Positions 1-64,000 of a stretch of DNA of 64,000 bases are shown piece after piece. Numbering within the stretch: position 1 is the stretch's first letter; each line of letters opens with the position of its first letter. Source of the stretch: Rhodocyclales bacterium (GTDB lineage Bacteria > Pseudomonadota > Gammaproteobacteria > Burkholderiales > Rhodocyclaceae). The DNA lies in contig JACRLX010000021.1 of NCBI GenBank assembly GCA_016235165.1, positions 1 to 64,000 on the forward strand, written 5' to 3'. A program made the position numbers and the translations under genes. The notes beneath the pieces were generated by a model. It saw only the letters and a program-made list of their open reading frames with translations. It was not told the DNA's origin and made no database searches.

Positions 1-139
1 CGACGCCCAAGGCGCCCAAACCACATCTGATCAGCGGTACACTTTGGCATCGGCGGAACCTCGTTAATTTCGGCTTAGACACCTGTATTAACGCGCCTCA
101 CGGCTGTTCCGCCGACCTCCCCTATGAAATATCCGGGCT
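1..139. other. left-edge spacer, no gene seen
   Basis: I see no convincing coding region, RNA gene or strong promoter here. The stretch runs into the repeat copy at about 140-317. The matching left inverted end of that repeat, present in the copy near 62.7 kb, is not found here, so this copy looks truncated or rearranged on its left side. Confidence 0.5.
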
Positions 140-317
140 AGGAGCCGCAACGCCGCAGCGCGCCCGATTTGACCCGGCCCTGCGGGTTGAGGCCGGACGC
201 GGCGTCTGCGGCGTTGTCGGACTTGGCAAGGGATTACCCTTGCCGGCGTCCTCCGCCTTGCATCCATCCGCGTCTGGCCTCAACGCCATCCGCCGGATGA
301 TTGTGAACACGCCCTAG
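140..317. repeat. partial copy of a structured MITE-like repeat
   Basis: Positions 140-304 match 62812-62976 over 165 bp with two differences that I can find by eye, in the same orientation. The repeat is highly structured. A long stem pairs 186-202 with 268-284 (16 of 17 Watson-Crick plus one G-T). An inner hairpin has arms GGCAAGGG and CCCTTGCC around ATTA, near 225-244. The right end (297-317) resembles the right inverted end of the other copy, with the same first eight and last six bases but a different middle. It ends in CTAG, which supplies the TAG stop codon of ubiA. Confidence 0.8.
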
Positions 318-1201
318 AGCCCCAGCCAGGGCCGCAGGTTGAGTTCGACGACGATGCCGGCGAACACCGCCGCGCCGAACCAGTTGTTGTGGCGGAAGGC
401 CTTGAAACAGCCGTCGCGCTCGCGCTCGCGAATCAGCGTGTAGTGGTAGCCGGCGAGCGCTGCCGCCAAGATCAGGCCGCCGAAGTAGCCAAAGCCGTAG
501 TGCAGGTCCCAGCCGATCACGCCGAGGATGGCCAAGGTGACCGTGTAGCAGCCCATCACGGCGACGACATCGAAGCGGCCGAAGGTGATCGCGGCGGTGC
601 GGATGCCGATCCGGAGGTCATCGTCGCGGTCCACCATGGCGTACTCGGTGTCATAGGCCAGGGCCCAGAAGATGTTGGCGGCCAGCAGGGTCCAGGCCAG
701 GGGACCGATCTCGCCGGTGGCGGCGGCGAAAGCCATCGGAATGCCGAAGCCGAAGGCCACGCCGAGGTAGGCCTGCGGCAGGGCGAAAAAGCGCTTGGTG
801 AAGGGGTAACTGGCGGCGAGGAATAGCGCGACCAGGGTCAGCTTCCAGACCTCGCGCAGGATCGGCACGGCGACGAGGAAGGCGCACAGGCAGAGCACGG
901 CGAAAAGGACCAGCGCCTCGCGCACGCTGACCGTGCCGGCCGCCAGGGGACGGTCCCTGGTGCGTTTGACGTGGGGGTCGAACTCGCGGTCGGCGTAGTC
1001 GTTGATGACGCAGCCGGCCGAGCGCATCAGCAAGGTGCCCAGCGCGAAGGTCCACACCAGCAGAATGTGCGGCTGGCCTTCCGTAGCCAGCCACAGGGCC
1101 CAGAAGGTGGGCCACAGCAGCAGCAGCGTGCCGATCGGCTTGTCCAGCCGCATCAGCTTTTCGTAAAGCGTCAGGCGCTGCTTGAGCTGCTCCAGGGTCA
1201 T
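314..1201 (-). CDS. ubiA: 4-hydroxybenzoate polyprenyltransferase
   Basis: This integral membrane prenyltransferase attaches the polyprenyl tail to 4-hydroxybenzoate in ubiquinone synthesis. The 295-residue length is normal for the family. Both Asp-rich prenyl-diphosphate/Mg motifs are visible: NDYADREFD near residue 67 and DTEYAMVDRDDD near residue 184. Several hydrophobic segments lie between and around them. The gene is transcribed away from the arginase-aminotransferase gene across a short spacer. Its TAG stop falls in the CTAG end of the adjacent repeat, so the last residues may have been set by insertion of that element. Confidence 0.95.
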   Translation of the reverse strand: MTLEQLKQRLTLYEKLMRLDKPIGTLLLLWPTFWALWLATEGQPHILLVWTFALGTLLMRSAGCVINDYADREFDPHVKRTRDRPLAAGTVSVREALVLFAVLCLCAFLVAVPILREVWKLTLVALFLAASYPFTKRFFALPQAYLGVAFGFGIPMAFAAATGEIGPLAWTLLAANIFWALAYDTEYAMVDRDDDLRIGIRTAAITFGRFDVVAVMGCYTVTLAILGVIGWDLHYGFGYFGGLILAAALAGYHYTLIRERERDGCFKAFRHNNWFGAAVFAGIVVELNLRPWLGL

Positions 1202-1281
1202 GGACGAATTTTACCGGGCGCGGACCCGATCGCAATCCCGCCGGCGGCGAACGTCCCGCCGCGAATGCTGTCTATACAGGG

Positions 1282-3417
1282 GTGAAGCCCGGCGAATGGG
1301 AGCTTGTGGTGAAATCCGTGATCTTCCCGCAGCGACGCGCGCTGCGCCTGATAGGCGCGGCCGGTGCCTTCGGCGTGCCGGCGCCGGCGCGTGACGGCAG
1401 CATGGGCGCGGCGGCGGCCCTGGAACGGGCCGATGTCGGCGGCGGCGTGCGCCGCAACGACATCGAGTGCACCTGGGACGGCATCGTCGCGGCACCGGCC
1501 GCAGCCGAGCTGCCGCGCGAGGCGGCCTTGCGCCTGATGTGCGACCAGCTTGCGCAACGGGTTGCAGCCTGCATTGGCGAAGGCGCGCTGCCGGTGGTGC
1601 TCAGCGGCGACCATGCCCTGGCGGTGGGCACTTGGAGCGGCGTGGCGCGCGCGACGGACGCCGCGCCGGGGCTGCTCTGGATCGACGCCCACCTCGATGC
1701 GCATACCTCGCGCACCAGTCCCAGCGGCAATCCCCACGGCATGCCGCTGGCGGCCCTGCTCGGGCGCGAACCGAACCCGTGGCAATGCGGACAGACGGTG
1801 CTCGACGCCAGGCGCTGCGCCGTGTTCGGCGCGCGCAGTTTCGAGGACGCAGAGCTGTTGCTGCTGCGCGAAACCGGCGTCAGCATCGTCGGCATGGCCG
1901 AGATCCGCCGCCGCGGGCTGCAGCAAAGCCTGGACCAGGCACTGTCGCGCGTCGGCGGCGGCAGCTTCGGGCTGTCGATTGACCTCGACGCCATCGATCC
2001 GGGCGATGCCCCGGCGGTCAACACGCCCTGCGCCGGCGGTCTCGACGCGTCGGCGCTGGTCGAGGCCCTGCGCAGCCTGGCGCGCAATCCGAAGCTTGTT
2101 GCGATCGAGATCGCCGAATTCAACCCGGAGCGCGACATCGGCGGCCGCACCGCGCGCCTGATCGCGGCGCTGCTGGAAGCACTGACCGCGCGCACCGGCG
2201 ACGAGTTGCGCGAGATCGAAGAACGCTGCAGCGCACACAACTACGCACCGCTGCCGGTGGTGCTGGCGCGCGGCGCGGGTGTCCATGTCTGGGACACCGC
2301 GGGCAGACGCTACATCGACATGATGTCGGCCTACTCGGCGGCCAGCCTGGGGCACTGTCATCCGCGCCTGGTCGATGCGCTGTCCGCCCAGGCCGGGCGC
2401 CTGGCGGTCACCTCGCGCGCCTATTACAACGACCGCCTGCCGCTGCTGCTGGCGCGCCTGTGCGAGGTCTTCGGCTACGCGGCGGCCTTGCCCGTGAATA
2501 CCGGCCTGGAGGCGGTCGAAACCGCGCTCAAGGCGGCACGCAAGTGGGGCTACCGGGTCAAGGGCGTGGCTGCCGGGCACGCCGCAATCATCGCCTGCCA
2601 GGGCAATTTCCACGGCCGCTCGATCGCCATCGTCGGCATGTCTTCGGAGCCGCAGTACCGCGACGGCTTCGGCCCCTTCGCACCGGGCTTCACGCTGATC
2701 CCCTACGGCGATGCCGACGCCCTTGAGGCGGCGATCACGCCCGACACCGTCGCCTTCCTGGTGGAGCCGGTGCAGGGTGAAGGCGGCATCATCGTGCCGC
2801 CCGCGGGCTACCTGCGTCGCTGCGCCGAGATCTGCCGCCACCACCGGGTGCTGCTGATCTGCGACGAGGTGCAGACCGGGCTTGGCCGCACCGGCAAGCT
2901 GCTGGCCTCCTGGCACGAGGACGTGCGGCCCGACGGCGTGATCCTGGGCAAGGCGCTGGGCGGTGGCCTGCTGCCGGTGTCGGCCTTCCTCGCCGACCGC
3001 GAAGTGATGGACGTGTTCACGCCCGGCGACCATGGCAGCACCTTTGGCGGCAATGCGCTGGCCGCCGCCGTTGCGCTGGTGGCGCTGGACCTGATCGTCG
3101 AACTCGACCTCGCGGCGCACTCCGCCCGGCTCGGCGAGCACCTGCTGGCGCGGCTGCGCCGGATTCGCCACCCGGCGATACGCGCAGTGCGCGGGCGCGG
3201 GCTGTTTGCCGGCATCGAACTCGACCCGCGCCTGGCCGATGCGCACACGGCCTGCCTGCGCCTGCTGGACGCCGGCGTGCTGAGCAAGGACACCCACGGC
3301 ACGGTGGTCCGCCTGGCGCCGCCGCTGATCATCGAGCGTGCCCAGCTCGACGAGGCGATCGATCGCATCGAGGCGGCGCTGCGGCGCCTGCCCACCACCC
3401 GGATGCGAGCGGCATGA
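1282..3417 (+). CDS. fused arginase / ornithine aminotransferase
   Basis: Two complete enzymes appear in one 711-residue chain. Residues about 1-300 are a ureohydrolase with arginase-type metal and substrate motifs: SGDHA, DAHLDAH, SGNPHGMP, SIDLDAIDP and EFNPERD. The SGNxHGMP element is characteristic of arginase rather than agmatinase. From about residue 305 there is a class-III PLP aminotransferase of the ornithine aminotransferase type, with DEVQTGLGRTG and the PLP lysine in GKALGGG. Predicted reactions are arginine to ornithine plus urea, then ornithine to glutamate-5-semialdehyde. The track start is GTG 1282; GTG 1309, preceded by GGGAG, has the better ribosome site. The gene overlaps the next by ATGA. 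Not seen: any stop or frameshift between the halves, so the fusion looks real. Confidence 0.9.
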   Translation: MKPGEWELVVKSVIFPQRRALRLIGAAGAFGVPAPARDGSMGAAAALERADVGGGVRRNDIECTWDGIVAAPAAAELPREAALRLMCDQLAQRVAACIGEGALPVVLSGDHALAVGTWSGVARATDAAPGLLWIDAHLDAHTSRTSPSGNPHGMPLAALLGREPNPWQCGQTVLDARRCAVFGARSFEDAELLLLRETGVSIVGMAEIRRRGLQQSLDQALSRVGGGSFGLSIDLDAIDPGDAPAVNTPCAGGLDASALVEALRSLARNPKLVAIEIAEFNPERDIGGRTARLIAALLEALTARTGDELREIEERCSAHNYAPLPVVLARGAGVHVWDTAGRRYIDMMSAYSAASLGHCHPRLVDALSAQAGRLAVTSRAYYNDRLPLLLARLCEVFGYAAALPVNTGLEAVETALKAARKWGYRVKGVAAGHAAIIACQGNFHGRSIAIVGMSSEPQYRDGFGPFAPGFTLIPYGDADALEAAITPDTVAFLVEPVQGEGGIIVPPAGYLRRCAEICRHHRVLLICDEVQTGLGRTGKLLASWHEDVRPDGVILGKALGGGLLPVSAFLADREVMDVFTPGDHGSTFGGNALAAAVALVALDLIVELDLAAHSARLGEHLLARLRRIRHPAIRAVRGRGLFAGIELDPRLADAHTACLRLLDAGVLSKDTHGTVVRLAPPLIIERAQLDEAIDRIEAALRRLPTTRMRAA

Positions 3418-4937
3418 GACACCCTGTGGGCTCCGCCGTAGAACGCGAGACCCTGGCGCGGCTCGGCATCCTCGATGCGATCTGCGGTGCGGACCAGGGT
3501 TTCGCCTCGGAAAACCCGGCCACGGGAAAGGTGCTCGCACACGTTCGCCGTGCCACCGGCGCCGACTTTCAGGCGGCGCTCGACGCCGCCCGGGCCGCCT
3601 TCCCGCGCTGGCGCGACGTGCCGGCGCCGCGGCGTGGCGCCATGGTGCGCGCGCTTGGCGAGGCGCTGCGGCGGCACAAGGATGCACTGGGCACGCTGAT
3701 TGCGCTGGAGACCGGCAAGATCAAGGCCGAAGGCGACGGCGAAGTGCAGGAGATGATCGACATCGCCGATTTCGCGGTCGGCCTCTCGCGCCAGCTCTAC
3801 GGCCGCACCATGGCCTCGGAGCGGCTGCGCCACCGGATGTACGAGCAGTGGCTGCCGCTGGGCCCGGTCGGGGTGATCACGGCGTTCAACTTTCCGGCCG
3901 CGGTCTGGGCCTGGAACGCGCTGATTGCCGCGGTCTGCGGCGACAGCGTGGTCTGGAAGCCCAGCCCGAAGGCACCCCTGACGGCACTGGCGGTGCACCG
4001 CCTGGCCTGCGCCGCGGCGCAACAACACGATGCCGATGGCATCTTCGGCCTGCTGCTGGCCGACGGCCAGGAAACGGGCCGCGCCATGGTCGCCGATGCG
4101 CGCCTGCCGCTGATCTCCTTCACCGGCTCCTCGGCGGTCGGCCGCGACGTGGCGCAGGCGGTGGCCGGCCGCTTCGGCCGCTGCCTGCTCGAATGCTCGG
4201 GCAACAACGCGGTGATCGTCGACGAGACCGCCGACCTCGATCTGGCGCTGCGTGCGATCCTCTTCGGCGCGGTCGGCACCGCCGGCCAGCGCTGCACCAC
4301 GACGCGGCGCCTGCTGCTGCAGGAAACAGTGTACGACGAGTTCGTCGCGCGCCTGGTCGCGGCCTACGGGGAAGTCTGCGTCGGCGATCCGCTGCTTGCC
4401 AGCACTCTGATGGGACCGCTGATAGACGAGGCGGCGCGCAGCGCCTTCGTCGCCGCGGTGGCCGAGGCCGAAGCCTGCGGTGGCCAGGTGCTCTACGGCG
4501 GCCGCCTGCTCGCCGGCCCCGGCTGGTTCGTGCGCCCCACCCTGGTGGCCGCCGAGAACCACTGGCCGGTGGTGCAGCGCGAAACCTTCGCGCCCATACT
4601 TTACGTCATGCGCTGGCGCGACTTCGGCACCGCGCTGGCGCTCAACAACGCCGTGCCGCAGGGCCTTTCGTCGGCGCTGTTCAGCCGCGACCTGCGCCGC
4701 GCCGAAGCCTTTCTCGCCGCCGCCGGCAGCGACTGCGGCATCGCCAACCTCAACCTCGGCACCTCGGGCGCCGAGATCGGCGGCGCCTTCGGCGGCGAAA
4801 AGGACAGCGGCGGCGGCCGCGAGGCCGGTTCGGATGCCTGGCGCGCCTACATGCGGCGGCAGACCGTGACCATCAATTGGGGGGCGGATCTGCCGCTTGC
4901 CCAGGGCATCGAATTCTTGCCTCGGAGCGAATCGTGA
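3414..4937 (+). CDS. ALDH7-family semialdehyde dehydrogenase
   Basis: This 507-residue NAD(P)-dependent aldehyde dehydrogenase is of the antiquitin (ALDH7) type. The catalytic Cys lies in GTAGQRCTTTRR and the general-base Glu in LECSGNN. The family-typical C-terminal block with GGAFGGEKDSGGGRE and SDAWRAYMRR is present. Known ALDH7 enzymes oxidise alpha-aminoadipate semialdehyde. The start overlaps the stop of the arginase/ornithine aminotransferase gene (ATGA), so it is probably translationally coupled. I infer that it finishes the route by oxidising glutamate-5-semialdehyde to glutamate. A lysine-catabolic role is the alternative. Confidence 0.85.
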   Translation: MRHPVGSAVERETLARLGILDAICGADQGFASENPATGKVLAHVRRATGADFQAALDAARAAFPRWRDVPAPRRGAMVRALGEALRRHKDALGTLIALETGKIKAEGDGEVQEMIDIADFAVGLSRQLYGRTMASERLRHRMYEQWLPLGPVGVITAFNFPAAVWAWNALIAAVCGDSVVWKPSPKAPLTALAVHRLACAAAQQHDADGIFGLLLADGQETGRAMVADARLPLISFTGSSAVGRDVAQAVAGRFGRCLLECSGNNAVIVDETADLDLALRAILFGAVGTAGQRCTTTRRLLLQETVYDEFVARLVAAYGEVCVGDPLLASTLMGPLIDEAARSAFVAAVAEAEACGGQVLYGGRLLAGPGWFVRPTLVAAENHWPVVQRETFAPILYVMRWRDFGTALALNNAVPQGLSSALFSRDLRRAEAFLAAAGSDCGIANLNLGTSGAEIGGAFGGEKDSGGGREAGSDAWRAYMRRQTVTINWGADLPLAQGIEFLPRSES

Positions 4938-5033
4938 ACAATATTTGAAAAAAACGATCATAGCTATCAACATCGGAGGGCGAATCGCCGTTTAAGCAGT
5001 TAACAACCCCGCACCCACAGAGAGGAGGCGTCC

Positions 5034-6956
5034 ATGTCCATCTTCGACCGCTACCAGGGCCGCTACGAAGCCGCGCAGGAAGAAGACATGTCGGTACAGG
5101 AGTACCTGGAACTGTGCCGCAACCAACCGGCTGCCTATGTCAGCGTCGCCGAGCGCATGCTGGCGGCGATCGGCGAACCGGAATTGGTGGATACGCGGCT
5201 CGATCCGCGCCTGTCGCGCATCTTTGCCAACAAGATCATCAAGATCTACCCGGCCTTCCGCGACTTCTACGGCATGGAAGAGGTGATCGAGAACATCGTC
5301 GCCTACATCCGCCACGCGGCCCAGGGCCTGGAGGAAAAGAAGCAGATCCTCTACCTGCTGGGGCCGGTCGGCGGTGGCAAGTCCTCGCTGGCCGAGAAAC
5401 TCAAGTCCCTGATCGAGAAAGAGGCTTTCTACGCGATCAAGGGCTCGCCGGTGCATGAATCGCCGCTGGGCCTGTTCAAGCCCGAGGAGGACGGCCCGAT
5501 CCTGGAAGAGGATTTCGGCATTCCGCGGCGCTATCTCAACACCATCATGTCGCCCTGGGCCGTCAAGCGCCTGCACGAATTCAACGGCGACATCACCAAG
5601 TTCCGCGTGGTCAAGCTGCGGCCCTCGGTGCTGCGCCAGATTGCCGTGTCGAAGACTGAGCCCGGCGACGAGAACAACCAGGACATTTCCTCGCTGGTGG
5701 GCAAGATCGACATCCGCAAGCTCGAGGAATATTCGCAGAACGACCCTGACGCCTACAGCTATTCGGGCGGCCTGTGCCTGGCCAATCGCGGCCTGCTCGA
5801 ATTCGTCGAAATGTTCAAGGCGCCGATCAAGGTGCTTCATCCGTTGCTGACGGCGACCCAGGAGGCCAACTACAAGGGCACCGAGGGCTTCGGCGCGATT
5901 CCCTTCGACGGCATGATCCTCGCCCACTCCAACGAGGCGGAGTGGATGGCATTCAAGAACAATCGCAACAACGAGGCCTTCCTCGACCGCATCTACATCG
6001 TCAAGGTGCCTTACTGCCTGCGGGTTTCCGAGGAAATGAAGATCTACGAGAAGCTGCTGGCCAACTCCTCGCTGTCCAAGGCGCCCTGCGCGCCGGATAC
6101 GCTGCTGATGATGGCGCAGTTCTCCGTGCTGTCGCGCCTCAAGGAGCCGGAGAACTCGGCGATCTACTCGAAGATGCGCGTCTATGACGGCGAGAACCTC
6201 AAGGACACCGATCCCAAGGCCAAGTCCTACCAGGAATACCGCGACTACGCCGGTGTCGACGAAGGCATGACCGGGTTGTCCACCCGCTTCGCCTTCAAGA
6301 TCCTGTCCAAGGTGTTCAACTTCGATCACCGCGAAGTGGCCGCCAATCCGGTGCACCTGATGTACGTGCTGGAACAGCAGATCGAGCAGGAGCAGTTCGC
6401 GCCCGAGCTGGAGCAGCGCTACCTTGGCTTCATCAAGGAATTCCTCGCCCCGCGCTACGCCGAATTCATCGGCAAGGAAATCCAGACCGCCTACCTCGAA
6501 TCGTATTCGGAGTACGGCCAGAACATCTTCGACCGCTACGTCACCTATGCCGACTTCTGGATCCAGGACCAGGAATTCCGCGATCCGAACACCGGCGAGA
6601 TCCTCGATCGCAGCGCCCTCAACGACGAGTTGGAGAAAATCGAAAAGCCGGCCGGCATCAGCAATCCGAAGGACTTCCGCAACGAGGTGGTGAATTTCGT
6701 GCTGCGCGCCCGGGCCAAGAACGACGGCATGAATCCGGCCTGGACGTCCTACGAGAAGCTGCGCGCGGTGATCGAGAAGAAGATGTTCTCCAACACCGAG
6801 GAACTGCTGCCGGTGATCTCCTTCAACAGCAAGGCCAGCGCCGACGACCAGCGCAAGCACCAGGATTTCGTCAACCGCATGAAGGCCAAGGGCTACACCG
6901 AGAAACAGGTGCGGCTGCTGGCCGAATGGTATTTGCGCGTGCGCAAGTCGTCGTGA
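5034..6956 (+). CDS. prkA: PrkA-type serine protein kinase (YeaG)
   Basis: The product has 640 residues, the normal size for PrkA/YeaG. An AAA+-like P-loop, GPVGGGKS, lies at about residues 110-117, and the conserved C-terminal PrkA kinase region follows. It is a cytoplasmic Ser/Thr kinase, linked in other bacteria to stationary-phase, nitrogen-starvation and stress responses. A strong ribosome site (GAGGAGG, 5022-5028) precedes ATG 5034. It is first in a prkA-yeaH-spoVR unit, the conserved arrangement of these three families. Confidence 0.95.
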   Translation: MSIFDRYQGRYEAAQEEDMSVQEYLELCRNQPAAYVSVAERMLAAIGEPELVDTRLDPRLSRIFANKIIKIYPAFRDFYGMEEVIENIVAYIRHAAQGLEEKKQILYLLGPVGGGKSSLAEKLKSLIEKEAFYAIKGSPVHESPLGLFKPEEDGPILEEDFGIPRRYLNTIMSPWAVKRLHEFNGDITKFRVVKLRPSVLRQIAVSKTEPGDENNQDISSLVGKIDIRKLEEYSQNDPDAYSYSGGLCLANRGLLEFVEMFKAPIKVLHPLLTATQEANYKGTEGFGAIPFDGMILAHSNEAEWMAFKNNRNNEAFLDRIYIVKVPYCLRVSEEMKIYEKLLANSSLSKAPCAPDTLLMMAQFSVLSRLKEPENSAIYSKMRVYDGENLKDTDPKAKSYQEYRDYAGVDEGMTGLSTRFAFKILSKVFNFDHREVAANPVHLMYVLEQQIEQEQFAPELEQRYLGFIKEFLAPRYAEFIGKEIQTAYLESYSEYGQNIFDRYVTYADFWIQDQEFRDPNTGEILDRSALNDELEKIEKPAGISNPKDFRNEVVNFVLRARAKNDGMNPAWTSYEKLRAVIEKKMFSNTEELLPVISFNSKASADDQRKHQDFVNRMKAKGYTEKQVRLLAEWYLRVRKSS

Positions 6957-7010
6957 GCTGATTCCACCGCGCCGCCGCACGCGGCGCGGGTTCGTGCGAA
7001 AGGGAGCGGC

Positions 7011-8276
7011 ATGCTGCAAATCATCGACCGGCGCAACGACAGCAAGAACAAGAGCGCCGTCAACCGCAACCGCTTCATCCGGCGCTTCAAGGGCCAGATC
7101 AGGAAGGCGGTGCAGGACGCCATCGCCCGGCGCAGGATCGCCGACATCGACAATGGCGAGAAGGTCGGCATCCCGGCCAATGACATTTCGGAGCCGCAGT
7201 TCCGTCACGGCCGCGGCGGGCGCTGGAGCGTGGTGCAGCCGGGCAATGACCGCTACCTGACGGGCGACGAGATCGAGCGCCCCGAGGAGGGCGCGGGCGG
7301 CCAGGGCGGCGGCGCCAGCCCCGAGGGCGAGGGCCTCGACGACTTCGTGTTCACCCTGTCGCGCGAGGAATTCCTCGACATCTTCTTCGACGACCTGGCG
7401 CTGCCGCACCTGGTCAAGACCCAGCTCGCGCGCATCGACGAATACAAGCGCGTGCGCGCCGGCTACACCTCGACCGGGGTGCCGGCCAACATCAACGTCG
7501 TGCGCTCCCTGCGCGGTGCTACCGGGCGCCGCCTGGCGGCGGGCGGCCCCTACCGCAAGACCCTGCGCACGCTCCACGCCGAACTTGCCGAGCTGGAGCG
7601 GCAGGGCGCCGGCGACAGCCCGCGCGCGGCGGAATTGCGCGCCGAAATCGCGCGCCTGCTGCGCCGCATCGAGGGCCTGCCCTTCATCGACACCTTCGAC
7701 CTGCGCTACAACAGCCGCATCCGCATTCCGGCGCCGACGACCCAGGCAGTGATGTTCTGCGTCATGGATGTCTCGGGCTCGATGGACCACCAGAAGAAGC
7801 AGATCGCCAAGCGCTTCTTCATGCTGCTCTACCTGTTCCTGACGCGGACCTACCAGCATATCGAGATCGTCTTCATCCGCCACCACACCCAGGCCATGGA
7901 AGTCGACGAGGACGACTTCTTCCGCTCGCGCGAAACCGGCGGCACCGTGGTGTCCTCCGCCCTGGAGTTGATGCTGCGCATCGTGCGCCAGCGCTATGCC
8001 TCGACCGCCTGGAACATCTACTGTGCCCAGGCCTCCGACGGCGACAACTGGGACGCCGATTCGCCCAAGTGCCGCGAGTTCCTCGAATCCAGCATCGTGC
8101 CCCTGGTCCAGTACTACGCCTACATCGAGATCTCCGAGGGCGAGCCGCAGAACCTGTGGCGCGAATACGCCCGGGTTCTGGCAAACCACCCGCAGCGTTT
8201 CGCCATGCGGCAGATCGGCGGTCCGGCGGACATCTATCCGGTGTTCCGCGAGCTGTTCCGCAAGAGCCTGGCATGA
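7011..8276 (+). CDS. yeaH: YeaH/YhbH family protein (DUF444)
   Basis: The product has 421 residues. A Gly/Glu-rich linker near residues 92-108 precedes the C-terminal half, which contains a von Willebrand A-like domain with the metal-adhesion motif DVSGSMD at about 253-259. The family almost always accompanies PrkA and SpoVR and is required with them for stress phenotypes, but its biochemical activity is unknown. It begins 54 bases after prkA, behind a GGGAG-type ribosome site, and is followed 7 bases later by spoVR. Confidence 0.93.
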   Translation: MLQIIDRRNDSKNKSAVNRNRFIRRFKGQIRKAVQDAIARRRIADIDNGEKVGIPANDISEPQFRHGRGGRWSVVQPGNDRYLTGDEIERPEEGAGGQGGGASPEGEGLDDFVFTLSREEFLDIFFDDLALPHLVKTQLARIDEYKRVRAGYTSTGVPANINVVRSLRGATGRRLAAGGPYRKTLRTLHAELAELERQGAGDSPRAAELRAEIARLLRRIEGLPFIDTFDLRYNSRIRIPAPTTQAVMFCVMDVSGSMDHQKKQIAKRFFMLLYLFLTRTYQHIEIVFIRHHTQAMEVDEDDFFRSRETGGTVVSSALELMLRIVRQRYASTAWNIYCAQASDGDNWDADSPKCREFLESSIVPLVQYYAYIEISEGEPQNLWREYARVLANHPQRFAMRQIGGPADIYPVFRELFRKSLA

Positions 8277-8283
8277 GTGCGGC

Positions 8284-9801
8284 ATGAGCGACGCCCCGCC
8301 CCCCCTGCCGAGCGGTTCCGAATGGACCTTCGAGGCCATCGAGACCTACGACCGCGAGATCGGCCGCGTCGCCGCCGACTACGGCCTCGATGTCTACCGC
8401 CACCAGCTGGAGATCATCACCGCCGAACAGATGATGGACGCTTACGCCTCGATCGGCATGCCGGTGTTCTACCACCACTGGTCCTTCGGCAAGCATTTCC
8501 TCAGCACCGAGAAGAGCTACAAGCGAGGGCAGATGGGCCTGGCCTACGAGATCGTGATCAATTCCGACCCCTGCATCGTGTACCTGATGGAAGAAAACAC
8601 CATGCCGATGCAGGCGCTGGTGATCGCCCACGCCGCCTACGGCCACAATTCCTTCTTCAAGGGCAACTACCTGTTCCGCACCTGGACCTCGGCCGAGGCG
8701 ATCATCGATTACCTGGTGTTCGCACGCAATGTCATCGCCGAATGCGAGGAGCGCTACGGCGAGGACGAGGTCGAGCAGTTGCTGGACGCCTGCCATGCGC
8801 TGATGAGCGTCGGCGTGGACCGCTACAAGCGGCCTCCGAAACTTTCCCTGACCAAGGAGCGCGAACGGCGCAAGGAACGCGAAGACTACCTGCAGTCACA
8901 GGTCAATGACCTCTGGCGCACCCTGCCGCTGAGCCCGGAAAAGGAAGCTGAGGAAGCGGAACGGCGCTTTCCCGAGGAAGCCGAGGAAAACCTGCTCTAC
9001 TTCATCGAGAAGAACGCGCCGCTGCTGGAGCCCTGGCAACGCGAAATCGTGCGCATCGTGCGCAAGATCGGGCAGTACTTCTATCCGCAGCGCCAGACCC
9101 AGCTGATGAACGAGGGCTGGGCCTGCTTCTGGCATTACACCATGCTCTATCACCTGTACGACCGCGGCCGGCTAGGCGAGGGCTTCATGCTCGAATTCCT
9201 CCAGCACCACACCAACGTCGTCTACCAGCCGCCCTTCAACAGCCGGCGCTTTTCCGGCATCAATCCCTATGCGCTGGGTTTCGCCATGTGGCGCGACATC
9301 CAGCGCATTTGCCGCGATCCGACCGCCGAGGATCGCGACTGGTTTCCCGACCTGGCAGGCAGCGACTGGCGCGAGGCGCTGGATTTCGCCATGCGCAACT
9401 TCAAGGACGAGAGCTTCATCGCCCAGTACCTGTCGCCGCGGCTGATGCGTGAATTCAGGCTGTTCAACATCCTCGACGATCCCGCGGAACCGATGCTGCG
9501 CGTGCGCGCGATACACGACGAGCAGGGCTACCGCCGGCTCCGGCAGGCGCTCGCCGAACAGTACAACCTGGGCAGCCGCGAGCCTGACATCCAGGTATGG
9601 AACGTCGACCTGCGTGGCGAGCGTTCCCTGACCTTGCGCCATTTCAAGTACCAGGGACGCGACCTCGGCGAATCGCGCGATGCCGTACTCAGGCACGTCG
9701 CCAGTCTCTGGGGCTTTCCGGTGAAGCTCGAAGAACAAGACGAGGACGGCGCCGTCAGGCTGCTGACCGAGGTCAAGATCGACCGCCGCAGGAACCGCTA
9801 G
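8284..9801 (+). CDS. spoVR: SpoVR family protein (YcgB)
   Basis: The product has 505 residues from ATG 8284. The reading frame is open further upstream, but that part overlaps yeaH and does not resemble the family. The N-terminus (WTFEAIETYDREIGRVAADYG) and the His-rich NEGWACFWHYTM segment are typical of SpoVR. Third member of the prkA-yeaH-spoVR stress unit, molecular function unknown. It ends 22 bases from the convergent recG stop. Confidence 0.95.
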   Translation: MSDAPPPLPSGSEWTFEAIETYDREIGRVAADYGLDVYRHQLEIITAEQMMDAYASIGMPVFYHHWSFGKHFLSTEKSYKRGQMGLAYEIVINSDPCIVYLMEENTMPMQALVIAHAAYGHNSFFKGNYLFRTWTSAEAIIDYLVFARNVIAECEERYGEDEVEQLLDACHALMSVGVDRYKRPPKLSLTKERERRKEREDYLQSQVNDLWRTLPLSPEKEAEEAERRFPEEAEENLLYFIEKNAPLLEPWQREIVRIVRKIGQYFYPQRQTQLMNEGWACFWHYTMLYHLYDRGRLGEGFMLEFLQHHTNVVYQPPFNSRRFSGINPYALGFAMWRDIQRICRDPTAEDRDWFPDLAGSDWREALDFAMRNFKDESFIAQYLSPRLMREFRLFNILDDPAEPMLRVRAIHDEQGYRRLRQALAEQYNLGSREPDIQVWNVDLRGERSLTLRHFKYQGRDLGESRDAVLRHVASLWGFPVKLEEQDEDGAVRLLTEVKIDRRRNR

Positions 9802-9823
9802 CCTGCATTCGGCAGCGGCGCGA

Positions 9824-11851
9824 TCACGCCTTGAGCAATTCCTCGCGCCCGCCCAGCCAGCGTTTGAGGTGGGCGTCGGCGCGATCGGGATCGCTGAGCA
9901 GCATGTCCTCGGCGATGGCACGCGCCTGATCCACGAGCACGGTGTCCTCCAGATCGGCATAGCGCAGCAGCGGCATGCCGCTCTGGCGTGCGCCGATGAA
10001 TTCGCCGGGGCCGCGCAGACGCAGGTCTTCGCGCGCAATGGCGAAGCCGTCCGCGGTTTCGTAGATCACCTTGAGCCGTGCCCGCGCCGTTTCGCCCAGC
10101 GGCCGGGCGTAGATCAGGATGCAGGCCGATTGCGCCGCGCCACGCCCGACGCGGCCGCGCAGCTGGTGGAGCTGGGCGAGGCCGAAGCGTTCCGCATGCT
10201 CGATCACCATCAGGCTGGCGTTGGGCACGTCGACACCGACTTCGATCACCGTGGTCGCCACCAGCACCTGGATCTCGCTGGCGACGAAGGCGGCCATTAC
10301 CGCCGCCTTCTCGGCCGCCTTGAGCCGGCCGTGCACCAGGCCTACCTTGAGGTCGGGCAGGTCGGCGGCAAGCCGGGCGAAGGTTTCTTCGGCCGTCTTG
10401 AGTTGCAGCGACTCGCTCTCGTCGATCAGCGGGCAGACCCAGTAGGCCTGGCGCCCGGCGCGGCAGGCGTCGTACACGCGTTTCAGCACCTCGTCGCGAC
10501 GGCCTTCGGCGACCAGCTTGGTGGTCACCGGGCTGCGTCCCGGCGGCAGCTCATCGAGCACCGAGACATCGAGGTCGGCGTAATAGCTCATGGCCAGGGT
10601 GCGCGGGATGGGGGTGGCCGACATCGCCAGCTGGTGGGCGAACTGGCCCTTGTCCTTGAGCGCCAGGCGCTGGCGCACGCCGAAGCGGTGCTGCTCGTCG
10701 ACGATGGCGAGGCCAAGGCGCGCGAACTCGACCTTGTCCTCGATCAGGGCATGGGTGCCGATCGCGATCGGCGTCTCGCCAGCGCCGACTTTTGCGATGG
10801 CGGCGTCCTTGTCCTTCTTCTTCAGGCTGCCGGAAAGCCAGGCGACTTCGACGCCCAGCGGGGCGAGCCAGGCGGCAAGCTTGCGGTAGTGCTGTTCAGC
10901 AAGGATCTCGGTCGGCGCCATCAGCGCCGCCTGGTGGCCGGCCTCGACCGCGTGCAACATGGCCAGCGCGGCGACGATGGTCTTGCCGCTGCCGACATCG
11001 CCCTGCAACAGGCGCTGCATCGGGTGCGGCTGCGCGAGGTCGGCGGCGATCTCGCGCCAGGCGCGGTGCTGTGCGCCGGTAAGGCGGAAGGGCAATGATT
11101 TGAGCAGGGCATCGGTCAGCCTGGCCGTCGCCTTGAGCGGCGGCGCCCCGCGCGCGCGGCGGGCGAGGTAAGCGCGGCGCAGGCTCAGTTGCTGCGCCAG
11201 CAGTTCGTCGAACTGCATGCGGCGCCAGGCCGGAAAATCGCGTGATTCCAGCGCGGCCTGCGAGATTTCGGGCGGTGGCGCATGCAGAAAGCGCAGCGCC
11301 GCACCGAACTCCGGCAGATCCAGCCGTTGCAACAATTCCGCGGGCAGCGTGTCGCTGAACTCGTAGCGCGCCAGCGCCTTGTCGATAAGGCGGCGCAGCG
11401 TCGCCTGACCGAGCCCGGCGGTGGTCGGATACACCGGCGTCAGCCCCTCGGGCAGCCCCTCGCCGGCCGCCACCGGATGAAAGCGCGGATGGATGATTTC
11501 CGGCCCGAGAAAACCGTGGTTGATCTCGCCGAACACGCGCAGCCGTGCGCCGGCTTGCAGGACTTTCTGCTGGCTGGGATAGAAGTTGAGGAAGCGCAGC
11601 GCGACGGCGCCGCTGGCATCGCGCACCCGCGCTATCAGCTGGCGACGCGGACGGTAGGCGATCTCGCTATCCACCACCTCGACCTCGAATTGCGCGGCGA
11701 TGCCGGGGCGGGCATCGGCCAGCGCGGTGATGCGGGTCTCGTCCTCGTAGCGCAGCGGCAGGTGGAGGACGAAATCAGCGTCGGTCTTGAGGCCCAGCCG
11801 CGCCAGCCGGCCGGCCAGACTATTGGCGGCGGGCGCCCCGGGCTCAGCCAA
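9824..11851 (-). CDS. recG: ATP-dependent DNA helicase RecG
   Basis: This 675-residue superfamily-2 helicase reverses stalled forks and migrates branched DNA. Residues about 1-160 form the wedge/OB region. Walker A (GDVGSGKT) is at about 284-291, DEQH at about 385-388, and the C-terminal helicase motifs include RGRVGRG. The start overlaps the ridA stop by 8 bp. Residues 354-360 (KVGAGET) are encoded by an exact copy of the 16-mer repeat. They lie before the conserved IGTHALI, where RecG proteins I recall are about three residues shorter. Confidence 0.96.
10777..10792 (-). repeat. 16-mer repeat copy inside recG
   Basis: Exact copy of AAAGTCGGCGCTGGCG on the recG coding strand, read in frame as Lys-Val-Gly-Ala-Gly. 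The same word in the same frame occurs in bioF at 42590. Three more exact copies lie in spacers. Confidence 0.8.
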
Positions 11852-12224
11852 GGACCAGAACGGCGTCGGCCTCGACCAGGGCGCCGCGCGGCAATTCCTT
11901 GACCCCCACCGCGGCGCGCGCCGGGAAGGGCTGGCTGAAGTACTTCGCCATGGTCTCGTTGACCTTGGCGAAATTCGCCAGGTCGGTGAGGTAGATGTTG
12001 AGCTTCACTGCATCGTTGAGCGTGGCGCCGGCCGCCTCGGCCACCGCCTTGAGGTTCTCGAAGACGCGCAGGATCTGGGCGTCGATGCCCTCGACCAGGG
12101 TCATGGTCGCCGGGTCGAGGCCGATCTGGCCCGACATATATACGGTGTCGCCGACCTGCACGGCCTGCGAATAGGTACCTATCGCGGCGGGGGCGGCGGT
12201 GGTGGAAATGATCTTGCGGCTCAT
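11844..12224 (-). CDS. ridA: RidA family enamine/imine deaminase
   Basis: This small cytoplasmic trimeric protein of 126 residues hydrolyses reactive 2-aminoacrylate-type enamines made by PLP enzymes. The family signature is intact: [10 protein letters not shown] near the N-terminus and [22 protein letters not shown], with the substrate-binding Arg and the acidic residue, near the C-terminus. It sits between the SPOR protein and recG. Co-transcription with metY, a PLP enzyme upstream, fits its detoxifying role. Confidence 0.95.
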
Positions 12225-12233
12225 GGTGGCCTT

Positions 12234-12668
12234 TCAGGGTTTGAGGGTGGTGAGCTGGCCGCCATAGACGCCCAGTTCCTTGAGTCTTGCCCGCGCCGCC
12301 TCGGCTTCCTCCGCACTGCGGAAGGGTCCGATCTGGACATGGGCTTCAATACGCAGGCTCGACGCGATGCCCAGCTTATCGAGCTTGCCTCGCAAATCCT
12401 CGGCCGTCGCGACTTCGCTGAAGGGCGGCAGTAGCACGACATGGCGCGTTGCGCCCGGCCTCGCCGCCATCGAATCGACCACCGATTGCGCCGGTGTTCC
12501 CGGCGGCGGCGGGGCGGTGTTGCCGGGCGCCGGCTTTGGCGCCGGAGCCGGGAAAAGCGAGGAATACATGATCCAGGCGCCCATCACACCGACCAAAACC
12601 AGCAAGGCCACCACCAGCCCGTTGGCGCGGCTGCCGGAATCGCCGCCGGTGTTGGTCTTGTCGCTCAC
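12234..12668 (-). CDS. SPOR-domain membrane protein
   Basis: I choose GTG 12668 because it overlaps the metY stop as GTGA; an upstream ATG at 12704 would sit inside metY. The 144-residue product has one membrane helix (about residues 18-38, GLVVALLVLVGVMGAWI), a Pro/Ala-rich periplasmic linker, and a C-terminal SPOR-like fold with VQIGPF. SPOR domains bind denuded peptidoglycan at septa. The exact role is unknown. Confidence 0.8.
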   Translation of the reverse strand: MSDKTNTGGDSGSRANGLVVALLVLVGVMGAWIMYSSLFPAPAPKPAPGNTAPPPPGTPAQSVVDSMAARPGATRHVVLLPPFSEVATAEDLRGKLDKLGIASSLRIEAHVQIGPFRSAEEAEAARARLKELGVYGGQLTTLKP

Positions 12669-13975
12669 GATGCGCTGCGCTTCAGGGCCTGGTCGATGTC
12701 CCACAGGATGTCGTCCAGGGTTTCGATGCCGATCGACAGGCGCACCATGTCGGGGGTGACGCCCGAGGCGCGCTGGTCGGCTTCATTCATCTGGCGATGG
12801 GTGGTCGATGCCGGATGGATCACCAGGGTCTTGGCGTCGCCGATGTTGGCCAGGTGCGAACAGAACTGCAGGGCGTCGATGAAGCGCTCGCCGGCCGCCT
12901 GGCCACCGCGTTTGCCACCATGGACGCCAAAGGCCAGCAGGGCACCTGCACCGGGATGGCGGGGCGAACCGAGGTAGCGCTGCGCCAGGGCGTAAGCCGG
13001 ACTCGACGGCAGGCCGGGGTAATTGACCCAGGCCACGCGCGGGTGCTTTTCCAGATGCTGCGCCACGGCCAGCGCATTCTCGCAGTGGCGCTGCATGCGC
13101 AGGTGCAGAGTCTCGATGCCCTGCATCAACTGCCAGGCCGAGAAGGGCGACAGCGCCGGGCCGAAGGTGCGCAGGGTTTCCATGCGCGCCTTCATGGTGA
13201 AACCGAAATCGCCGAAGGTCTCGAAGAACTTGACGCCGTGGTAGCCGGCCGAGGGCTCGGTCATGCCGGGGAACTTGCCGCTACCCCAGTCGAACTTTCC
13301 CGACTCGACCACCACGCCGCCCAAGGTGGTGCCGTGGCCGCCGAGAAACTTGGTCGCCGAATGCACCACGATGTCGGCGCCGTGCTCGAAGGGACGGCAC
13401 AACCACGGCGAGGGCACGGTGTTGTCGATGATCAAAGGCACGCGGTGGGCATGGGCGATGTCTGCCACGGCTGCGATGTCGAGCACGTTGAGGCGCGGGT
13501 TGGCCACCGTTTCGGCGAAGATGCAGCGCGTGTTGTCGGACAGTGCGGTGCGAAAGTTCTCCGGCTCGTCGGAATCGACGAAGACGGTCTCGATGCCGAG
13601 CTTGCGCAAGCTGACGTCGAGCTGTGAAAACGTGCCGCCGTAGAGCGAGCGCGCGGCGACGATGCGGTCGCCGGCCTGGCATAGAGTCAGCAGCGCCAGG
13701 GTCTGCGCCGCCAGACCCGTGGCGGCGGCCACCGCAGCACGCCCGCCTTCCAGCGCGGCGACACGCTCCTCGAAAGCCGCCACGGTCGGGTTGCCGATGC
13801 GCGAATACACGTTACCGAAAGTTTGCAGGTTGAACAGGCTGGCGGCGTGCTCGGCCGAATCGAAGACGAAGGAGCTGGTCTGGTGGATCGGCAGCGCACG
13901 CGCGCCGGTGGCCGCATCCGGCTGGGCGCCGGCGTGCAGGCAGAGGGTCTCGATTCCGAATTGGCGATCGCTCAT
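12665..13975 (-). CDS. metY: O-acetylhomoserine sulfhydrylase
   Basis: This PLP enzyme of the Cys/Met metabolism family (436 residues from ATG 13975) makes homocysteine from O-acetylhomoserine and sulfide. The PLP lysine lies in HSATKFLGGHGTTLGG. The start ETLCLHAG is typical. The DWG-GKFPGMTEP insertion and the length match MetY rather than MetB/MetZ. The frame is open for another 650 bases upstream, but that part overlaps the divergent gene and is not family-like. It heads the leftward unit metY-SPOR-ridA-recG. Confidence 0.93.
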   Translation of the reverse strand: MSDRQFGIETLCLHAGAQPDAATGARALPIHQTSSFVFDSAEHAASLFNLQTFGNVYSRIGNPTVAAFEERVAALEGGRAAVAAATGLAAQTLALLTLCQAGDRIVAARSLYGGTFSQLDVSLRKLGIETVFVDSDEPENFRTALSDNTRCIFAETVANPRLNVLDIAAVADIAHAHRVPLIIDNTVPSPWLCRPFEHGADIVVHSATKFLGGHGTTLGGVVVESGKFDWGSGKFPGMTEPSAGYHGVKFFETFGDFGFTMKARMETLRTFGPALSPFSAWQLMQGIETLHLRMQRHCENALAVAQHLEKHPRVAWVNYPGLPSSPAYALAQRYLGSPRHPGAGALLAFGVHGGKRGGQAAGERFIDALQFCSHLANIGDAKTLVIHPASTTHRQMNEADQRASGVTPDMVRLSIGIETLDDILWDIDQALKRSAS

Positions 13976-14062
13976 GCTTGGCGTGTCCCGGGCGGGGCAA
14001 TTGCGCCGATAATGGCGGCCCGCCGTCGCTCGATGATACGCGATCGGGCTGCCCTCCGACCC

Positions 14063-14821
14063 ATGTTCCTGCTCAAGAAAATCCTCACCGCCCTGATCCT
14101 GCCGCCGGCCGGCCCGGTGCTGCTGGCGCTGTTCGGGCTCTGGCTGTCGCGGCGCAAGAGTCGGCGCTGGCAGCACGCCGGCGTGGCGCTGGCGACGCTC
14201 TCGCTGCTCGCCCTGCTGGCCTTGGCCATGCCCGTGGTCGGCAATGCCCTGGCGCCGGCGTCCGCACCGCAGGCACCGATCAGCGCCGAGGCATTGCGCC
14301 GCGCCCAGGCGATTGTCATCCTCGGCGGCGGAAACTATTACGCCGCGCCCGAATATGGCGGTGACACGGTCGGCAGCGCCTCGCTGGTGCGCGTACGTTA
14401 CGGCGCCAGGCTGGCACGCCAGACCGGCTTGCCGATACTGGTCACCAGCGGCTCGCCGCACGGCGGCCGCGCCGAAGCGGATTCGATGCGCGAGGTGCTG
14501 GAAGGCGAATTCGGCGTCAAGGTGCGCTGGAGCGAAACCGCCTCGCGCGATACGGCGGAGAACGCCGCGCTGTCGGCCCCCCTGCTCAAGGCCAGCGGCA
14601 TCACCCGCATCGCCCTGGTGACCCACGCCTCACACATGCCGCGCTCCGCCGAACTTTTCCGCCGCGAGGGCATCGAAGTCCTGCCGGCACCCACCGGCTT
14701 TCGCACCTCCTCGCCCTCGGCCATCGAGGACTACCTGCCACGCAACCTGCGCCCCGCGCAAGAAGCCCTGCACGAACACCTGGGGCAAGTCTTCAACCGT
14801 CTCAAGGATGCCCTGCCATGA
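14063..14821 (+). CDS. YdcF-like DUF218 membrane protein
   Basis: The product has 252 residues from ATG 14063. Two N-terminal membrane helices (about 5-25 and 38-58) precede a DUF218 domain with AIVILGGG, SGSPHGG, ETASRDTAENA and VTHASHMPRS. The family includes ElyC and SanA, which affect envelope biogenesis and lipid-carrier metabolism. The enzyme activity is not established. It diverges from metY and overlaps mog by ATGA. Confidence 0.88.
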   Translation: MFLLKKILTALILPPAGPVLLALFGLWLSRRKSRRWQHAGVALATLSLLALLALAMPVVGNALAPASAPQAPISAEALRRAQAIVILGGGNYYAAPEYGGDTVGSASLVRVRYGARLARQTGLPILVTSGSPHGGRAEADSMREVLEGEFGVKVRWSETASRDTAENAALSAPLLKASGITRIALVTHASHMPRSAELFRREGIEVLPAPTGFRTSSPSAIEDYLPRNLRPAQEALHEHLGQVFNRLKDALP

Positions 14822-15411
14822 ACGATGAACTGCTGATCGGCCTCGTCTCGATTTCCGACCGCGCCTCTTCCGGCGTGTATGAGGACAAGGGCATTCCGGC
14901 GCTGCGGGAATGGTTCGGTGCCGCGCTGGCTTCGCCCTGGCGCATGGAAACCCGACTGATTCCCGACGAGCAGCCGGTGATCGAGCAGACCCTGATCGAA
15001 CTCTGCGACACGGTCGGCTGCCACCTGGTGCTGACCACCGGCGGCACCGGCCCGGCGCCACGCGACGTGACGCCGGAAGCGACCCTGGCGGTGGCGCACA
15101 AGGTGATGCCCGGCTTCGGCGAGCAGATGCGGCAGATCTCGCTGGCCTTCGTGCCGACCGCCATCCTCTCGCGCCAGGTCGGCGCCATCCGGGGCAGCGC
15201 TCTGATCCTCAACCTGCCCGGCCAGCCCAAGGCGATCAAGGAAACCCTGGAAGGGGCGAAGGATGCGAACGGGAACGCGCTGGTGCCGGGGATTTTCGCC
15301 GCCGTGCCTTACTGCATCGACCTGATCGGCGGCCCCTACATCGAAACCCGCGAGGCCGTGATCAAGGCCTTCCGGCCCAAGTCGGCGATCCGGCCGCGGA
15401 ATCAGGAATAG
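14818..15411 (+). CDS. mog: molybdopterin adenylyltransferase
   Basis: The product has 197 residues of the MogA/MoaB fold. It adenylylates molybdopterin before molybdenum insertion. Visible motifs are SISDRASSG near the start, TTGGTGPAPRDVTPEAT in the middle and LNLPGQPKAIKETL. It is translationally coupled (ATGA) to the DUF218 gene. Its last 10 bases overlap the 3' end of the convergent PilZ-like gene. Confidence 0.94.
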   Translation: MNDELLIGLVSISDRASSGVYEDKGIPALREWFGAALASPWRMETRLIPDEQPVIEQTLIELCDTVGCHLVLTTGGTGPAPRDVTPEATLAVAHKVMPGFGEQMRQISLAFVPTAILSRQVGAIRGSALILNLPGQPKAIKETLEGAKDANGNALVPGIFAAVPYCIDLIGGPYIETREAVIKAFRPKSAIRPRNQE

Positions 15412-16889
15412 GACTGGACAAAGAAATTGGCGACGATGAAGTCTGGCCCCCGCGAGAGAATTTCGCGCGGATGCAGGCGGGCATTCTTGTCGTCGACCTG
15501 GAACATCAGGGCCACGTTTTCTTCCAGGGCATTGGGCGCCAGCGCCATGCGTGCATACTCGCCGACCTCGGGCAGGTCGAGCAGCAGCGCTTCGGTGAAG
15601 ATTCCGCCGGCATCGGCGAGAACCGCCCGCGGCACCCTGGAGATCGTCTCGATGCCTATCGAATCCTCGTTGGGCCCGGTGCGCACGTAGCGCCGCACCA
15701 CGCCCAGCAGCCAGTTGTCGCCACCCTCGGGTTGCATCGCTACCATGGCGCCGATGCGTATCCAGTCGCGTCGCGCCTGCACCGCGTGCGCCCCCATACC
15801 ACCCAGGCTGACGTCGTCGACCACCCAGGACTCCAGGCCATCGCCGTTCTGGGCGCGGCCGGAAAGGCGCTGATGTACGGCACCCAGGCCGCTGACCAGC
15901 TTGAGCGGCGAGTTGATGCGCCGGCGCGCGGTGTTGCGCAGCGGCGGCTTGGGCGCCCAGTTCAGCGCCAGATGCTCCAGCGCCGGCAGGGCAACTTCCG
16001 GTTCGTACTGCGTGCCCAGGTTGATTCCGGGCGGCACGCGGCCCTCGCCGCGGATCTGTTCGACGGTCTTGCGCACGGCGTCCAGCGCGCGCGTACCGCT
16101 GAAGAAGCGCAGCGTGGGCGTGACGTCGGGCTTTTTCGCCAGGCGCGTCGGCGGCAGGGGCTTGGCGGCATCCACCCAGTACACACTGTCCTGGCGAAGC
16201 TCCCGGGCAAGGCCGAAGAAAGGCAGGAAGTAGGCTATGAAACGCTCGGCAATCTCGATTTGCAGGGGCTTCAGGTTGTCCATGGCACTGGCATGAAAAA
16301 TCAGCGCCTTGAGGTATTCGGCTTCGACGGTGGTCTCGCTGCCCGGATAGAGCGTCAGGGATTTCTGGTCCAGCCTGGCATCGACCGCGGCCAGATAGAC
16401 GCTACCCAGCGCCGACCAGGTCGCACCGTCAACCGGACCGTAATGGAATTGCCGCCATTTCAGTTCGGCGGCGAGGGCATTGACCAGCCTGCCGTACAGC
16501 AGGTGTTGCTGCGGGCGCAGGGCCTCGCCATCCTTCTCGCCGGAGCGCAGGCGATTGAAACAGTCCTGGTAGGCCTTGACCAGCTGAGCCCAGTGGCCAT
16601 GGCTGAGCTCCCAATGCCGGCTTTCCTGGGCTCGCGAACCATGCACCAGCGGCTGGTAATCGCGCGCCAGGCGCCGCGAATGCGCGATGGTCGCCTCGTC
16701 CAGACGCAGGATCAGATCGAGTCGCTGCACCGGCTTGAAACCCTGCTCGGCGGGAATCGACTCCAGCCAGCCGCTGGCCTCCTCGATGGCGCCGGCGGGT
16801 TCCCGCGCGGCGATTTCCGTAAGTACGCGTTTCGCTTCCTTCGGGTCGGCGAGCGGGTGTTGCGGCGATTTGGAGAAGAATCCGAGCAT
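15402..16889 (-). CDS. hypothetical protein with PilZ-like C-terminus
   Basis: This 495-residue cytoplasmic protein has no signal peptide or membrane helix. I do not recognise the first 300 residues, which appear helical. Residues about 315-370 contain ARRRIN followed by VVDDVSLGGMG, the RxxxR and DxSxxG pattern of a PilZ domain. That suggests cyclic di-GMP binding, though spacing and surroundings are atypical. Single gene, divergent from thyA and convergent with mog. Confidence 0.65.
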   Translation of the reverse strand: MLGFFSKSPQHPLADPKEAKRVLTEIAAREPAGAIEEASGWLESIPAEQGFKPVQRLDLILRLDEATIAHSRRLARDYQPLVHGSRAQESRHWELSHGHWAQLVKAYQDCFNRLRSGEKDGEALRPQQHLLYGRLVNALAAELKWRQFHYGPVDGATWSALGSVYLAAVDARLDQKSLTLYPGSETTVEAEYLKALIFHASAMDNLKPLQIEIAERFIAYFLPFFGLARELRQDSVYWVDAAKPLPPTRLAKKPDVTPTLRFFSGTRALDAVRKTVEQIRGEGRVPPGINLGTQYEPEVALPALEHLALNWAPKPPLRNTARRRINSPLKLVSGLGAVHQRLSGRAQNGDGLESWVVDDVSLGGMGAHAVQARRDWIRIGAMVAMQPEGGDNWLLGVVRRYVRTGPNEDSIGIETISRVPRAVLADAGGIFTEALLLDLPEVGEYARMALAPNALEENVALMFQVDDKNARLHPREILSRGPDFIVANFFVQSYS

Positions 16890-17029
16890 GTCGATAAGCT
16901 TTGGATGTCAAGATTTTCCATCAATAGGATAACGGCTCGCGCCGGGCTTGTCATTCTTTGCGCGTCGGCCCCTGCGGAGGGTTTCAGTAAAATGCCGCGC
17001 TCGATCCCCACGCCCGGCAGGCAATCGCG

Positions 17030-17851
17030 ATGCGCCCCTACCTCGACCTGATGCAACACGTGCTCGAACACGGCCACATCAAATCCGACCGCACCGGCAC
17101 CGGCACCCGCTCGGTGTTCGGCTGGCAAATGCGCTTCGACCTGGCCAGGGGCTTTCCGCTGCTGACGACCAAGAAGCTGCACCTGCGCTCGATCATCCAC
17201 GAACTGCTGTGGTTCCTGCAGGGCGACACCAACATCCGCTATCTCAAGGAAAACGGCGTCTCGATCTGGGACGACTGGGCCGATGCCAAGGGCGACCTGG
17301 GGCCGGTCTATGGGCACCAATGGCGCCACTGGCCGGCGCCGGGGGGCACCGAAATCGACCAGATCCGCGACCTGATCGCGGGCCTGAAGCAGAACCCGGA
17401 TTCGCGCCGCCACATCGTCAGCGCCTGGAACCCGGCCGACATCCCGCAGATGAAGCTGCCGCCCTGCCATGCCCTGTTCCAGTTCTATGTCGCCCCCGCC
17501 GCCGACGGCGCGGCCGGCTCCCGCGGACGCCTGTCCTGCCAGCTCTACCAGCGCAGCGCGGACATCTTTCTCGGCGTCCCCTTCAACATCGCGTCCTACG
17601 CCCTGTTCACGCTGATGGTGGCCCAGGTCTGCGATCTGGAACCGGGCGAGTTCGTGTGGACCGGCGGCGACTGCCACCTGTATTCGAACCACCTCGATCA
17701 GGCACGCCTGCAGTTGTCGCGCGAGCCGCGCCCGCTGCCGGTAATGCGGCTGAATCCCGCCGTGAAGGACATCTTCGGCTTCCGCTACGAAGATTTCACC
17801 CTCGAAGCCTACGCCCCGCATCCCCACATCCCGGCGCCGGTGGCGGTGTGA
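17030..17851 (+). CDS. thyA: thymidylate synthase
   Basis: The product has 273 residues. It methylates dUMP to dTMP using methylene-tetrahydrofolate. The catalytic Cys is in [11 protein letters not shown] and the dUMP/folate motifs [15 protein letters not shown] and GDCHLYSNH are intact. Compared with E. coli ThyA there is an extra Ala/Gly-rich loop of about nine residues after FQFYV. The stop overlaps the glk GTG start (GTGA). Confidence 0.97.
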
Positions 17852-18891
17852 ACGTCCCGCCGCCGGGCCGCCCCAAGGCGGGACCATCCATATCCGGAAG
17901 CGGCAAAGCCGCTGAACTTCCGTCACCCCCTTTCACGGAAAGGGGGCCGGGGAGTAAGCAGTACATACTCAGCGGTGACGTCGGCGGCACCAAGACGCTG
18001 CTCGGGCTGGCGCGGGAGGGCCGCCTGATCGTCGATCGCCGTTACGCCAACGCCGACTTTCAGGACTTTTCCAGCGTGCTGGCGCGTTTCTTCGCCGATA
18101 CGCACACCGACCCTGCGGCGCTGGGCCAAAGCTGTTTCGCCGTGGCCGGGCCGATCGCCGATGACGGCGCCGCCGCGCGCCTGACCAACCTGCCCTGGGA
18201 AATCGTCGCGGGCGAGCTGGCGCGTGACTTCGGAATGCCACCACCGCGTTTGGTAAATGATTTCGCCGCCGCCGCGATCGGCGCGGTCAGCGCCGGCAGC
18301 GATACGCTGGTCTGCCTGCAGGCTGGCGAGCCGTTGGCCGCTTCGCCGCGGCTGGTGGTGGGTGCCGGCACCGGCCTCGGCATGGCCATCGTAGTGCCCG
18401 AAGGCAAGCGCTGGCGCTGCATTCCCGGCGAAGGCGGCCATGTCGCCTTCGCCCCCGCCGACGAACAGCAGGCCGCGCTATGGCGCCATCTCAGGCAGCG
18501 CCATGGTCGCGTGACCTGGGAACGCGTCGTCTCCGGTCCGGGTTTGGCGGCAATCCACGAGTTTCTCGGCGGACCGCAGCTGACACCGGAACAAATAGCC
18601 TCTGCCGCGCTGACCGATTCCGCCTGCAGGGAAGCTCGCGCCCTGGAGATCTTCCTTGCCGCTTATGGAGCGTTTGCCGGCGACATGGCACTGGCCTGCC
18701 TGGCACGTGGCGGCGTGTATCTTGCTGGCGGCATCGCCGGCAGGCTGCTCGACCTGCTGCCCGGCAGCGGCTTTCTGTCCGCCTTCAATGCCAAGGCGGA
18801 ACATGCGGCCATCGCCGCCCGCATGCCGGTGAGTGTGACCACCGATCCGCTGCTCGGGCTGCGTGGAGCGCTGATGCAGGCCGCCGACTGA
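17848..18891 (+). CDS. glk: glucokinase with repeat-encoded N-terminal extension
   Basis: This ROK/Glk-type cytoplasmic kinase makes glucose-6-phosphate. Motifs: [41 protein letters not shown] and [10 protein letters not shown]. The recognisable protein starts at Tyr39 (codon at 17962). No in-frame ATG, GTG or TTG lies between there and GTG 17848, which overlaps the thyA stop as GTGA. The first 38 residues (Pro/Gly-rich) are encoded by the GC-rich hairpin repeat at 17860-17952. Either the enzyme carries this tail or initiation is non-canonical near 17952-17970, just after GGGGAG. Confidence 0.88.
17860..17952 (+). repeat. GC-rich hairpin repeat, translated start of glk
   Basis: Related by eye to 22858-22953: both run from a CCGCCC-type start through a block with (G)CGGCAAAGCCGC or CGCACAGCGGCG, then CCGTCACCCCC, a short palindrome, and GGGGG(G)C-GGGG-AG. 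Here the palindrome is CCCCCTTTC-ACG-GAAAGGGGG, near 17927-17947. It lies in frame between the glk GTG and the conserved glucokinase sequence. Confidence 0.7.
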
Positions 18892-18967
18892 AGCTTGACG
18901 TTTGTCAATAAATTGTCATGGGACAGGCGCACCATGGCGATGGAGGGCATGACCACAGGAGGAGCCC

Positions 18968-19291
18968 ATGACAGAGGCAAAAAAAACCGCAAAGACACCC
19001 GCCGGCAAACGCACGGCGACGCCCGCGAAAAGCAGCGTGAAGGTTTCGGCAACCACAAAAAAGCCGGCTGTAAAAGCCGTCAAGCCGAAGGCTGAAGCGC
19101 CCGCCAAACCTGCCCGCAGCCGCGCAAAGAAGCCGACGATAGCGCACGAGCAGCGTCGCAACTACATCGAGGTCGCCGCCTATTACATTGCCGCGAGGCG
19201 CGACTTTGCGCCGGGCGACCCCTTGCAGGACTGGATAGCGGCCGAAGCCGAGATCGACCGCCTGCTGGCCGAAGGCCGCCTCGGGGCGTAA
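18968..19291 (+). CDS. Lys/Ala-rich DUF2934 protein
   Basis: This 107-residue product has a strongly basic, Ala/Lys/Thr/Pro-rich N-terminus (residues 1-55), resembling histone H1-like tails. A short C-terminal DUF2934 domain follows (HEQRRNYIEVAAYYIAARR, then DWIAAEAEIDRLL). A good ribosome site (AGGAGG) precedes ATG 18968. Upstream there is a tandem TTGTCA pair (18911-18928 region) of unknown meaning. The DNA-binding suggestion rests only on composition. It ends directly against the convergent glgB. Confidence 0.8.
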   Translation: MTEAKKTAKTPAGKRTATPAKSSVKVSATTKKPAVKAVKPKAEAPAKPARSRAKKPTIAHEQRRNYIEVAAYYIAARRDFAPGDPLQDWIAAEAEIDRLLAEGRLGA

Positions 19292-21442
19292 TCAGGCCGG
19301 CAGCAGCACCAGCGCGGCGAGCGGCGGCAAGCTCAGGGAAAGCGACGCCGGGAAGCCCATCCAGGCTTGCGGCTGGGCCGTGACGCGACCGCCGTTGCCA
19401 AGATCGCTGCCGCCATAGTGCACCGAGTCGGTGTTGAGCCGTTCGATGTAGTCCCCGGCCTGCGGTACGCCAAGGCGATAGCCGCGGCGCGGCACCGGCG
19501 TGAAGTTGAGTACCACCACGGCATGGCGCCCGTCGCGCCCGCGACGCAGCCAGCTGACCACCGACTGGTCGGCGTCGTGGCAGTCGATCCACTGGAAACC
19601 TTCGGGAGAGAAATCGAGTTGATGCAAGGCGGCCTCGGCGACATACAGACGGTTCAGTTCGCGCGTCAGGCTTTGCACTCCGGCATGCAGCGGATATTGC
19701 AGCAAATGCCAGGGCAGTTCCTCACCCGGGCGCCACTCCCAGGGCTGACCCAGTTCGCCGCCCATGAACAGCAGCTTCTTGCCCGGCGCCGCCATCTGGT
19801 AGGCCAGCAGCAGGCGCAGACTGGCGAAGCGCTGCCATTCGTCGCCCGGCATCTTGCCCAGCAGCGAGCGCTTGCCATGCACCACCTCGTCATGCGACAG
19901 GGGCAGGACGAAGTTCTCGCTGTAGGCATAGAGCTGGCCGAATGTGAGGCGTTCGTGGTGGTAGCGGCGGTAGACCGGGTTCTGCGCCATGTATTCTAGG
20001 CTGTCGTTCATCCAGCCCATGTTCCACTTCATCGAGAAGCCGAGGCCACCAAGCCAGGTCGGGCGCGACACCATGGGCCAGGCCGTGGATTCCTCGGCAA
20101 TGGTCAGCGCGCCGGGGAAGTCGGCGTGCACCATTTCGTTCAGTTCACGCAGGAAAGCGATGGCTTCGAGGTTCTCGCGCCCGCCATGCGCGTTCGGCGT
20201 CCACTCGCCGGGCTTGCGCGAGTAATCGAGGTAGAGCATCGAGGCCACGGCGTCGACGCGCAGCGCATCAACATGGAACTCGGACAACCAGTAGGACGCC
20301 GAGGAGAGCAGGAAGCTGCGCACCTCGTTGCGGCCATAGTTGAAGACGTGGGTGCCCCAGTCGGGATGCATCTTCTGCTTCGGATCCTCGTGCTCGTAGA
20401 GCGCCGTGCCGTCGAAATGGGCCAGTGCCCAGTCGTCGGCCGGAAAGTGGCCGGGTACCCAGTCGAGGATCACGCCGATGCCGGCCTGATGCAGGCTGTC
20501 GATCAGGAAGCGCAGGTCGTCGGCGCTGCCGAAGCGGGAACTCGGGGCGAAGAAGCCGGTACATTGGTAGCCCCAGGACTCGTCCAGCGGATGCTCCATC
20601 AGCGGCATGAATTCGACATGGGTGTAGCCCATGTCGCCGAGGTAGGGCACCAGTCGCGCAGCAAGTTCGCGGTAGCTGTAAAAACTGCGGTCGGGATGGC
20701 GCATCCAGCTGCCGGCATGCATTTCATAGACGCTCATCGGCGCGCCGAGCCAGTCGGCGGCGGCGCGCGCCTGCATCCACGCGTCGTCGCCCCAGGCATG
20801 GGCCGCCGGCGCCGTGACGCAACAGGCGGTGGCAGGGCGACGCTCGAAGGCGCGCGCGTACGGATCGCTCTTCAACTTTACGGCACCGCCGCGCAGGCGC
20901 AGCTCGAAGCGGTACAGCGCACCAGGGCCCAGATCGGGAACGAACAGTTCCCATACGCCCGAGGCGCCCAGCGTTGCCATCTGGTGCGTCCGGCCGTCCC
21001 AGGCGTTGAAGCCACCGACCACCGAAACGCGCTCGGCATTCGGCGCCCAGACGCGAAAGCAGACGCCTTCAACGCCGTCGCGGATCTCCGGCACGGCACC
21101 GAGACGACGCCAGGCCTGACGCAGGCGCCCGGCATTGAAGAGATACAGATCCTCGGCCGGCGGCTGCGGCGGGAAGGCATAGGCATCGCGGACTTCCCTG
21201 CCGTCGACCTCCAGCCGCCAGGGGCGCGGCGGCGGGGTGGCGCCATGCCATTCGAACACATCGGTACCCGGCCGCCTTTCCAGCATCGCGCGGCGGCCGT
21301 CGGCCATCGCCAGCGCCACCGTTCGCGCTCCGGGTCGCAGGACACGCAAGCGCCAGCCGGCCCCGACAGCATGCAAGCCAAGCACCGCGAAGGGATCGTG
21401 CTCGCGCGCTGCAAGCAGCGCGGCGCAACTGTTGTCTTTCAT
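19292..21442 (-). CDS. glgB: 1,4-alpha-glucan branching enzyme (GH13)
   Basis: The 716-residue product makes alpha-1,6 branches in glycogen. An N-terminal CBM48-like region (about 20-230) precedes the catalytic barrel. The nucleophile Asp is in [12 protein letters not shown], the acid/base Glu in AEESTAW, and the transition-state His-Asp in [12 protein letters not shown]-terminal beta domain follows. It diverges from glgC over 131 bp, so the spacer 21443-21573 probably holds promoters for both arms of the glycogen cluster. Confidence 0.97.
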
Positions 21443-21573
21443 AAGGGCTTGGACCGGGGAATTATTTGCTATCGTGCGGATTGTAGCCGCAAGGGAGAAA
21501 AGACCATGCAGACGAGCAAAACGAGTGGCGCCAGGAGCGACGCATTTTGCATACCGCGGAGAGGGGCATCGTG

Positions 21574-22833
21574 ATGAGCAACGCCATGCTGGCCCATCGG
21601 GCCTTTGCCATCATCCTCGCCGGCGGCCGCGGCAGCCGCCTGATGCAACTCACCGACTGGCGCTCGAAGCCAGCGGTACCCTTCGGCGGCAAGTTCCGCA
21701 TCATCGACTTCACGCTGTCGAACTGCGTAAATTCGGGAATCCGCCGCATCGGCGTCGCCACCCAGTACAAGGCACAAAGCCTGATCCAGCACCTGCAACG
21801 TGGCTGGAGCTTCCTCGATGGCCGCTTCCACGAGTTCATCGACATCCTGCCGGCGCAACAACAAGTCAGCGAGGACTGGTACCAGGGCACGGCCGACGCC
21901 GTGTTCCAGAATCTCGACCTGATCCGTCGCACGCGGCCAAAACATGTGCTGGTGCTCTCCGGCGACCATGTGTACAAAATGAATTACGGCCGCATGCTGG
22001 AGCAACATGTGAGGAATTCCGCCGATCTCAGCGTCGCCTGTATCGACGTGCCGCTGGTCGAAGCCAGCGGCTTCGGCGTGATGCACACCGACGCACAAAA
22101 GCGCATCGTCAATTTCGTCGAGAAACCCAAGGACCCGCCGCCCATGCCCGGCCGCCCCGACCGCGCGCTGGCAAGCATGGGCGTCTATGTCTTCAATGCC
22201 GAATTCCTCTACGAGCAGCTGATCCGCGATCACGACGACCCGCATTCCTCGCACGACTTCGGCAAGGACGTGATCCCGCATTGCGTGCCGCGCTACCGCC
22301 TGTTCGCCCATAACTTTGCCGATTCCTGCGTCGGCATGGACGACACGAACATTCCCTACTGGCGCGACGCCGGCACCATCGACGCCTACTGGGAAGCCAA
22401 CATGGAACTGACCAAGGTCACGCCCGAACTCAATCTCTATGACGACGACTGGCCGATCTGGACCCATCAGGAACAACTGCCGCCGGCCAAGTTCGTTTTT
22501 GACGACGACGGTCGGCGCGGCATGGCGGTCGACTCGCTGGTATCCGGCGGCGACATCATCAGCGGCGCCACCGTGCGCCACTCCCTGCTGTTCTCGCGCG
22601 TGCATGTACACAGCTATGCGGTGATCGAGGATTCGGTGATCCTGCCCGACGTAGCCATCGGCCGCCATGCCCGGCTGCGGCGCGTGGTGATGGACAAGCA
22701 TTGCCGGGTGCCGGAGGGACTCAGCATCGGCTACGACATCGAGGCCGACCGCAAGCGCTTCCATGTCAGCGATAACGGCATCACCCTGGTCACCCCGGAA
22801 ATGCTCGGCCAACAGGCCCACCATATAAGATGA
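21574..22833 (+). CDS. glgC: glucose-1-phosphate adenylyltransferase
   Basis: This enzyme makes ADP-glucose, the committed glycogen precursor. The nucleotide-binding [11 protein letters not shown] and [11 protein letters not shown] are at the N-terminus, [12 protein letters not shown] is in the middle, and a C-terminal left-handed helix domain with hexapeptide repeats follows. I choose ATG 21574 ([12 protein letters not shown]) because GGAGAGG sits about 9 bases upstream; an open frame from TTG 21547 has no such site. It gives 419 residues. First gene of the rightward glycogen operon. Confidence 0.96.
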
Positions 22834-22857
22834 GTTCTCTGAGCGCCCGCGCCGCCC

Positions 22858-22953
22858 GCAGGGCCGCCCCAAGGGCGGCGCCGCCAGGAACCGGAGCCGC
22901 ACAGCGGCGAACCGCCGTCACCCCCTCTCGTGGAGAGGGGGGCGGGGGGAGAG
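22858..22953 (+). repeat. GC-rich hairpin repeat before the first GH57 gene
   Basis: Same type as 17860-17952. The palindrome CCCCCTCTC-GTG-GAGAGGGGG is near 22921-22941. The downstream GGGGGGAGAG of the repeat serves as the apparent ribosome site for the GTG start at 22958, so the repeat has been recruited as the translation signal. Confidence 0.7.
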
Positions 22954-22957
22954 CCGT

Positions 22958-24664
22958 GTGAAACAACTCGACCTCGTCTTCCTCTGGCACATGCATCAGC
23001 CGGACTACCGTGACCACGGCGACACGGCGAGCGAAGGCGAGTTCGTGCTGCCCTGGGTCTATCTCCACGCGACGAAGGATTACGCCGACATGGCGGCACA
23101 CCTGGAGCGGCATTCGCGCATCAAGTGCGTGGTGAATCTGGTGCCGGTGCTGCTCGACCAGATCGACGATTACAGCCGGCAGTTCGCCAGCGGCCGCTTC
23201 CGCGACCCCTTGCTGCGCATGCTGGCGACACCCGACCTCGACGTCATCTCGGAAGGCGAACGGAATCTGCTGCTGGGCACCTGCTTCCGCAGCAACCACA
23301 CCACGATGCTGGCGCCCTTTCCGCAGTACAAGCGCCTGCACGAGCTCTACCAGATGCTGACGGCGCAGGGAGCGAATGCCTGCCGCTACCTGTCCGCCGA
23401 CTATTTTTCAGACCTGGTGACCTGGTATCACCTCGCCTGGAGCGGCGAGACCGAGCGGCGACGCAACCCGCTGATCGCGCGGCTGATGAGCCAGGGCGAA
23501 GGCTACGATGCCGACGATCGCGGCCAGTTGCTGGCCAGCATCGGCGACCTGATCGGCGGCCTGATTCCCCGCTGGCGCGCGCTGGCCGAGCGCGGCCAGG
23601 TCGAGCTGTCCTCGACGCCGCAAACGCATCCGCTCTCCCCGTTATTGCTCGATTTCCGCGTCGCCAGGGAATCCGTGCCCGAGGCGCCGCTGCCCTTCGC
23701 CGCCGCCTACCCCGGCGGACGCACGCGCGTAATGGCGCATATCGAGGCGGCACGGGCTAGCCACGCGCGGCATTTCGGCACCCCCCCGGCCGGCATGTGG
23801 CCGGCGGAAGGCGCCATTTCGACTGAGTTCGTCGGCCACCTGGCCAGCGCCGGCTGCCGCTGGATCGCCAGCGGCGAAGGCGTGCTGAGGAACAGTCTCC
23901 GGGCCAGCGGCATCGGCGATCCACGCGCGGCCTACCACCCCTGGTGCCTCGACCAGGCCCCGGGCCTGACGCTGTTCTTCCGCGACGAACGGCTGTCGGA
24001 CCTGATCGGCTTCGATTATGCCAAGTGGCACGGGCGCGACGCCGCCCAGCACCTGGTGGAACAGCTCAAGACCATCCTCGATACCGCCGGCCCCGACGAG
24101 CACCCCGTGGTCAGCATCATCCTCGACGGCGAGAACGCCTGGGAACACTTCCCCTACAACGGCTACTATTTTTTCGACGACCTCTACGGACTGCTCGCCG
24201 AGCATCCCGACATCCGCACCACCACCTATGCCGAACTGCTGGCGCGCGAATCGCCGCCGGCGGCCACCACGCTGCCCAAGCTGACCGCCGGCAGCTGGGT
24301 CTACGGAACCCTGTCGACCTGGATCGGCGACGCGGCCAAGAACCGTGGCTGGGACCTGCTTTGCGAAGCCAAGCAGAGCTGCGACCGGGTGCTGGCCAGC
24401 GGCCGCCTCGACGCCGCGCAGGTCGCCGCCGTCGAGCAGCAACTGGCGATCTGCGAAAGCTCGGACTGGTTCTGGTGGTTCGGCGACTACAACCCGTCGG
24501 CGGCCGTGGCCAGCTTCGACAACCTCTTCCGTCGCAACCTGGCACGCCTCTACCGCCTGCTCGAACTCGAACCGCCCGCCAACCTCGCCATTCCCATTTG
24601 CGCCGGATCGGAAACCGCCTCGGGCGGCTCGATGCGGCGCGCCGCACATGAGAAAGCGAATTAA
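22958..24664 (+). CDS. GH57 alpha-amylase-type glycoside hydrolase
   Basis: The product has 568 residues from GTG 22958. GH57 conserved regions are visible: HMHQPDY at the N-terminus, GMWPAEGAIS with the predicted nucleophile Glu, and ILDGENAWEHF with the predicted acid/base Asp. GH57 enzymes of this type act on alpha-1,4 or alpha-1,6 glucans (amylase or pullulanase-like). No signal peptide is seen, so it acts inside the cell, on glycogen by context. The precise specificity cannot be read from the sequence. Confidence 0.85.
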   Translation: MKQLDLVFLWHMHQPDYRDHGDTASEGEFVLPWVYLHATKDYADMAAHLERHSRIKCVVNLVPVLLDQIDDYSRQFASGRFRDPLLRMLATPDLDVISEGERNLLLGTCFRSNHTTMLAPFPQYKRLHELYQMLTAQGANACRYLSADYFSDLVTWYHLAWSGETERRRNPLIARLMSQGEGYDADDRGQLLASIGDLIGGLIPRWRALAERGQVELSSTPQTHPLSPLLLDFRVARESVPEAPLPFAAAYPGGRTRVMAHIEAARASHARHFGTPPAGMWPAEGAISTEFVGHLASAGCRWIASGEGVLRNSLRASGIGDPRAAYHPWCLDQAPGLTLFFRDERLSDLIGFDYAKWHGRDAAQHLVEQLKTILDTAGPDEHPVVSIILDGENAWEHFPYNGYYFFDDLYGLLAEHPDIRTTTYAELLARESPPAATTLPKLTAGSWVYGTLSTWIGDAAKNRGWDLLCEAKQSCDRVLASGRLDAAQVAAVEQQLAICESSDWFWWFGDYNPSAAVASFDNLFRRNLARLYRLLELEPPANLAIPICAGSETASGGSMRRAAHEKAN

Positions 24665-24666
24665 AC

Positions 24667-24730
24667 GCCCCCACCCCCCGGCCCCTGCCCGGGCGGGGGT
24701 GACGGCTAGCTCGCTGCGCTCGATTGTCAC
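24667..24730 (-). repeat. GC-rich repeat with GCTCGCTGCGCTCGAT end
   Basis: A G+C palindromic block (CCCCCGCCCGGGCAGGGG on the minus strand) is joined to GAGCGCAGCGAGC. It is shared with 26801-26873 (same orientation) and 44863-44927 (opposite orientation). It occupies most of the spacer between the two GH57 genes. Confidence 0.75.
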
Positions 24731-24771
24731 GGGGCGCTTCGTATCCATATGTTTTCCACGCTAATCAGACT

Positions 24772-26778
24772 ATGACCATCAGCCTCTTGTTCGGCGTCCA
24801 CGCCCACCAGCCGGTCGGCAATTTCCCCGCCGTGATCGACGACGCCCATGTCCGCAGCTACGGCATGTTCCTGCGCGTCATGGAACGCTATCCCGAATTC
24901 CGCTTCAGCGTGCATTTCTCCGGCTGGCTGCTCGACGTGTTGTTCGAGCGCTTCCCCGACGACATGGCGCGACTGGCGGCGATGACCCGCAGAGGGCAGG
25001 TCGAGTGGTTCGGCTCGGGCGACTGCGAGCCCGTGCTGGCGGCGATTCCGCACCGCGACCGCGTAACCCAGATCGCGACGCTGTCGGACAAGATCGAACG
25101 CCGCTTCGGCATGCGTCCCAGCGGCGCCTGGCTCACCGAACGGGTCTGGGAATCCTCGGTAGTTACCTCGCTGGTGGCCACCGGCATCCGTTACGTCGCG
25201 GTCGACGATTACCATTTTCTCTGCGCTGGCGAGGATGGTGCGCGTCTCGACAGCTTCTTTTCCACCGACGAGGACGGCCGTCGCCTCGACCTGTTCCCGA
25301 TCTCCGAGGGCGCCCGCTATCGCCTGCCCTTCTCGCCGGCCGGCGAAGCCGTGGCCTGGCTCGAGGACCTGGCGCGGCAGGGGCGCCGCGCGGCGATCTA
25401 TTTCGACGACATCGAAAAGTTCGGCATCTGGCCGGAAACCTACCAGTGGGTCTACGAAAAGGGCTGGCTGACCCAGTTCGTCGAAGGCGTGCTGGCCTCC
25501 AGGCTGATCCGCACCGAGACCTATGCCGAGTACCACGCCCGCGAGCGTACGCGCGGCATCGTCTATCTGCCGACCACCTCCTACATCGAGATGAACGAAT
25601 GGACGCTGCCGGCGCAACGTGCCACCGAATACCACGCCCTGGTCGAAGCCGAAAAGGCATCCGGCCGCTTCGAGGCGCACAAGCCCTTCCTGCGGGGCGG
25701 CATCTGGCGCAACTTCATGTCGCGCTACCCCGAGGCCAACTGGATGCACAAGCGCATGCTCGGCGCCTCACGCCGGCTGGCCGCGCTACCCGCCGAGCAG
25801 CGTACCGCCGAGCACCAGGAATGGCTGCACCGGGCGCAGGCCAACGACGCCTACTGGCACGGCCTGTTCGGCGGCCTCTACCTGCCCCACCTGCGCCGGG
25901 CGATCTGGAACAACCTGCTCCGGCTGGAGGCAGCGCTGGAAGATCTGGCGCCCTGGCCACGCCAGCAGCAGGGCGACCTCGACCATGACGGCCATGTCGA
26001 GACCGCGCTACGCAACGAGCACATCCATGCCTATGTACGCGACGACGGCAACGCCGCCCTGGTGGAGCTTTCCAGCCTGCCGCTGGCGCACAACTTCGGC
26101 GATACCCTGCGTGCCTACGCCGAGGCCTATCACGCCAAGATCCACCTCGCCGACGCCGCCCCGGCGGAGCCGGCGGGCGATGGCATCGCCTCGGCCCACG
26201 ACCGGGTGGCCTTCCTCCACACCATCCTGCCCGGCGACGCCGATCCCGACGAACGGCCGCGCGGCCTCTTCGTCGACAGCGCGGTTGATGCCAACAACAT
26301 GCTGCGGCCGCTCGCTGCCTACGTCCCGGGCGCCGCCGCCGACCGCTGGGTGACCGGCGGCGAAGGCTGGCGCATCGAAAAGCGCTTCGCGCTGGAAGGC
26401 GATGCCCTGGTCGTCAGCTTCCGCGTCGAGGGAACGCGCCTGCCGGCCGCGATCGAGACCGAGATCAACCTCGCGATGCCCAGCTGCGACGGCTATGGTG
26501 GCCGCTACGTACTGGCCGATGGCAGCGTGCCGGGCGGCTTCGGCGATGTGCTGGCGGCGGCCGACGTGACGCGCTTGCGGCTGGAGGACAGCGAGCTGCG
26601 TGGCGCGCTGTGCATCGAGGCCGCCCAGCCGTTCACCATCGAGGCCCACGCCCACCGTACCGTGTCGCAGTCGGAAGCCGGCTTCGAAAAGATCATGCAA
26701 GCCGTCTGTATCACGCTGGCCTGGCCGCCGGCCGCCGCCGAGCAGCGCATCACGCTGCGCATCATTCCCGCGGCGTAA
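24772..26778 (+). CDS. GH57 4-alpha-glucanotransferase
   Basis: The product has 668 residues from ATG 24772, where the family-typical TISLLFGVHAHQPVGNF begins. The nucleophile Glu lies in GAWLTERVWES and the second catalytic Asp in YFDDIEKFGIWPETY. A C-terminal beta-rich DUF1925/1926-like region follows, as in archaeal GH57 4-alpha-glucanotransferases. It probably rearranges linear maltodextrins during glycogen turnover. No clear ribosome site is visible. No signal peptide. Confidence 0.85.
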   Translation: MTISLLFGVHAHQPVGNFPAVIDDAHVRSYGMFLRVMERYPEFRFSVHFSGWLLDVLFERFPDDMARLAAMTRRGQVEWFGSGDCEPVLAAIPHRDRVTQIATLSDKIERRFGMRPSGAWLTERVWESSVVTSLVATGIRYVAVDDYHFLCAGEDGARLDSFFSTDEDGRRLDLFPISEGARYRLPFSPAGEAVAWLEDLARQGRRAAIYFDDIEKFGIWPETYQWVYEKGWLTQFVEGVLASRLIRTETYAEYHARERTRGIVYLPTTSYIEMNEWTLPAQRATEYHALVEAEKASGRFEAHKPFLRGGIWRNFMSRYPEANWMHKRMLGASRRLAALPAEQRTAEHQEWLHRAQANDAYWHGLFGGLYLPHLRRAIWNNLLRLEAALEDLAPWPRQQQGDLDHDGHVETALRNEHIHAYVRDDGNAALVELSSLPLAHNFGDTLRAYAEAYHAKIHLADAAPAEPAGDGIASAHDRVAFLHTILPGDADPDERPRGLFVDSAVDANNMLRPLAAYVPGAAADRWVTGGEGWRIEKRFALEGDALVVSFRVEGTRLPAAIETEINLAMPSCDGYGGRYVLADGSVPGGFGDVLAAADVTRLRLEDSELRGALCIEAAQPFTIEAHAHRTVSQSEAGFEKIMQAVCITLAWPPAAAEQRITLRIIPAA

Positions 26779-26800
26779 AATGCAACGCCGCGAAAAAAAG

Positions 26801-26873
26801 TCCCCCCACCCCCCGTCCCCCGCCCCGGGGCGGGGACTCCTGATTGGCTCGCTGCGCTCGATGGTCGTGGCGT
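26801..26873 (-). repeat. GC-rich repeat before glgP
   Basis: Second spacer copy of the GAGCGCAGCGAGC-type repeat. The palindrome is CCCCGCCCCGGGGCGGGG, near 26819-26836. It lies between the glucanotransferase gene and glgP. Confidence 0.75.
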
Positions 26874-26899
26874 GCATCGCTAACTGAAACGGTAACCTC

Positions 26900-29458
26900 A
26901 TGCCCGGCACCCGCTACCACCTCGAAGTCAATCCCGAGATCCCGTCGCGCCTGAGTCGCCTCGACGAACTCGCCAACAACCTCTGGTACAGCTGGGATCG
27001 GCCGACGCGCTCGCTGTTCGCGCGGCTTTCCGCCGGGCTCTGGCGCGCCGTGCACCACAGCCCCAAGGCCTTCCTCAAACGCATCGACCAGAAGCGGATC
27101 AACGAGGCGGGCGACGACCCGGTCTTCCTCGGCACCATGAACCGGGTACTCTCGGCCTACGATTCCTATCACGCCGTGCACAAGCTCGACCTGCCGGGCA
27201 AGCCTCAGCTGCAAGGCAGTGACCTGATCGCCTATTTCTGCGCCGAGTTCGGCTTCCACGAAAGCCTGCCGATCTATTCCGGCGGTCTCGGCATCCTCGC
27301 CGGCGATCATTGCAAGGGTGCCTCCGACATGCGCCTGCCTTTCGTCGCCGTCGGCCTGCTCTACCGCCAGGGCTACTTCCGCCAGACCATCGACCGTGAG
27401 GGCCGGCAGACGGCGCATTACGGCGACAACGACTTCGACGACATGCCGATCGAGCCCGTGAGCGGCACCGACGGCAAGGATCTGCGCGTCGGCGTCACCT
27501 TTCCCGGCCGTACCGTGTGGGCACGCATCTGGCGCGCCCGCGTCGGCAACAACCAGCTTTACCTGCTCGACACCCAGCTCGCCGAGAACAGCGAGGCCGA
27601 CCGGGCCATCGCCTACCAGCTTTACGGCGGCGACCGCCGCATCCGCATCGAGCAGGAAATCCTGCTCGGCGTCGGCGGCGCCCGCGCGCTGGCGGCACTG
27701 GGCCTCAAACCCACGGTCTGGCACATCAATGAGGGGCATGCCGCCTTCCTCGTGCTGGAGCGCATCCGCGAACTGGTTACCGGCCAGGGCATGTCATTCG
27801 CCGCCGCGCTGGAAGCCGCGGCGGCCAACACCGTATTCACCACCCATACGGCGGTGCCTGCCGGCCACGACCATTTCGCCGATGACATGGTGATGCACTA
27901 TTTCGGCGAGTTCTGTGCCGCCGCCGGTCTCGACCGCGACGGGCTGCTCGGCATGGGCCGCGTCGGCAACCATGGCGGCGAATTCAACATGACGGCGCTG
28001 GCGCTGCGCGGCTCGCGCTTCCACAACGGCGTCTCGCGCATCCATGGCGACGTTTCGGCGAGCATCTGCGCCGGCATGTGGCCACAGGTGACGCCGCCGG
28101 AAAATCCCATGGATTACGTCACCAATGCGGTGCACGTACCGACCTTCCTCGCCACCGACTGGTATGAAACCTTCGATCGCCACCTCGGTCTCGGCTGGCA
28201 GCACCGCCTCACCGACCAGTCCTGCTGGAACGGCGTGCACAAGATCCCCGACCAGATCTTCTGGAGCATCCGCCAGTCGCTGAAGGCCCAGCTGCTGTAC
28301 CTGGTGCATAGCCGCGTACGCCAGCAGCACCTGCGCAACCAGGGCTCGGAGGCCCACCTCGACCGCGTCCTGAGGAGCGCCGATCCCAACAACCCGACGG
28401 TGTTGACCATAGGCTTCGCCCGTCGCTTCGCCACCTACAAGCGCGCCACGCTGCTGTTCAACAACCTCGACTGGCTGCGCGAAATCCTCTCCGATTGCGC
28501 CCGTCCGGTGCTGTTCATTTTCGCCGGCAAGGCGCACCCGGCCGACGAACCCGGTCGGGAGTTGATCCGCCAGATCGCCGACCTTTCACGCAAGCGCGAG
28601 TTCGAGGGCCGCATCCTGCTGGTCGAAGGCTACGACCTGCACTTGGCGCGGCGCATGGTGGCCGGCGTGGACGTGTGGCTCAACAATCCGATCTACCCGC
28701 TGGAAGCCTCGGGCACCTCGGGCATGAAGGCGGCGATCAACGGTGCCATCAACCTTTCGGTGCTCGACGGCTGGTGGGGCGAGGGCTACGACGGCAAGAA
28801 CGGCTGGGCGATCAAGCCGGCGGCGGAAGGCCTCGACCCCTCGGAGCGCGACGCCGACGAGGCGCGCACGCTCTATGAACTGTTGCAGGACAGCGTGATA
28901 CCGATGTACTACCGCAGCACCTCGCTCGGCTATTCGCCGGAATGGGTGGCGATGGCCAAGCAGTCGATCGCCTCGATCATGCCGCGTTACAACATGCAGC
29001 GCATGCTGACCGACTATGCCGAGAAGTTCTATTCGCCTGCCGCCGAACAGTGGCGCCGTTACTCCAGCGCCGACTTTGCCGGCGCGCGCAGCGTCGCCGA
29101 GTGGAAGGCGCGGGTGCGCGCCGCCTGGCCGCGCATCGCCATCCGCCGCCTCGACCAGGCCGCGCCGCGCATCCGCTACGGCGAGACGATGCGCTTCGAG
29201 GTCGCGGTCCAGCTCGACGGCCTGACGCCGGGCGACCTGGCCGTGGAAATGGTGTTCACCCGCCCCGGCGAGCCGACCACGGTGCGTGCCCGCCGCTATG
29301 CGCTGAAGCACGAGCGCGCGCTGGACAGCGGCGAGCACCTGTTCGCCCGCGAACTGACGCCCGACCAGTGCGGCAAGATGGAATACCGCATCCGCGTCTA
29401 TCCCACCCACGAACTGCTGACCCATCCCTTCGAGATGGGCATGATGCTCTGGCTGTGA
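26900..29458 (+). CDS. glgP: alpha-glucan (glycogen/maltodextrin) phosphorylase
   Basis: This 852-residue GT35 phosphorylase releases glucose-1-phosphate from alpha-glucans using PLP. The PLP lysine lies in EASGTSGMKAAINGAINLSVLDGWW. The N-terminal NLWYSWDRPTRSLF and FHESLPIYSGGLGILAGDH are typical of the divergent AlgP/MalP branch found in thermophiles and actinobacteria, not the E. coli GlgP branch. The stop overlaps the pgi start (TGATG). Confidence 0.94.
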   Translation: MPGTRYHLEVNPEIPSRLSRLDELANNLWYSWDRPTRSLFARLSAGLWRAVHHSPKAFLKRIDQKRINEAGDDPVFLGTMNRVLSAYDSYHAVHKLDLPGKPQLQGSDLIAYFCAEFGFHESLPIYSGGLGILAGDHCKGASDMRLPFVAVGLLYRQGYFRQTIDREGRQTAHYGDNDFDDMPIEPVSGTDGKDLRVGVTFPGRTVWARIWRARVGNNQLYLLDTQLAENSEADRAIAYQLYGGDRRIRIEQEILLGVGGARALAALGLKPTVWHINEGHAAFLVLERIRELVTGQGMSFAAALEAAAANTVFTTHTAVPAGHDHFADDMVMHYFGEFCAAAGLDRDGLLGMGRVGNHGGEFNMTALALRGSRFHNGVSRIHGDVSASICAGMWPQVTPPENPMDYVTNAVHVPTFLATDWYETFDRHLGLGWQHRLTDQSCWNGVHKIPDQIFWSIRQSLKAQLLYLVHSRVRQQHLRNQGSEAHLDRVLRSADPNNPTVLTIGFARRFATYKRATLLFNNLDWLREILSDCARPVLFIFAGKAHPADEPGRELIRQIADLSRKREFEGRILLVEGYDLHLARRMVAGVDVWLNNPIYPLEASGTSGMKAAINGAINLSVLDGWWGEGYDGKNGWAIKPAAEGLDPSERDADEARTLYELLQDSVIPMYYRSTSLGYSPEWVAMAKQSIASIMPRYNMQRMLTDYAEKFYSPAAEQWRRYSSADFAGARSVAEWKARVRAAWPRIAIRRLDQAAPRIRYGETMRFEVAVQLDGLTPGDLAVEMVFTRPGEPTTVRARRYALKHERALDSGEHLFARELTPDQCGKMEYRIRVYPTHELLTHPFEMGMMLWL

Positions 29459-31104
29459 TGAAACCCGCCGTCGCCAGCGTCTGGAAGCAGCTTGGCGCCG
29501 CCGCCGAGGCCTTGCGCGAATGTCACCTGCGCGACATGTTTGCCGCCGACGCGGAGCGTTTTGCCAACCACTCGGCGGTCTGGCACGACTGGCTGCTGGA
29601 TTACTCGAAGCAGCGCGTCGATGCCAATGCCATGTCGCTGCTGCGCGCGCTGTGGCTGGTGGCCGACATGCCGGACTGGATTGCGCGCATGCGCGCAGGC
29701 GAACCCATCAACCACACCGAACGCCGCGCCGCGCTGCACATCGCGCTGCGCCATCCGGCCGGCAAGGGGACTATCGCCCATACCGGCAGGGACGTGATGC
29801 CCGCGGTGCATGCCGAACTGGCGAAGATGCGTCGCTTCTGCACCGAAATCCACGGCCGCCACTGGCGCGGCGCCACCGGCGAGCCGATCACGGACGTGGT
29901 GAACATCGGCATCGGCGGCTCCGACCTTGGACCGCGCATGGCCACCCAGGCGCTGGCCGCCCACCGCCACCGCGATATTCGCGTGCATTACGTCGCCAAC
30001 CTCGACGCCGCCGACCTTGCCACCGTACTATCGGGGCTGCGCCCCGCCACCACGCTGTTCGTCATCGCCAGCAAGACTTTCACCACCCAGGAGACCATGC
30101 AGAACGCCGCCTCGGCGCGCGCCTGGCTGGTCGCGGCATTGGGCGAAGCAGCGGTGGCACGCCACTTCGTCGCCGTATCGACCAACCTCGGCGAGGTGGC
30201 GCGCTTCGGCATCGACCCGGCCAATGCCTTCGCCTTCTGGGACTGGGTCGGCGGCCGCTATTCACTGTGGTCGGTGATCGGCCTGCCGCTGGCGCTGGCC
30301 ATCGGCTTCGACAATTTCGAGAAGCTGCTGGCCGGGGCGCATGCCATGGACGAACATTTCTTCGCCGCGCCACCGGAAGCCAACCTGCCCGGCCTGCTCG
30401 CCCTGCTCGAAATCTGGAACACGAATTTCCTCGGCGCCGACAACCGCGCCCTGCTGCCCTACAGCCAGTCGCTGGGTCTGCTGCCGCGCTACCTGCAACA
30501 GCTGGAAATGGAATCCAACGGCAAGCAGATCGACCGCCAGGGGCAGCCCTTGAACCACGCCACGTCGCCCATCGTCTGGGGCGAGGCGGGCACCAACGGC
30601 CAGCACGCCTTTTACCAGTTGATACACCAGGGCGGCCGTCTGATTCCCTGTGAATTCATTGTCTGCCGGGAGGCCGATTTCGATCTGCCCGGCCACCACG
30701 AAAAGCTGCTGGCCAACTGCTTCGCCCAGGCCGAAGCCCTAATGCGCGGCAAGACCCTGGCCGAAACCACGGCTGAACTGAGCTCCGCCGGCCTGCCCGC
30801 GGACGAGGTGGCCCGCCTTGCGCCCTATCGCAGCTTTCCCGGCAACCAGCCTTCGACCACGCTGTTGCTGCCGCGCCTCGATCCGTTCAACCTCGGCGCC
30901 CTGATCGCCCTCTACGAGCACAAGGTGTTCGCCGAAAGCGTGATCTGGGACATCAATCCCTTCGACCAATGGGGCGTGGAATACGGCAAGCAGCTCGCCA
31001 GCCGCTTGTTGCCGATCATCGAGGGCAAGGCCGATACCACCGGACTGGACAGTTCAACCCGAGGATTGATCGCCTGGGTCAGCGCGAACACCACGGCGGG
31101 CTGA
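29458..31104 (+). CDS. pgi: glucose-6-phosphate isomerase
   Basis: The 548-residue product interconverts glucose-6-phosphate and fructose-6-phosphate. Signatures: IGIGGSDLGP, GGRYSLWSVIGLP, ESNGK, GEAGTNGQHAFYQLIHQG and DQWGVEYGKQLA. ATG 29458 overlaps the glgP stop, giving translational coupling. Its position in the glycogen operon links glucose-6-phosphate supply to storage and mobilisation. Confidence 0.97.
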   Translation: MKPAVASVWKQLGAAAEALRECHLRDMFAADAERFANHSAVWHDWLLDYSKQRVDANAMSLLRALWLVADMPDWIARMRAGEPINHTERRAALHIALRHPAGKGTIAHTGRDVMPAVHAELAKMRRFCTEIHGRHWRGATGEPITDVVNIGIGGSDLGPRMATQALAAHRHRDIRVHYVANLDAADLATVLSGLRPATTLFVIASKTFTTQETMQNAASARAWLVAALGEAAVARHFVAVSTNLGEVARFGIDPANAFAFWDWVGGRYSLWSVIGLPLALAIGFDNFEKLLAGAHAMDEHFFAAPPEANLPGLLALLEIWNTNFLGADNRALLPYSQSLGLLPRYLQQLEMESNGKQIDRQGQPLNHATSPIVWGEAGTNGQHAFYQLIHQGGRLIPCEFIVCREADFDLPGHHEKLLANCFAQAEALMRGKTLAETTAELSSAGLPADEVARLAPYRSFPGNQPSTTLLLPRLDPFNLGALIALYEHKVFAESVIWDINPFDQWGVEYGKQLASRLLPIIEGKADTTGLDSSTRGLIAWVSANTTAG

Positions 31105-31109
31105 CCCCC

Positions 31110-32969
31110 ATGGGGACTACGCCGCATCCCCTAGCGGCGCCCACGGCGTCGATCGACCAGGCCATCGCCCAAGGGCGGACGCTGCACGCTGCCGGTGCCA
31201 GCATGGAGGCACTGGAACTCACACGTGAGGCACTGAAATACGACTCCAACCACGTTGGCCTGTTGATCAATCTGGGCATTTTCGCCGCATCAGTGGGCGA
31301 CCGGCCCACCGCCGAGGGTGCCTATCGCCGCGCCTTGGCCGTGCGCCCCGACCTGGCCGAAGCCTGGAACAACCTGGGAAACCTGCTGGCCAGCAGCCGC
31401 AGTTATGACGATGCGGAGGCTGCCTACCGCAAGGCAATTGAGATCCGCCCTGGCTATGGAAGGGCACACCTCAACCTTGGCCTGCTGTTCGTGGACCTCG
31501 GCCGTCACGAGGACGCGGCAACAGCCTTTCAAGCGGCAATTGACCTACAGCCGGATTCTCCCGATGCCCATGGCAACTTGGCAGCAGTAATGCTCAAGCT
31601 GGGGCGCTTTACCGAGGCCGTATCGGCCTGCCGCGAGGCACTTGCCATCAAGCCCGGTCATGTTTCTGCCATCAGCAATCTGTGCCTGGCCTTGGTCGAA
31701 CTTGACTCCCTTGAGGAAGCCAAGTCAGTCTACGAGCTGGCAAAGGAATCGGGCATCGAATCGGCTTCGCTGGATTTCAGCCTTGGCAATCTTTACTGGC
31801 GCCACGGAAAATTTGCCGACGCGGAAGCACGATTTCGCTCCACCCTCGCAATCGACCCGGGCTACCCGCTGGCATGGAACAACCTGGGGGGCGTCTTGCT
31901 GGAGGCCAGGCGCCCAATTGAAGCCGAGGCCGCCTTTCGACGGGAACTGGATCGGGACCGCGGAACCCCAGAAGCACGCTGGAATCTGGCGATGCTGCTG
32001 CTGGGACAGGGACGCTATGAAGAAGGGTGGCGGGAATACGAGGTACGACTGGGTGAAGTCGCAGGTGGCGGGCTGTCGGAGGTGAAATTGTTGGAGCCAG
32101 CGCGTCCCGACGCGCCGTACCGGCTTCCCCGCTTGTGGTTGGGGGAGGCGCTTGAAGGAAAGAAAATCGTCGCCTGGTCGGAAGGTGGCTTCGGTGACGA
32201 AATTCAGTTCGCACGCTTCATTCCCATGCTTCGTCAGCGTGGGGCCCGTCATGTCACCCTTGTCTGTCGGAGTGAACTGAAGCCACTTTTCGAGGCTGGC
32301 CAGCTCGCAGACCAGGTCATAAGCAAGGACACTTGGCAGGATTCGATGGCCGACAAATACGATGTCTGGTGCCCGTTCCTCAGCCTTCCCCATCGATTGG
32401 CAATCACGCTCGAAACCCTGCCCGCCCGGATCCCCTACCTTTCTGCTGTACCCGGGCGAATCGAGAAATGGCGCCTACGCCTTGCTGGCGAGGGATTGCG
32501 AATCGGATTGGTGTGGCGCGGCAATCCGAACCATGATTTCGACGGCTCGCGCTCCTTGCCTAGCCTTTCCATGCTTGCCCCCCTTTGGTCTGTGCCCGGT
32601 TTGCGCTTCTTCAGCCTTCAGAGGGGGCTAGGCGAAGACGAGGCCAGGACCCCGCTGCCAGGTCAGCCGCTGATACATCTTGGCAGCGAACTCGGCGACT
32701 TCGCCGATACCGCCGCAATCGTCAGCCAGCTTGACCTTCTCATTACCGTCGATACCTCGAGTGCCCACCTTTCCGCCGCCTGCGGAAAATCGACCTGGAT
32801 ACTCGTGCCTGGCCATCGACCCGATTGGCGCTGGCTGACCGATCGCGACGACTCGCCCTGGTATCCCGGCGTGGTTCGCCTGTTCCGGCAGCAACCCGGA
32901 ACAGATTGGCAATTGGTAATCGAGAACCTGCACCAGGCCCTGGAACGGTTTCGACACGATCACACGTGA
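31110..32969 (+). CDS. TPR protein with GT9/GT41-like C-terminal domain
   Basis: The product has 619 residues. About eight tetratricopeptide repeats (residues about 15-320, e.g. AEAWNNLGNLLASSRSYDDAEAAYRKAIEIRPGY in pieces of 34) are followed by a glycosyltransferase-B-like domain with WSEGGFGDEIQFARFIP, GLVWRGNP, SLPSLSMLAPL, DTAAIVSQLDLLITVDTSSAHL and DDSPWYP. Such proteins are annotated in other bacteria as protein or LPS glycosyltransferases; substrate unknown. It starts 5 bases after pgi. Base composition looks less G+C-rich than the flanking glycogen genes, hinting at later acquisition. Confidence 0.8.
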   Translation: MGTTPHPLAAPTASIDQAIAQGRTLHAAGASMEALELTREALKYDSNHVGLLINLGIFAASVGDRPTAEGAYRRALAVRPDLAEAWNNLGNLLASSRSYDDAEAAYRKAIEIRPGYGRAHLNLGLLFVDLGRHEDAATAFQAAIDLQPDSPDAHGNLAAVMLKLGRFTEAVSACREALAIKPGHVSAISNLCLALVELDSLEEAKSVYELAKESGIESASLDFSLGNLYWRHGKFADAEARFRSTLAIDPGYPLAWNNLGGVLLEARRPIEAEAAFRRELDRDRGTPEARWNLAMLLLGQGRYEEGWREYEVRLGEVAGGGLSEVKLLEPARPDAPYRLPRLWLGEALEGKKIVAWSEGGFGDEIQFARFIPMLRQRGARHVTLVCRSELKPLFEAGQLADQVISKDTWQDSMADKYDVWCPFLSLPHRLAITLETLPARIPYLSAVPGRIEKWRLRLAGEGLRIGLVWRGNPNHDFDGSRSLPSLSMLAPLWSVPGLRFFSLQRGLGEDEARTPLPGQPLIHLGSELGDFADTAAIVSQLDLLITVDTSSAHLSAACGKSTWILVPGHRPDWRWLTDRDDSPWYPGVVRLFRQQPGTDWQLVIENLHQALERFRHDHT

Positions 32970-32985
32970 TGAACGCCATCCTCCC

Positions 32986-34596
32986 ATGGAATCGGCAGAA
33001 GGATTGATCGCGCAAGCGGTCGAGCTATCCAGATCCGGACGGTACGCAGAAGCCCTGGCCGCGACGGAGCGCGGCCTCGCGATCACGCCCGATCACGCCG
33101 GCCTCCACAACAACAGGGGAGTATTCGCCTTTCGCCTTGGCGATCAGGAGATCGCCGAATCGGCCTACCGGCGCGCCCTCGAAATTCGTCCGGACTATGC
33201 CGAAGCTTGGAACAACCTGGGTAACCTGCTCGTCGCACAAGGTCAACCTGATGCGGCCGAGACGGCCTATCGTGCGGCTATCGAAGCGCGACCGGACTAC
33301 CCCAACGCGCTGAAGGGACTGGCCCACCTGTTGCTGGAACGAGGACGTCCCAAGGACGCAGAACCGCTGCTCAAGACCAGCTTGCGTCTCGTCTCTGGCG
33401 ATGTGGCAGCGTTGGTCGACCTGTCCGCGGCCTATCTCGGCTCGGGCCGCGAGGCCGAGGCGGCAGATACCTGTCGCCGCATCCTCGGTCTCGACCCGGA
33501 CAATGTCGCCGCGTTGACCAACCTTGGCGTCGCACTGATGGAATCCCGATGCTTCGGCGACGCCGAAAAGGCATTCAGGCACGCGCTGCGATCCTGCCCG
33601 GGAGATCGAAATGCCCGCTATGCCCTGGCGGGATTGCTGCTGATGCAAGGCCGGTTGGCAGAGGGATGGACGCATTTCGAGGTCCGCCTCGATGCCATCC
33701 TGGCTAACCCGAATTTCGTGCTCAACATTGCAAGGCCGGGTGGTGCCTCGCTGCCACTCTGGCGCGGCGAGTCCCTGGTCGGCAAATCCCTGCTCGTCTG
33801 GCCAGAAGCCGGATTCGGTGACGAGATCCAGTTTGTTCGCCACGTACCGCTGCTGCGGCGCCTGGGCTTGCGGCACCTGAGCCTGGCCTGCAGTCCGGCG
33901 CTCAAGCGCTTGTTTGAGGGGCAATCCCTGGCCGACCGTGTATTCGCGATCGACGAGTGGACGCCGGACATGGCAGAGCACCACAATGCGTGGTGCCCGT
34001 TGCTGAGCCTGCCGTTGCGCACCCGGACAACGCTGGAAACACTTCCGGCGAGCTTGCCCTATCTTGCAGCCGACCCGGTACTGCAGGCACGCTGGAAAGC
34101 GCGCGTCGCTCCGGCAGCCCTGCACGTCGGACTGGTCTGGAAGGGCAGCGTCGGACACCCCAGGGACTCAGTGCGCTCCTTGCCTGATTTGTCGATCCTC
34201 GCTCCGCTCGGCGCGGTACCGGGAATCGGATTTATCAGCCTGCAGAAATGCGCGGGCGAAGACGAAGCCGCGTCACCACCGCCAGGGCTGGAGCTGGCGA
34301 ACCTGGGCAAGGAGATCCGGGACTTCGCCGACACGGCTGCCATCATCAGCCACCTCGACCTGGTCATCACGGTGGATACTGCGGTGGCGCATCTTTCCGC
34401 CGCCATGGGCAAGCCGGTCTGGATACTTCTCGCGGCAAAAGGAACTGACTGGCGCTGGCTGACCGATCGCAACGACTCGCCTTGGTACCCGGGCGTCGTG
34501 CGACTTTTCAGGCAAGGTCCTGCCGATGACTGGACGAATGTCGTGGCCCGCGTGGTAGCCTCGTTAAGGGAATGGATGGATTGTCGGGCTGAGTAA
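32986..34596 (+). CDS. second TPR protein with GT9/GT41-like domain
   Basis: This 536-residue product is a paralogue of the preceding gene. TPR units occupy residues about 1-240. The C-terminal domain is the same, with WPEAGFGDEIQFVRHVPLL, GLVWKGS, SLPDLSILAPL, DTAAIISHLDLVITVDTAVAHL and DRNDSPWYPGVVRLF. The two probably arose by tandem duplication, this one having fewer TPR units. A ribosome site is not obvious. It ends 4 bases before glgA, so it is in the same operon. Confidence 0.8.
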   Translation: MESAEGLIAQAVELSRSGRYAEALAATERGLAITPDHAGLHNNRGVFAFRLGDQEIAESAYRRALEIRPDYAEAWNNLGNLLVAQGQPDAAETAYRAAIEARPDYPNALKGLAHLLLERGRPKDAEPLLKTSLRLVSGDVAALVDLSAAYLGSGREAEAADTCRRILGLDPDNVAALTNLGVALMESRCFGDAEKAFRHALRSCPGDRNARYALAGLLLMQGRLAEGWTHFEVRLDAILANPNFVLNIARPGGASLPLWRGESLVGKSLLVWPEAGFGDEIQFVRHVPLLRRLGLRHLSLACSPALKRLFEGQSLADRVFAIDEWTPDMAEHHNAWCPLLSLPLRTRTTLETLPASLPYLAADPVLQARWKARVAPAALHVGLVWKGSVGHPRDSVRSLPDLSILAPLGAVPGIGFISLQKCAGEDEAASPPPGLELANLGKEIRDFADTAAIISHLDLVITVDTAVAHLSAAMGKPVWILLAAKGTDWRWLTDRNDSPWYPGVVRLFRQGPADDWTNVVARVVASLREWMDCRAE

Positions 34597-34600
34597 GCGA

Positions 34601-36046
34601 ATGCAAATACTGTTTGCAACATCAGAATTGGCGCCCTGGGTCAAGACCGGCGGCCTGGGCGACGTGGCCGGCACACTGCCGGCGGCGCTGCGCGCGCTGG
34701 GCCATGACGTGCGCGTGCTGGTGCCGGCCTACCCGGCGCTGCTGCGGGCGTTTCCCGATGCGCTGGAAATCGCGCGTCCGCACTGGCTGGGGGGGCTGCT
34801 GCCGACACCCAGCCTGCGCCAGGCGCTGGCCGGCGACGGCACGCCGCTGCTGCTGCTCGATTACCCGCATTATTTCGACCGCGCCGGCAACCCCTACCTC
34901 GGCCCCGAGGGCCGCGACTGGCTCGACAACCACTTGCGCTTCGGCCTGCTGTCGCGCGTGGCCGCCTGGCTGGGTTCGGAAGCCAGCACCCTGGACTGGA
35001 CGCCGGACATCATCCACTGCAACGACTGGCAGACCGGCCTGGCCCCGGCCTACCTCGCCTATCGCGCCGAACGCCGCGCGAAATCGCTGGTCACGATACA
35101 TAACCTCGCCTTCCAGGGCCTCTTCGACCATGCGGCGCTGTTCGAGCTCGGCCTGCCCGACGCAGCCTGGACCATCGACGGCGTAGAGTTTTACGGCCAC
35201 CTCTCCTTCCTCAAGGCCGGGCTGCAACATGCCACCGCGATCAGCACGGTCAGCCCGAGCTACGCCCGCGAGATCCAGACCGAAGCCGAAGGCATGGGCA
35301 TGGCCGGCCTGTTGCGACATCGTTCGGCGCGATTGTCGGGCATCCTCAACGGCATTGACACGCGCGAGTGGGACCCGGCCCGCGATCGCCATCTGCCCCA
35401 TCCCTACGGTCCGCGCCGGCTGGAGCACAAGGCCATCATCAAGGCCAGCCTGCAGGCGGAAGTGGGGTTGGAGCTACGGGCCGATCTGCCCCTGCTGGCG
35501 GTGGTCAGCCGCCTCACGGAACAGAAGGGCCTCGACTTGTTCCTCGATGTCGCGGCGCAAGCGCTTTCGCTACCGGCGCAGATCGTCGTCCTCGGCAGCG
35601 GAGCGCACGGGCTGGAGCACGGCTGGACCGCCTTCGCCCACCGCCACCCCGGCCTCTGCGCGGTTCGCATCGGTTTCGACGAGGGGCTGGCGCATCGCAT
35701 CGAGGCCGGCGCCGATATCTTCGTCATGCCCTCGCGCTTCGAGCCTTGCGGCCTCAACCAGATGTACAGCCTGCGCTACGGCACGCCACCCGTGGTGCGC
35801 GCCACCGGCGGCCTGGCCGACACCGTGATCGACGCCGCCGACGAAAAACACGGCAACGGTTTCGTCTTCGGCCCGGCGACGGGCGAGGCCCTGTTCGCGG
35901 CGCTGCAACGCGCGGCCGGCGCATTCCACGACCCGTCCCTCTGGCGCAGGCTGCAAAAGCACGGCATGGCACGCGATTCCAGCTGGCGCGAAGCCGCCGG
36001 CCGCTATGTCCAACTCTACGAATCCATCCTGCGCGAGCCATCATGA
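34601..36046 (+). CDS. glgA: glycogen synthase (ADP-glucose)
   Basis: This 481-residue GT5 enzyme extends glycogen from ADP-glucose. The N-terminal KTGGLGDVAGTLP binds ADP-glucose. The C-terminal SRLTEQKGLDL and SRFEPCGLNQMYSLRYGT, with the catalytic Glu, are intact. It lies far from glgC within the operon, after the TPR pair, and overlaps folA by ATGA. Confidence 0.97.
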   Translation: MQILFATSELAPWVKTGGLGDVAGTLPAALRALGHDVRVLVPAYPALLRAFPDALEIARPHWLGGLLPTPSLRQALAGDGTPLLLLDYPHYFDRAGNPYLGPEGRDWLDNHLRFGLLSRVAAWLGSEASTLDWTPDIIHCNDWQTGLAPAYLAYRAERRAKSLVTIHNLAFQGLFDHAALFELGLPDAAWTIDGVEFYGHLSFLKAGLQHATAISTVSPSYAREIQTEAEGMGMAGLLRHRSARLSGILNGIDTREWDPARDRHLPHPYGPRRLEHKAIIKASLQAEVGLELRADLPLLAVVSRLTEQKGLDLFLDVAAQALSLPAQIVVLGSGAHGLEHGWTAFAHRHPGLCAVRIGFDEGLAHRIEAGADIFVMPSRFEPCGLNQMYSLRYGTPPVVRATGGLADTVIDAADEKHGNGFVFGPATGEALFAALQRAAGAFHDPSLWRRLQKHGMARDSSWREAAGRYVQLYESILREPS

Positions 36047-36537
36047 GTGAAACCAAGCTGATCCTGATCGCTGCTCTCGCCCGCAATGGAGTGATCGGCA
36101 AGGACAACCGCCTGCCCTGGCACCTGCCGGCCGACTTGCGGCACTTCAAGGCGCTGACCGGCGGCCATGCCGTGATCATGGGACGCAAGACCTGGGAATC
36201 GCTGCCGGAAAAATTCCGTCCCCTGCCCGGCCGGCAGAACATCGTCGTCACCCGCAATGCCGCCTACCGCGCGGAAGGCGCCAGCGTGGCGGCCTCGCTG
36301 CCCGCCGCGATTGCCGCCGCGCGGGGATCGCAGGCCTTTGTCATCGGCGGCGCGGAACTCTACGCCGCGGCGCTGGCCGAGGCCGGCCGCCTGGAACTCA
36401 CCGAAATCGACCGCGACTACGAGGGCGACACCCGCTTCCCGGCACGCGACCCGGCGCAATGGCGCGAGATCACGCGCGAGGCGCACACGGACGACGACGG
36501 GCTGGACTACGCCTTTGTGAGCTACGAGCGGATCTAG
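36043..36537 (+). CDS. folA: dihydrofolate reductase
   Basis: The product has 164 residues from ATG 36043, which overlaps the glgA stop. It reduces dihydrofolate with NADPH. Signatures: ALARNGVIGKDNRLPWHLPADLRHF in pieces, GRKTWESLP, FVIGGAELY and the terminal YAFVSYER. Folate genes usually pair folA with thyA; here thyA is 18 kb away and folA rides at the end of the glycogen operon. Its last 4 bases overlap the convergent AHSA1 gene. Confidence 0.96.
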   Translation: MSETKLILIAALARNGVIGKDNRLPWHLPADLRHFKALTGGHAVIMGRKTWESLPEKFRPLPGRQNIVVTRNAAYRAEGASVAASLPAAIAAARGSQAFVIGGAELYAAALAEAGRLELTEIDRDYEGDTRFPARDPAQWREITREAHTDDDGLDYAFVSYERI

Positions 36538-36980
36538 CCTGGAATCTCCGCCTCCACCAATTGCCCCAGCAGCAGCAGCGATTCCTGCCAGCCGAGGTAG
36601 CAGGCCTCGGTCGGGATCGCCTCGGGGATGCCTTCCTGCACGATATGCACCTCCGTGCCGCAGGACACGCCGCGCAGCACGATGGTCGTCACCATCATGC
36701 CCGGCAGGTTGGGGTCGTCGAAGCCATCCGTGTGACGGATGCGTTCGTTGGGTACCAGTTCGAGATAGCCGCCGCCGAAGGAATGCGTGGCCCCGCTGCT
36801 GAAATTGGTGAAGGACATGCGATAGCTGCCGCCGACACGTGCGTCGAGGTGATGTACCTTGCCGGTGAAGCCGTGCGGCGGCAACCACTTCGCCATCGCA
36901 TCGGCATCGAGAAAGGCACGGTAGATGCGCTCGGCTGGGGCGCGCAGGACGCGGTGCAGGGTCACGGTTCCGCTGGGCAT
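36534..36980 (-). CDS. AHSA1/SRPBCC domain protein
   Basis: This 148-residue single-domain protein is of the activator-of-Hsp90-like START/SRPBCC fold. It has HRVLRAPAERIYRAFLDADAMAKWLPP at the N-terminus and GWQESLLLLGQLVE at the C-terminus. Family members bind small hydrophobic ligands; no specific function can be assigned. Single gene, convergent with folA. Confidence 0.85.
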   Translation of the reverse strand: MPSGTVTLHRVLRAPAERIYRAFLDADAMAKWLPPHGFTGKVHHLDARVGGSYRMSFTNFSSGATHSFGGGYLELVPNERIRHTDGFDDPNLPGMMVTTIVLRGVSCGTEVHIVQEGIPEAIPTEACYLGWQESLLLLGQLVEAEIPG

Positions 36981-37264
36981 GATTGGCCTCTATCTCTCGT
37001 GGGGTTGGGGGAGAGAAGCCTACACCCGGAACAGGCGCGGATGGGAGACGAAAGTCGGCGCTGGCGGGACGGCGATCTGGAGCGTGGGTTTGCTGCCGGC
37101 ACAACAAGCCGGCACAAGCGCTTTACGCTGCGCGGGCAGAGGATGGCACGGCACGGCCGCAGGCCGGCGGGCTCTGCCTGCCGGGAAAAGCGCTTCGCGC
37201 GCCGGCAAGGGCCGGTGATGCGCCGACCCGCCGGCCCAGGCGCTATGGGCCCGAGCCCCGGAAT
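36981..37264. other. spacer with 16-mer repeat and GC hairpins
   Basis: No gene seen. It contains an exact 16-mer repeat copy at 37051-37066. On the minus strand a GCGCGCGAAGCGC-type hairpin runs into TTTT near 37186-37200, which could weakly terminate transcription of the decarboxylase gene. Confidence 0.5.
37051..37076 (+). repeat. intergenic 16-mer repeat copy
   Basis: Exact AAAGTCGGCGCTGGCG followed by GGACGGCGAT. The extension is also seen, with small changes, at 46791 and 63031 and on the minus strand near 54400. Confidence 0.8.
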
Positions 37265-39511
37265 TCAATCGGCAACGCAGTCGACGTAATACCGCAGGTT
37301 GCCGTTGTTGCCTTCCTTGACCAGGCCGTGGATGTCGGTCTCGAATCCGGGAAACTGGTCGTTGAAGGCACGGGCGAACTTCAGGTAGCGCACGATGGTG
37401 GCATTGAAGCGCTCACCAGGGATCAGCAGTGGGATGCCAGGCGGGTAAGGCGTCAGCAGCACGGCGGTGACGCGACCTTCCAGCTCGTCGAGCGCCACGC
37501 GCTCGATCTCGCGGTGGGCCATTTTGGCGAAGGCATCGGCCGGACGCATCGCCGGTACCATGTCTGAGAGGTACATCTCGGTGGTCAGGCGGGCGACGTC
37601 GTTCTTCTTGTACACCCCGTGGATCTGGGTGCACAGATCCTTGAGGCCGATGCGCTCGTAGCACGGATGCTTGGCGACGAACTCGGGCAGTACCTTCCAC
37701 AGCGGATGGTTCTTGTCGTAGTCGTCCTTGAATTGCTGCAAGGCCGTGACCAGGGTGTTCCAGCGGCCCTTGGTGATGCCGATGGTGAACATGATGAAGA
37801 AGGAATAGAGGCCGCACTTCTCGACGATCACGCCGTGCTCGGCGAGGTACTTGGTGACGATCGCGGCGGGGATGCCGAACCCGTCGGAGAAATCGCCATC
37901 GACATCGAGGCCCGGGGTGATGATGGTGGCCTTGATCGGATCGAGCAGGTTGAAGCCCTTGGCCAGCTTGCCGAAGCCATGCCACTTTTCGCCGGGTTTG
38001 AGCATCCAGGCCTCGCGCTCCTCGATGCCTTCCTCCGACAAATCCTTCGGCCCCCAGACCTGGAACCACCAGTCAGCGCCCCATTCCTTGTCCACTTTGC
38101 GCATGGCGCGGCGGAAGTCCAGCGCCTCGGCGATCGATTCCTCGACCAGGGCTGTGCCGCCCGGCTCTTCCATCATCGCCGCGGCGACGTCGCAGGAGGC
38201 GATGATCGAATACTGCGGCGAGGTCGAGGTGTGCATGAGATAGGCCTCGTTGAACACGTCGCGGTCGAGTTTGTTGTGCTCGGCATCCTGTACCAGGATC
38301 TGCGAGGCCTGCGAGAGGCCGGCCAGCAACTTGTGCGTCGACTGGGTCGAGAACACCATCGACTCCTTGCAACGCGGGCGGTCGGCGCCGATGGCGTGGT
38401 AGTCGCCGTAGAAGTCGTGGAAGGCGGCATGCGGCAGCCAGGCCTCATCGAAATGCAGGGTGTCGATCTTGCCGTCGAGCTCCTCCTTGATGTCCTCGAC
38501 GTTGTAGAGGATACCGTCATAGGTGCTCTGGGTGATGGTCAGCACCCGCGGCTTGCCCTTGACCTGGCTGGCGAAGGGGTGGGCGGCGATCTTCTTCTTG
38601 ATGTTCTTCCAGGAAAACTCCTCCTTCGGGATCGGTCCGATGATGCCGTAGTTGTTGCGCGTCGGCATCAGGAAGACGGGAATCGCGCCGGTCATCATGA
38701 TCGCGTGCAGCACCGACTTGTGGCAGTTGCGATCGACGATGACCACATCACCGGGCGCCACGGTGGAATGCCAGACGATCTTGTTCGAGGTCGAGGTGCC
38801 GTTGGTGACGAAGAACAGGTGGTCGGCGTTGAAGATGCGCGCGGCATTGCGCTCCGAGGCCGCCACCGGGCCGGTGTGGTCGAGCAGCTGGCCGAGTTCC
38901 TCGACCGCATTGCACACATCCGCGCGCAGCATGTTTTCGCCGAAGAACTGGTGGAACATCTGGCCCACCGGGCTCTTGAGGAAGGCGACGCCGCCCGAGT
39001 GGCCCGGGCAGTGCCAGGAATAGGAGCCGTCGGCAGCGTAGTGCGTCAAAGCGCGGAAGAAGGGCGGCGGCAGCGAATCGAGATAGGAGCGGGCCTCGCG
39101 CACCACGTGGCGGGCAATGAACTCCGGCGTGTCTTCGTACATGTGGATGAAGCCATGCAGCTCACGCAGGATGTCGTTGGGAATGTGGCGCGAAGTGCGC
39201 GTCTCGCCGTGCAGGAAGATCGGGATGTCCGGGTTCTTGTGGCGGATTTCCTCGACGAAGGAGCGCAGGTTCAGCACCGCGGGATCGAGCTCGGGGCCAG
39301 GCGTGAACTCCTCGTCGTCGATCGAGAGGATGAAGGCCGAGGCGCGGCTTTGCTGCTGGGCAAACGAGGTCAGGTCGCCGTAGCTGGTGACGCCCAGCAC
39401 ATCGAGGCCTTCCTTCTCGATGGCCTCGGCCAGGGCGCGGATGCCGAGTCCGGAAGCATTCTCGGAGCGAAAGTCCTCGTCGATGATGATGATCGGAAAG
39501 TGAAAACGCAT
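37265..39511 (-). CDS. Orn/Lys/Arg decarboxylase (class I, PLP)
   Basis: The product has 748 residues. An N-terminal response-regulator-like wing (about 1-130) precedes the PLP domain, with the lysine in STHKLLAGLSQAS, and a C-terminal domain. It resembles the biodegradative AdiA/LdcC/SpeF family, which decarboxylates arginine, lysine or ornithine to the diamine or agmatine. Substrate choice cannot be read from motifs. The ribosome site GAGGAAA lies right behind the dcd terminator T-run, so read-through or hairpin folding could affect its expression. Confidence 0.9.
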   Translation of the reverse strand: MRFHFPIIIIDEDFRSENASGLGIRALAEAIEKEGLDVLGVTSYGDLTSFAQQQSRASAFILSIDDEEFTPGPELDPAVLNLRSFVEEIRHKNPDIPIFLHGETRTSRHIPNDILRELHGFIHMYEDTPEFIARHVVREARSYLDSLPPPFFRALTHYAADGSYSWHCPGHSGGVAFLKSPVGQMFHQFFGENMLRADVCNAVEELGQLLDHTGPVAASERNAARIFNADHLFFVTNGTSTSNKIVWHSTVAPGDVVIVDRNCHKSVLHAIMMTGAIPVFLMPTRNNYGIIGPIPKEEFSWKNIKKKIAAHPFASQVKGKPRVLTITQSTYDGILYNVEDIKEELDGKIDTLHFDEAWLPHAAFHDFYGDYHAIGADRPRCKESMVFSTQSTHKLLAGLSQASQILVQDAEHNKLDRDVFNEAYLMHTSTSPQYSIIASCDVAAAMMEEPGGTALVEESIAEALDFRRAMRKVDKEWGADWWFQVWGPKDLSEEGIEEREAWMLKPGEKWHGFGKLAKGFNLLDPIKATIITPGLDVDGDFSDGFGIPAAIVTKYLAEHGVIVEKCGLYSFFIMFTIGITKGRWNTLVTALQQFKDDYDKNHPLWKVLPEFVAKHPCYERIGLKDLCTQIHGVYKKNDVARLTTEMYLSDMVPAMRPADAFAKMAHREIERVALDELEGRVTAVLLTPYPPGIPLLIPGERFNATIVRYLKFARAFNDQFPGFETDIHGLVKEGNNGNLRYYVDCVAD

Positions 39512-39522
39512 CGCGGTTTCCT

Positions 39523-39550
39523 CAAAAGCGAAAACCCGCCGGGGCGGGTT
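39523..39550 (-). terminator. rho-independent terminator of dcd
   Basis: On the minus strand, AACCCGCC-CC-GGCGGGTT forms an 8-bp perfect stem followed by TTCGCTTTTG. It lies 34 bases after the dcd stop. Its T-rich tail abuts the ribosome site of the decarboxylase gene. Confidence 0.8.
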
Positions 39551-39583
39551 GGTCGGAAGGGTGGACGAGCCTGGCGCTAGGCG

Positions 39584-40150
39584 TCAGATCTTGGGCAGGG
39601 TGACGCCGACCTGCCCCTGGTACTTGCCGCCTCTATCCTTGTAGGAGGTCTCGCAGACCTCGTCGGACTCGAAGAACAGCACCTGGGCGCAGCCTTCGCC
39701 GGCGTAGATCTTGGCCGGCAGCGGCGTGGTGTTGGAAAACTCCAGAGTTACATAGCCTTCCCATTCCGGCTCGAAGGGCGTGACATTGACGATGATCCCG
39801 CAGCGGGCATAGGTGCTCTTGCCCAGGCAGACGGTCAGCACGTTGCGTGGAATGCGGAAATATTCGACGGTGCGCGCCAGGGCGAATGAATTCGGCGGAA
39901 TGATGCAGTGGTCGGCATTCACTTCGACGAAGGAATTGGGATCGAAATTCTTCGGATCGACGATGGTGCTGTTGATGTTGGTGAACAGCTTGAATTCGCG
40001 CGAGCAGCGGATGTCGTAACCGTAGCTGGACGTGCCGTAGGACACGATCTTGCGGCCATTGGCCTCGCGCACCTGACCGGCCTCGAAGGGCTCGATCATC
40101 TTGTGCTGCTCCGCCATGCGGCGTATCCACTTGTCAGACTTGATGGCCAT
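39584..40150 (-). CDS. dcd: dCTP deaminase
   Basis: The 188-residue product deaminates dCTP to dUTP for dTMP synthesis. Conserved [14 protein letters not shown], the GKSTYARCG loop and the catalytic Glu in [19 protein letters not shown] are present. It complements thyA and folA in the same window in supplying dTMP. It lies 48 bases downstream of bioD on the same strand. Confidence 0.97.
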
Positions 40151-40198
40151 GGCGCTTCCGGGGAAAGATGGTCAAGGGGGCGCAGTATACGCCGGGAC

Positions 40199-40870
40199 TC
40201 AGGCTCCGAGCAGCGCAGCCAGTCGGGCGACGCCGGGCGCGGGATCGGCGCGCCGGACGCCGACCAGCGGAATGCCCGCCACATGGCGCAGCAGGCTGTC
40301 CAGCGTCAGTTCGATCGGCACCGGCGAGCCCCCGCTTTCATTGACCACGATGGCGGCGACCGGTGCATCGGCGCGGACCAGGGATTCCAGCGCCGTCAGC
40401 GTATGACTCATGCTGCCCAGATAGGAGCCCGCCACCAGCACCGCCGGCAGGCCGCTGGCGGCGACCCAGTCGCGCACCGTGTGGATCTGGTCCAGCGGCA
40501 CCATGACACCGCCGACGCCCTCCACCAGCAGGGGGCCGGGGCCGGCGAGGGCGGCACGGCGCGTAAAGGCGACCAGTGCATCAAAGGGCACCTGCCGGCG
40601 CTCCTGCGCTGCCGCCATGTCAGGCGAAAGCGCCGCCGCATAACGCCAGGGCGCGATCGCCTCCAGGGTGCGCTCATCGACAGCCTGATCCAGCGCGGCA
40701 AGCAGTTGGCCGGCATCGCTGGCCTCCGGCGCGTCGGGGTCGAAGCCGGAGAGCACCGGCTTGAGTGCGGCCGGACGCAGCCCCGCCGCCCGCCAATGGC
40801 GCAACAGGGCGCAGCAAAGCCAGGTCTTGCCGATGTCGGTGCCGGTGCCGGTGATAAAATTCGCGCCCAT
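40199..40870 (-). CDS. bioD: dethiobiotin synthetase
   Basis: The product has 223 residues from ATG 40870, preceded by GGGGGAA. It closes the ureido ring of biotin with ATP and CO2. The P-loop GTGTDIGKTW is at residues 7-16 and LVEGVGGVMVPL is typical. The gene diverges from bioA over a 52-bp spacer (40871-40922), which must hold both starts of transcription. Confidence 0.95.
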   Translation of the reverse strand: MGANFITGTGTDIGKTWLCCALLRHWRAAGLRPAALKPVLSGFDPDAPEASDAGQLLAALDQAVDERTLEAIAPWRYAAALSPDMAAAQERRQVPFDALVAFTRRAALAGPGPLLVEGVGGVMVPLDQIHTVRDWVAASGLPAVLVAGSYLGSMSHTLTALESLVRADAPVAAIVVNESGGSPVPIELTLDSLLRHVAGIPLVGVRRADPAPGVARLAALLGA

Positions 40871-40922
40871 GTTTCCCCCGTTGCGCCGCGATTCTAGCGG
40901 CCCTCCGGCCATTGCCCATCCC

Positions 40923-42215
40923 ATGTCCGACTGGCTGACCCCGGGCCTCGCCCACCTCTGGCTGCCGTATACCCAGATGCAGACCGCGCCGCCACCGCTG
41001 CCGGTCGTCGCCAGTCATGGCGTGCGCCTGCAACTGGCCGACGGCCGCGAACTGATCGATGGCATCTCCTCGTGGTGGACCGCCTGCCACGGCTACAACC
41101 ATCCCCACATCCGCGCCGCCGTCGAAGCCCAGCTGGCGCGGCTGCCCCACGTCATGTTCGCCGGCCTGGTGCATGAGCCCGCGGCACGGCTGGCGGCGCG
41201 CCTGGCGGCCTTGCTGCCGGGCGACCTGGAACGCGTGTTTTTTACCGAATCCGGCTCGGTCTCGGTCGAAGTAGCGCTGAAAATGGCGCTCCAGTATTGG
41301 CGCAACCGTGGCCAGGCGGAGAAAAAGCGCATTGTGTATTTCCGCCATGGCTACCACGGCGACACTTTCGCCACCATGGCCCTGTGCGACCCGGAAGAAG
41401 GCATGCACACGCTGTTTGCCGGGGCCATGCCGGACCAGATCATGGCCGAGCTGCCTGATACGCCGGCCATGGCGGCGGCCTTCAATCGCGTGCTCGCCAC
41501 CCATGCCGAGCACATCGCAGCGGTGATCGTCGAACCTCTGGTGCAAGGCGCCGGCGGCATGCACATGCACGATGCCGCCACCCTGCGCGCCATCGCCGAG
41601 GCCTGCCACCGACACGAGTTGCTGCTGATCGCCGACGAAATCATGACCGGCTTCGGCCGCAGCGGGCGGATGTTCGCCTGCGACGAGGCAGGTGTCGTAC
41701 CCGACATCGTCTGCCTGTCGAAGGCATTGACCGGCGGCACCCTGCCGCTGGCCGCCACCGTGGCGCGGCGCCACGTGTTCGAGGCCTTCCTGGCCGACGA
41801 CACTGGCGCGGCGCTGATGCATGGCCCGACCTACATGGCCAACCCGCTGGCCTGCGCCGCCGCCAATGCTTCGCTCGACCTGTTCGAGCCCGGTCAAAAT
41901 TCGCCGCGACTCGAACAGGTGGCGGCGATCGAAAGCGCTTTGCGCGCCGAGCTCGAACCCTGCCGCGCCATCGCCGGCGTGGCCGAGGTACGCGTCAAGG
42001 GTGCCATCGGCGCCGTGGAGCTCAGTTGCCAACCCGGCGGAAACATCGACCTCGACGGCCTGCGCCGGCGTTTCGCCGAACTCGGGGTCTGGGTGCGGCC
42101 CTTCGGCAAGGTGGTGTACCTGATGCCGCCCTTCGTCATCGGAAGCGACGACCTGTCCCTGCTGACCGGCGCCGTACGCCGGGTCCTGACGGAACGCGCG
42201 GCCAGCCTGCCGTGA
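40923..42215 (+). CDS. bioA: adenosylmethionine-8-amino-7-oxononanoate aminotransferase
   Basis: The product has 430 residues from ATG 40923. This class-III PLP aminotransferase makes diaminopelargonate using S-adenosylmethionine as amino donor. LWLPYTQM and SSWWTACHGYNHP at the N-terminus, ADEIMTGFGRSG and the PLP lysine in LSKALTGGTLPLA identify BioA. It overlaps bioF by GTGA. Confidence 0.96.
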   Translation: MSDWLTPGLAHLWLPYTQMQTAPPPLPVVASHGVRLQLADGRELIDGISSWWTACHGYNHPHIRAAVEAQLARLPHVMFAGLVHEPAARLAARLAALLPGDLERVFFTESGSVSVEVALKMALQYWRNRGQAEKKRIVYFRHGYHGDTFATMALCDPEEGMHTLFAGAMPDQIMAELPDTPAMAAAFNRVLATHAEHIAAVIVEPLVQGAGGMHMHDAATLRAIAEACHRHELLLIADEIMTGFGRSGRMFACDEAGVVPDIVCLSKALTGGTLPLAATVARRHVFEAFLADDTGAALMHGPTYMANPLACAAANASLDLFEPGQNSPRLEQVAAIESALRAELEPCRAIAGVAEVRVKGAIGAVELSCQPGGNIDLDGLRRRFAELGVWVRPFGKVVYLMPPFVIGSDDLSLLTGAVRRVLTERAASLP

Positions 42216-43390
42216 AGAAGACGTTCGACGCACTGCTGCAACGGGAACTGGACGCGCTCGATGCCGGATCGCGGCGCCGCCGCCTGCGTGCCATCGGCTA
42301 CGGCGATGGGGGCCTGCGCGACGCCAACGGAAGGTCGCTGACCGACGTTTCGTCCAACGACTACCTCGGCCTCAGCCAGCATCCACTGGTCAAGGCGCGC
42401 GCCGCCGAATGGGCGCAGCGCCACGGCGCCGGCGCGCCGGCCTCGCGCCTGGTGGCCGGCACGCGCGACATCACGCTGGCGGTGGAACAAAGGCTCGCGG
42501 CCTTCAAGGGGCGCGAAGCGGCGCTGCTGTTTTCCAGCGGCTTCCAGGCCAATGCCACGGTGATTCCGGCGCTGACGAGGCTCGGCGCGAAAGTCGGCGC
42601 TGGCGACACGGCGAATGCGACGGCGATTTTCAGCGACGAACTCAACCACGCCAGCATCATCCATGGCGCACGTGCCGCGCGCTATCCTGTCAAGGTCTTC
42701 CGCCACAACGACCTCGCCCACCTCGACAGCCTGTTGGGCGCACACGCCGGGCGCAAGCTGATCGTCACCGAATCGGTGTTCAGCATGGACGGCGACCGCG
42801 CCGACCTTTCCGCGCTGGCCGCGCTGGCCGAACGCCACGGGGCGCTGCTCCATGTCGACGAAGCGCACGCCACCGGCATCCTCGGCCCGCAGGGACGCGG
42901 ACTGGCGGCCGGCGTCAAAGGCGTCGATGTCGTGATGGGCACGCTGGGCAAGGCCTTTGGTGCCTTCGGCGCCTACATTGCCGGATCGCGCGCGCTGATC
43001 GACTGGCTGGTCAATCGTTGCAGCGGCTTCATCTTCACCACCGCGCTGCCGCCGCCCGTACTCGGCGCGGTCGATGCCGCGCTGGACCTGATACCAGGGA
43101 TGGAGGCCGAACGGGCGCGGGTGGCGACCCACGCGCAGCGGCTGCGCGACGCCCTCGCCGCGCTCGGCATTTCGACGCTGGAGTCGACGACCCAGATCGT
43201 GCCGGCGGTGATCGGCGCCGAGGCCGACACCCTGGCCGTCGCCGCGCGGCTCGACGCCGCAGGCTTCCTCGCCGTGGCGATCCGCCCGCCCACCGTCGCC
43301 GAGGGCACCAGCCGACTTCGCTTTGCGCTCAACAGCCAGCTCGGCGACAGCGACATGGAGCGCCTGCTGGCAGCCGTTGCGACGCTCTGA
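42212..43390 (+). CDS. bioF: 8-amino-7-oxononanoate synthase with internal repeat
   Basis: The product has 392 residues from GTG 42212. This PLP enzyme condenses alanine with pimeloyl thioester. SNDYLGLSQHP, HGAGAPASRLVAGT, VTESVFSMDGD and the PLP lysine in GTLGKAFGAFGAY are intact. Residues about 126-138 (AKVGAGDTANATA) lie between ALTRLG and IFSDELNHASII, where the family normally joins directly. The insert is encoded by the 16-mer repeat and its flank (42587-42625). It keeps the frame, so the enzyme is probably still active. Confidence 0.94.
   Translation: MKKTFDALLQRELDALDAGSRRRRLRAIGYGDGGLRDANGRSLTDVSSNDYLGLSQHPLVKARAAEWAQRHGAGAPASRLVAGTRDITLAVEQRLAAFKGREAALLFSSGFQANATVIPALTRLGAKVGAGDTANATAIFSDELNHASIIHGARAARYPVKVFRHNDLAHLDSLLGAHAGRKLIVTESVFSMDGDRADLSALAALAERHGALLHVDEAHATGILGPQGRGLAAGVKGVDVVMGTLGKAFGAFGAYIAGSRALIDWLVNRCSGFIFTTALPPPVLGAVDAALDLIPGMEAERARVATHAQRLRDALAALGISTLESTTQIVPAVIGAEADTLAVAARLDAAGFLAVAIRPPTVAEGTSRLRFALNSQLGDSDMERLLAAVATL
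42590..42630 (+). repeat. 16-mer repeat copy inside bioF
   Basis: Exact AAAGTCGGCGCTGGCG at 42590-42605, followed by ACACGGCG and, after a few bases, GACGGCGATTTT. The latter matches the tail of the intergenic copy at 63031. It is read in frame as KVGAG, as in recG. Confidence 0.8.
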
Positions 43391-43391
43391 T

Positions 43392-44117
43392 TCAATGCGC
43401 CGCGGTGCCGAAGTAGGCGGCGTGTATTTCGTCGCTGCCGGCGAGTTCGCTGCCGGGGCCTTCGAGAGTGATGCAACCACGATCAATAACGTAGGCGTAG
43501 TCGGCGTGCGCCAGCGCCTGTTTGACGTTTTGCTCGACCAGCAACACGCTGACGCCTTCATCACGAATCGCGGCAATCATCCGAAACATCTCGGCCACCA
43601 TCAGCGGCGCCAAACCCAGCGAAGGTTCGTCGAGCACCAGCAGCTTCGGGCTCCCCATCAGGGCCCGCGCTATGGCGAGCATCTGCTGCTGTCCCCCGCT
43701 CATGGTGCCGCCGAGTTGGTCGGTGCGCTCGCGCAGAACGGGAAACAGATGAAACATGCGCTCCAGATCCTCACGACGCTGACGCGCAGATCGCAAGTAG
43801 CCTCCCAGTTCGAGGTTTTCCAGTACCGTCATCCGCGGGAACAGGTGTCGGCCTTCCGGCACTTGCAGCAGCCCGCGCGACACCAGCATCGCCGGCTTCT
43901 CGCCGGCGATGCTGGTTCCGGCGAAAACAATGTCGCCCGAAGACCACGCCTTGAGGCCGGAGACCGCCTTCAGCAGCGTGGACTTGCCGGCGCCGTTCAA
44001 GCCCACCAGCACGGTGATCGAACTCCGTGTCACGCTCAGGGAAACGTCCTTGAGCACCGCGTAGCCGTTGTAGTCGACGTGGAGATGGCGCACCTCCAGA
44101 ATATGCGTTTGGGTCAT
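43392..44117 (-). CDS. livF: ABC transporter ATPase, LivF type
   Basis: This 241-residue ATPase belongs to a branched-chain amino-acid-type (HAAT) importer. Walker A is GLNGAGKST, the signature MSGGQQQML, Walker B LLVLDEPSLGLAP. It is last gene of the leftward livK-H-M-G-F unit. It overlaps livG by 4 bases and nearly abuts the convergent bioF. Confidence 0.94.
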   Translation of the reverse strand: MTQTHILEVRHLHVDYNGYAVLKDVSLSVTRSSITVLVGLNGAGKSTLLKAVSGLKAWSSGDIVFAGTSIAGEKPAMLVSRGLLQVPEGRHLFPRMTVLENLELGGYLRSARQRREDLERMFHLFPVLRERTDQLGGTMSGGQQQMLAIARALMGSPKLLVLDEPSLGLAPLMVAEMFRMIAAIRDEGVSVLLVEQNVKQALAHADYAYVIDRGCITLEGPGSELAGSDEIHAAYFGTAAH

Positions 44118-44998
44118 GCGGTCTCGCCCAGATAAGCCTCGATCACCCGCGGGTCGGCGCGCACCGCCGCCGTCGCGCCATCGGCGATCAGCTCGCCGTG
44201 GTGCAGCACCAGCATGCGTTCCGCATGGCGCATCAGTGTTGCCACGGCGTGTTCGATCCAGACGATGGAAATGTTCTTCTCGGTGCGGATGCGGTTGATC
44301 AGCTCGCCCATCTGCTCGACCTCCAGCGGACTCAGGCCGGCCGCCACTTCGTCGAGCAGCAAGAGGCAGGGTCGGGTGGTCAGCGCCATGGCAATCTCCA
44401 GCAGACGGCGCCGGGCAGGCGGCAAAGCGCCGGCCAGCTGACGCTCCTCGCCGGCCAGGCCGACGTAGTCGAGGGCCTCGCGCGCTGCGCGATGGGCGTG
44501 GCCGCCGTGCAGCAAGTCGCCGCCGGCAAACAAGGCGCCGAAGGCGGCGTTGTCGTGCAAGCTCATCTCGGGAAATACCCGCGGAGTCTGAAACGTACGG
44601 GCAATGCCGCGCCTGGCGAAGACATAGGCCGGCTGTCGGCTGAAGTCCTCGTCACCCACCGTGACCTTGCCGCCGGTCGGCGCGACAACACCGGTCATGG
44701 CGTTCAACAGCGTGGTCTTGCCTGCGCCATTGGGGCCGATCACGCCGATCAGCTCGCCGGGGCCAATGCCGAAGTTGACATCGGTCAGCGCCGCCAGGCC
44801 GCCGAAGCGCACCGTGACATGCTCCAGACGGATTAACGTGAAACAACAGGCAGGGTCGCTGGTGACATCGAGCGCAGCGAGCCGACCAATAGCCTCCCCG
44901 CGAGGGGAGGATGGGAGGGGCGGGCCTTCAATTCGCCTTTCGTGCGTTTCATCATCAGGGGTGCCGCGTCGCCGCAGCATGAAAGTTAGCTCATCCAT
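44114..44998 (-). CDS. livG: ABC transporter ATPase, LivG type, with repeat-encoded N-terminus
   Basis: The product has 294 residues. The canonical ATPase begins at about residue 55 (LIRLEHVTVRFGG). Walker A GPNGAGKTT, Walker B LLLLDEVAAGLSP and the LivG-type C-terminus follow. The signature region reads LPPARRRLLEIA where LSxGxQ is usual. The first 54 residues include a stretch encoded by the GC-rich repeat at 44863-44927. There is no in-frame ATG, GTG or TTG between repeat and core, and ATG 44998 overlaps the livM stop. So the extension is probably translated. Confidence 0.88.
   Translation of the reverse strand: MDELTFMLRRRGTPDDETHERRIEGPPLPSSPRGEAIGRLAALDVTSDPACCFTLIRLEHVTVRFGGLAALTDVNFGIGPGELIGVIGPNGAGKTTLLNAMTGVVAPTGGKVTVGDEDFSRQPAYVFARRGIARTFQTPRVFPEMSLHDNAAFGALFAGGDLLHGGHAHRAAREALDYVGLAGEERQLAGALPPARRRLLEIAMALTTRPCLLLLDEVAAGLSPLEVEQMGELINRIRTEKNISIVWIEHAVATLMRHAERMLVLHHGELIADGATAAVRADPRVIEAYLGETA
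44863..44927 (+). repeat. GC-rich repeat inside the livG reading frame
   Basis: GAGCGCAGCGAGC followed by CCTCCCCGCGAGGGGAGG and GGGAGGGGCGGG; the reverse complement of the glycogen-operon copies. It lies in frame within the 5' part of livG. Confidence 0.75.
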
Positions 44999-45896
44999 GG
45001 GCGGCCGCCTTCTTGCGCGGGAGCAGGGCGATCAGGCCGTTCGGCAGATAGAGCACCGAGAGGATCAGCAGCAGGCCCAGCAGGACCAGGTAGAAATACG
45101 GAAAGCGCATGCGCAGGAACTCCGACAGCAGGCTGAAGATCACCGCGCCGATCACCGCGCCCTGAATCCGCGAAGCGCCGCCGACCATGACGATCAGCAC
45201 GGTCTGGAAGCCGATCAGCGGATTGAACACGGTGTGCGGATCGATGTAGGTCCAGCGCCCGGCCATGGCGGCGCCGACCGCGCCGGCAAAGGCGGCGGCG
45301 AGCGCGAAGCCTGCCAGCTTGACGCGCAGCGGATTGACCCCGAGCGTCGCCGCGCGGTCCTCGTCGGCGCCGATGCCGCGCAGGGCATGGCCCAGCGGCC
45401 CGCGCCAGAGCCAGGCGCAGCAGGCGATGGCGGCGAGCGCCAGCGCCAGCACCGCCAGATAGATCGCGTCCTGCTCGGGCGGATTCAGCAGCACCCGGCC
45501 GACGGTGCCGGAGATCGAGCGCTCGGTCTGGTTGATGACATGCAGGGCGAGTTCCGACAGGCCGAAGGTCAGCACCGCGAAATAGCTGCCGCGCAACTTC
45601 AGCACGAACAGGCCGACCAGGGCCGCGGTGCCGGCCGCTGCCAGGGCGCCGCCGAGCAGCAAGAGCGGCCAGGGCAGATGGCCGAGGCCCCAGGCGGTGC
45701 AATAGGCGCCGATGCCGAAGAAAGCCGTGGTGGCCAGTGACAGGTAGCGCGAGGGGCCGCTGAACATCACCCAGCTCACCGCCAGCGCGACGTACATCAG
45801 GCAGGTCAACAGCAGCGAAACCATGTAGGCATTGGTCAGCCAGGGCACGGCCGCCAGGGCGGCGATCAGCGGCAGCCATTTGATCCAGTCTTTCAT
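44991..45896 (-). CDS. livM: ABC transporter permease, LivM type
   Basis: This 301-residue very hydrophobic protein has about eight membrane segments. It carries the LivM-like cytoplasmic loop GIGADEDRAATLGVNPLRVKLAGFALAAAFAG (read in parts). It forms the channel with LivH. It overlaps livG by 8 bases and livH by 4 bases, so the genes are co-translated. Confidence 0.93.
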   Translation of the reverse strand: MKDWIKWLPLIAALAAVPWLTNAYMVSLLLTCLMYVALAVSWVMFSGPSRYLSLATTAFFGIGAYCTAWGLGHLPWPLLLLGGALAAAGTAALVGLFVLKLRGSYFAVLTFGLSELALHVINQTERSISGTVGRVLLNPPEQDAIYLAVLALALAAIACCAWLWRGPLGHALRGIGADEDRAATLGVNPLRVKLAGFALAAAFAGAVGAAMAGRWTYIDPHTVFNPLIGFQTVLIVMVGGASRIQGAVIGAVIFSLLSEFLRMRFPYFYLVLLGLLLILSVLYLPNGLIALLPRKKAAAHG

Positions 45897-46768
45897 TTTG
45901 CGAACAGGCCCTTGGGTTTGAACATCAGGACGCCGATGAACACCGCGTAGCTCAGCACCATCTTCAGCGAGGGACTGGTGAAGTGCATGCCGAAGGTCTC
46001 CACCAGACCCAGCAGCAGGCCGGCGGCAAGGCTGCCGACGATGCTGCCGTAGCCGCCGAGGGTAATCACGATCAGCGCGGTGATGGTGTAGGGCTCGCCC
46101 ATGCCCGGCGAGATTTCATAGACCATCGACAGCAGCGCTCCGGCGACCCCGGCCAGCGCCAGGCCGGCGCCGAAGCACCAGGGATGCAGGCGTGCGGTGT
46201 CGATGCCGACCAGTTGCGCGCCGAGCGGCGCCTGCATCATGGCGCGGATGGCCTTGCCGATCAGGGTGAAGCGCAACACCGCGATCAGCCCGGCCGACAA
46301 GACGACGACCACGGCGAACACCAGCAGGCGGTTGTGCGGCATGATCACGCCGCCCAACTGCAGCGGTTCGGCGAGATAGGTATAGCCGCGCAGGTCGGCG
46401 CCCCAGACCATCAGGGCCAGATTCTGCACCACGAACATCAGGCCGAAGGACGCGACCAGGCCGCGCGCCTCGAATACGTCGATATTGGGCGAACTGTGCA
46501 CCAGGCGGCGCAGCACCAGTCGGTGCACCAGCAGGCCGACCAGGAACAGCGCGGCCATCGCGATCGGCAGTGTGGCGAGCGGATTCAGACCCAGCGTGGT
46601 GTGCAGCACATAGGTCAGGTAGGCGCCAAGCATGAGGAACTCGCCATGGGCGATGTTCATCACGCGCATCAGGCCGTACTGCAAATTCAGGCCGATGGCG
46701 ACGATGGCATAGATGCCGCCGGTGATCAGGCCAGCGGCCAGCAGATCGAGAAACAGCGTGAAGGTCAT
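45893..46768 (-). CDS. livH: ABC transporter permease, LivH type
   Basis: This 291-residue permease has about eight membrane segments. The LivH start is typical (GGIYAIVAIGLNLQYGLMRVMNIAHGEF in parts), as is the loop GKAIRAMMQAPLGAQLVGID. It follows livK after an 82-bp spacer holding a strong hairpin. Confidence 0.94.
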   Translation of the reverse strand: MTFTLFLDLLAAGLITGGIYAIVAIGLNLQYGLMRVMNIAHGEFLMLGAYLTYVLHTTLGLNPLATLPIAMAALFLVGLLVHRLVLRRLVHSSPNIDVFEARGLVASFGLMFVVQNLALMVWGADLRGYTYLAEPLQLGGVIMPHNRLLVFAVVVVLSAGLIAVLRFTLIGKAIRAMMQAPLGAQLVGIDTARLHPWCFGAGLALAGVAGALLSMVYEISPGMGEPYTITALIVITLGGYGSIVGSLAAGLLLGLVETFGMHFTSPSLKMVLSYAVFIGVLMFKPKGLFAK

Positions 46769-46790
46769 GGGCGGGTGGGTTGCCGCGAAA

Positions 46791-46835
46791 AGTCGGCGCT
46801 GGCGGGACGGCGGCCGGTGGCCGCCGTCCCGCCGC
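46791..46835. repeat. 16-mer repeat and 15-bp hairpin between livK and livH
   Basis: The exact 16-mer at 46791-46806 runs into a perfect inverted repeat, 46803-46817 paired with 46821-46835 around GGT. The hairpin directly follows the livK stop on the minus strand and has no T-run. It may stabilise the livK message or damp downstream expression, as hairpins do in other binding-protein operons. Confidence 0.8.
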
Positions 46836-46850
46836 GGGGCGATGCCGTCT

Positions 46851-48026
46851 TCAGTTCCACGCCGGCTTGGGCGACACCAGTGTTGCGGTGGCGCGCGTCT
46901 TCGGCCAAACCACCTCGAATTCGCCCTTCTGCCATTGGCTGACGGTGCCGGGGATCGAGGCGTTCATGCCGTCCTTGAACTTGATCGGGCCAAGAATGGT
47001 CTGGAACTCGCCGCCGGCGATCGCGTCGCGGATCCTGGCGCGGTCGAGGCCGACCTTTTCCACCGCCTGCTGCAGAATCTGCAGGCTGGCGTAGGCATGT
47101 GCCGAGGCCCAGCGATCCGGCTCCTTCTGGAACTTGGCGATGTGAGCGGCGAAGTAGTCCTTGGCCGCCGCGCCGGTCTTGGCATTCCACGAGCCCATGC
47201 CCATCACGCCCTCGGTATTGCCGGTGAGCTGCGCCTTGTAGAGCGGGAAGGCGGTGCCGACCGCGGCGTAGAAAATCTTCGGATTGAAGCCGATTTCCCT
47301 GGCCTGCTTGGACACCAGGATGGTATCGGGCGGATAGGTGATGCCGAGGAAGGCATCCGGATTCTTCTCCTTCATCGCCTTCAGCACCGGCGACAGATCC
47401 TTGACGCCGAGCGGATAACTCTTCTTGTCGAGCAGCCCGATGTTGTGCGAAGCCAGCGCCTTGCTCAGGGCGTCGACGTTCTCCAGTCCGAACAAGTCGT
47501 CGACATGCACCACGGCGACGGTCTTGACGCCTTGCGCGACCAGCATGTCGGCCAGTGCATTCATCATCTGGTCGGGCTGCTGCAGGATGGTGAACACGAA
47601 GGGCAGCTTCATGTCGGTGAGCTTCTTCGAGCTCGCCGTCGGCGCAATCATCGGATAGCCGAGCTTGTTCGCCAGCGTCGCCACGGCGAAGGTCTGGCCG
47701 GTGCCCCAGGGTGGCAGCACGAGGTCGACCTTGTCCTGGTTCATCAGCTTTTCATAGGTGCGCACCACCGTCTCGGTGTCGCTGCGATCGTCATAACCGA
47801 TCAGCTCGACCTTGCGCTGCTTGCCGGCCACCATCAGGCCGCCCTTGGCATTGACCTGCTCGGCCCACAGCAGGTAATTGGGTTCCTGCGAGACCTGGGC
47901 GCCGCCGGCGAAGGGGCCGGTGCGGGCGATGGCATAACCGATCCTGACCGCTTCGTCGGCCAGCGCCGCGGTGCTGGCGGCCAGCCCGAGCAGGCTGGCG
48001 GCGATACAAATGCTGTTCCTCAACAT
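46851..48026 (-). CDS. livK: periplasmic substrate-binding protein, LivK type
   Basis: The product has 391 residues. A Sec signal peptide (about residues 1-23, cleavage after AALA) precedes a type-I periplasmic binding fold of the Peripla_BP_6 family (VRIGYAIARTGPFAGGAQ near the start). Ribosome site GGAGA precedes ATG. Next to the p-cresol genes, the ligand may be an aromatic compound rather than a branched-chain amino acid; this is inference only. Confidence 0.92.
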   Translation of the reverse strand: MLRNSICIAASLLGLAASTAALADEAVRIGYAIARTGPFAGGAQVSQEPNYLLWAEQVNAKGGLMVAGKQRKVELIGYDDRSDTETVVRTYEKLMNQDKVDLVLPPWGTGQTFAVATLANKLGYPMIAPTASSKKLTDMKLPFVFTILQQPDQMMNALADMLVAQGVKTVAVVHVDDLFGLENVDALSKALASHNIGLLDKKSYPLGVKDLSPVLKAMKEKNPDAFLGITYPPDTILVSKQAREIGFNPKIFYAAVGTAFPLYKAQLTGNTEGVMGMGSWNAKTGAAAKDYFAAHIAKFQKEPDRWASAHAYASLQILQQAVEKVGLDRARIRDAIAGGEFQTILGPIKFKDGMNASIPGTVSQWQKGEFEVVWPKTRATATLVSPKPAWN

Positions 48027-48066
48027 GATGTGTCTCCTGTTATTGATTTAGGTGAATGCAACGAGG

Positions 48067-48105
48067 CGAAAAGAGTGGCGGGGCAAGACCTTGCCCGACC
48101 CCGCC
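48067..48105 (-). terminator. rho-independent terminator after the pch unit
   Basis: On the minus strand GGCGGGG pairs with CCCCGCC (48077-48105), with an inner CAAG/CTTG stem, followed by ACTCTTTTC. It separates the aldehyde dehydrogenase gene from livK. Confidence 0.75.
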
Positions 48106-48128
48106 CAAGAGGAGCCTTTGCTGTGCGT

Positions 48129-49571
48129 TCAGAAGGGGAAATGCCGCTGTCCCACCTGGATGGTGATCCACTTCACTTCGGTCATTTCATCCATCGAGTA
48201 TTTGCCGCCCTCGCGGCCGAAACCGGAGTCCTTGATCCCGCCGAAGGGCACGTGGGGTTCGTCGTAGGCGGTGCAGTTGTTGATATGCACCATGCCGGCT
48301 TCGATGCGCTGCGACAGATCCATGGCCCTCTGTAGATCGTTGGTGATCACCGCCGAGGACAGGCCGAAGCAGCTGTCATTGGCTACCGCCAGGGCGTCCT
48401 CGCTATCCCTGGCCTTGATCACCGAAACCACCGGGCCGAAACTTTCTTCCTTGAACACCACCATGTCGGCGGTGACGCCGGCCAGCACCGTGGGCTCGTA
48501 GAAATTGCCTTCCGACTTGCCGCCGGTGAGCAGCCTCGCGCCCTTGGTCACGGCATCCCTGACGTGACCGTCGATGAAGGCGCACTGCTTGCGATCGATC
48601 AACGGTCCGATCACGGTGTGCGGATCATGGGGATCGCCCATCCGGTAGGTCCGGACCTTGGCCGTGAACTTCTCGCAGAAGCTGTCGAAGATCGGCTCTT
48701 CGACGATGATCCGCGAGTTGGCCATGCAGACCTGGCCCTGGTGCAGGAAGACACCAAAGGCGGCGGCATTCACGGCATAGTCAAGATCGGCATCCTTGAG
48801 CACGATCAGCGGGCTCTTGCCGCCCATCTCCAGGGTGATCTTCTTCAGGTGCTTGCCAGCCTCGGCGGCGAGCTGCTTGCCGACTTCCGTGGACCCGGTG
48901 AAGGTCACCATGCGGATGCGCGGATCGGCCACCAGCGAATCGCCCAGCGTCGATCCCTGGCAGGGAATCACGTTGAGCACCCCCGGCGGCAGGCCAGCCG
49001 CTTCGAAGATCTCGGCGATCTTCATGGCCGTGACCGGCGTATAGCTGGCCGGCTTGAGGACGAAGGTATTGCCGGCGGCGAGCGCCATCGCCACTTTCTT
49101 GCAGGCGAGCAGGAAGGGGAAGTTGAATGGGGCGATGCCGGCGATCACGCCGAGCGGGCGGCGCAGGCTCATCGAGAACAGCCCCGGCGAATCCGAGGGC
49201 ATGGTTTCGCCGTTGATGCGCCGGCATTCGCCGGCGGCACTGCGCAGCAGGTTGACCACGAATCCGGCCTCGAACATGGCCTTGCCGAAACCGGAGCCGG
49301 CTTCATCGATCAACACCTCGGCGATCTCCGGAATGCGGCTGGCCAGCACGTCGGCGGCCTTGATCAGGATCGCCTCGCGCTCCTTGGCCAGGGAATTGCC
49401 CCAGGCCAGGCGGGCGGCGTAGGCAGCGCCGATCGCCTTGTCGATATCCGCTTTGGATGCCTGATGCACGCGGGCATAGACGGCTCCCGTGGCGGGATTC
49501 ATGTCGTCGGCGATGGTGCCCGTGGACGACGCCACCCATTCGCCGCCGATAAACAGCTTGTACTCTTTCAT
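48129..49571 (-). CDS. pchA: aldehyde dehydrogenase (4-hydroxybenzaldehyde type)
   Basis: The product has 480 residues from ATG 49571, with AGGAAA upstream; an open frame from 49598 is less likely. The catalytic Cys is in GQVCMANSR and the Glu in LEMGGKSP. FTGSTEVGK binds NAD(P). Close to vanillin/benzaldehyde dehydrogenases in style. Placed directly after pchF, it is expected to oxidise 4-hydroxybenzaldehyde to 4-hydroxybenzoate. The symbol is by analogy with the Pseudomonas pch cluster. Confidence 0.88.
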   Translation of the reverse strand: MKEYKLFIGGEWVASSTGTIADDMNPATGAVYARVHQASKADIDKAIGAAYAARLAWGNSLAKEREAILIKAADVLASRIPEIAEVLIDEAGSGFGKAMFEAGFVVNLLRSAAGECRRINGETMPSDSPGLFSMSLRRPLGVIAGIAPFNFPFLLACKKVAMALAAGNTFVLKPASYTPVTAMKIAEIFEAAGLPPGVLNVIPCQGSTLGDSLVADPRIRMVTFTGSTEVGKQLAAEAGKHLKKITLEMGGKSPLIVLKDADLDYAVNAAAFGVFLHQGQVCMANSRIIVEEPIFDSFCEKFTAKVRTYRMGDPHDPHTVIGPLIDRKQCAFIDGHVRDAVTKGARLLTGGKSEGNFYEPTVLAGVTADMVVFKEESFGPVVSVIKARDSEDALAVANDSCFGLSSAVITNDLQRAMDLSQRIEAGMVHINNCTAYDEPHVPFGGIKDSGFGREGGKYSMDEMTEVKWITIQVGQRHFPF

Positions 49572-49579
49572 GGAATTTC

Positions 49580-51124
49580 CTAGAGACTGATGCCGCACCG
49601 TCCGGGTGCGAGAATGTTGTTGGGATCGAGCGCCTTCTTCAGCTTCTTTTCGACGCTGCGCTTGACCGGCCCGTAGGTCGCCGCCACTTTTTCGGCAAAT
49701 GCCGTGTTGGCGCGGTACATGCCGTAGCCTTCCTTGGCGAAGGTGTGCAGCAGTTCGTCATAGCAAGCGTTGGCCTTCCTGGTCTGCTCCTCGTCGGAAC
49801 GGTCGTAGAGCAGGTCGATGACGTGATGCATGTCGCGCCAGCCAACGATGAACTCGCCGACATAGTCGAAGCCGTACTTGGCCAGGATGTCCTTGGCCAT
49901 CTTCATCTGTTTCAGGGTCTCCGAGCCCTTGGCCTGCGACACCGGCGCGAACCAGATCGAGCCACCGCCGCCGCGCCAGTTGTAGAGCCCGAACTCGCCA
50001 AGATTCGGCTTGCCCTTCATCAGGTCGAAGCGGTAGTCGAGCGCCTTGCTGGTCGAGTTCTCGCGCGTCACGATCTTGCCGCCGGTACCGGCCGCCACCG
50101 CCTCGATGATCTTCCAGTTGGCGTCGTTGGTTTCCTTGGTGCCATACAGCGCGGCATACACGTTCCAGGCGCCGATGTTGTGGTCCTTGCGGATCCTGGC
50201 CACCGCCTCGTCGGGAATCGCACCCGGGCCGGTGTAATAGTCGGCGCGCTTGACCGGGGTGCACGGCGCTTCCCACAGCGCGTGGGCTATCACCACGGCA
50301 TTGGGGATGACCATTGCGATGCGCAGGGGCCGCAGGGCCTCGACGATCTTGGTGATGTCGGTTTCTTCCGGGTACTGGATCGAGAACGGACGGAAATCGG
50401 GCGGCGCCGGCATCAGCCACATGCCCATCTTGGTCACGATGCCGTAGTTGGACTGGGTGAAGATGCCGTCCAGCGTCGGCCCGTAGCCCCACTTGAAGAC
50501 CTGCCAGGTGTTGGAGTTGGGCATCGAACCCATGCCGGTGCGCAGCACTTCGCTGTTGGCCATCACCACTTCCATGCCACAGGAGAACAGGAAATGTTCG
50601 CCATAGGGCGTGTAGCCGACGCCGCGATCGACCATGTTGCCCAGTGGCCCGGCAATCGCCGAAGGCGCCGGGCAGGAGAACCACAGCGGCAGTTTCTTCT
50701 CCTGCAGGTAGTCGTAGAGCTGCTGGTAGGTCACGCCGGGCTCTACCAGCGCAGTGCACAGATCGGGGTCGACGCTTATGATCTTGTTCATGCGGCGCAA
50801 GTCCATCACGATCTGGCCGCGCTGCACCGGCGCCGCCGAGCCGTAGCCGAGGTTCTTGCCGGTGGAGATCGGATACACCGGGATCTTGTACTTGTTGAGC
50901 ACCTTGAGCACGCTCTGGATCTGCTCGACGCTGTCCGGCGTGATCGCCGCCGACGGCGCGTGCTGCTCGTTGGGCACCGGCATCATGATCTTGTTGTAGG
51001 GGGCCAGCCGCGACTCGTCGACCACCACGTTTTCGCCGCCGAGTATCGTTTTCAGTTCCTTGATGGCCTTGTCGAATTCGCCTGCCGCGATGCCCTTGGG
51101 CAAGGCCTTGCGTTTTGTAGTCAT
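49580..51124 (-). CDS. pchF: p-cresol methylhydroxylase flavoprotein subunit
   Basis: This 514-residue enzyme of the vanillyl-alcohol-oxidase flavoprotein family hydroxylates the methyl (or alkyl) carbon of 4-alkylphenols with water and passes electrons to PchC. Residues equivalent to those recalled for the Pseudomonas enzyme are all visible: Glu377 and FAD-linking Tyr381 (EFGLY), Asp437, and the substrate-binding Tyr470-Arg471 (GMYRAN), with Tyr94 in NLGYGS. FAD-binding PISTGKNLGYG is present. No signal peptide is visible. It may prefer p-cresol, 4-ethylphenol or a related compound. Confidence 0.92.
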   Translation of the reverse strand: MTTKRKALPKGIAAGEFDKAIKELKTILGGENVVVDESRLAPYNKIMMPVPNEQHAPSAAITPDSVEQIQSVLKVLNKYKIPVYPISTGKNLGYGSAAPVQRGQIVMDLRRMNKIISVDPDLCTALVEPGVTYQQLYDYLQEKKLPLWFSCPAPSAIAGPLGNMVDRGVGYTPYGEHFLFSCGMEVVMANSEVLRTGMGSMPNSNTWQVFKWGYGPTLDGIFTQSNYGIVTKMGMWLMPAPPDFRPFSIQYPEETDITKIVEALRPLRIAMVIPNAVVIAHALWEAPCTPVKRADYYTGPGAIPDEAVARIRKDHNIGAWNVYAALYGTKETNDANWKIIEAVAAGTGGKIVTRENSTSKALDYRFDLMKGKPNLGEFGLYNWRGGGGSIWFAPVSQAKGSETLKQMKMAKDILAKYGFDYVGEFIVGWRDMHHVIDLLYDRSDEEQTRKANACYDELLHTFAKEGYGMYRANTAFAEKVAATYGPVKRSVEKKLKKALDPNNILAPGRCGISL

Positions 51125-51160
51125 TTGTTGTCTCCGCTAAATGTGGATTCTGAACAACTG

Positions 51161-51754
51161 TCAGGTATTGATCAGGAAGGACACCAGGCTCGCCGGGGCG
51201 CCGCTGCCGGCGCCGGGCGTAGCCGCCGCGTGGGGGCCGGGCGCGGACGCCTGGCCGCCGAGCGTGCCGGCATACAGTCGACTGATGCGCTCGGCATGAG
51301 CCGGCAGCGGGTCCGACCAGACGATGCTCGACTCGAGCCCGACCGAGCTGCAGCAGTGCCGCGCCTCCTCGGCGCCGAAGCGATGATGAGTGCTCAACAC
51401 GCAAGCCGCGCCGCGCGCTGCCGCCAGCTCCTGGAAGATCACGCCGGCGGCATCGTCCATGACACCGATCACACGCCCGCCGGGAACCCGGTCGAGCAAC
51501 GCGGTGACGTCACCGTACCGGGCCAGCTCGCTGCTGCTGGCCATCACCTGGAGTTGCTTGATGCCGGCCGCGGCGAACACCTGGCCGAGCCGGGCGACGA
51601 GTTCGGCCGCCTGTGGCAAACCGCTCTGGCCGACGATCAGCACCGGCTTCGCCGCGCCCGTATTGAATAGTTCGCCCGCCGCCTGCGATGCCATCGGGCT
51701 GGCACCGAGCACTCCGCTGGCCGTCAGCGACTTGATGAAGTTGCGCCTGTCCAT
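51161..51754 (-). CDS. pchX: PchX-like protein with Tat-type leader
   Basis: The product has 197 residues and begins with DRRNFIKSL plus a hydrophobic stretch, a twin-arginine signal. The mature part (KPVLIVGQSGLPQAAELVARLG and on) is unlike any enzyme I recognise. Position between pchC and pchF matches the uncharacterised pchX of the Pseudomonas pchACXF cluster. PchF itself lacks a signal, so a periplasmic partner that carries or assembles it is a natural, untested idea. Confidence 0.7.
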   Translation of the reverse strand: MDRRNFIKSLTASGVLGASPMASQAAGELFNTGAAKPVLIVGQSGLPQAAELVARLGQVFAAAGIKQLQVMASSSELARYGDVTALLDRVPGGRVIGVMDDAAGVIFQELAAARGAACVLSTHHRFGAEEARHCCSSVGLESSIVWSDPLPAHAERISRLYAGTLGGQASAPGPHAAATPGAGSGAPASLVSFLINT

Positions 51755-51761
51755 GGCCGGC

Positions 51762-52073
51762 CTACTTCTTGGCGACAGCCGTACTGGTGCTGACCAGCTT
51801 GACCACCCCGGCCAGCGCAGCCTCGTTGATTTCGGACTCGCGGAAGGCCGGCATGGCGCGATTGCCGTTGCGCACGACGGACTTGATGTAGTCCGGCATC
51901 AGGTTGCGCCCGGTGATCACCGGGCCAACATTTGCCTCGTGACAGTAAGCGCAGACCTTGTTGTAGATCTCCTGGCTGTTCTGCCACTTGCCGCTGCTGT
52001 CTGCGTTCGCGTTGCCGACGACAATCAATGCCGACGCGGTGGCGAAATACCGGAAAGCCGATGAACACTTCAT
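51762..52073 (-). CDS. pchC: p-cresol methylhydroxylase cytochrome c subunit
   Basis: This 103-residue periplasmic c-type cytochrome accepts electrons from PchF. A Sec signal (about residues 1-24, ending NANA) precedes the haem site CAYCH (41-45) and axial Met74 in AMPAF. First gene of the leftward pchCXF-aldehyde dehydrogenase unit, behind a sigma-54 promoter. A Pro/Thr-free short tail ends the protein. Confidence 0.93.
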   Translation of the reverse strand: MKCSSAFRYFATASALIVVGNANADSSGKWQNSQEIYNKVCAYCHEANVGPVITGRNLMPDYIKSVVRNGNRAMPAFRESEINEAALAGVVKLVSTSTAVAKK

Positions 52074-52129
52074 TGACCCCTCCTTTTATGGTTGTGAATT
52101 CCACGCCGCGGTGGAATGGCAAACGCTTT

Positions 52130-52146
52130 AGCAGGGGCCGTGCCAG
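52130..52146 (-). promoter_or_regulatory. sigma-54 (-24/-12) promoter of pchC
   Basis: Minus-strand CTGGCACGGCCCCTGCT matches YTGGCACG-N4-TTGCW with one change (C for the first T of TTGC) and keeps the invariant GG and GC. Predicted transcription start is about 12 bases downstream, near 52118, leaving a leader of about 45 bases before pchC. Confidence 0.8.
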
Positions 52147-52189
52147 TGACTATCTCTATGTAATCAATCCAGTTTTAATTGGTGCGTTG

Positions 52190-52202
52190 CAACATATTGA
52201 TT
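52190..52202 (-). promoter_or_regulatory. predicted IHF site
   Basis: Minus-strand AATCAATATGTTG is an exact fit to WATCAANNNNTTR. It lies between the inverted repeat and the -24/-12 promoter, where DNA bending by IHF is expected. Confidence 0.65.
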
Positions 52203-52210
52203 TTAAAGGA

Positions 52211-52254
52211 GTTACCAAATGATCACGAATTTCCCGGTTTGACCATTTGGTAAC
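52211..52254. promoter_or_regulatory. upstream activating sequence (inverted repeat)
   Basis: Perfect 11-bp inverted repeat GTTACCAAATG (52211-52221) and CATTTGGTAAC (52244-52254) with a 22-bp spacer. Its centre is about 115 bp upstream of the predicted start of transcription. It is the likely binding site of the adjacent sigma-54 activator. Confidence 0.7.
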
Positions 52255-52339
52255 AGCTTTACATTTGAAATATCTTACGCCGGCCCGAAATATGCCATTA
52301 ACATGGTGCAGTGCGATGCCGGAGAGATCGCGGCGACGT

Positions 52340-52366
52340 GCGGCAGTCCGCGAAACCGACTGCCGC
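52340..52366. other. hairpin after the activator gene
   Basis: GCGGCAGTC and GACTGCCGC form a 9-bp perfect stem just after the activator stop on the minus strand. No T-run follows, so it is at best a weak or factor-dependent terminator. Confidence 0.4.
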
Positions 52367-52371
52367 CGGCG

Positions 52372-54081
<1,710 letters not shown>

Positions 54082-54419
54082 AGCGCCTCCCCGCCAGCTT
54101 ACCTTCGGCGGCGAAAAGGCCGGACGCCTCTCCGCCATGCACCGCCTCTAATGAGGGTGTAGAAAAACCCCATGAGGGGCCGATTGACTTCGATTGCAGG
54201 GGTCTCTTGACCATTCCCCGACCGGAGATCGGCCCGAAGCGAGCGTTTTGGAAGGTCGATTTATCTGCATGGCATTAGCCAAATTCTCAAAGGGGATTTT
54301 CTACAGCCTCAACGGGCGAATTTCTCGACCCCGGATTCTGCACCCGCAGCAACCGGAACTCAAGATAGCCGGCAGCGGCAGTCCAGCGGCAATCGCCGTC
54401 CTGTCAGCGCCGACTTTCT
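54082..54419. other. spacer upstream of the activator
   Basis: No gene seen. It contains a degenerate minus-strand copy of the 16-mer repeat (54391-54417). Two related stretches, GGGGATTTTCTAC and GTAGAAAAACCCC, near 54293 and 54157, form an imperfect inverted repeat. No clear sigma-70 promoter was found. Confidence 0.4.
54391..54417 (-). repeat. degenerate 16-mer repeat copy
   Basis: Minus strand reads AAAGTCGGCGCTGACAGG then ACGGCGATT. It differs from the exact copies only after CGCTG. Confidence 0.7.
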
Positions 54420-54523
54420 AGTGTAGTGCTTCGCTTTTCCTTGAACCAAGCTTGCGGTTGGCGCGGATGACTTTTCGAGAATGCCATTGGCCTTGGCGGA
54501 ATAGCTCAATCTATTCGCAAGCA

Positions 54524-54530
<7 letters not shown>
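54420..54530. repeat. 111-bp element with 12-bp inverted ends
   Basis: AGTGTAGTGCTT at 54420-54431 is perfectly inverted at 54519-54530. The right end supplies the last codon and TAG stop of the hybrid kinase. It has the size and form of a small non-autonomous element, but only one copy is seen in this window. Confidence 0.5.
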
Positions 54531-57802
<3,272 letters not shown>

Positions 57803-57840
57803 GATCGTCTCGGGCAGTTTTCTGCGTGGGACCGCCGATT

Positions 57841-57864
57841 AAAACACCATGCCCAAAGCATGGC
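57841..57864 (-). terminator. rho-independent terminator after the response regulator gene
   Basis: Minus strand CCATGC-TTTGG-GCATGG is followed by TGTTTTAATC, 20 bases after the response regulator stop. It separates it from the hybrid kinase gene. Confidence 0.7.
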
Positions 57865-57883
57865 TATTAGTGCTACCCCGTAG

Positions 57884-58498
57884 TCATGGCGCCCGCGGCA
57901 AGGCAACGCCGTGCATTGCCGCCAGGCGGAACAGGTCGGCGACGCTGGCGACACCGCACTTGCGCGCGACGTTCGAGCGGTGCACCTCGACCGTGCGCGG
58001 GCTGATGCCGAGCCGCAGGGCGGTTTCGCGGGTTTCGTGGCCGGCGGCGGCAAGGGCGAGAATTTCGGACTCGCGCGGCGTCAGCGACGCCAATTGCAGC
58101 CGCAAGGCGCGGGCTTCGCGCTCGGCGCGGCGCTCGGCGGATCCCGTGCGCAGCAGTTCGGCGATGCGCGCCAGCAGGTCCTCGGGGGCCGTGGATTTCG
58201 GGATCACGTCGGCGGCCCCGGCACGCATGGCCCGCACCGCCAGAGGAATGTCGCCGTGGGCGGTGAGCAGGATCACCGGCAGCCTGTTGCCGCGCGCCGC
58301 GAGCGCCTCCAGTACCGCCAGGCCGTCGATGCCGCCCAGCTTCATGTCGAGCAGGATGCAGCCGTGCCCGTCCAGCTCGCCGACCAGGAAGGACTCGCCG
58401 GAAACATGGGTCTCGACCCCATAACCGGCGAGGCGCAGCAGCAGCGACATCGCATCGCGCACCGCAACCTCGTCGTCGATAACATAGACCGTCGTCAT
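57884..58498 (-). CDS. FixJ/NarL-type response regulator
   Basis: The product has 204 residues. The receiver domain has the acidic pair in YVIDDE, phospho-accepting Asp in ILLDMKLGGIDG and Lys in PKSTAPEDL. A C-terminal LuxR-type helix-turn-helix has LTPRESEILALAAAGHETRE in parts and SPRTVEVHRSNV. It overlaps the histidine kinase gene by ATGA, so the two form one system. The signal is unknown. Confidence 0.93.
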   Translation of the reverse strand: MTTVYVIDDEVAVRDAMSLLLRLAGYGVETHVSGESFLVGELDGHGCILLDMKLGGIDGLAVLEALAARGNRLPVILLTAHGDIPLAVRAMRAGAADVIPKSTAPEDLLARIAELLRTGSAERRAEREARALRLQLASLTPRESEILALAAAGHETRETALRLGISPRTVEVHRSNVARKCGVASVADLFRLAAMHGVALPRAP

Positions 58499-59967
58499 GC
58501 CGGTTCGGTCAGCGGCAGGGTGAAACAGAACACCGCGCCACCGCCGGGCGGGGGCTCATGCCAGATGCGCCCGCCGTGCAGCTCGACCAGTTCGCGGGTG
58601 ATCGCCAGGCCGACCCCGGTGCCGGTACTCATGGCATCGCGTTGCGGCTCGAACAGCGTCGCCAAGCGCTCGGCGGCGACGCCGGGGCCGTCGTCCTCCA
58701 CCCGCAGCAGCGCCTCGGCGCCGACCCGTGCGGTGCGCACCCGGATGCGCGGGCTTCCGGTGCATCCGGTGCCACAGCCGATGGCGACGCAGGCGTTGCG
58801 CAGGAAGTTATGCACCGCCTTTTCGATCGCCATCGGATGCATCGCGGCCGGCAGCGAGCCGTCGGCGAAGCCGGTGGCAACGCAGGTAGAGAGCGGCTGG
58901 CGGGCTTCGCGAAAGCGCTCGATCGCGGCCAGCGCCACGGCGTTGAGGTCGGCCACCACCATGTCCGGCAGCAGGTCGGGCTGTGCCGACGAGACGGCGA
59001 ACAATCGGACTGCGGCGCCTGCACGCTCCAGTTCGGCGCCGCCACGCTCCAGGGTGGCGTCGATCGTGGTTTGGCAATAACCGTCGGCCAGCATGCGTCG
59101 CGCCGCCGCGACGAACACCGTCGCGGCGTGCAAGGGCTGGTTCAAGTCGTGCGCCAGCGCGGCGGCGACGAACTGCGCCACCCGTTGCCGCGCCAGCGTC
59201 TCCATTTCCTCGCCGAGCCGGGCGCGCGTTGCCGCCACCGCCAATTCTGTGGTGACGTCGCGAATCACGGCAAAGCAGCCGTTGCGGCCGCCATCGGCGG
59301 GCACCAGGGTGACCCGGCCGCGGTACTGCGCCCCATCGGCAAAGCGGATCACATTGTCGAAACTCGTCGTCTCGCCGGCGAAACTACGCTCGAAATTTGC
59401 CGCTACCCGCTCGAAGGCCTCCGCCCCGATCACCTCGGGAACGCGGCGGCCGACGATCCATGCCGCCGGGCGGCCATAGCACTCAGTGTAGTGGCGATTG
59501 ACGAAACGGTAGCGCAAATCGCGGCCGATCGCGGCGATCATCAGTGGCACGGCGTCTAGGATGGCATGCTCGGTGGCGCGGCGCTCGGCCTCGGCGCGCT
59601 CGGCCAGCACGCGACGGGTGATGTCGATGACCACGCCGATGTAGCGCTCCGGCCGTCCCGCCACATCGAGCAGCGGCCGGCCGCGACACATCAGCCAGCG
59701 CTCGGCATCGGGCAGGGCAACGCGCCACTCGGCCTCGAACTCTGTCGCCGCAGCCACCGCTGCGTCGATTTTCGCCACCAGGGCGGGCCGCTGCGCCGGA
59801 TCGACGGTAGCGAGGAAAGCCTCGGCGGTTGGCTCGACCGAGCCCGGCGCCAGGCCGTAGAGCGCCCAGATCTCCTTCGACCACCAGTTGCGCCCGCTTG
59901 CCAGCTCAACCTCGTACATGCCGGCGTCGGCGGCTTCCAGTGCCAGGTGCAAGCGCTCGGCGTCCAT
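58495..59967 (-). CDS. PAS-domain sensor histidine kinase (FixL-like)
   Basis: I choose ATG 59967 (MDAERLHLALEAADAG), with GGCAGG upstream, over 60000. The 490-residue product has no membrane helix. Two PAS domains (about 5-130 and 135-255) are followed by a HisKA with phospho-accepting His in ALAHDLNQPLHA and a HATPase with DDGPGV and GTGVGLAI. It is probably a cytoplasmic sensor. No haem-binding residue is evident, so a FixL-like oxygen role is not claimed. Confidence 0.9.
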   Translation of the reverse strand: MDAERLHLALEAADAGMYEVELASGRNWWSKEIWALYGLAPGSVEPTAEAFLATVDPAQRPALVAKIDAAVAAATEFEAEWRVALPDAERWLMCRGRPLLDVAGRPERYIGVVIDITRRVLAERAEAERRATEHAILDAVPLMIAAIGRDLRYRFVNRHYTECYGRPAAWIVGRRVPEVIGAEAFERVAANFERSFAGETTSFDNVIRFADGAQYRGRVTLVPADGGRNGCFAVIRDVTTELAVAATRARLGEEMETLARQRVAQFVAAALAHDLNQPLHAATVFVAAARRMLADGYCQTTIDATLERGGAELERAGAAVRLFAVSSAQPDLLPDMVVADLNAVALAAIERFREARQPLSTCVATGFADGSLPAAMHPMAIEKAVHNFLRNACVAIGCGTGCTGSPRIRVRTARVGAEALLRVEDDGPGVAAERLATLFEPQRDAMSTGTGVGLAITRELVELHGGRIWHEPPPGGGAVFCFTLPLTEPA

Positions 59968-60129
59968 CCTGCCGCCCTTTGGTGGCAGTGCGTTCACCAA
60001 CGCGCCAACGGCGACAATGCCGGCGCCGTCGATCCGGCGCCGACTCTGGTGTTGCGCACCGTCCGAACCGTTTCCGCCATGGCTTTCCCTCCGAACGCGC
60101 GATTAAACCAGCGCCGGGGACCGGGTGGA

Positions 60130-60147
60130 ATACGGGCCAGCCCGTAT
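60130..60147. other. 18-bp palindrome downstream of apbC
   Basis: ATACGGGC-CA-GCCCGTAT is a perfect palindrome in the 168-bp gap between apbC and the FixL-like kinase gene. It has no T-run, so it is either a weak transcript end or a protein-binding site upstream of the kinase operon. Confidence 0.5.
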
Positions 60148-60168
60148 GCCGTGCCCGACGGCGCGATA

Positions 60169-61260
60169 TCAGGTATTCATCACCTTGATGCTGGGGAACT
60201 TGCTGCTGTGGTCCTTGGCCTTCTCGGCGATCTTCACCGCCACGCGGCGCGCGATGGTCTTGTAGATCACGGTCGCCGGGCCTTCCGGCTCGGCTTCGAC
60301 GGTCGGCTTGCCGCCGTCCATCTGCTGGCGGATCGACATTGCCAGCGGCAGCGCGCCGAGCATCTCGACTTCATAATCCTTGGCCATGCGATCGCCGCCG
60401 CCGGAACCGAAGATGTGCTCGGCATGACCGCATTTGGAGCAGATGTGGATGCTCATGTTCTCGACAATGCCAAGGATGGGAATGCCGACCTTCTCGAACA
60501 TCTTGAGCCCCTTCCTCGCGTCGAGCAGGGCGATGTCCTGCGGCGTGGTGACGATCACCGCGCCGGTCACCGGCACCTGCTGGGCGAGAGTGAGCTGGAT
60601 GTCGCCGGTGCCGGGCGGCATGTCGATCACCAGGTAATCGACATCGCGCCAGCGCGTCTCGGTCAGCAACTGGGTCAGCGCCTGGGTCACCATCGGGCCG
60701 CGCCAGACCATGGGCTGCTCCGGGTCGATCAGGAAGCCGATCGACATCGCCTGGATGCCGTGGGCATCCATGGGTTCCAGGCTCTTGCCGTCGGCGGATT
60801 CGGGCCGCCCGGTAGGGATGCCGAGCATGGTCGGCAGCGAAGGGCCGTAGATGTCGGCGTCGAGCAGGCCGACGGTTGCGCCCTCGGCGGCCAGCGCCAG
60901 CGCCAGATTGACGGCGGTGGTCGACTTGCCGACGCCGCCCTTGCCGCTGGCCACGGCAATGATGTTCTTGACGCCCGGGATCAGCTTGACGCCCTTTTGC
61001 ACGGCGTGGGTGACCACTTTGGAAAACACGTTGGCGCTGACGTTGCCGATGCCCGGCAGCGCCTTCAGGGCGCCGATCACGGCGCCACGCAGGCCATCGA
61101 TCTGGCTTTTCGCCGGGTAGCCGAGTTCGACGTCCAGCGCGACGTCCTTGCCGTTGATCTTGATGTTCTTGACGCTGCGGCTGGCAACCAGATCCTTGCC
61201 GGTGTTGGGGTCGATGACGGCCTGTAGCGCGGCCTGGATGCTTTGTTCGTTGATGGACAT
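60169..61260 (-). CDS. apbC: ApbC/Mrp iron-sulfur carrier ATPase
   Basis: This 363-residue cytoplasmic P-loop ATPase binds and transfers [4Fe-4S] clusters. An N-terminal DUF59/MIP18-like domain (about 1-85) precedes deviant Walker A GKGGVGKST, DMPPGTGD and the cluster-binding CSKCG. An IscR-like box lies about 75 bases upstream, consistent with iron-sulfur control. Confidence 0.95.
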   Translation of the reverse strand: MSINEQSIQAALQAVIDPNTGKDLVASRSVKNIKINGKDVALDVELGYPAKSQIDGLRGAVIGALKALPGIGNVSANVFSKVVTHAVQKGVKLIPGVKNIIAVASGKGGVGKSTTAVNLALALAAEGATVGLLDADIYGPSLPTMLGIPTGRPESADGKSLEPMDAHGIQAMSIGFLIDPEQPMVWRGPMVTQALTQLLTETRWRDVDYLVIDMPPGTGDIQLTLAQQVPVTGAVIVTTPQDIALLDARKGLKMFEKVGIPILGIVENMSIHICSKCGHAEHIFGSGGGDRMAKDYEVEMLGALPLAMSIRQQMDGGKPTVEAEPEGPATVIYKTIARRVAVKIAEKAKDHSSKFPSIKVMNT

Positions 61261-61335
61261 GGAAGACCTTTTTGGGAAACGAATGAAGGGTCGCGAAAAC
61301 CGGACGCGGATTATCGCCCGGAACCCGCGACGTTT

Positions 61336-61359
61336 ATACCTGACTTATTTTGTCGGGAT
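61336..61359 (-). promoter_or_regulatory. IscR-like (type 1) operator at apbC
   Basis: Plus strand ATACCTGACTTATTTTGTC then GGGAT closely fits the E. coli type-1 IscR pattern (ATASYYGACTRWWWYAGTCRRSTAT). On the minus strand it overlaps both a TATAAT (61358-61363) and a TATAAA (61333-61338), so occupancy would block initiation of apbC. Confidence 0.6.
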
Positions 61360-61406
61360 TATAGCGTGACATCGACCAAGCCAGATGGATGTCGGTGAAT
61401 CCGATT

Positions 61407-62714
61407 TCAAGTGCCGCCGACTTCGGCCAGCGGCAAATCGATCCAGAAGCTGCTGCCCAGGCCTTCGATGGAGTCGAAGTCGATACGCCCGCGCATGCGC
61501 TCGATCAGGCGCTTCGACATCAGCAAACCGAGGCCGGCGCCATGCACGCTGCCCTGTTGCAAACCAAGGCGCGAGAAGGGCTCGAACAACTCGCGCTGGC
61601 GCGCCTTGGACATTCCGACCCCGGTGTCGGCAACCACAAGGCGCAGATAGGATTCCGCCAGCAGTTGGCAGGAAACCGTAACCGATCCACCGGCACGGTT
61701 GAACTTGACCGCATTGGTCAGCAGGTTCAGCACCACCTGGCGCACCAGCACCCGGTCCGCCCAGACCTGGCGCGCGCCGAACTCGCCGCAATCATCGCTC
61801 AGCGCGAGGCGGCGTTTCTCCAACTCGGGCCGGACGATGGACAGACATGGTGCAACGATCTCGGCCACCGCCACCGGCTCGATGCGTATCGAGGTTTCGT
61901 CGGCCTCGACGCGCCCCATTTCCAGCAACTGGTTGAGCAGATCGCCAAGATACTGGCCGGCGATCACGATGCCTTGCAGGCTCTGCTGCTCGCGCGCATC
62001 GCCGGGCAGAGCCGCGCGCAAGCTTTCGGCCTGGCCCAGGATAGCCTCCAACGGGGCGCGGAACTCCTGGCTCATGGAGCGCAGGAATGCGGCCTTGGCC
62101 CGACTGGATTGTTCGGCGGCCAGCCGGGCATCATGCAATCGCGCCTTGACCAGCGCACGATCGCGGGCGAGGAAGTAGCCGGCCAGCACCACGATGCCGG
62201 CCGAACCCAGCATCGCCGTCAGCATCAGGCCCGGCAGGTCGGCGGCAACCACGATGCTGGCCGGCAGCCAGCCCAGTACCGTGGCCAGGTAGAGAAACAG
62301 CAGGGCCGCCGCCAGTACCAGGCCCATTGCAACCAGGATGGGAACGTTGCCGAAAGTGCCGAGCAGGGCAATATTGGCCAGGAAGGCGGGCAAGGCAATC
62401 GACAGGATGCCGCCGCTGAGCCAGGCCCAGGCGGTAACCACGACAATGCCGCCAAGGTTGGTGGCGACCAGTCCCAAGGTGATGCTGGAGGTGAGGCGGA
62501 TCAACAGCGCGCCGGCTACCGGCGTCAGGATGCAGCCGGCGAACATCAGGTACTCCACCCAGGCAAGGCGGCCGCGCAACAGCGCCACACCCAGCAGCAT
62601 CACCGTTACCACCAGCGAAATCGTCAGCAGCGCCTTGGTGATGCCGCGGTGGCGCGTACGCATGCGGGAATCGTCGAGCGACTCCGGCGGCACAAACCAA
62701 TCCAGACAATCCAT
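61407..62714 (-). CDS. membrane histidine kinase lacking the H-box histidine
   Basis: I choose ATG 62714; the frame also opens with TTG 62735, inside the adjacent repeat end. The 435-residue product has five or six membrane helices (about residues 28-185), then a HisKA region where the usual SHEFRTP reads SQEFRAP. The phospho-acceptor position is Gln (codon CAG, 62067-62069). The ATPase domain looks intact: NLLTNAVKFN, DTGVGMS and GAGLGL. It may act as a phosphatase or allosteric partner. No response regulator lies next to it. Confidence 0.88.
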   Translation of the reverse strand: MDCLDWFVPPESLDDSRMRTRHRGITKALLTISLVVTVMLLGVALLRGRLAWVEYLMFAGCILTPVAGALLIRLTSSITLGLVATNLGGIVVVTAWAWLSGGILSIALPAFLANIALLGTFGNVPILVAMGLVLAAALLFLYLATVLGWLPASIVVAADLPGLMLTAMLGSAGIVVLAGYFLARDRALVKARLHDARLAAEQSSRAKAAFLRSMSQEFRAPLEAILGQAESLRAALPGDAREQQSLQGIVIAGQYLGDLLNQLLEMGRVEADETSIRIEPVAVAEIVAPCLSIVRPELEKRRLALSDDCGEFGARQVWADRVLVRQVVLNLLTNAVKFNRAGGSVTVSCQLLAESYLRLVVADTGVGMSKARQRELFEPFSRLGLQQGSVHGAGLGLLMSKRLIERMRGRIDFDSIEGLGSSFWIDLPLAEVGGT

Positions 62715-62718
62715 TGGT

Positions 62719-62989
62719 CTAGGGTCTGATGACAATCATGCGACGGTGGCGCCGGGACCAAATCGGGATGCGATGCAAGACGCGGCGACGCCGCGATATT
62801 CATATCTCGCCAGGAGCCGCAACGCCGCAGCGCGCCCGATTTGACCCGGCCCTGCGGGTTGAGGCCGGACGCGGCGTCTGCGGCGTTGTCGGACTTGGCA
62901 AGGGATTACCCTTGCCGGCGTCCTCCGCCTTGCATCCATCCGCATCTGGCCTCAACGCCATCCGCCGAATGATTGTCATCAGACCCTAG
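62719..62989. mobile_element. MITE-like element with 21-bp perfect inverted ends
   Basis: This 271-bp element has its left end at 62719-62739 (begins CTAGGGTCTG) perfectly inverted at 62969-62989 (ends CAGACCCTAG). No transposase is inside. Internal stems include GCAAGGG/CCCTTGC and the long arms also seen at 186-284. The CTAG termini may include a duplicated target. A second, partial copy is at 140-317. It lies directly upstream of the degenerate kinase gene. Confidence 0.8.
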
Positions 62990-63009
62990 GGTACCGCGCC
63001 CTTGCCTTC

Positions 63010-63056
63010 AGCGCCAGCACCCGCCGAGGAAAAGTCGGCGCTGGCGGTACGGCGAT
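63010..63056 (+). repeat. 16-mer repeat copy with hairpin downstream of ffh
   Basis: Exact 16-mer at 63031-63046 followed by GTACGGCGATTTT. With GCGCCAGC and GCCGA upstream it folds into a two-part stem around GGAAAAG. It is 12 bases past the ffh stop and could act as its transcript end on the minus strand. Confidence 0.7.
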
Positions 63057-63067
63057 TTTCGCCGCGC

Positions 63068-64000
63068 TCAGCGCATGCCGGGAATCATGCCTTTCATGCC
63101 ACGCATCATCTTGGCCATGCCACCCTTGGAAAACTGCTTCATCATCTTCTGCGTCTGTTCGAACTGGTTGAGCAGGCGATTGACTTCCTGCACCTGCACG
63201 CCGGCGCCGGTGGCGATGCGCCGCTTGCGGCTGGCCTTGATCAGTTCGGGTTTGGACCGTTCGGCCGGCGTCATGGAATTGATGATGCCCTCGATGCGGC
63301 GCACCGCCTTGTCCTCGACGGCGCCGCCGGCCTGCTGCGCCAACGCGCCGAACTGCGCCGGCAGCTTGTCGAGCATGGCGCCGAGGCCGCCCATTTTCTT
63401 CATCTGGCCGATCTGGTCCTTGAAATCGTTGAGGTCGAAGCCCTTGCCGGACTTCATTTTCTTGACGAATTCCTGCGCTTTTTCCTGATCGACGCCGCGC
63501 TGCGCCTCTTCGACCAGGCCGAGGATGTCGCCCATGCCGAGGATGCGGCTGGCCATGCGCTCGGGGTGGAATTCCTCCAGCCCGGTGAGTTTCTCGCCGA
63601 CGCCGGCAAACTTGATCGGCTTGCCGGTCACATGGCGCACCGACAGCGCCGCGCCGCCACGCGAATCGCCGTCGAGCTTGGTCAGGATGACGCCGGAAAG
63701 CGGCAGCGCCTCGTTAAAGGCCTTCGCCGTATTCACCGCATCCTGGCCCAGCATGGCGTCGACCACGAACAGGGTCTCGATCGGCTTCAGCTGGGCATGC
63801 AGGTCCTTGATCTCGGCCATCATGGCCTCGTCGATGGCGAGGCGACCGGCGGTATCGACGAAGATCACGTCGTAGTAATGGCGCTTGGCGTGGTCGAGCG
63901 CGGCGGCGGCAATGTCGGCCGGCTTCTGCCCGCCCGTGGAGGGGTAAAAATCAATCCCTGCCTGGGCCGAAACCGCCTTCAACTGCTCGATGGCGGCAGG
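63068..64000 (-). CDS. ffh: signal recognition particle protein (3' part)
   Basis: This partial gene is cut by the right edge of the window. The visible 311 residues include the NG-domain motifs DTAGRL, VDAMLGQD and TKLDGDSRGG, then the Met-rich M domain (KMMKQFSKGGMAKMMRGMKGMIPGMR in parts) that binds signal peptides and 4.5S RNA. It acts in co-translational targeting to the membrane. No change in the visible part. Confidence 0.97.
   Translation of the reverse strand, partial: PAAIEQLKAVSAQAGIDFYPSTGGQKPADIAAAALDHAKRHYYDVIFVDTAGRLAIDEAMMAEIKDLHAQLKPIETLFVVDAMLGQDAVNTAKAFNEALPLSGVILTKLDGDSRGGAALSVRHVTGKPIKFAGVGEKLTGLEEFHPERMASRILGMGDILGLVEEAQRGVDQEKAQEFVKKMKSGKGFDLNDFKDQIGQMKKMGGLGAMLDKLPAQFGALAQQAGGAVEDKAVRRIEGIINSMTPAERSKPELIKASRKRRIATGAGVQVQEVNRLLNQFEQTQKMMKQFSKGGMAKMMRGMKGMIPGMR

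Follow-up and report, generated by a model that had tools for sequence, protein, structure and literature searches.

In the two-gene pathway formed by RocF (arginase) and RocD (ornithine aminotransferase, OAT), separate genes code for the same two reactions that are expected of a single polypeptide encoded in the stretch of DNA analyzed here (henceforth the window; 64,000 nucleotides of the Rhodocyclales contig JACRLX010000021.1). The arginase part of this polypeptide departs from the RocF type in belonging to a subfamily with a DAHxD[AS]H motif and in scoring below the curated cut-off of TIGR01229; matches located on plasmids of Rhizobium and Skermanella carry rocF and rocD annotations. The last step, mediated by glutamate-5-semialdehyde dehydrogenases such as PutA and RocA, is expected to be the same, and PutA-type genes adjoin the fusion in some relatives; the window enzyme, however, is an ALDH7, approximately 31% identical to the ALDH domain of the PutA from the same genome. 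With the ALDH7/P6C dehydrogenases (antiquitin, AmaB, and Pcd) it has in common the family, the catalytic residues, and the pocket residues, but its linkage is to an arginase-OAT protein rather than lysine dehydrogenase. One lysine pair is known from Ruegeria pomeroyi, viz., lysdh (SPO0234) and aasadh (SPO0235) (PMC4334477). The window locus is organized as follows:

1282..3417, forward strand: fused arginase-fold/ornithine aminotransferase gene, 711 aa, start codon provisional
1525..2181, forward strand: arginase-family domain (Pfam PF00491 match), with metal ligands H111, D135, H137, D139, D234, and D236, and also H152 and E279
2182..2241, forward strand: interdomain junction, of constant length in the clade, with helices modeled at residues 286-301 and 306-316
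2203..3381, forward strand: OAT domain, matching TIGR01885 over residues 308-700, with the PLP lysine K557
3414..3417, forward strand: ATGA start/stop overlap of the fusion and ALDH7 genes
3414..4937, forward strand: ALDH7-type dehydrogenase gene, 507 aa, with catalytic C294 and general base E260
5034..9801, forward strand: prkA, yeaH (DUF444), and spoVR genes, following ALDH7

The fused frame opens with a GTG, contains no internal stops, and combines matches to Pfam Arginase (residues 83-300, 174.6 bits) and Aminotran_3 (317-700, 379.9 bits), in keeping with the original prediction of both domains in one uninterrupted frame; the similarity to other fused proteins begins upstream of the PF00491 match. 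Three loci from other assemblies (L034, L035, and L036) have an identical fused layout at 77% identity. A search of 199 genomes of the family recovered 59 matching ones (this and all other counts given here are inflated by kinship), and since the frame is open across the junction in 59/59 of them, with a constant junction length, the fusion is no assembly error. The stop or frameshift near residue 300 that had been named as the point to check is found neither in the window nor in L034-L036 nor in the other fused genomes. The predicted ATGA overlap is likewise present in the window, where the stop of the fusion (3415-3417) overlaps the ATG of ALDH7 (3414-3416); it is not conserved, as the ALDH open frame of L034-L036 begins past the fusion stop. 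Two further candidate fusions were rejected: a second, independent one in Coxiellaceae (L042, L006), because two N bases in its linker render the frame across it unreliable, and G061 (L012), which groups with the beta fusions in the tree but is not fused, its arginase being encoded in another frame than its OAT.

The OAT domain scores 512.9 bits against TIGR01885, exceeding the curated cut-off of 378.4; its best solved-structure matches are OATs, and its predicted model superimposes on human OAT (1oat) with 49% identity and an rmsd of 1.4. The PLP lysine and ornithine-binding residues are all present in the window: the positions matching human Y55, Y85, R180, E235, and D263 are conserved in 71/71 fused rows, and those matching K292, T322, and R413 in every fused row that reaches them. 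For the OAT tree, nine duplicate rows and one short row were removed beforehand; the set of 64 fusion rows excludes L042, L213, L245, L255, L256, and L257, and 55 were aligned with the window (A1).

The arginase domain reaches 155.7 bits against TIGR01229, below the curated cut-off of 227.6; TIGR01229 is nonetheless its best family, and the fused gene is the sole arginase-family gene found in the window genome. The binuclear Mn ligands and the catalytic His are present in the window, and the six ligand positions are all intact in 66/71 fused rows, the exceptions being L253-L256 and the truncated L245. The DAHxD[AS]H motif of the window domain recurs in 44 of 45 rows (39 distinct) of OAT-adjacent or OAT-fused arginases from other proteobacteria. 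The canonical substrate-contact residues, N130 and D183, are absent, being replaced in the window by H141 and E188; the same OAT-linked rows have H at the first position in 44/45 and E at the second in 45/45. Arginase and OAT genes that are separate and adjacent, in that order, occur in 28/110 OAT loci. Taken together, the residues, families, and relatives make it a well-supported reading of the sequence that arginase and OAT are combined in one chain that would yield glutamate semialdehyde. As a separate observation, the fused arginase domain of genus g270 lacks most metal ligands yet stays fused; the four g270 genomes each have a second, separate arginase-family gene (the one scanned exceeds the arginase cut-off), suggesting a reduced need for the fused activity there.

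The ALDH7 protein finds its best NCBI family in L-piperidine-6-carboxylate dehydrogenase (NF050084), at 729.1 bits against a curated cut-off of 730, i.e., 0.9 short, and attains 219.7 bits against the glutamate-5-semialdehyde dehydrogenase family TIGR01237, not reaching its cut-off of 659.65. It has the catalytic Cys, the general-base Glu, and the pocket residues at the positions that bind AASA in ALDH7. All these AASA-binding positions are identical in the two ALDH7 clades described below, and there is thus no sign of a five-carbon substrate in the pocket; with no differences found, pocket residues were set aside as proof of an altered substrate. The clade markers at positions 118, 236, 261, and 262 do not follow the presence of OAT across the class genomes. 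Action on a five-carbon semialdehyde would indeed be unusual for this family, as originally proposed: Arabidopsis ALDH7B4 accepts both substrates, acting on the five-carbon one about 60 times more slowly than on the six-carbon AASA (PMC11018352).

Support for the proposed ALDH7 role comes from gene context. An ALDH7 of a single clade lies directly downstream of the fusion in 15/59 genomes (the window and 14 of the 58 fetched loci), spanning nine genera, and a PutA-type gene lies directly upstream in 5/58 fetched loci; none has both dehydrogenases adjacent, and in 39/58 neither adjoins the fusion. One member was scanned per neighbor cluster, and a single cluster holds all five PutA-type genes (the full scan covers L205, and the ALDH part was scanned in G389, G295, and G405). 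The gene maps derive from a crude ORF picker that misplaces some genes and serve only as a basis for recurrent neighbors, among which prkA follows the fusion or the fusion-ALDH7 pair in 14/58 fetched relatives. Matches to a sigma-54 promoter numbered 19 in the window against a shuffle mean of 33, with none ahead of 1282, and no RNA family reached its gathering threshold in positions 1-12000.

In the ALDH7 tree, all 18 fusion-adjacent rows and three of genus g250 fall on one side of a branch with an SH-aLRT of 97. The family has 37 genomes whose ALDH7 is not adjacent to the fusion; the tree draws on 20 retrieved from among them and on G462, with the other 16 outside it. A lysine-dehydrogenase-like gene was found in 0/18 genomes with the fusion-linked clade versus 11/34 other ALDH7 genomes of the family (Fisher p=0.0095), and it directly adjoins ALDH7 in 11/11 carriers by comparison of coordinates. 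Each of the 52 family genomes with ALDH7 has a single match (E ≤ 1e-130), which indicates that the clades substitute for each other and could have one function in common. In 12 alphaproteobacterial loci, a lone OAT has a divergently oriented ALDH7 of the other clade next to it, so that clade does not map simply onto function. Across 274 class genomes, ALDH7 is present in 23/39 with an OAT match (E ≤ 1e-118) versus 22/235 without one.

On this basis, we propose a route in which the N-terminal domain would hydrolyze arginine, releasing ornithine together with urea, the ornithine would be transaminated with 2-oxoglutarate by the C-terminal domain to give glutamate 5-semialdehyde, and the co-directional ALDH7 of the fusion-linked clade would oxidize the semialdehyde with NAD to glutamate; in some related genera, the adjoining PutA-type gene would perform the last step. 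What we observe directly is a fused frame that is open and conserved, active sites with their residues intact, the order of the genes, and the tree; both activities, the ALDH7 substrate, and co-transcription are inferred. We consider it probable that the locus is such a two-gene arginine-to-glutamate route with ALDH7 acting last. The recurrence of the fusion-ALDH7 pairing in related genera suggests, without proving, that ALDH7 completes arginine breakdown. Of the three steps originally predicted, the first two are sustained by residues, families, and relatives, whereas the third is favored by the conserved gene order and by the occurrence, in other genera, of a PutA-type gene next to this fusion, and disfavored by the unchanged six-carbon pocket. 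Any advantage of the fusion may lie in a fixed 1:1 dosage, which would be enough without the direct transfer of ornithine between active sites that was originally raised as a possibility.

The strongest alternative, which we deem unlikely, is that ALDH7 is an ordinary AASA (P6C) dehydrogenase, acting in lysine breakdown and sharing no more than the amino-acid operon with the fusion, and that PutA ends the arginine route. Its best family, unaltered pocket, and single copy per genome agree with this, as does the PutA encoded elsewhere in the window genome; together with the presence of Pro_dh in 23/23 class genomes holding both OAT and ALDH7, the latter means that ALDH7 is not the sole candidate for the last step. 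The absence of PutA is uninformative as a marker of a need for ALDH7, as Pro_dh occurs in 37/39 OAT genomes. Against a role in lysine breakdown are the PutA-type gene adjoining the same fusion elsewhere and the two lysine routes checked: no HglS was found in the window genome, and none of the 18 clade genomes, the window included, has the lysine-dehydrogenase-like gene, though 23 of the 34 others also lack a close one. It is improbable that the pair instead serves C5 and C6 homologs alike, with the OAT domain also transaminating lysine (or lysine derived from homoarginine) and ALDH7 oxidizing both AASA and glutamate semialdehyde: ALDH7B4 does take both, at very different rates, and H141 and E188 are unlike the N130 and D183 of canonical arginases, but the OAT-specific residues are conserved and both arginase changes are common to nearly all OAT-linked rows. 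That the N-terminal domain is mainly a scaffold or regulator without arginase activity, as the ligand-poor g270 domain might suggest, is very improbable given the intact ligands in most fused rows and the relaxed need implied by the second g270 arginase-family gene.

Returning to the arginine-to-glutamate route, we more tentatively suggest, at somewhat less than even confidence, that the fusion-linked clade represents a true glutamate-5-semialdehyde dehydrogenase derived from the lysine-semialdehyde family, completing a three-step module on a bifunctional scaffold whose fused arginase can lose catalytic residues and stay structural where another arginase exists. Annotation by nearest family would assign the window ALDH7 to lysine breakdown. 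The two ALDH7 clades within one family of bacteria, one beside arginase-OAT and the other often beside a lysine-dehydrogenase-like gene, offer a clean pair for studying a shift from six- to five-carbon substrates, if there is any, and the single-chain arginase-OAT provides a natural case for asking whether the fusion of enzymes that act in succession leads to channeling or to fixed dosage alone.

The window encodes an arginase-fold domain and an ornithine aminotransferase (OAT) domain in one chain, followed by an ALDH7-type gene:

1282-3417, + strand: fusion ORF, 711 codons open
residues 83-300 of the fusion: Pfam Arginase match
residues 317-700 of the fusion: Pfam Aminotran_3 match
3414-4937, + strand: ALDH7-type aldehyde dehydrogenase, 507 aa

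The original prediction of an arginase and a class-III aminotransferase in a single uninterrupted frame, overlapping an ALDH7-type gene by ATGA, is borne out by the 711 open codons spanning both Pfam domains and by the ATGA that the fusion stop and the ALDH start share in the window sequence. The AlphaFold2 model (input, 56 fused sequences; mean pLDDT 89.1, pTM 0.84) has a helical junction (286-301, 306-316), and its top structural matches are ornithine aminotransferases. A further class-III aminotransferase of the window (40761-42215) is of the BioA type (594.5 bits vs cut-off 494).

The fused frame is no artefact. It recurs with 77% identity in two Sulfuritalea assemblies and one Rhodocyclales assembly (L034-L036), where ALDH7 and then prkA come next, and a fusion match is present in 59 of 199 Rhodocyclaceae genomes, the window's included (E <= 1e-120). 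A stop or frameshift near residue 300, which would have undone the prediction, was looked for and none was found: the frame is open through the junction in all 59 genomes. No stop lies inside the match in 57 of these rows; the match in G290 starts on a TAA, and that in G413 has its TGA at the end, its frame being open all the way from upstream of the arginase domain to the OAT end. Three rows (G436, G377, G350) are cut by contig ends. The last arginase helix and the AHNY motif are 30 residues apart in 70 of 71 aligned rows, among which the same genome occurs more than once; the sole exception, L042, has N bases there. The distribution within the family is patchy: the five genomes sampled from the window's genus (G274, G342, G390, G424, G454) yielded neither the fusion (E <= 1e-120) nor ALDH7 (at the threshold used), pointing either to acquisition by transfer or to repeated losses.

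A tree built from 100 OAT domains clusters 12 betaproteobacterial fusions with G061 (SH-aLRT 91), a genome whose arginase and OAT genes overlap unfused. An apparent Coxiellaceae fusion (L042) sits elsewhere in this tree and is unreliable because of N bases within its linker (6752-6753). Among 110 OAT loci, counted with duplicates before rows were dropped, arginase precedes OAT as a separate gene in 28, is fused to it in 14 and follows it in 3; in the other 65 no arginase was detected, though short flanks can hide one. A single in-frame stop separates the two in five genomes of the class (G271, G201, G189, G050, G063), so that fusion through loss of one stop would be easy.

The OAT domain exceeds the OAT family cut-off and retains all positions that we take to be OAT-specific. 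The arginase domain falls below its equivalog cut-off (155.7 bits vs 227.6), with arginase still the best family, and in the window it keeps all the metal ligands and the catalytic histidine expected from canonical arginases. Its subfamily has DAHxD[AS]H where others have DAHxDxN, and an E replaces what is presumably D183; across 45 arginase rows adjoining or fused to OAT (39 distinct) the H is found in 44 and the E in all. This OAT link throughout the subfamily argues for ornithine as the probable product.

The genus g270 departs from this pattern. In its four genomes (G443, G467, G413, G377; loci L253-L256) the fused arginase domain has lost H101, H126 and D234 in all, and D128 in three, has R for E277 in all, and has a changed active-site loop; most of its metal ligands are gone, and the OAT domain is intact. 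The arginase domain is still moderately conserved: its identity is 65-67% where OAT identity is 85-89% (22 other pairs at 85-90% give 74.9, sd 4.6) and 83-88% where OAT identity is 93-95% (11 pairs at 90-95% give 84.8, sd 6.3). All four genomes carry a second, separate arginase-family gene, and the one scanned (G377) passes the arginase cut-off (292.4 bits vs 227.6). Several genomes, e.g., G340, G388 and G326, have such a gene alongside an intact fused domain; hence, decay is not automatic.

Of the 58 fused loci fetched (the window being a 59th), 14 have ALDH7 directly downstream of the fusion and 5 have a PutA-type gene directly upstream; no locus shows the two together, and 39 show neither of them. 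In L205, the upstream protein combines PutA_N, Pro_dh and Aldedh domains, with TIGR01237 (L-glutamate gamma-semialdehyde dehydrogenase) as best family, below cut-off; the other four fall in one cluster with it. Other neighbors include prkA-yeaH-spoVR after the fusion-ALDH7 pair in the window (5034-9801); of the 58 loci (L200-L245), 14 have prkA next after the fusion or after the pair. Ubiquinone genes also accompany the fusion: ubiA in the window (314-1201), and, among 61 loci, a UbiB cluster at 20 and a UbiU cluster at 11 (one member each scanned). A sodium:solute symporter cluster occurs in 21 of the 61 (one member scanned).

The fusion-ALDH7 pairing spans 15 genomes of nine genera, the window included. 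The nearest family of the ALDH7 is L-piperidine-6-carboxylate dehydrogenase (729.1 bits vs cut-off 730), and its best PDB matches are of the antiquitin/AASA (six-carbon semialdehyde)-dehydrogenase group (488-613 bits; next ALDH, 216). A tree built on 80 ALDH7 rows unites the 18 fusion-adjacent versions with three from genus g250 (SH-aLRT 97) and places the 18 other versions sampled from the family outside this group. A saccharopine-dehydrogenase-like gene (Pfam) adjoins ALDH7 in 11 of the 34 family genomes with other ALDH7 (seven of them in the tree; a twelfth hit, with 29% identity, is excluded) and was found in none of the 18 genomes with the fusion-linked clade (Fisher p 0.0095, kinship not removed). 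We read it as a putative lysine dehydrogenase, given its PDB match 3abi, which we take to be that enzyme. In Ruegeria pomeroyi, lysdh-aasadh is a known lysine pair (PMC4334477), and aminoadipate has been made in engineered E. coli by combining lysine dehydrogenase with AASA dehydrogenase (PMC9437556). In G028 (L031/L134), a divergent ALDH7 adjoins an arginase>OAT pair. Twelve alphaproteobacterial loci, most of them from Methylocystis (L095-L113), have a divergent ALDH7 next to an OAT for which no arginase was detected. The ALDH7 of these 12 clusters with the other clade of the family, which weakens a simple clade-to-function reading.

Gene context assigns the fusion-linked ALDH7 a candidate role on the five-carbon glutamate semialdehyde, the part of the original prediction that fared less clearly. 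ALDH7 occurs in 23 of 39 OAT genomes of the class vs 22 of its 235 other genomes, and within Pro_dh-positive genomes the association persists (23/37 vs 18/86); related genomes in these counts are not independent, and both OAT and ALDH7 accompany amino-acid breakdown generally. Against this reading, the catalytic residues and those we presume to line the AASA pocket are the same in both clades, and the residues separating the clades do not track OAT presence among the class genomes. PutA, present in the window's own genome, also counts against it, as does the 60-fold preference of Arabidopsis ALDH7B4 for AASA (PMC11018352).

Among the matches listed in the open-access literature searched, no description of an arginase-OAT fusion was found. 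We regard the pathway as known and its arrangement as new: the fusion is established within one bacterial family, and gene context would place the accompanying ALDH7 on glutamate semialdehyde.
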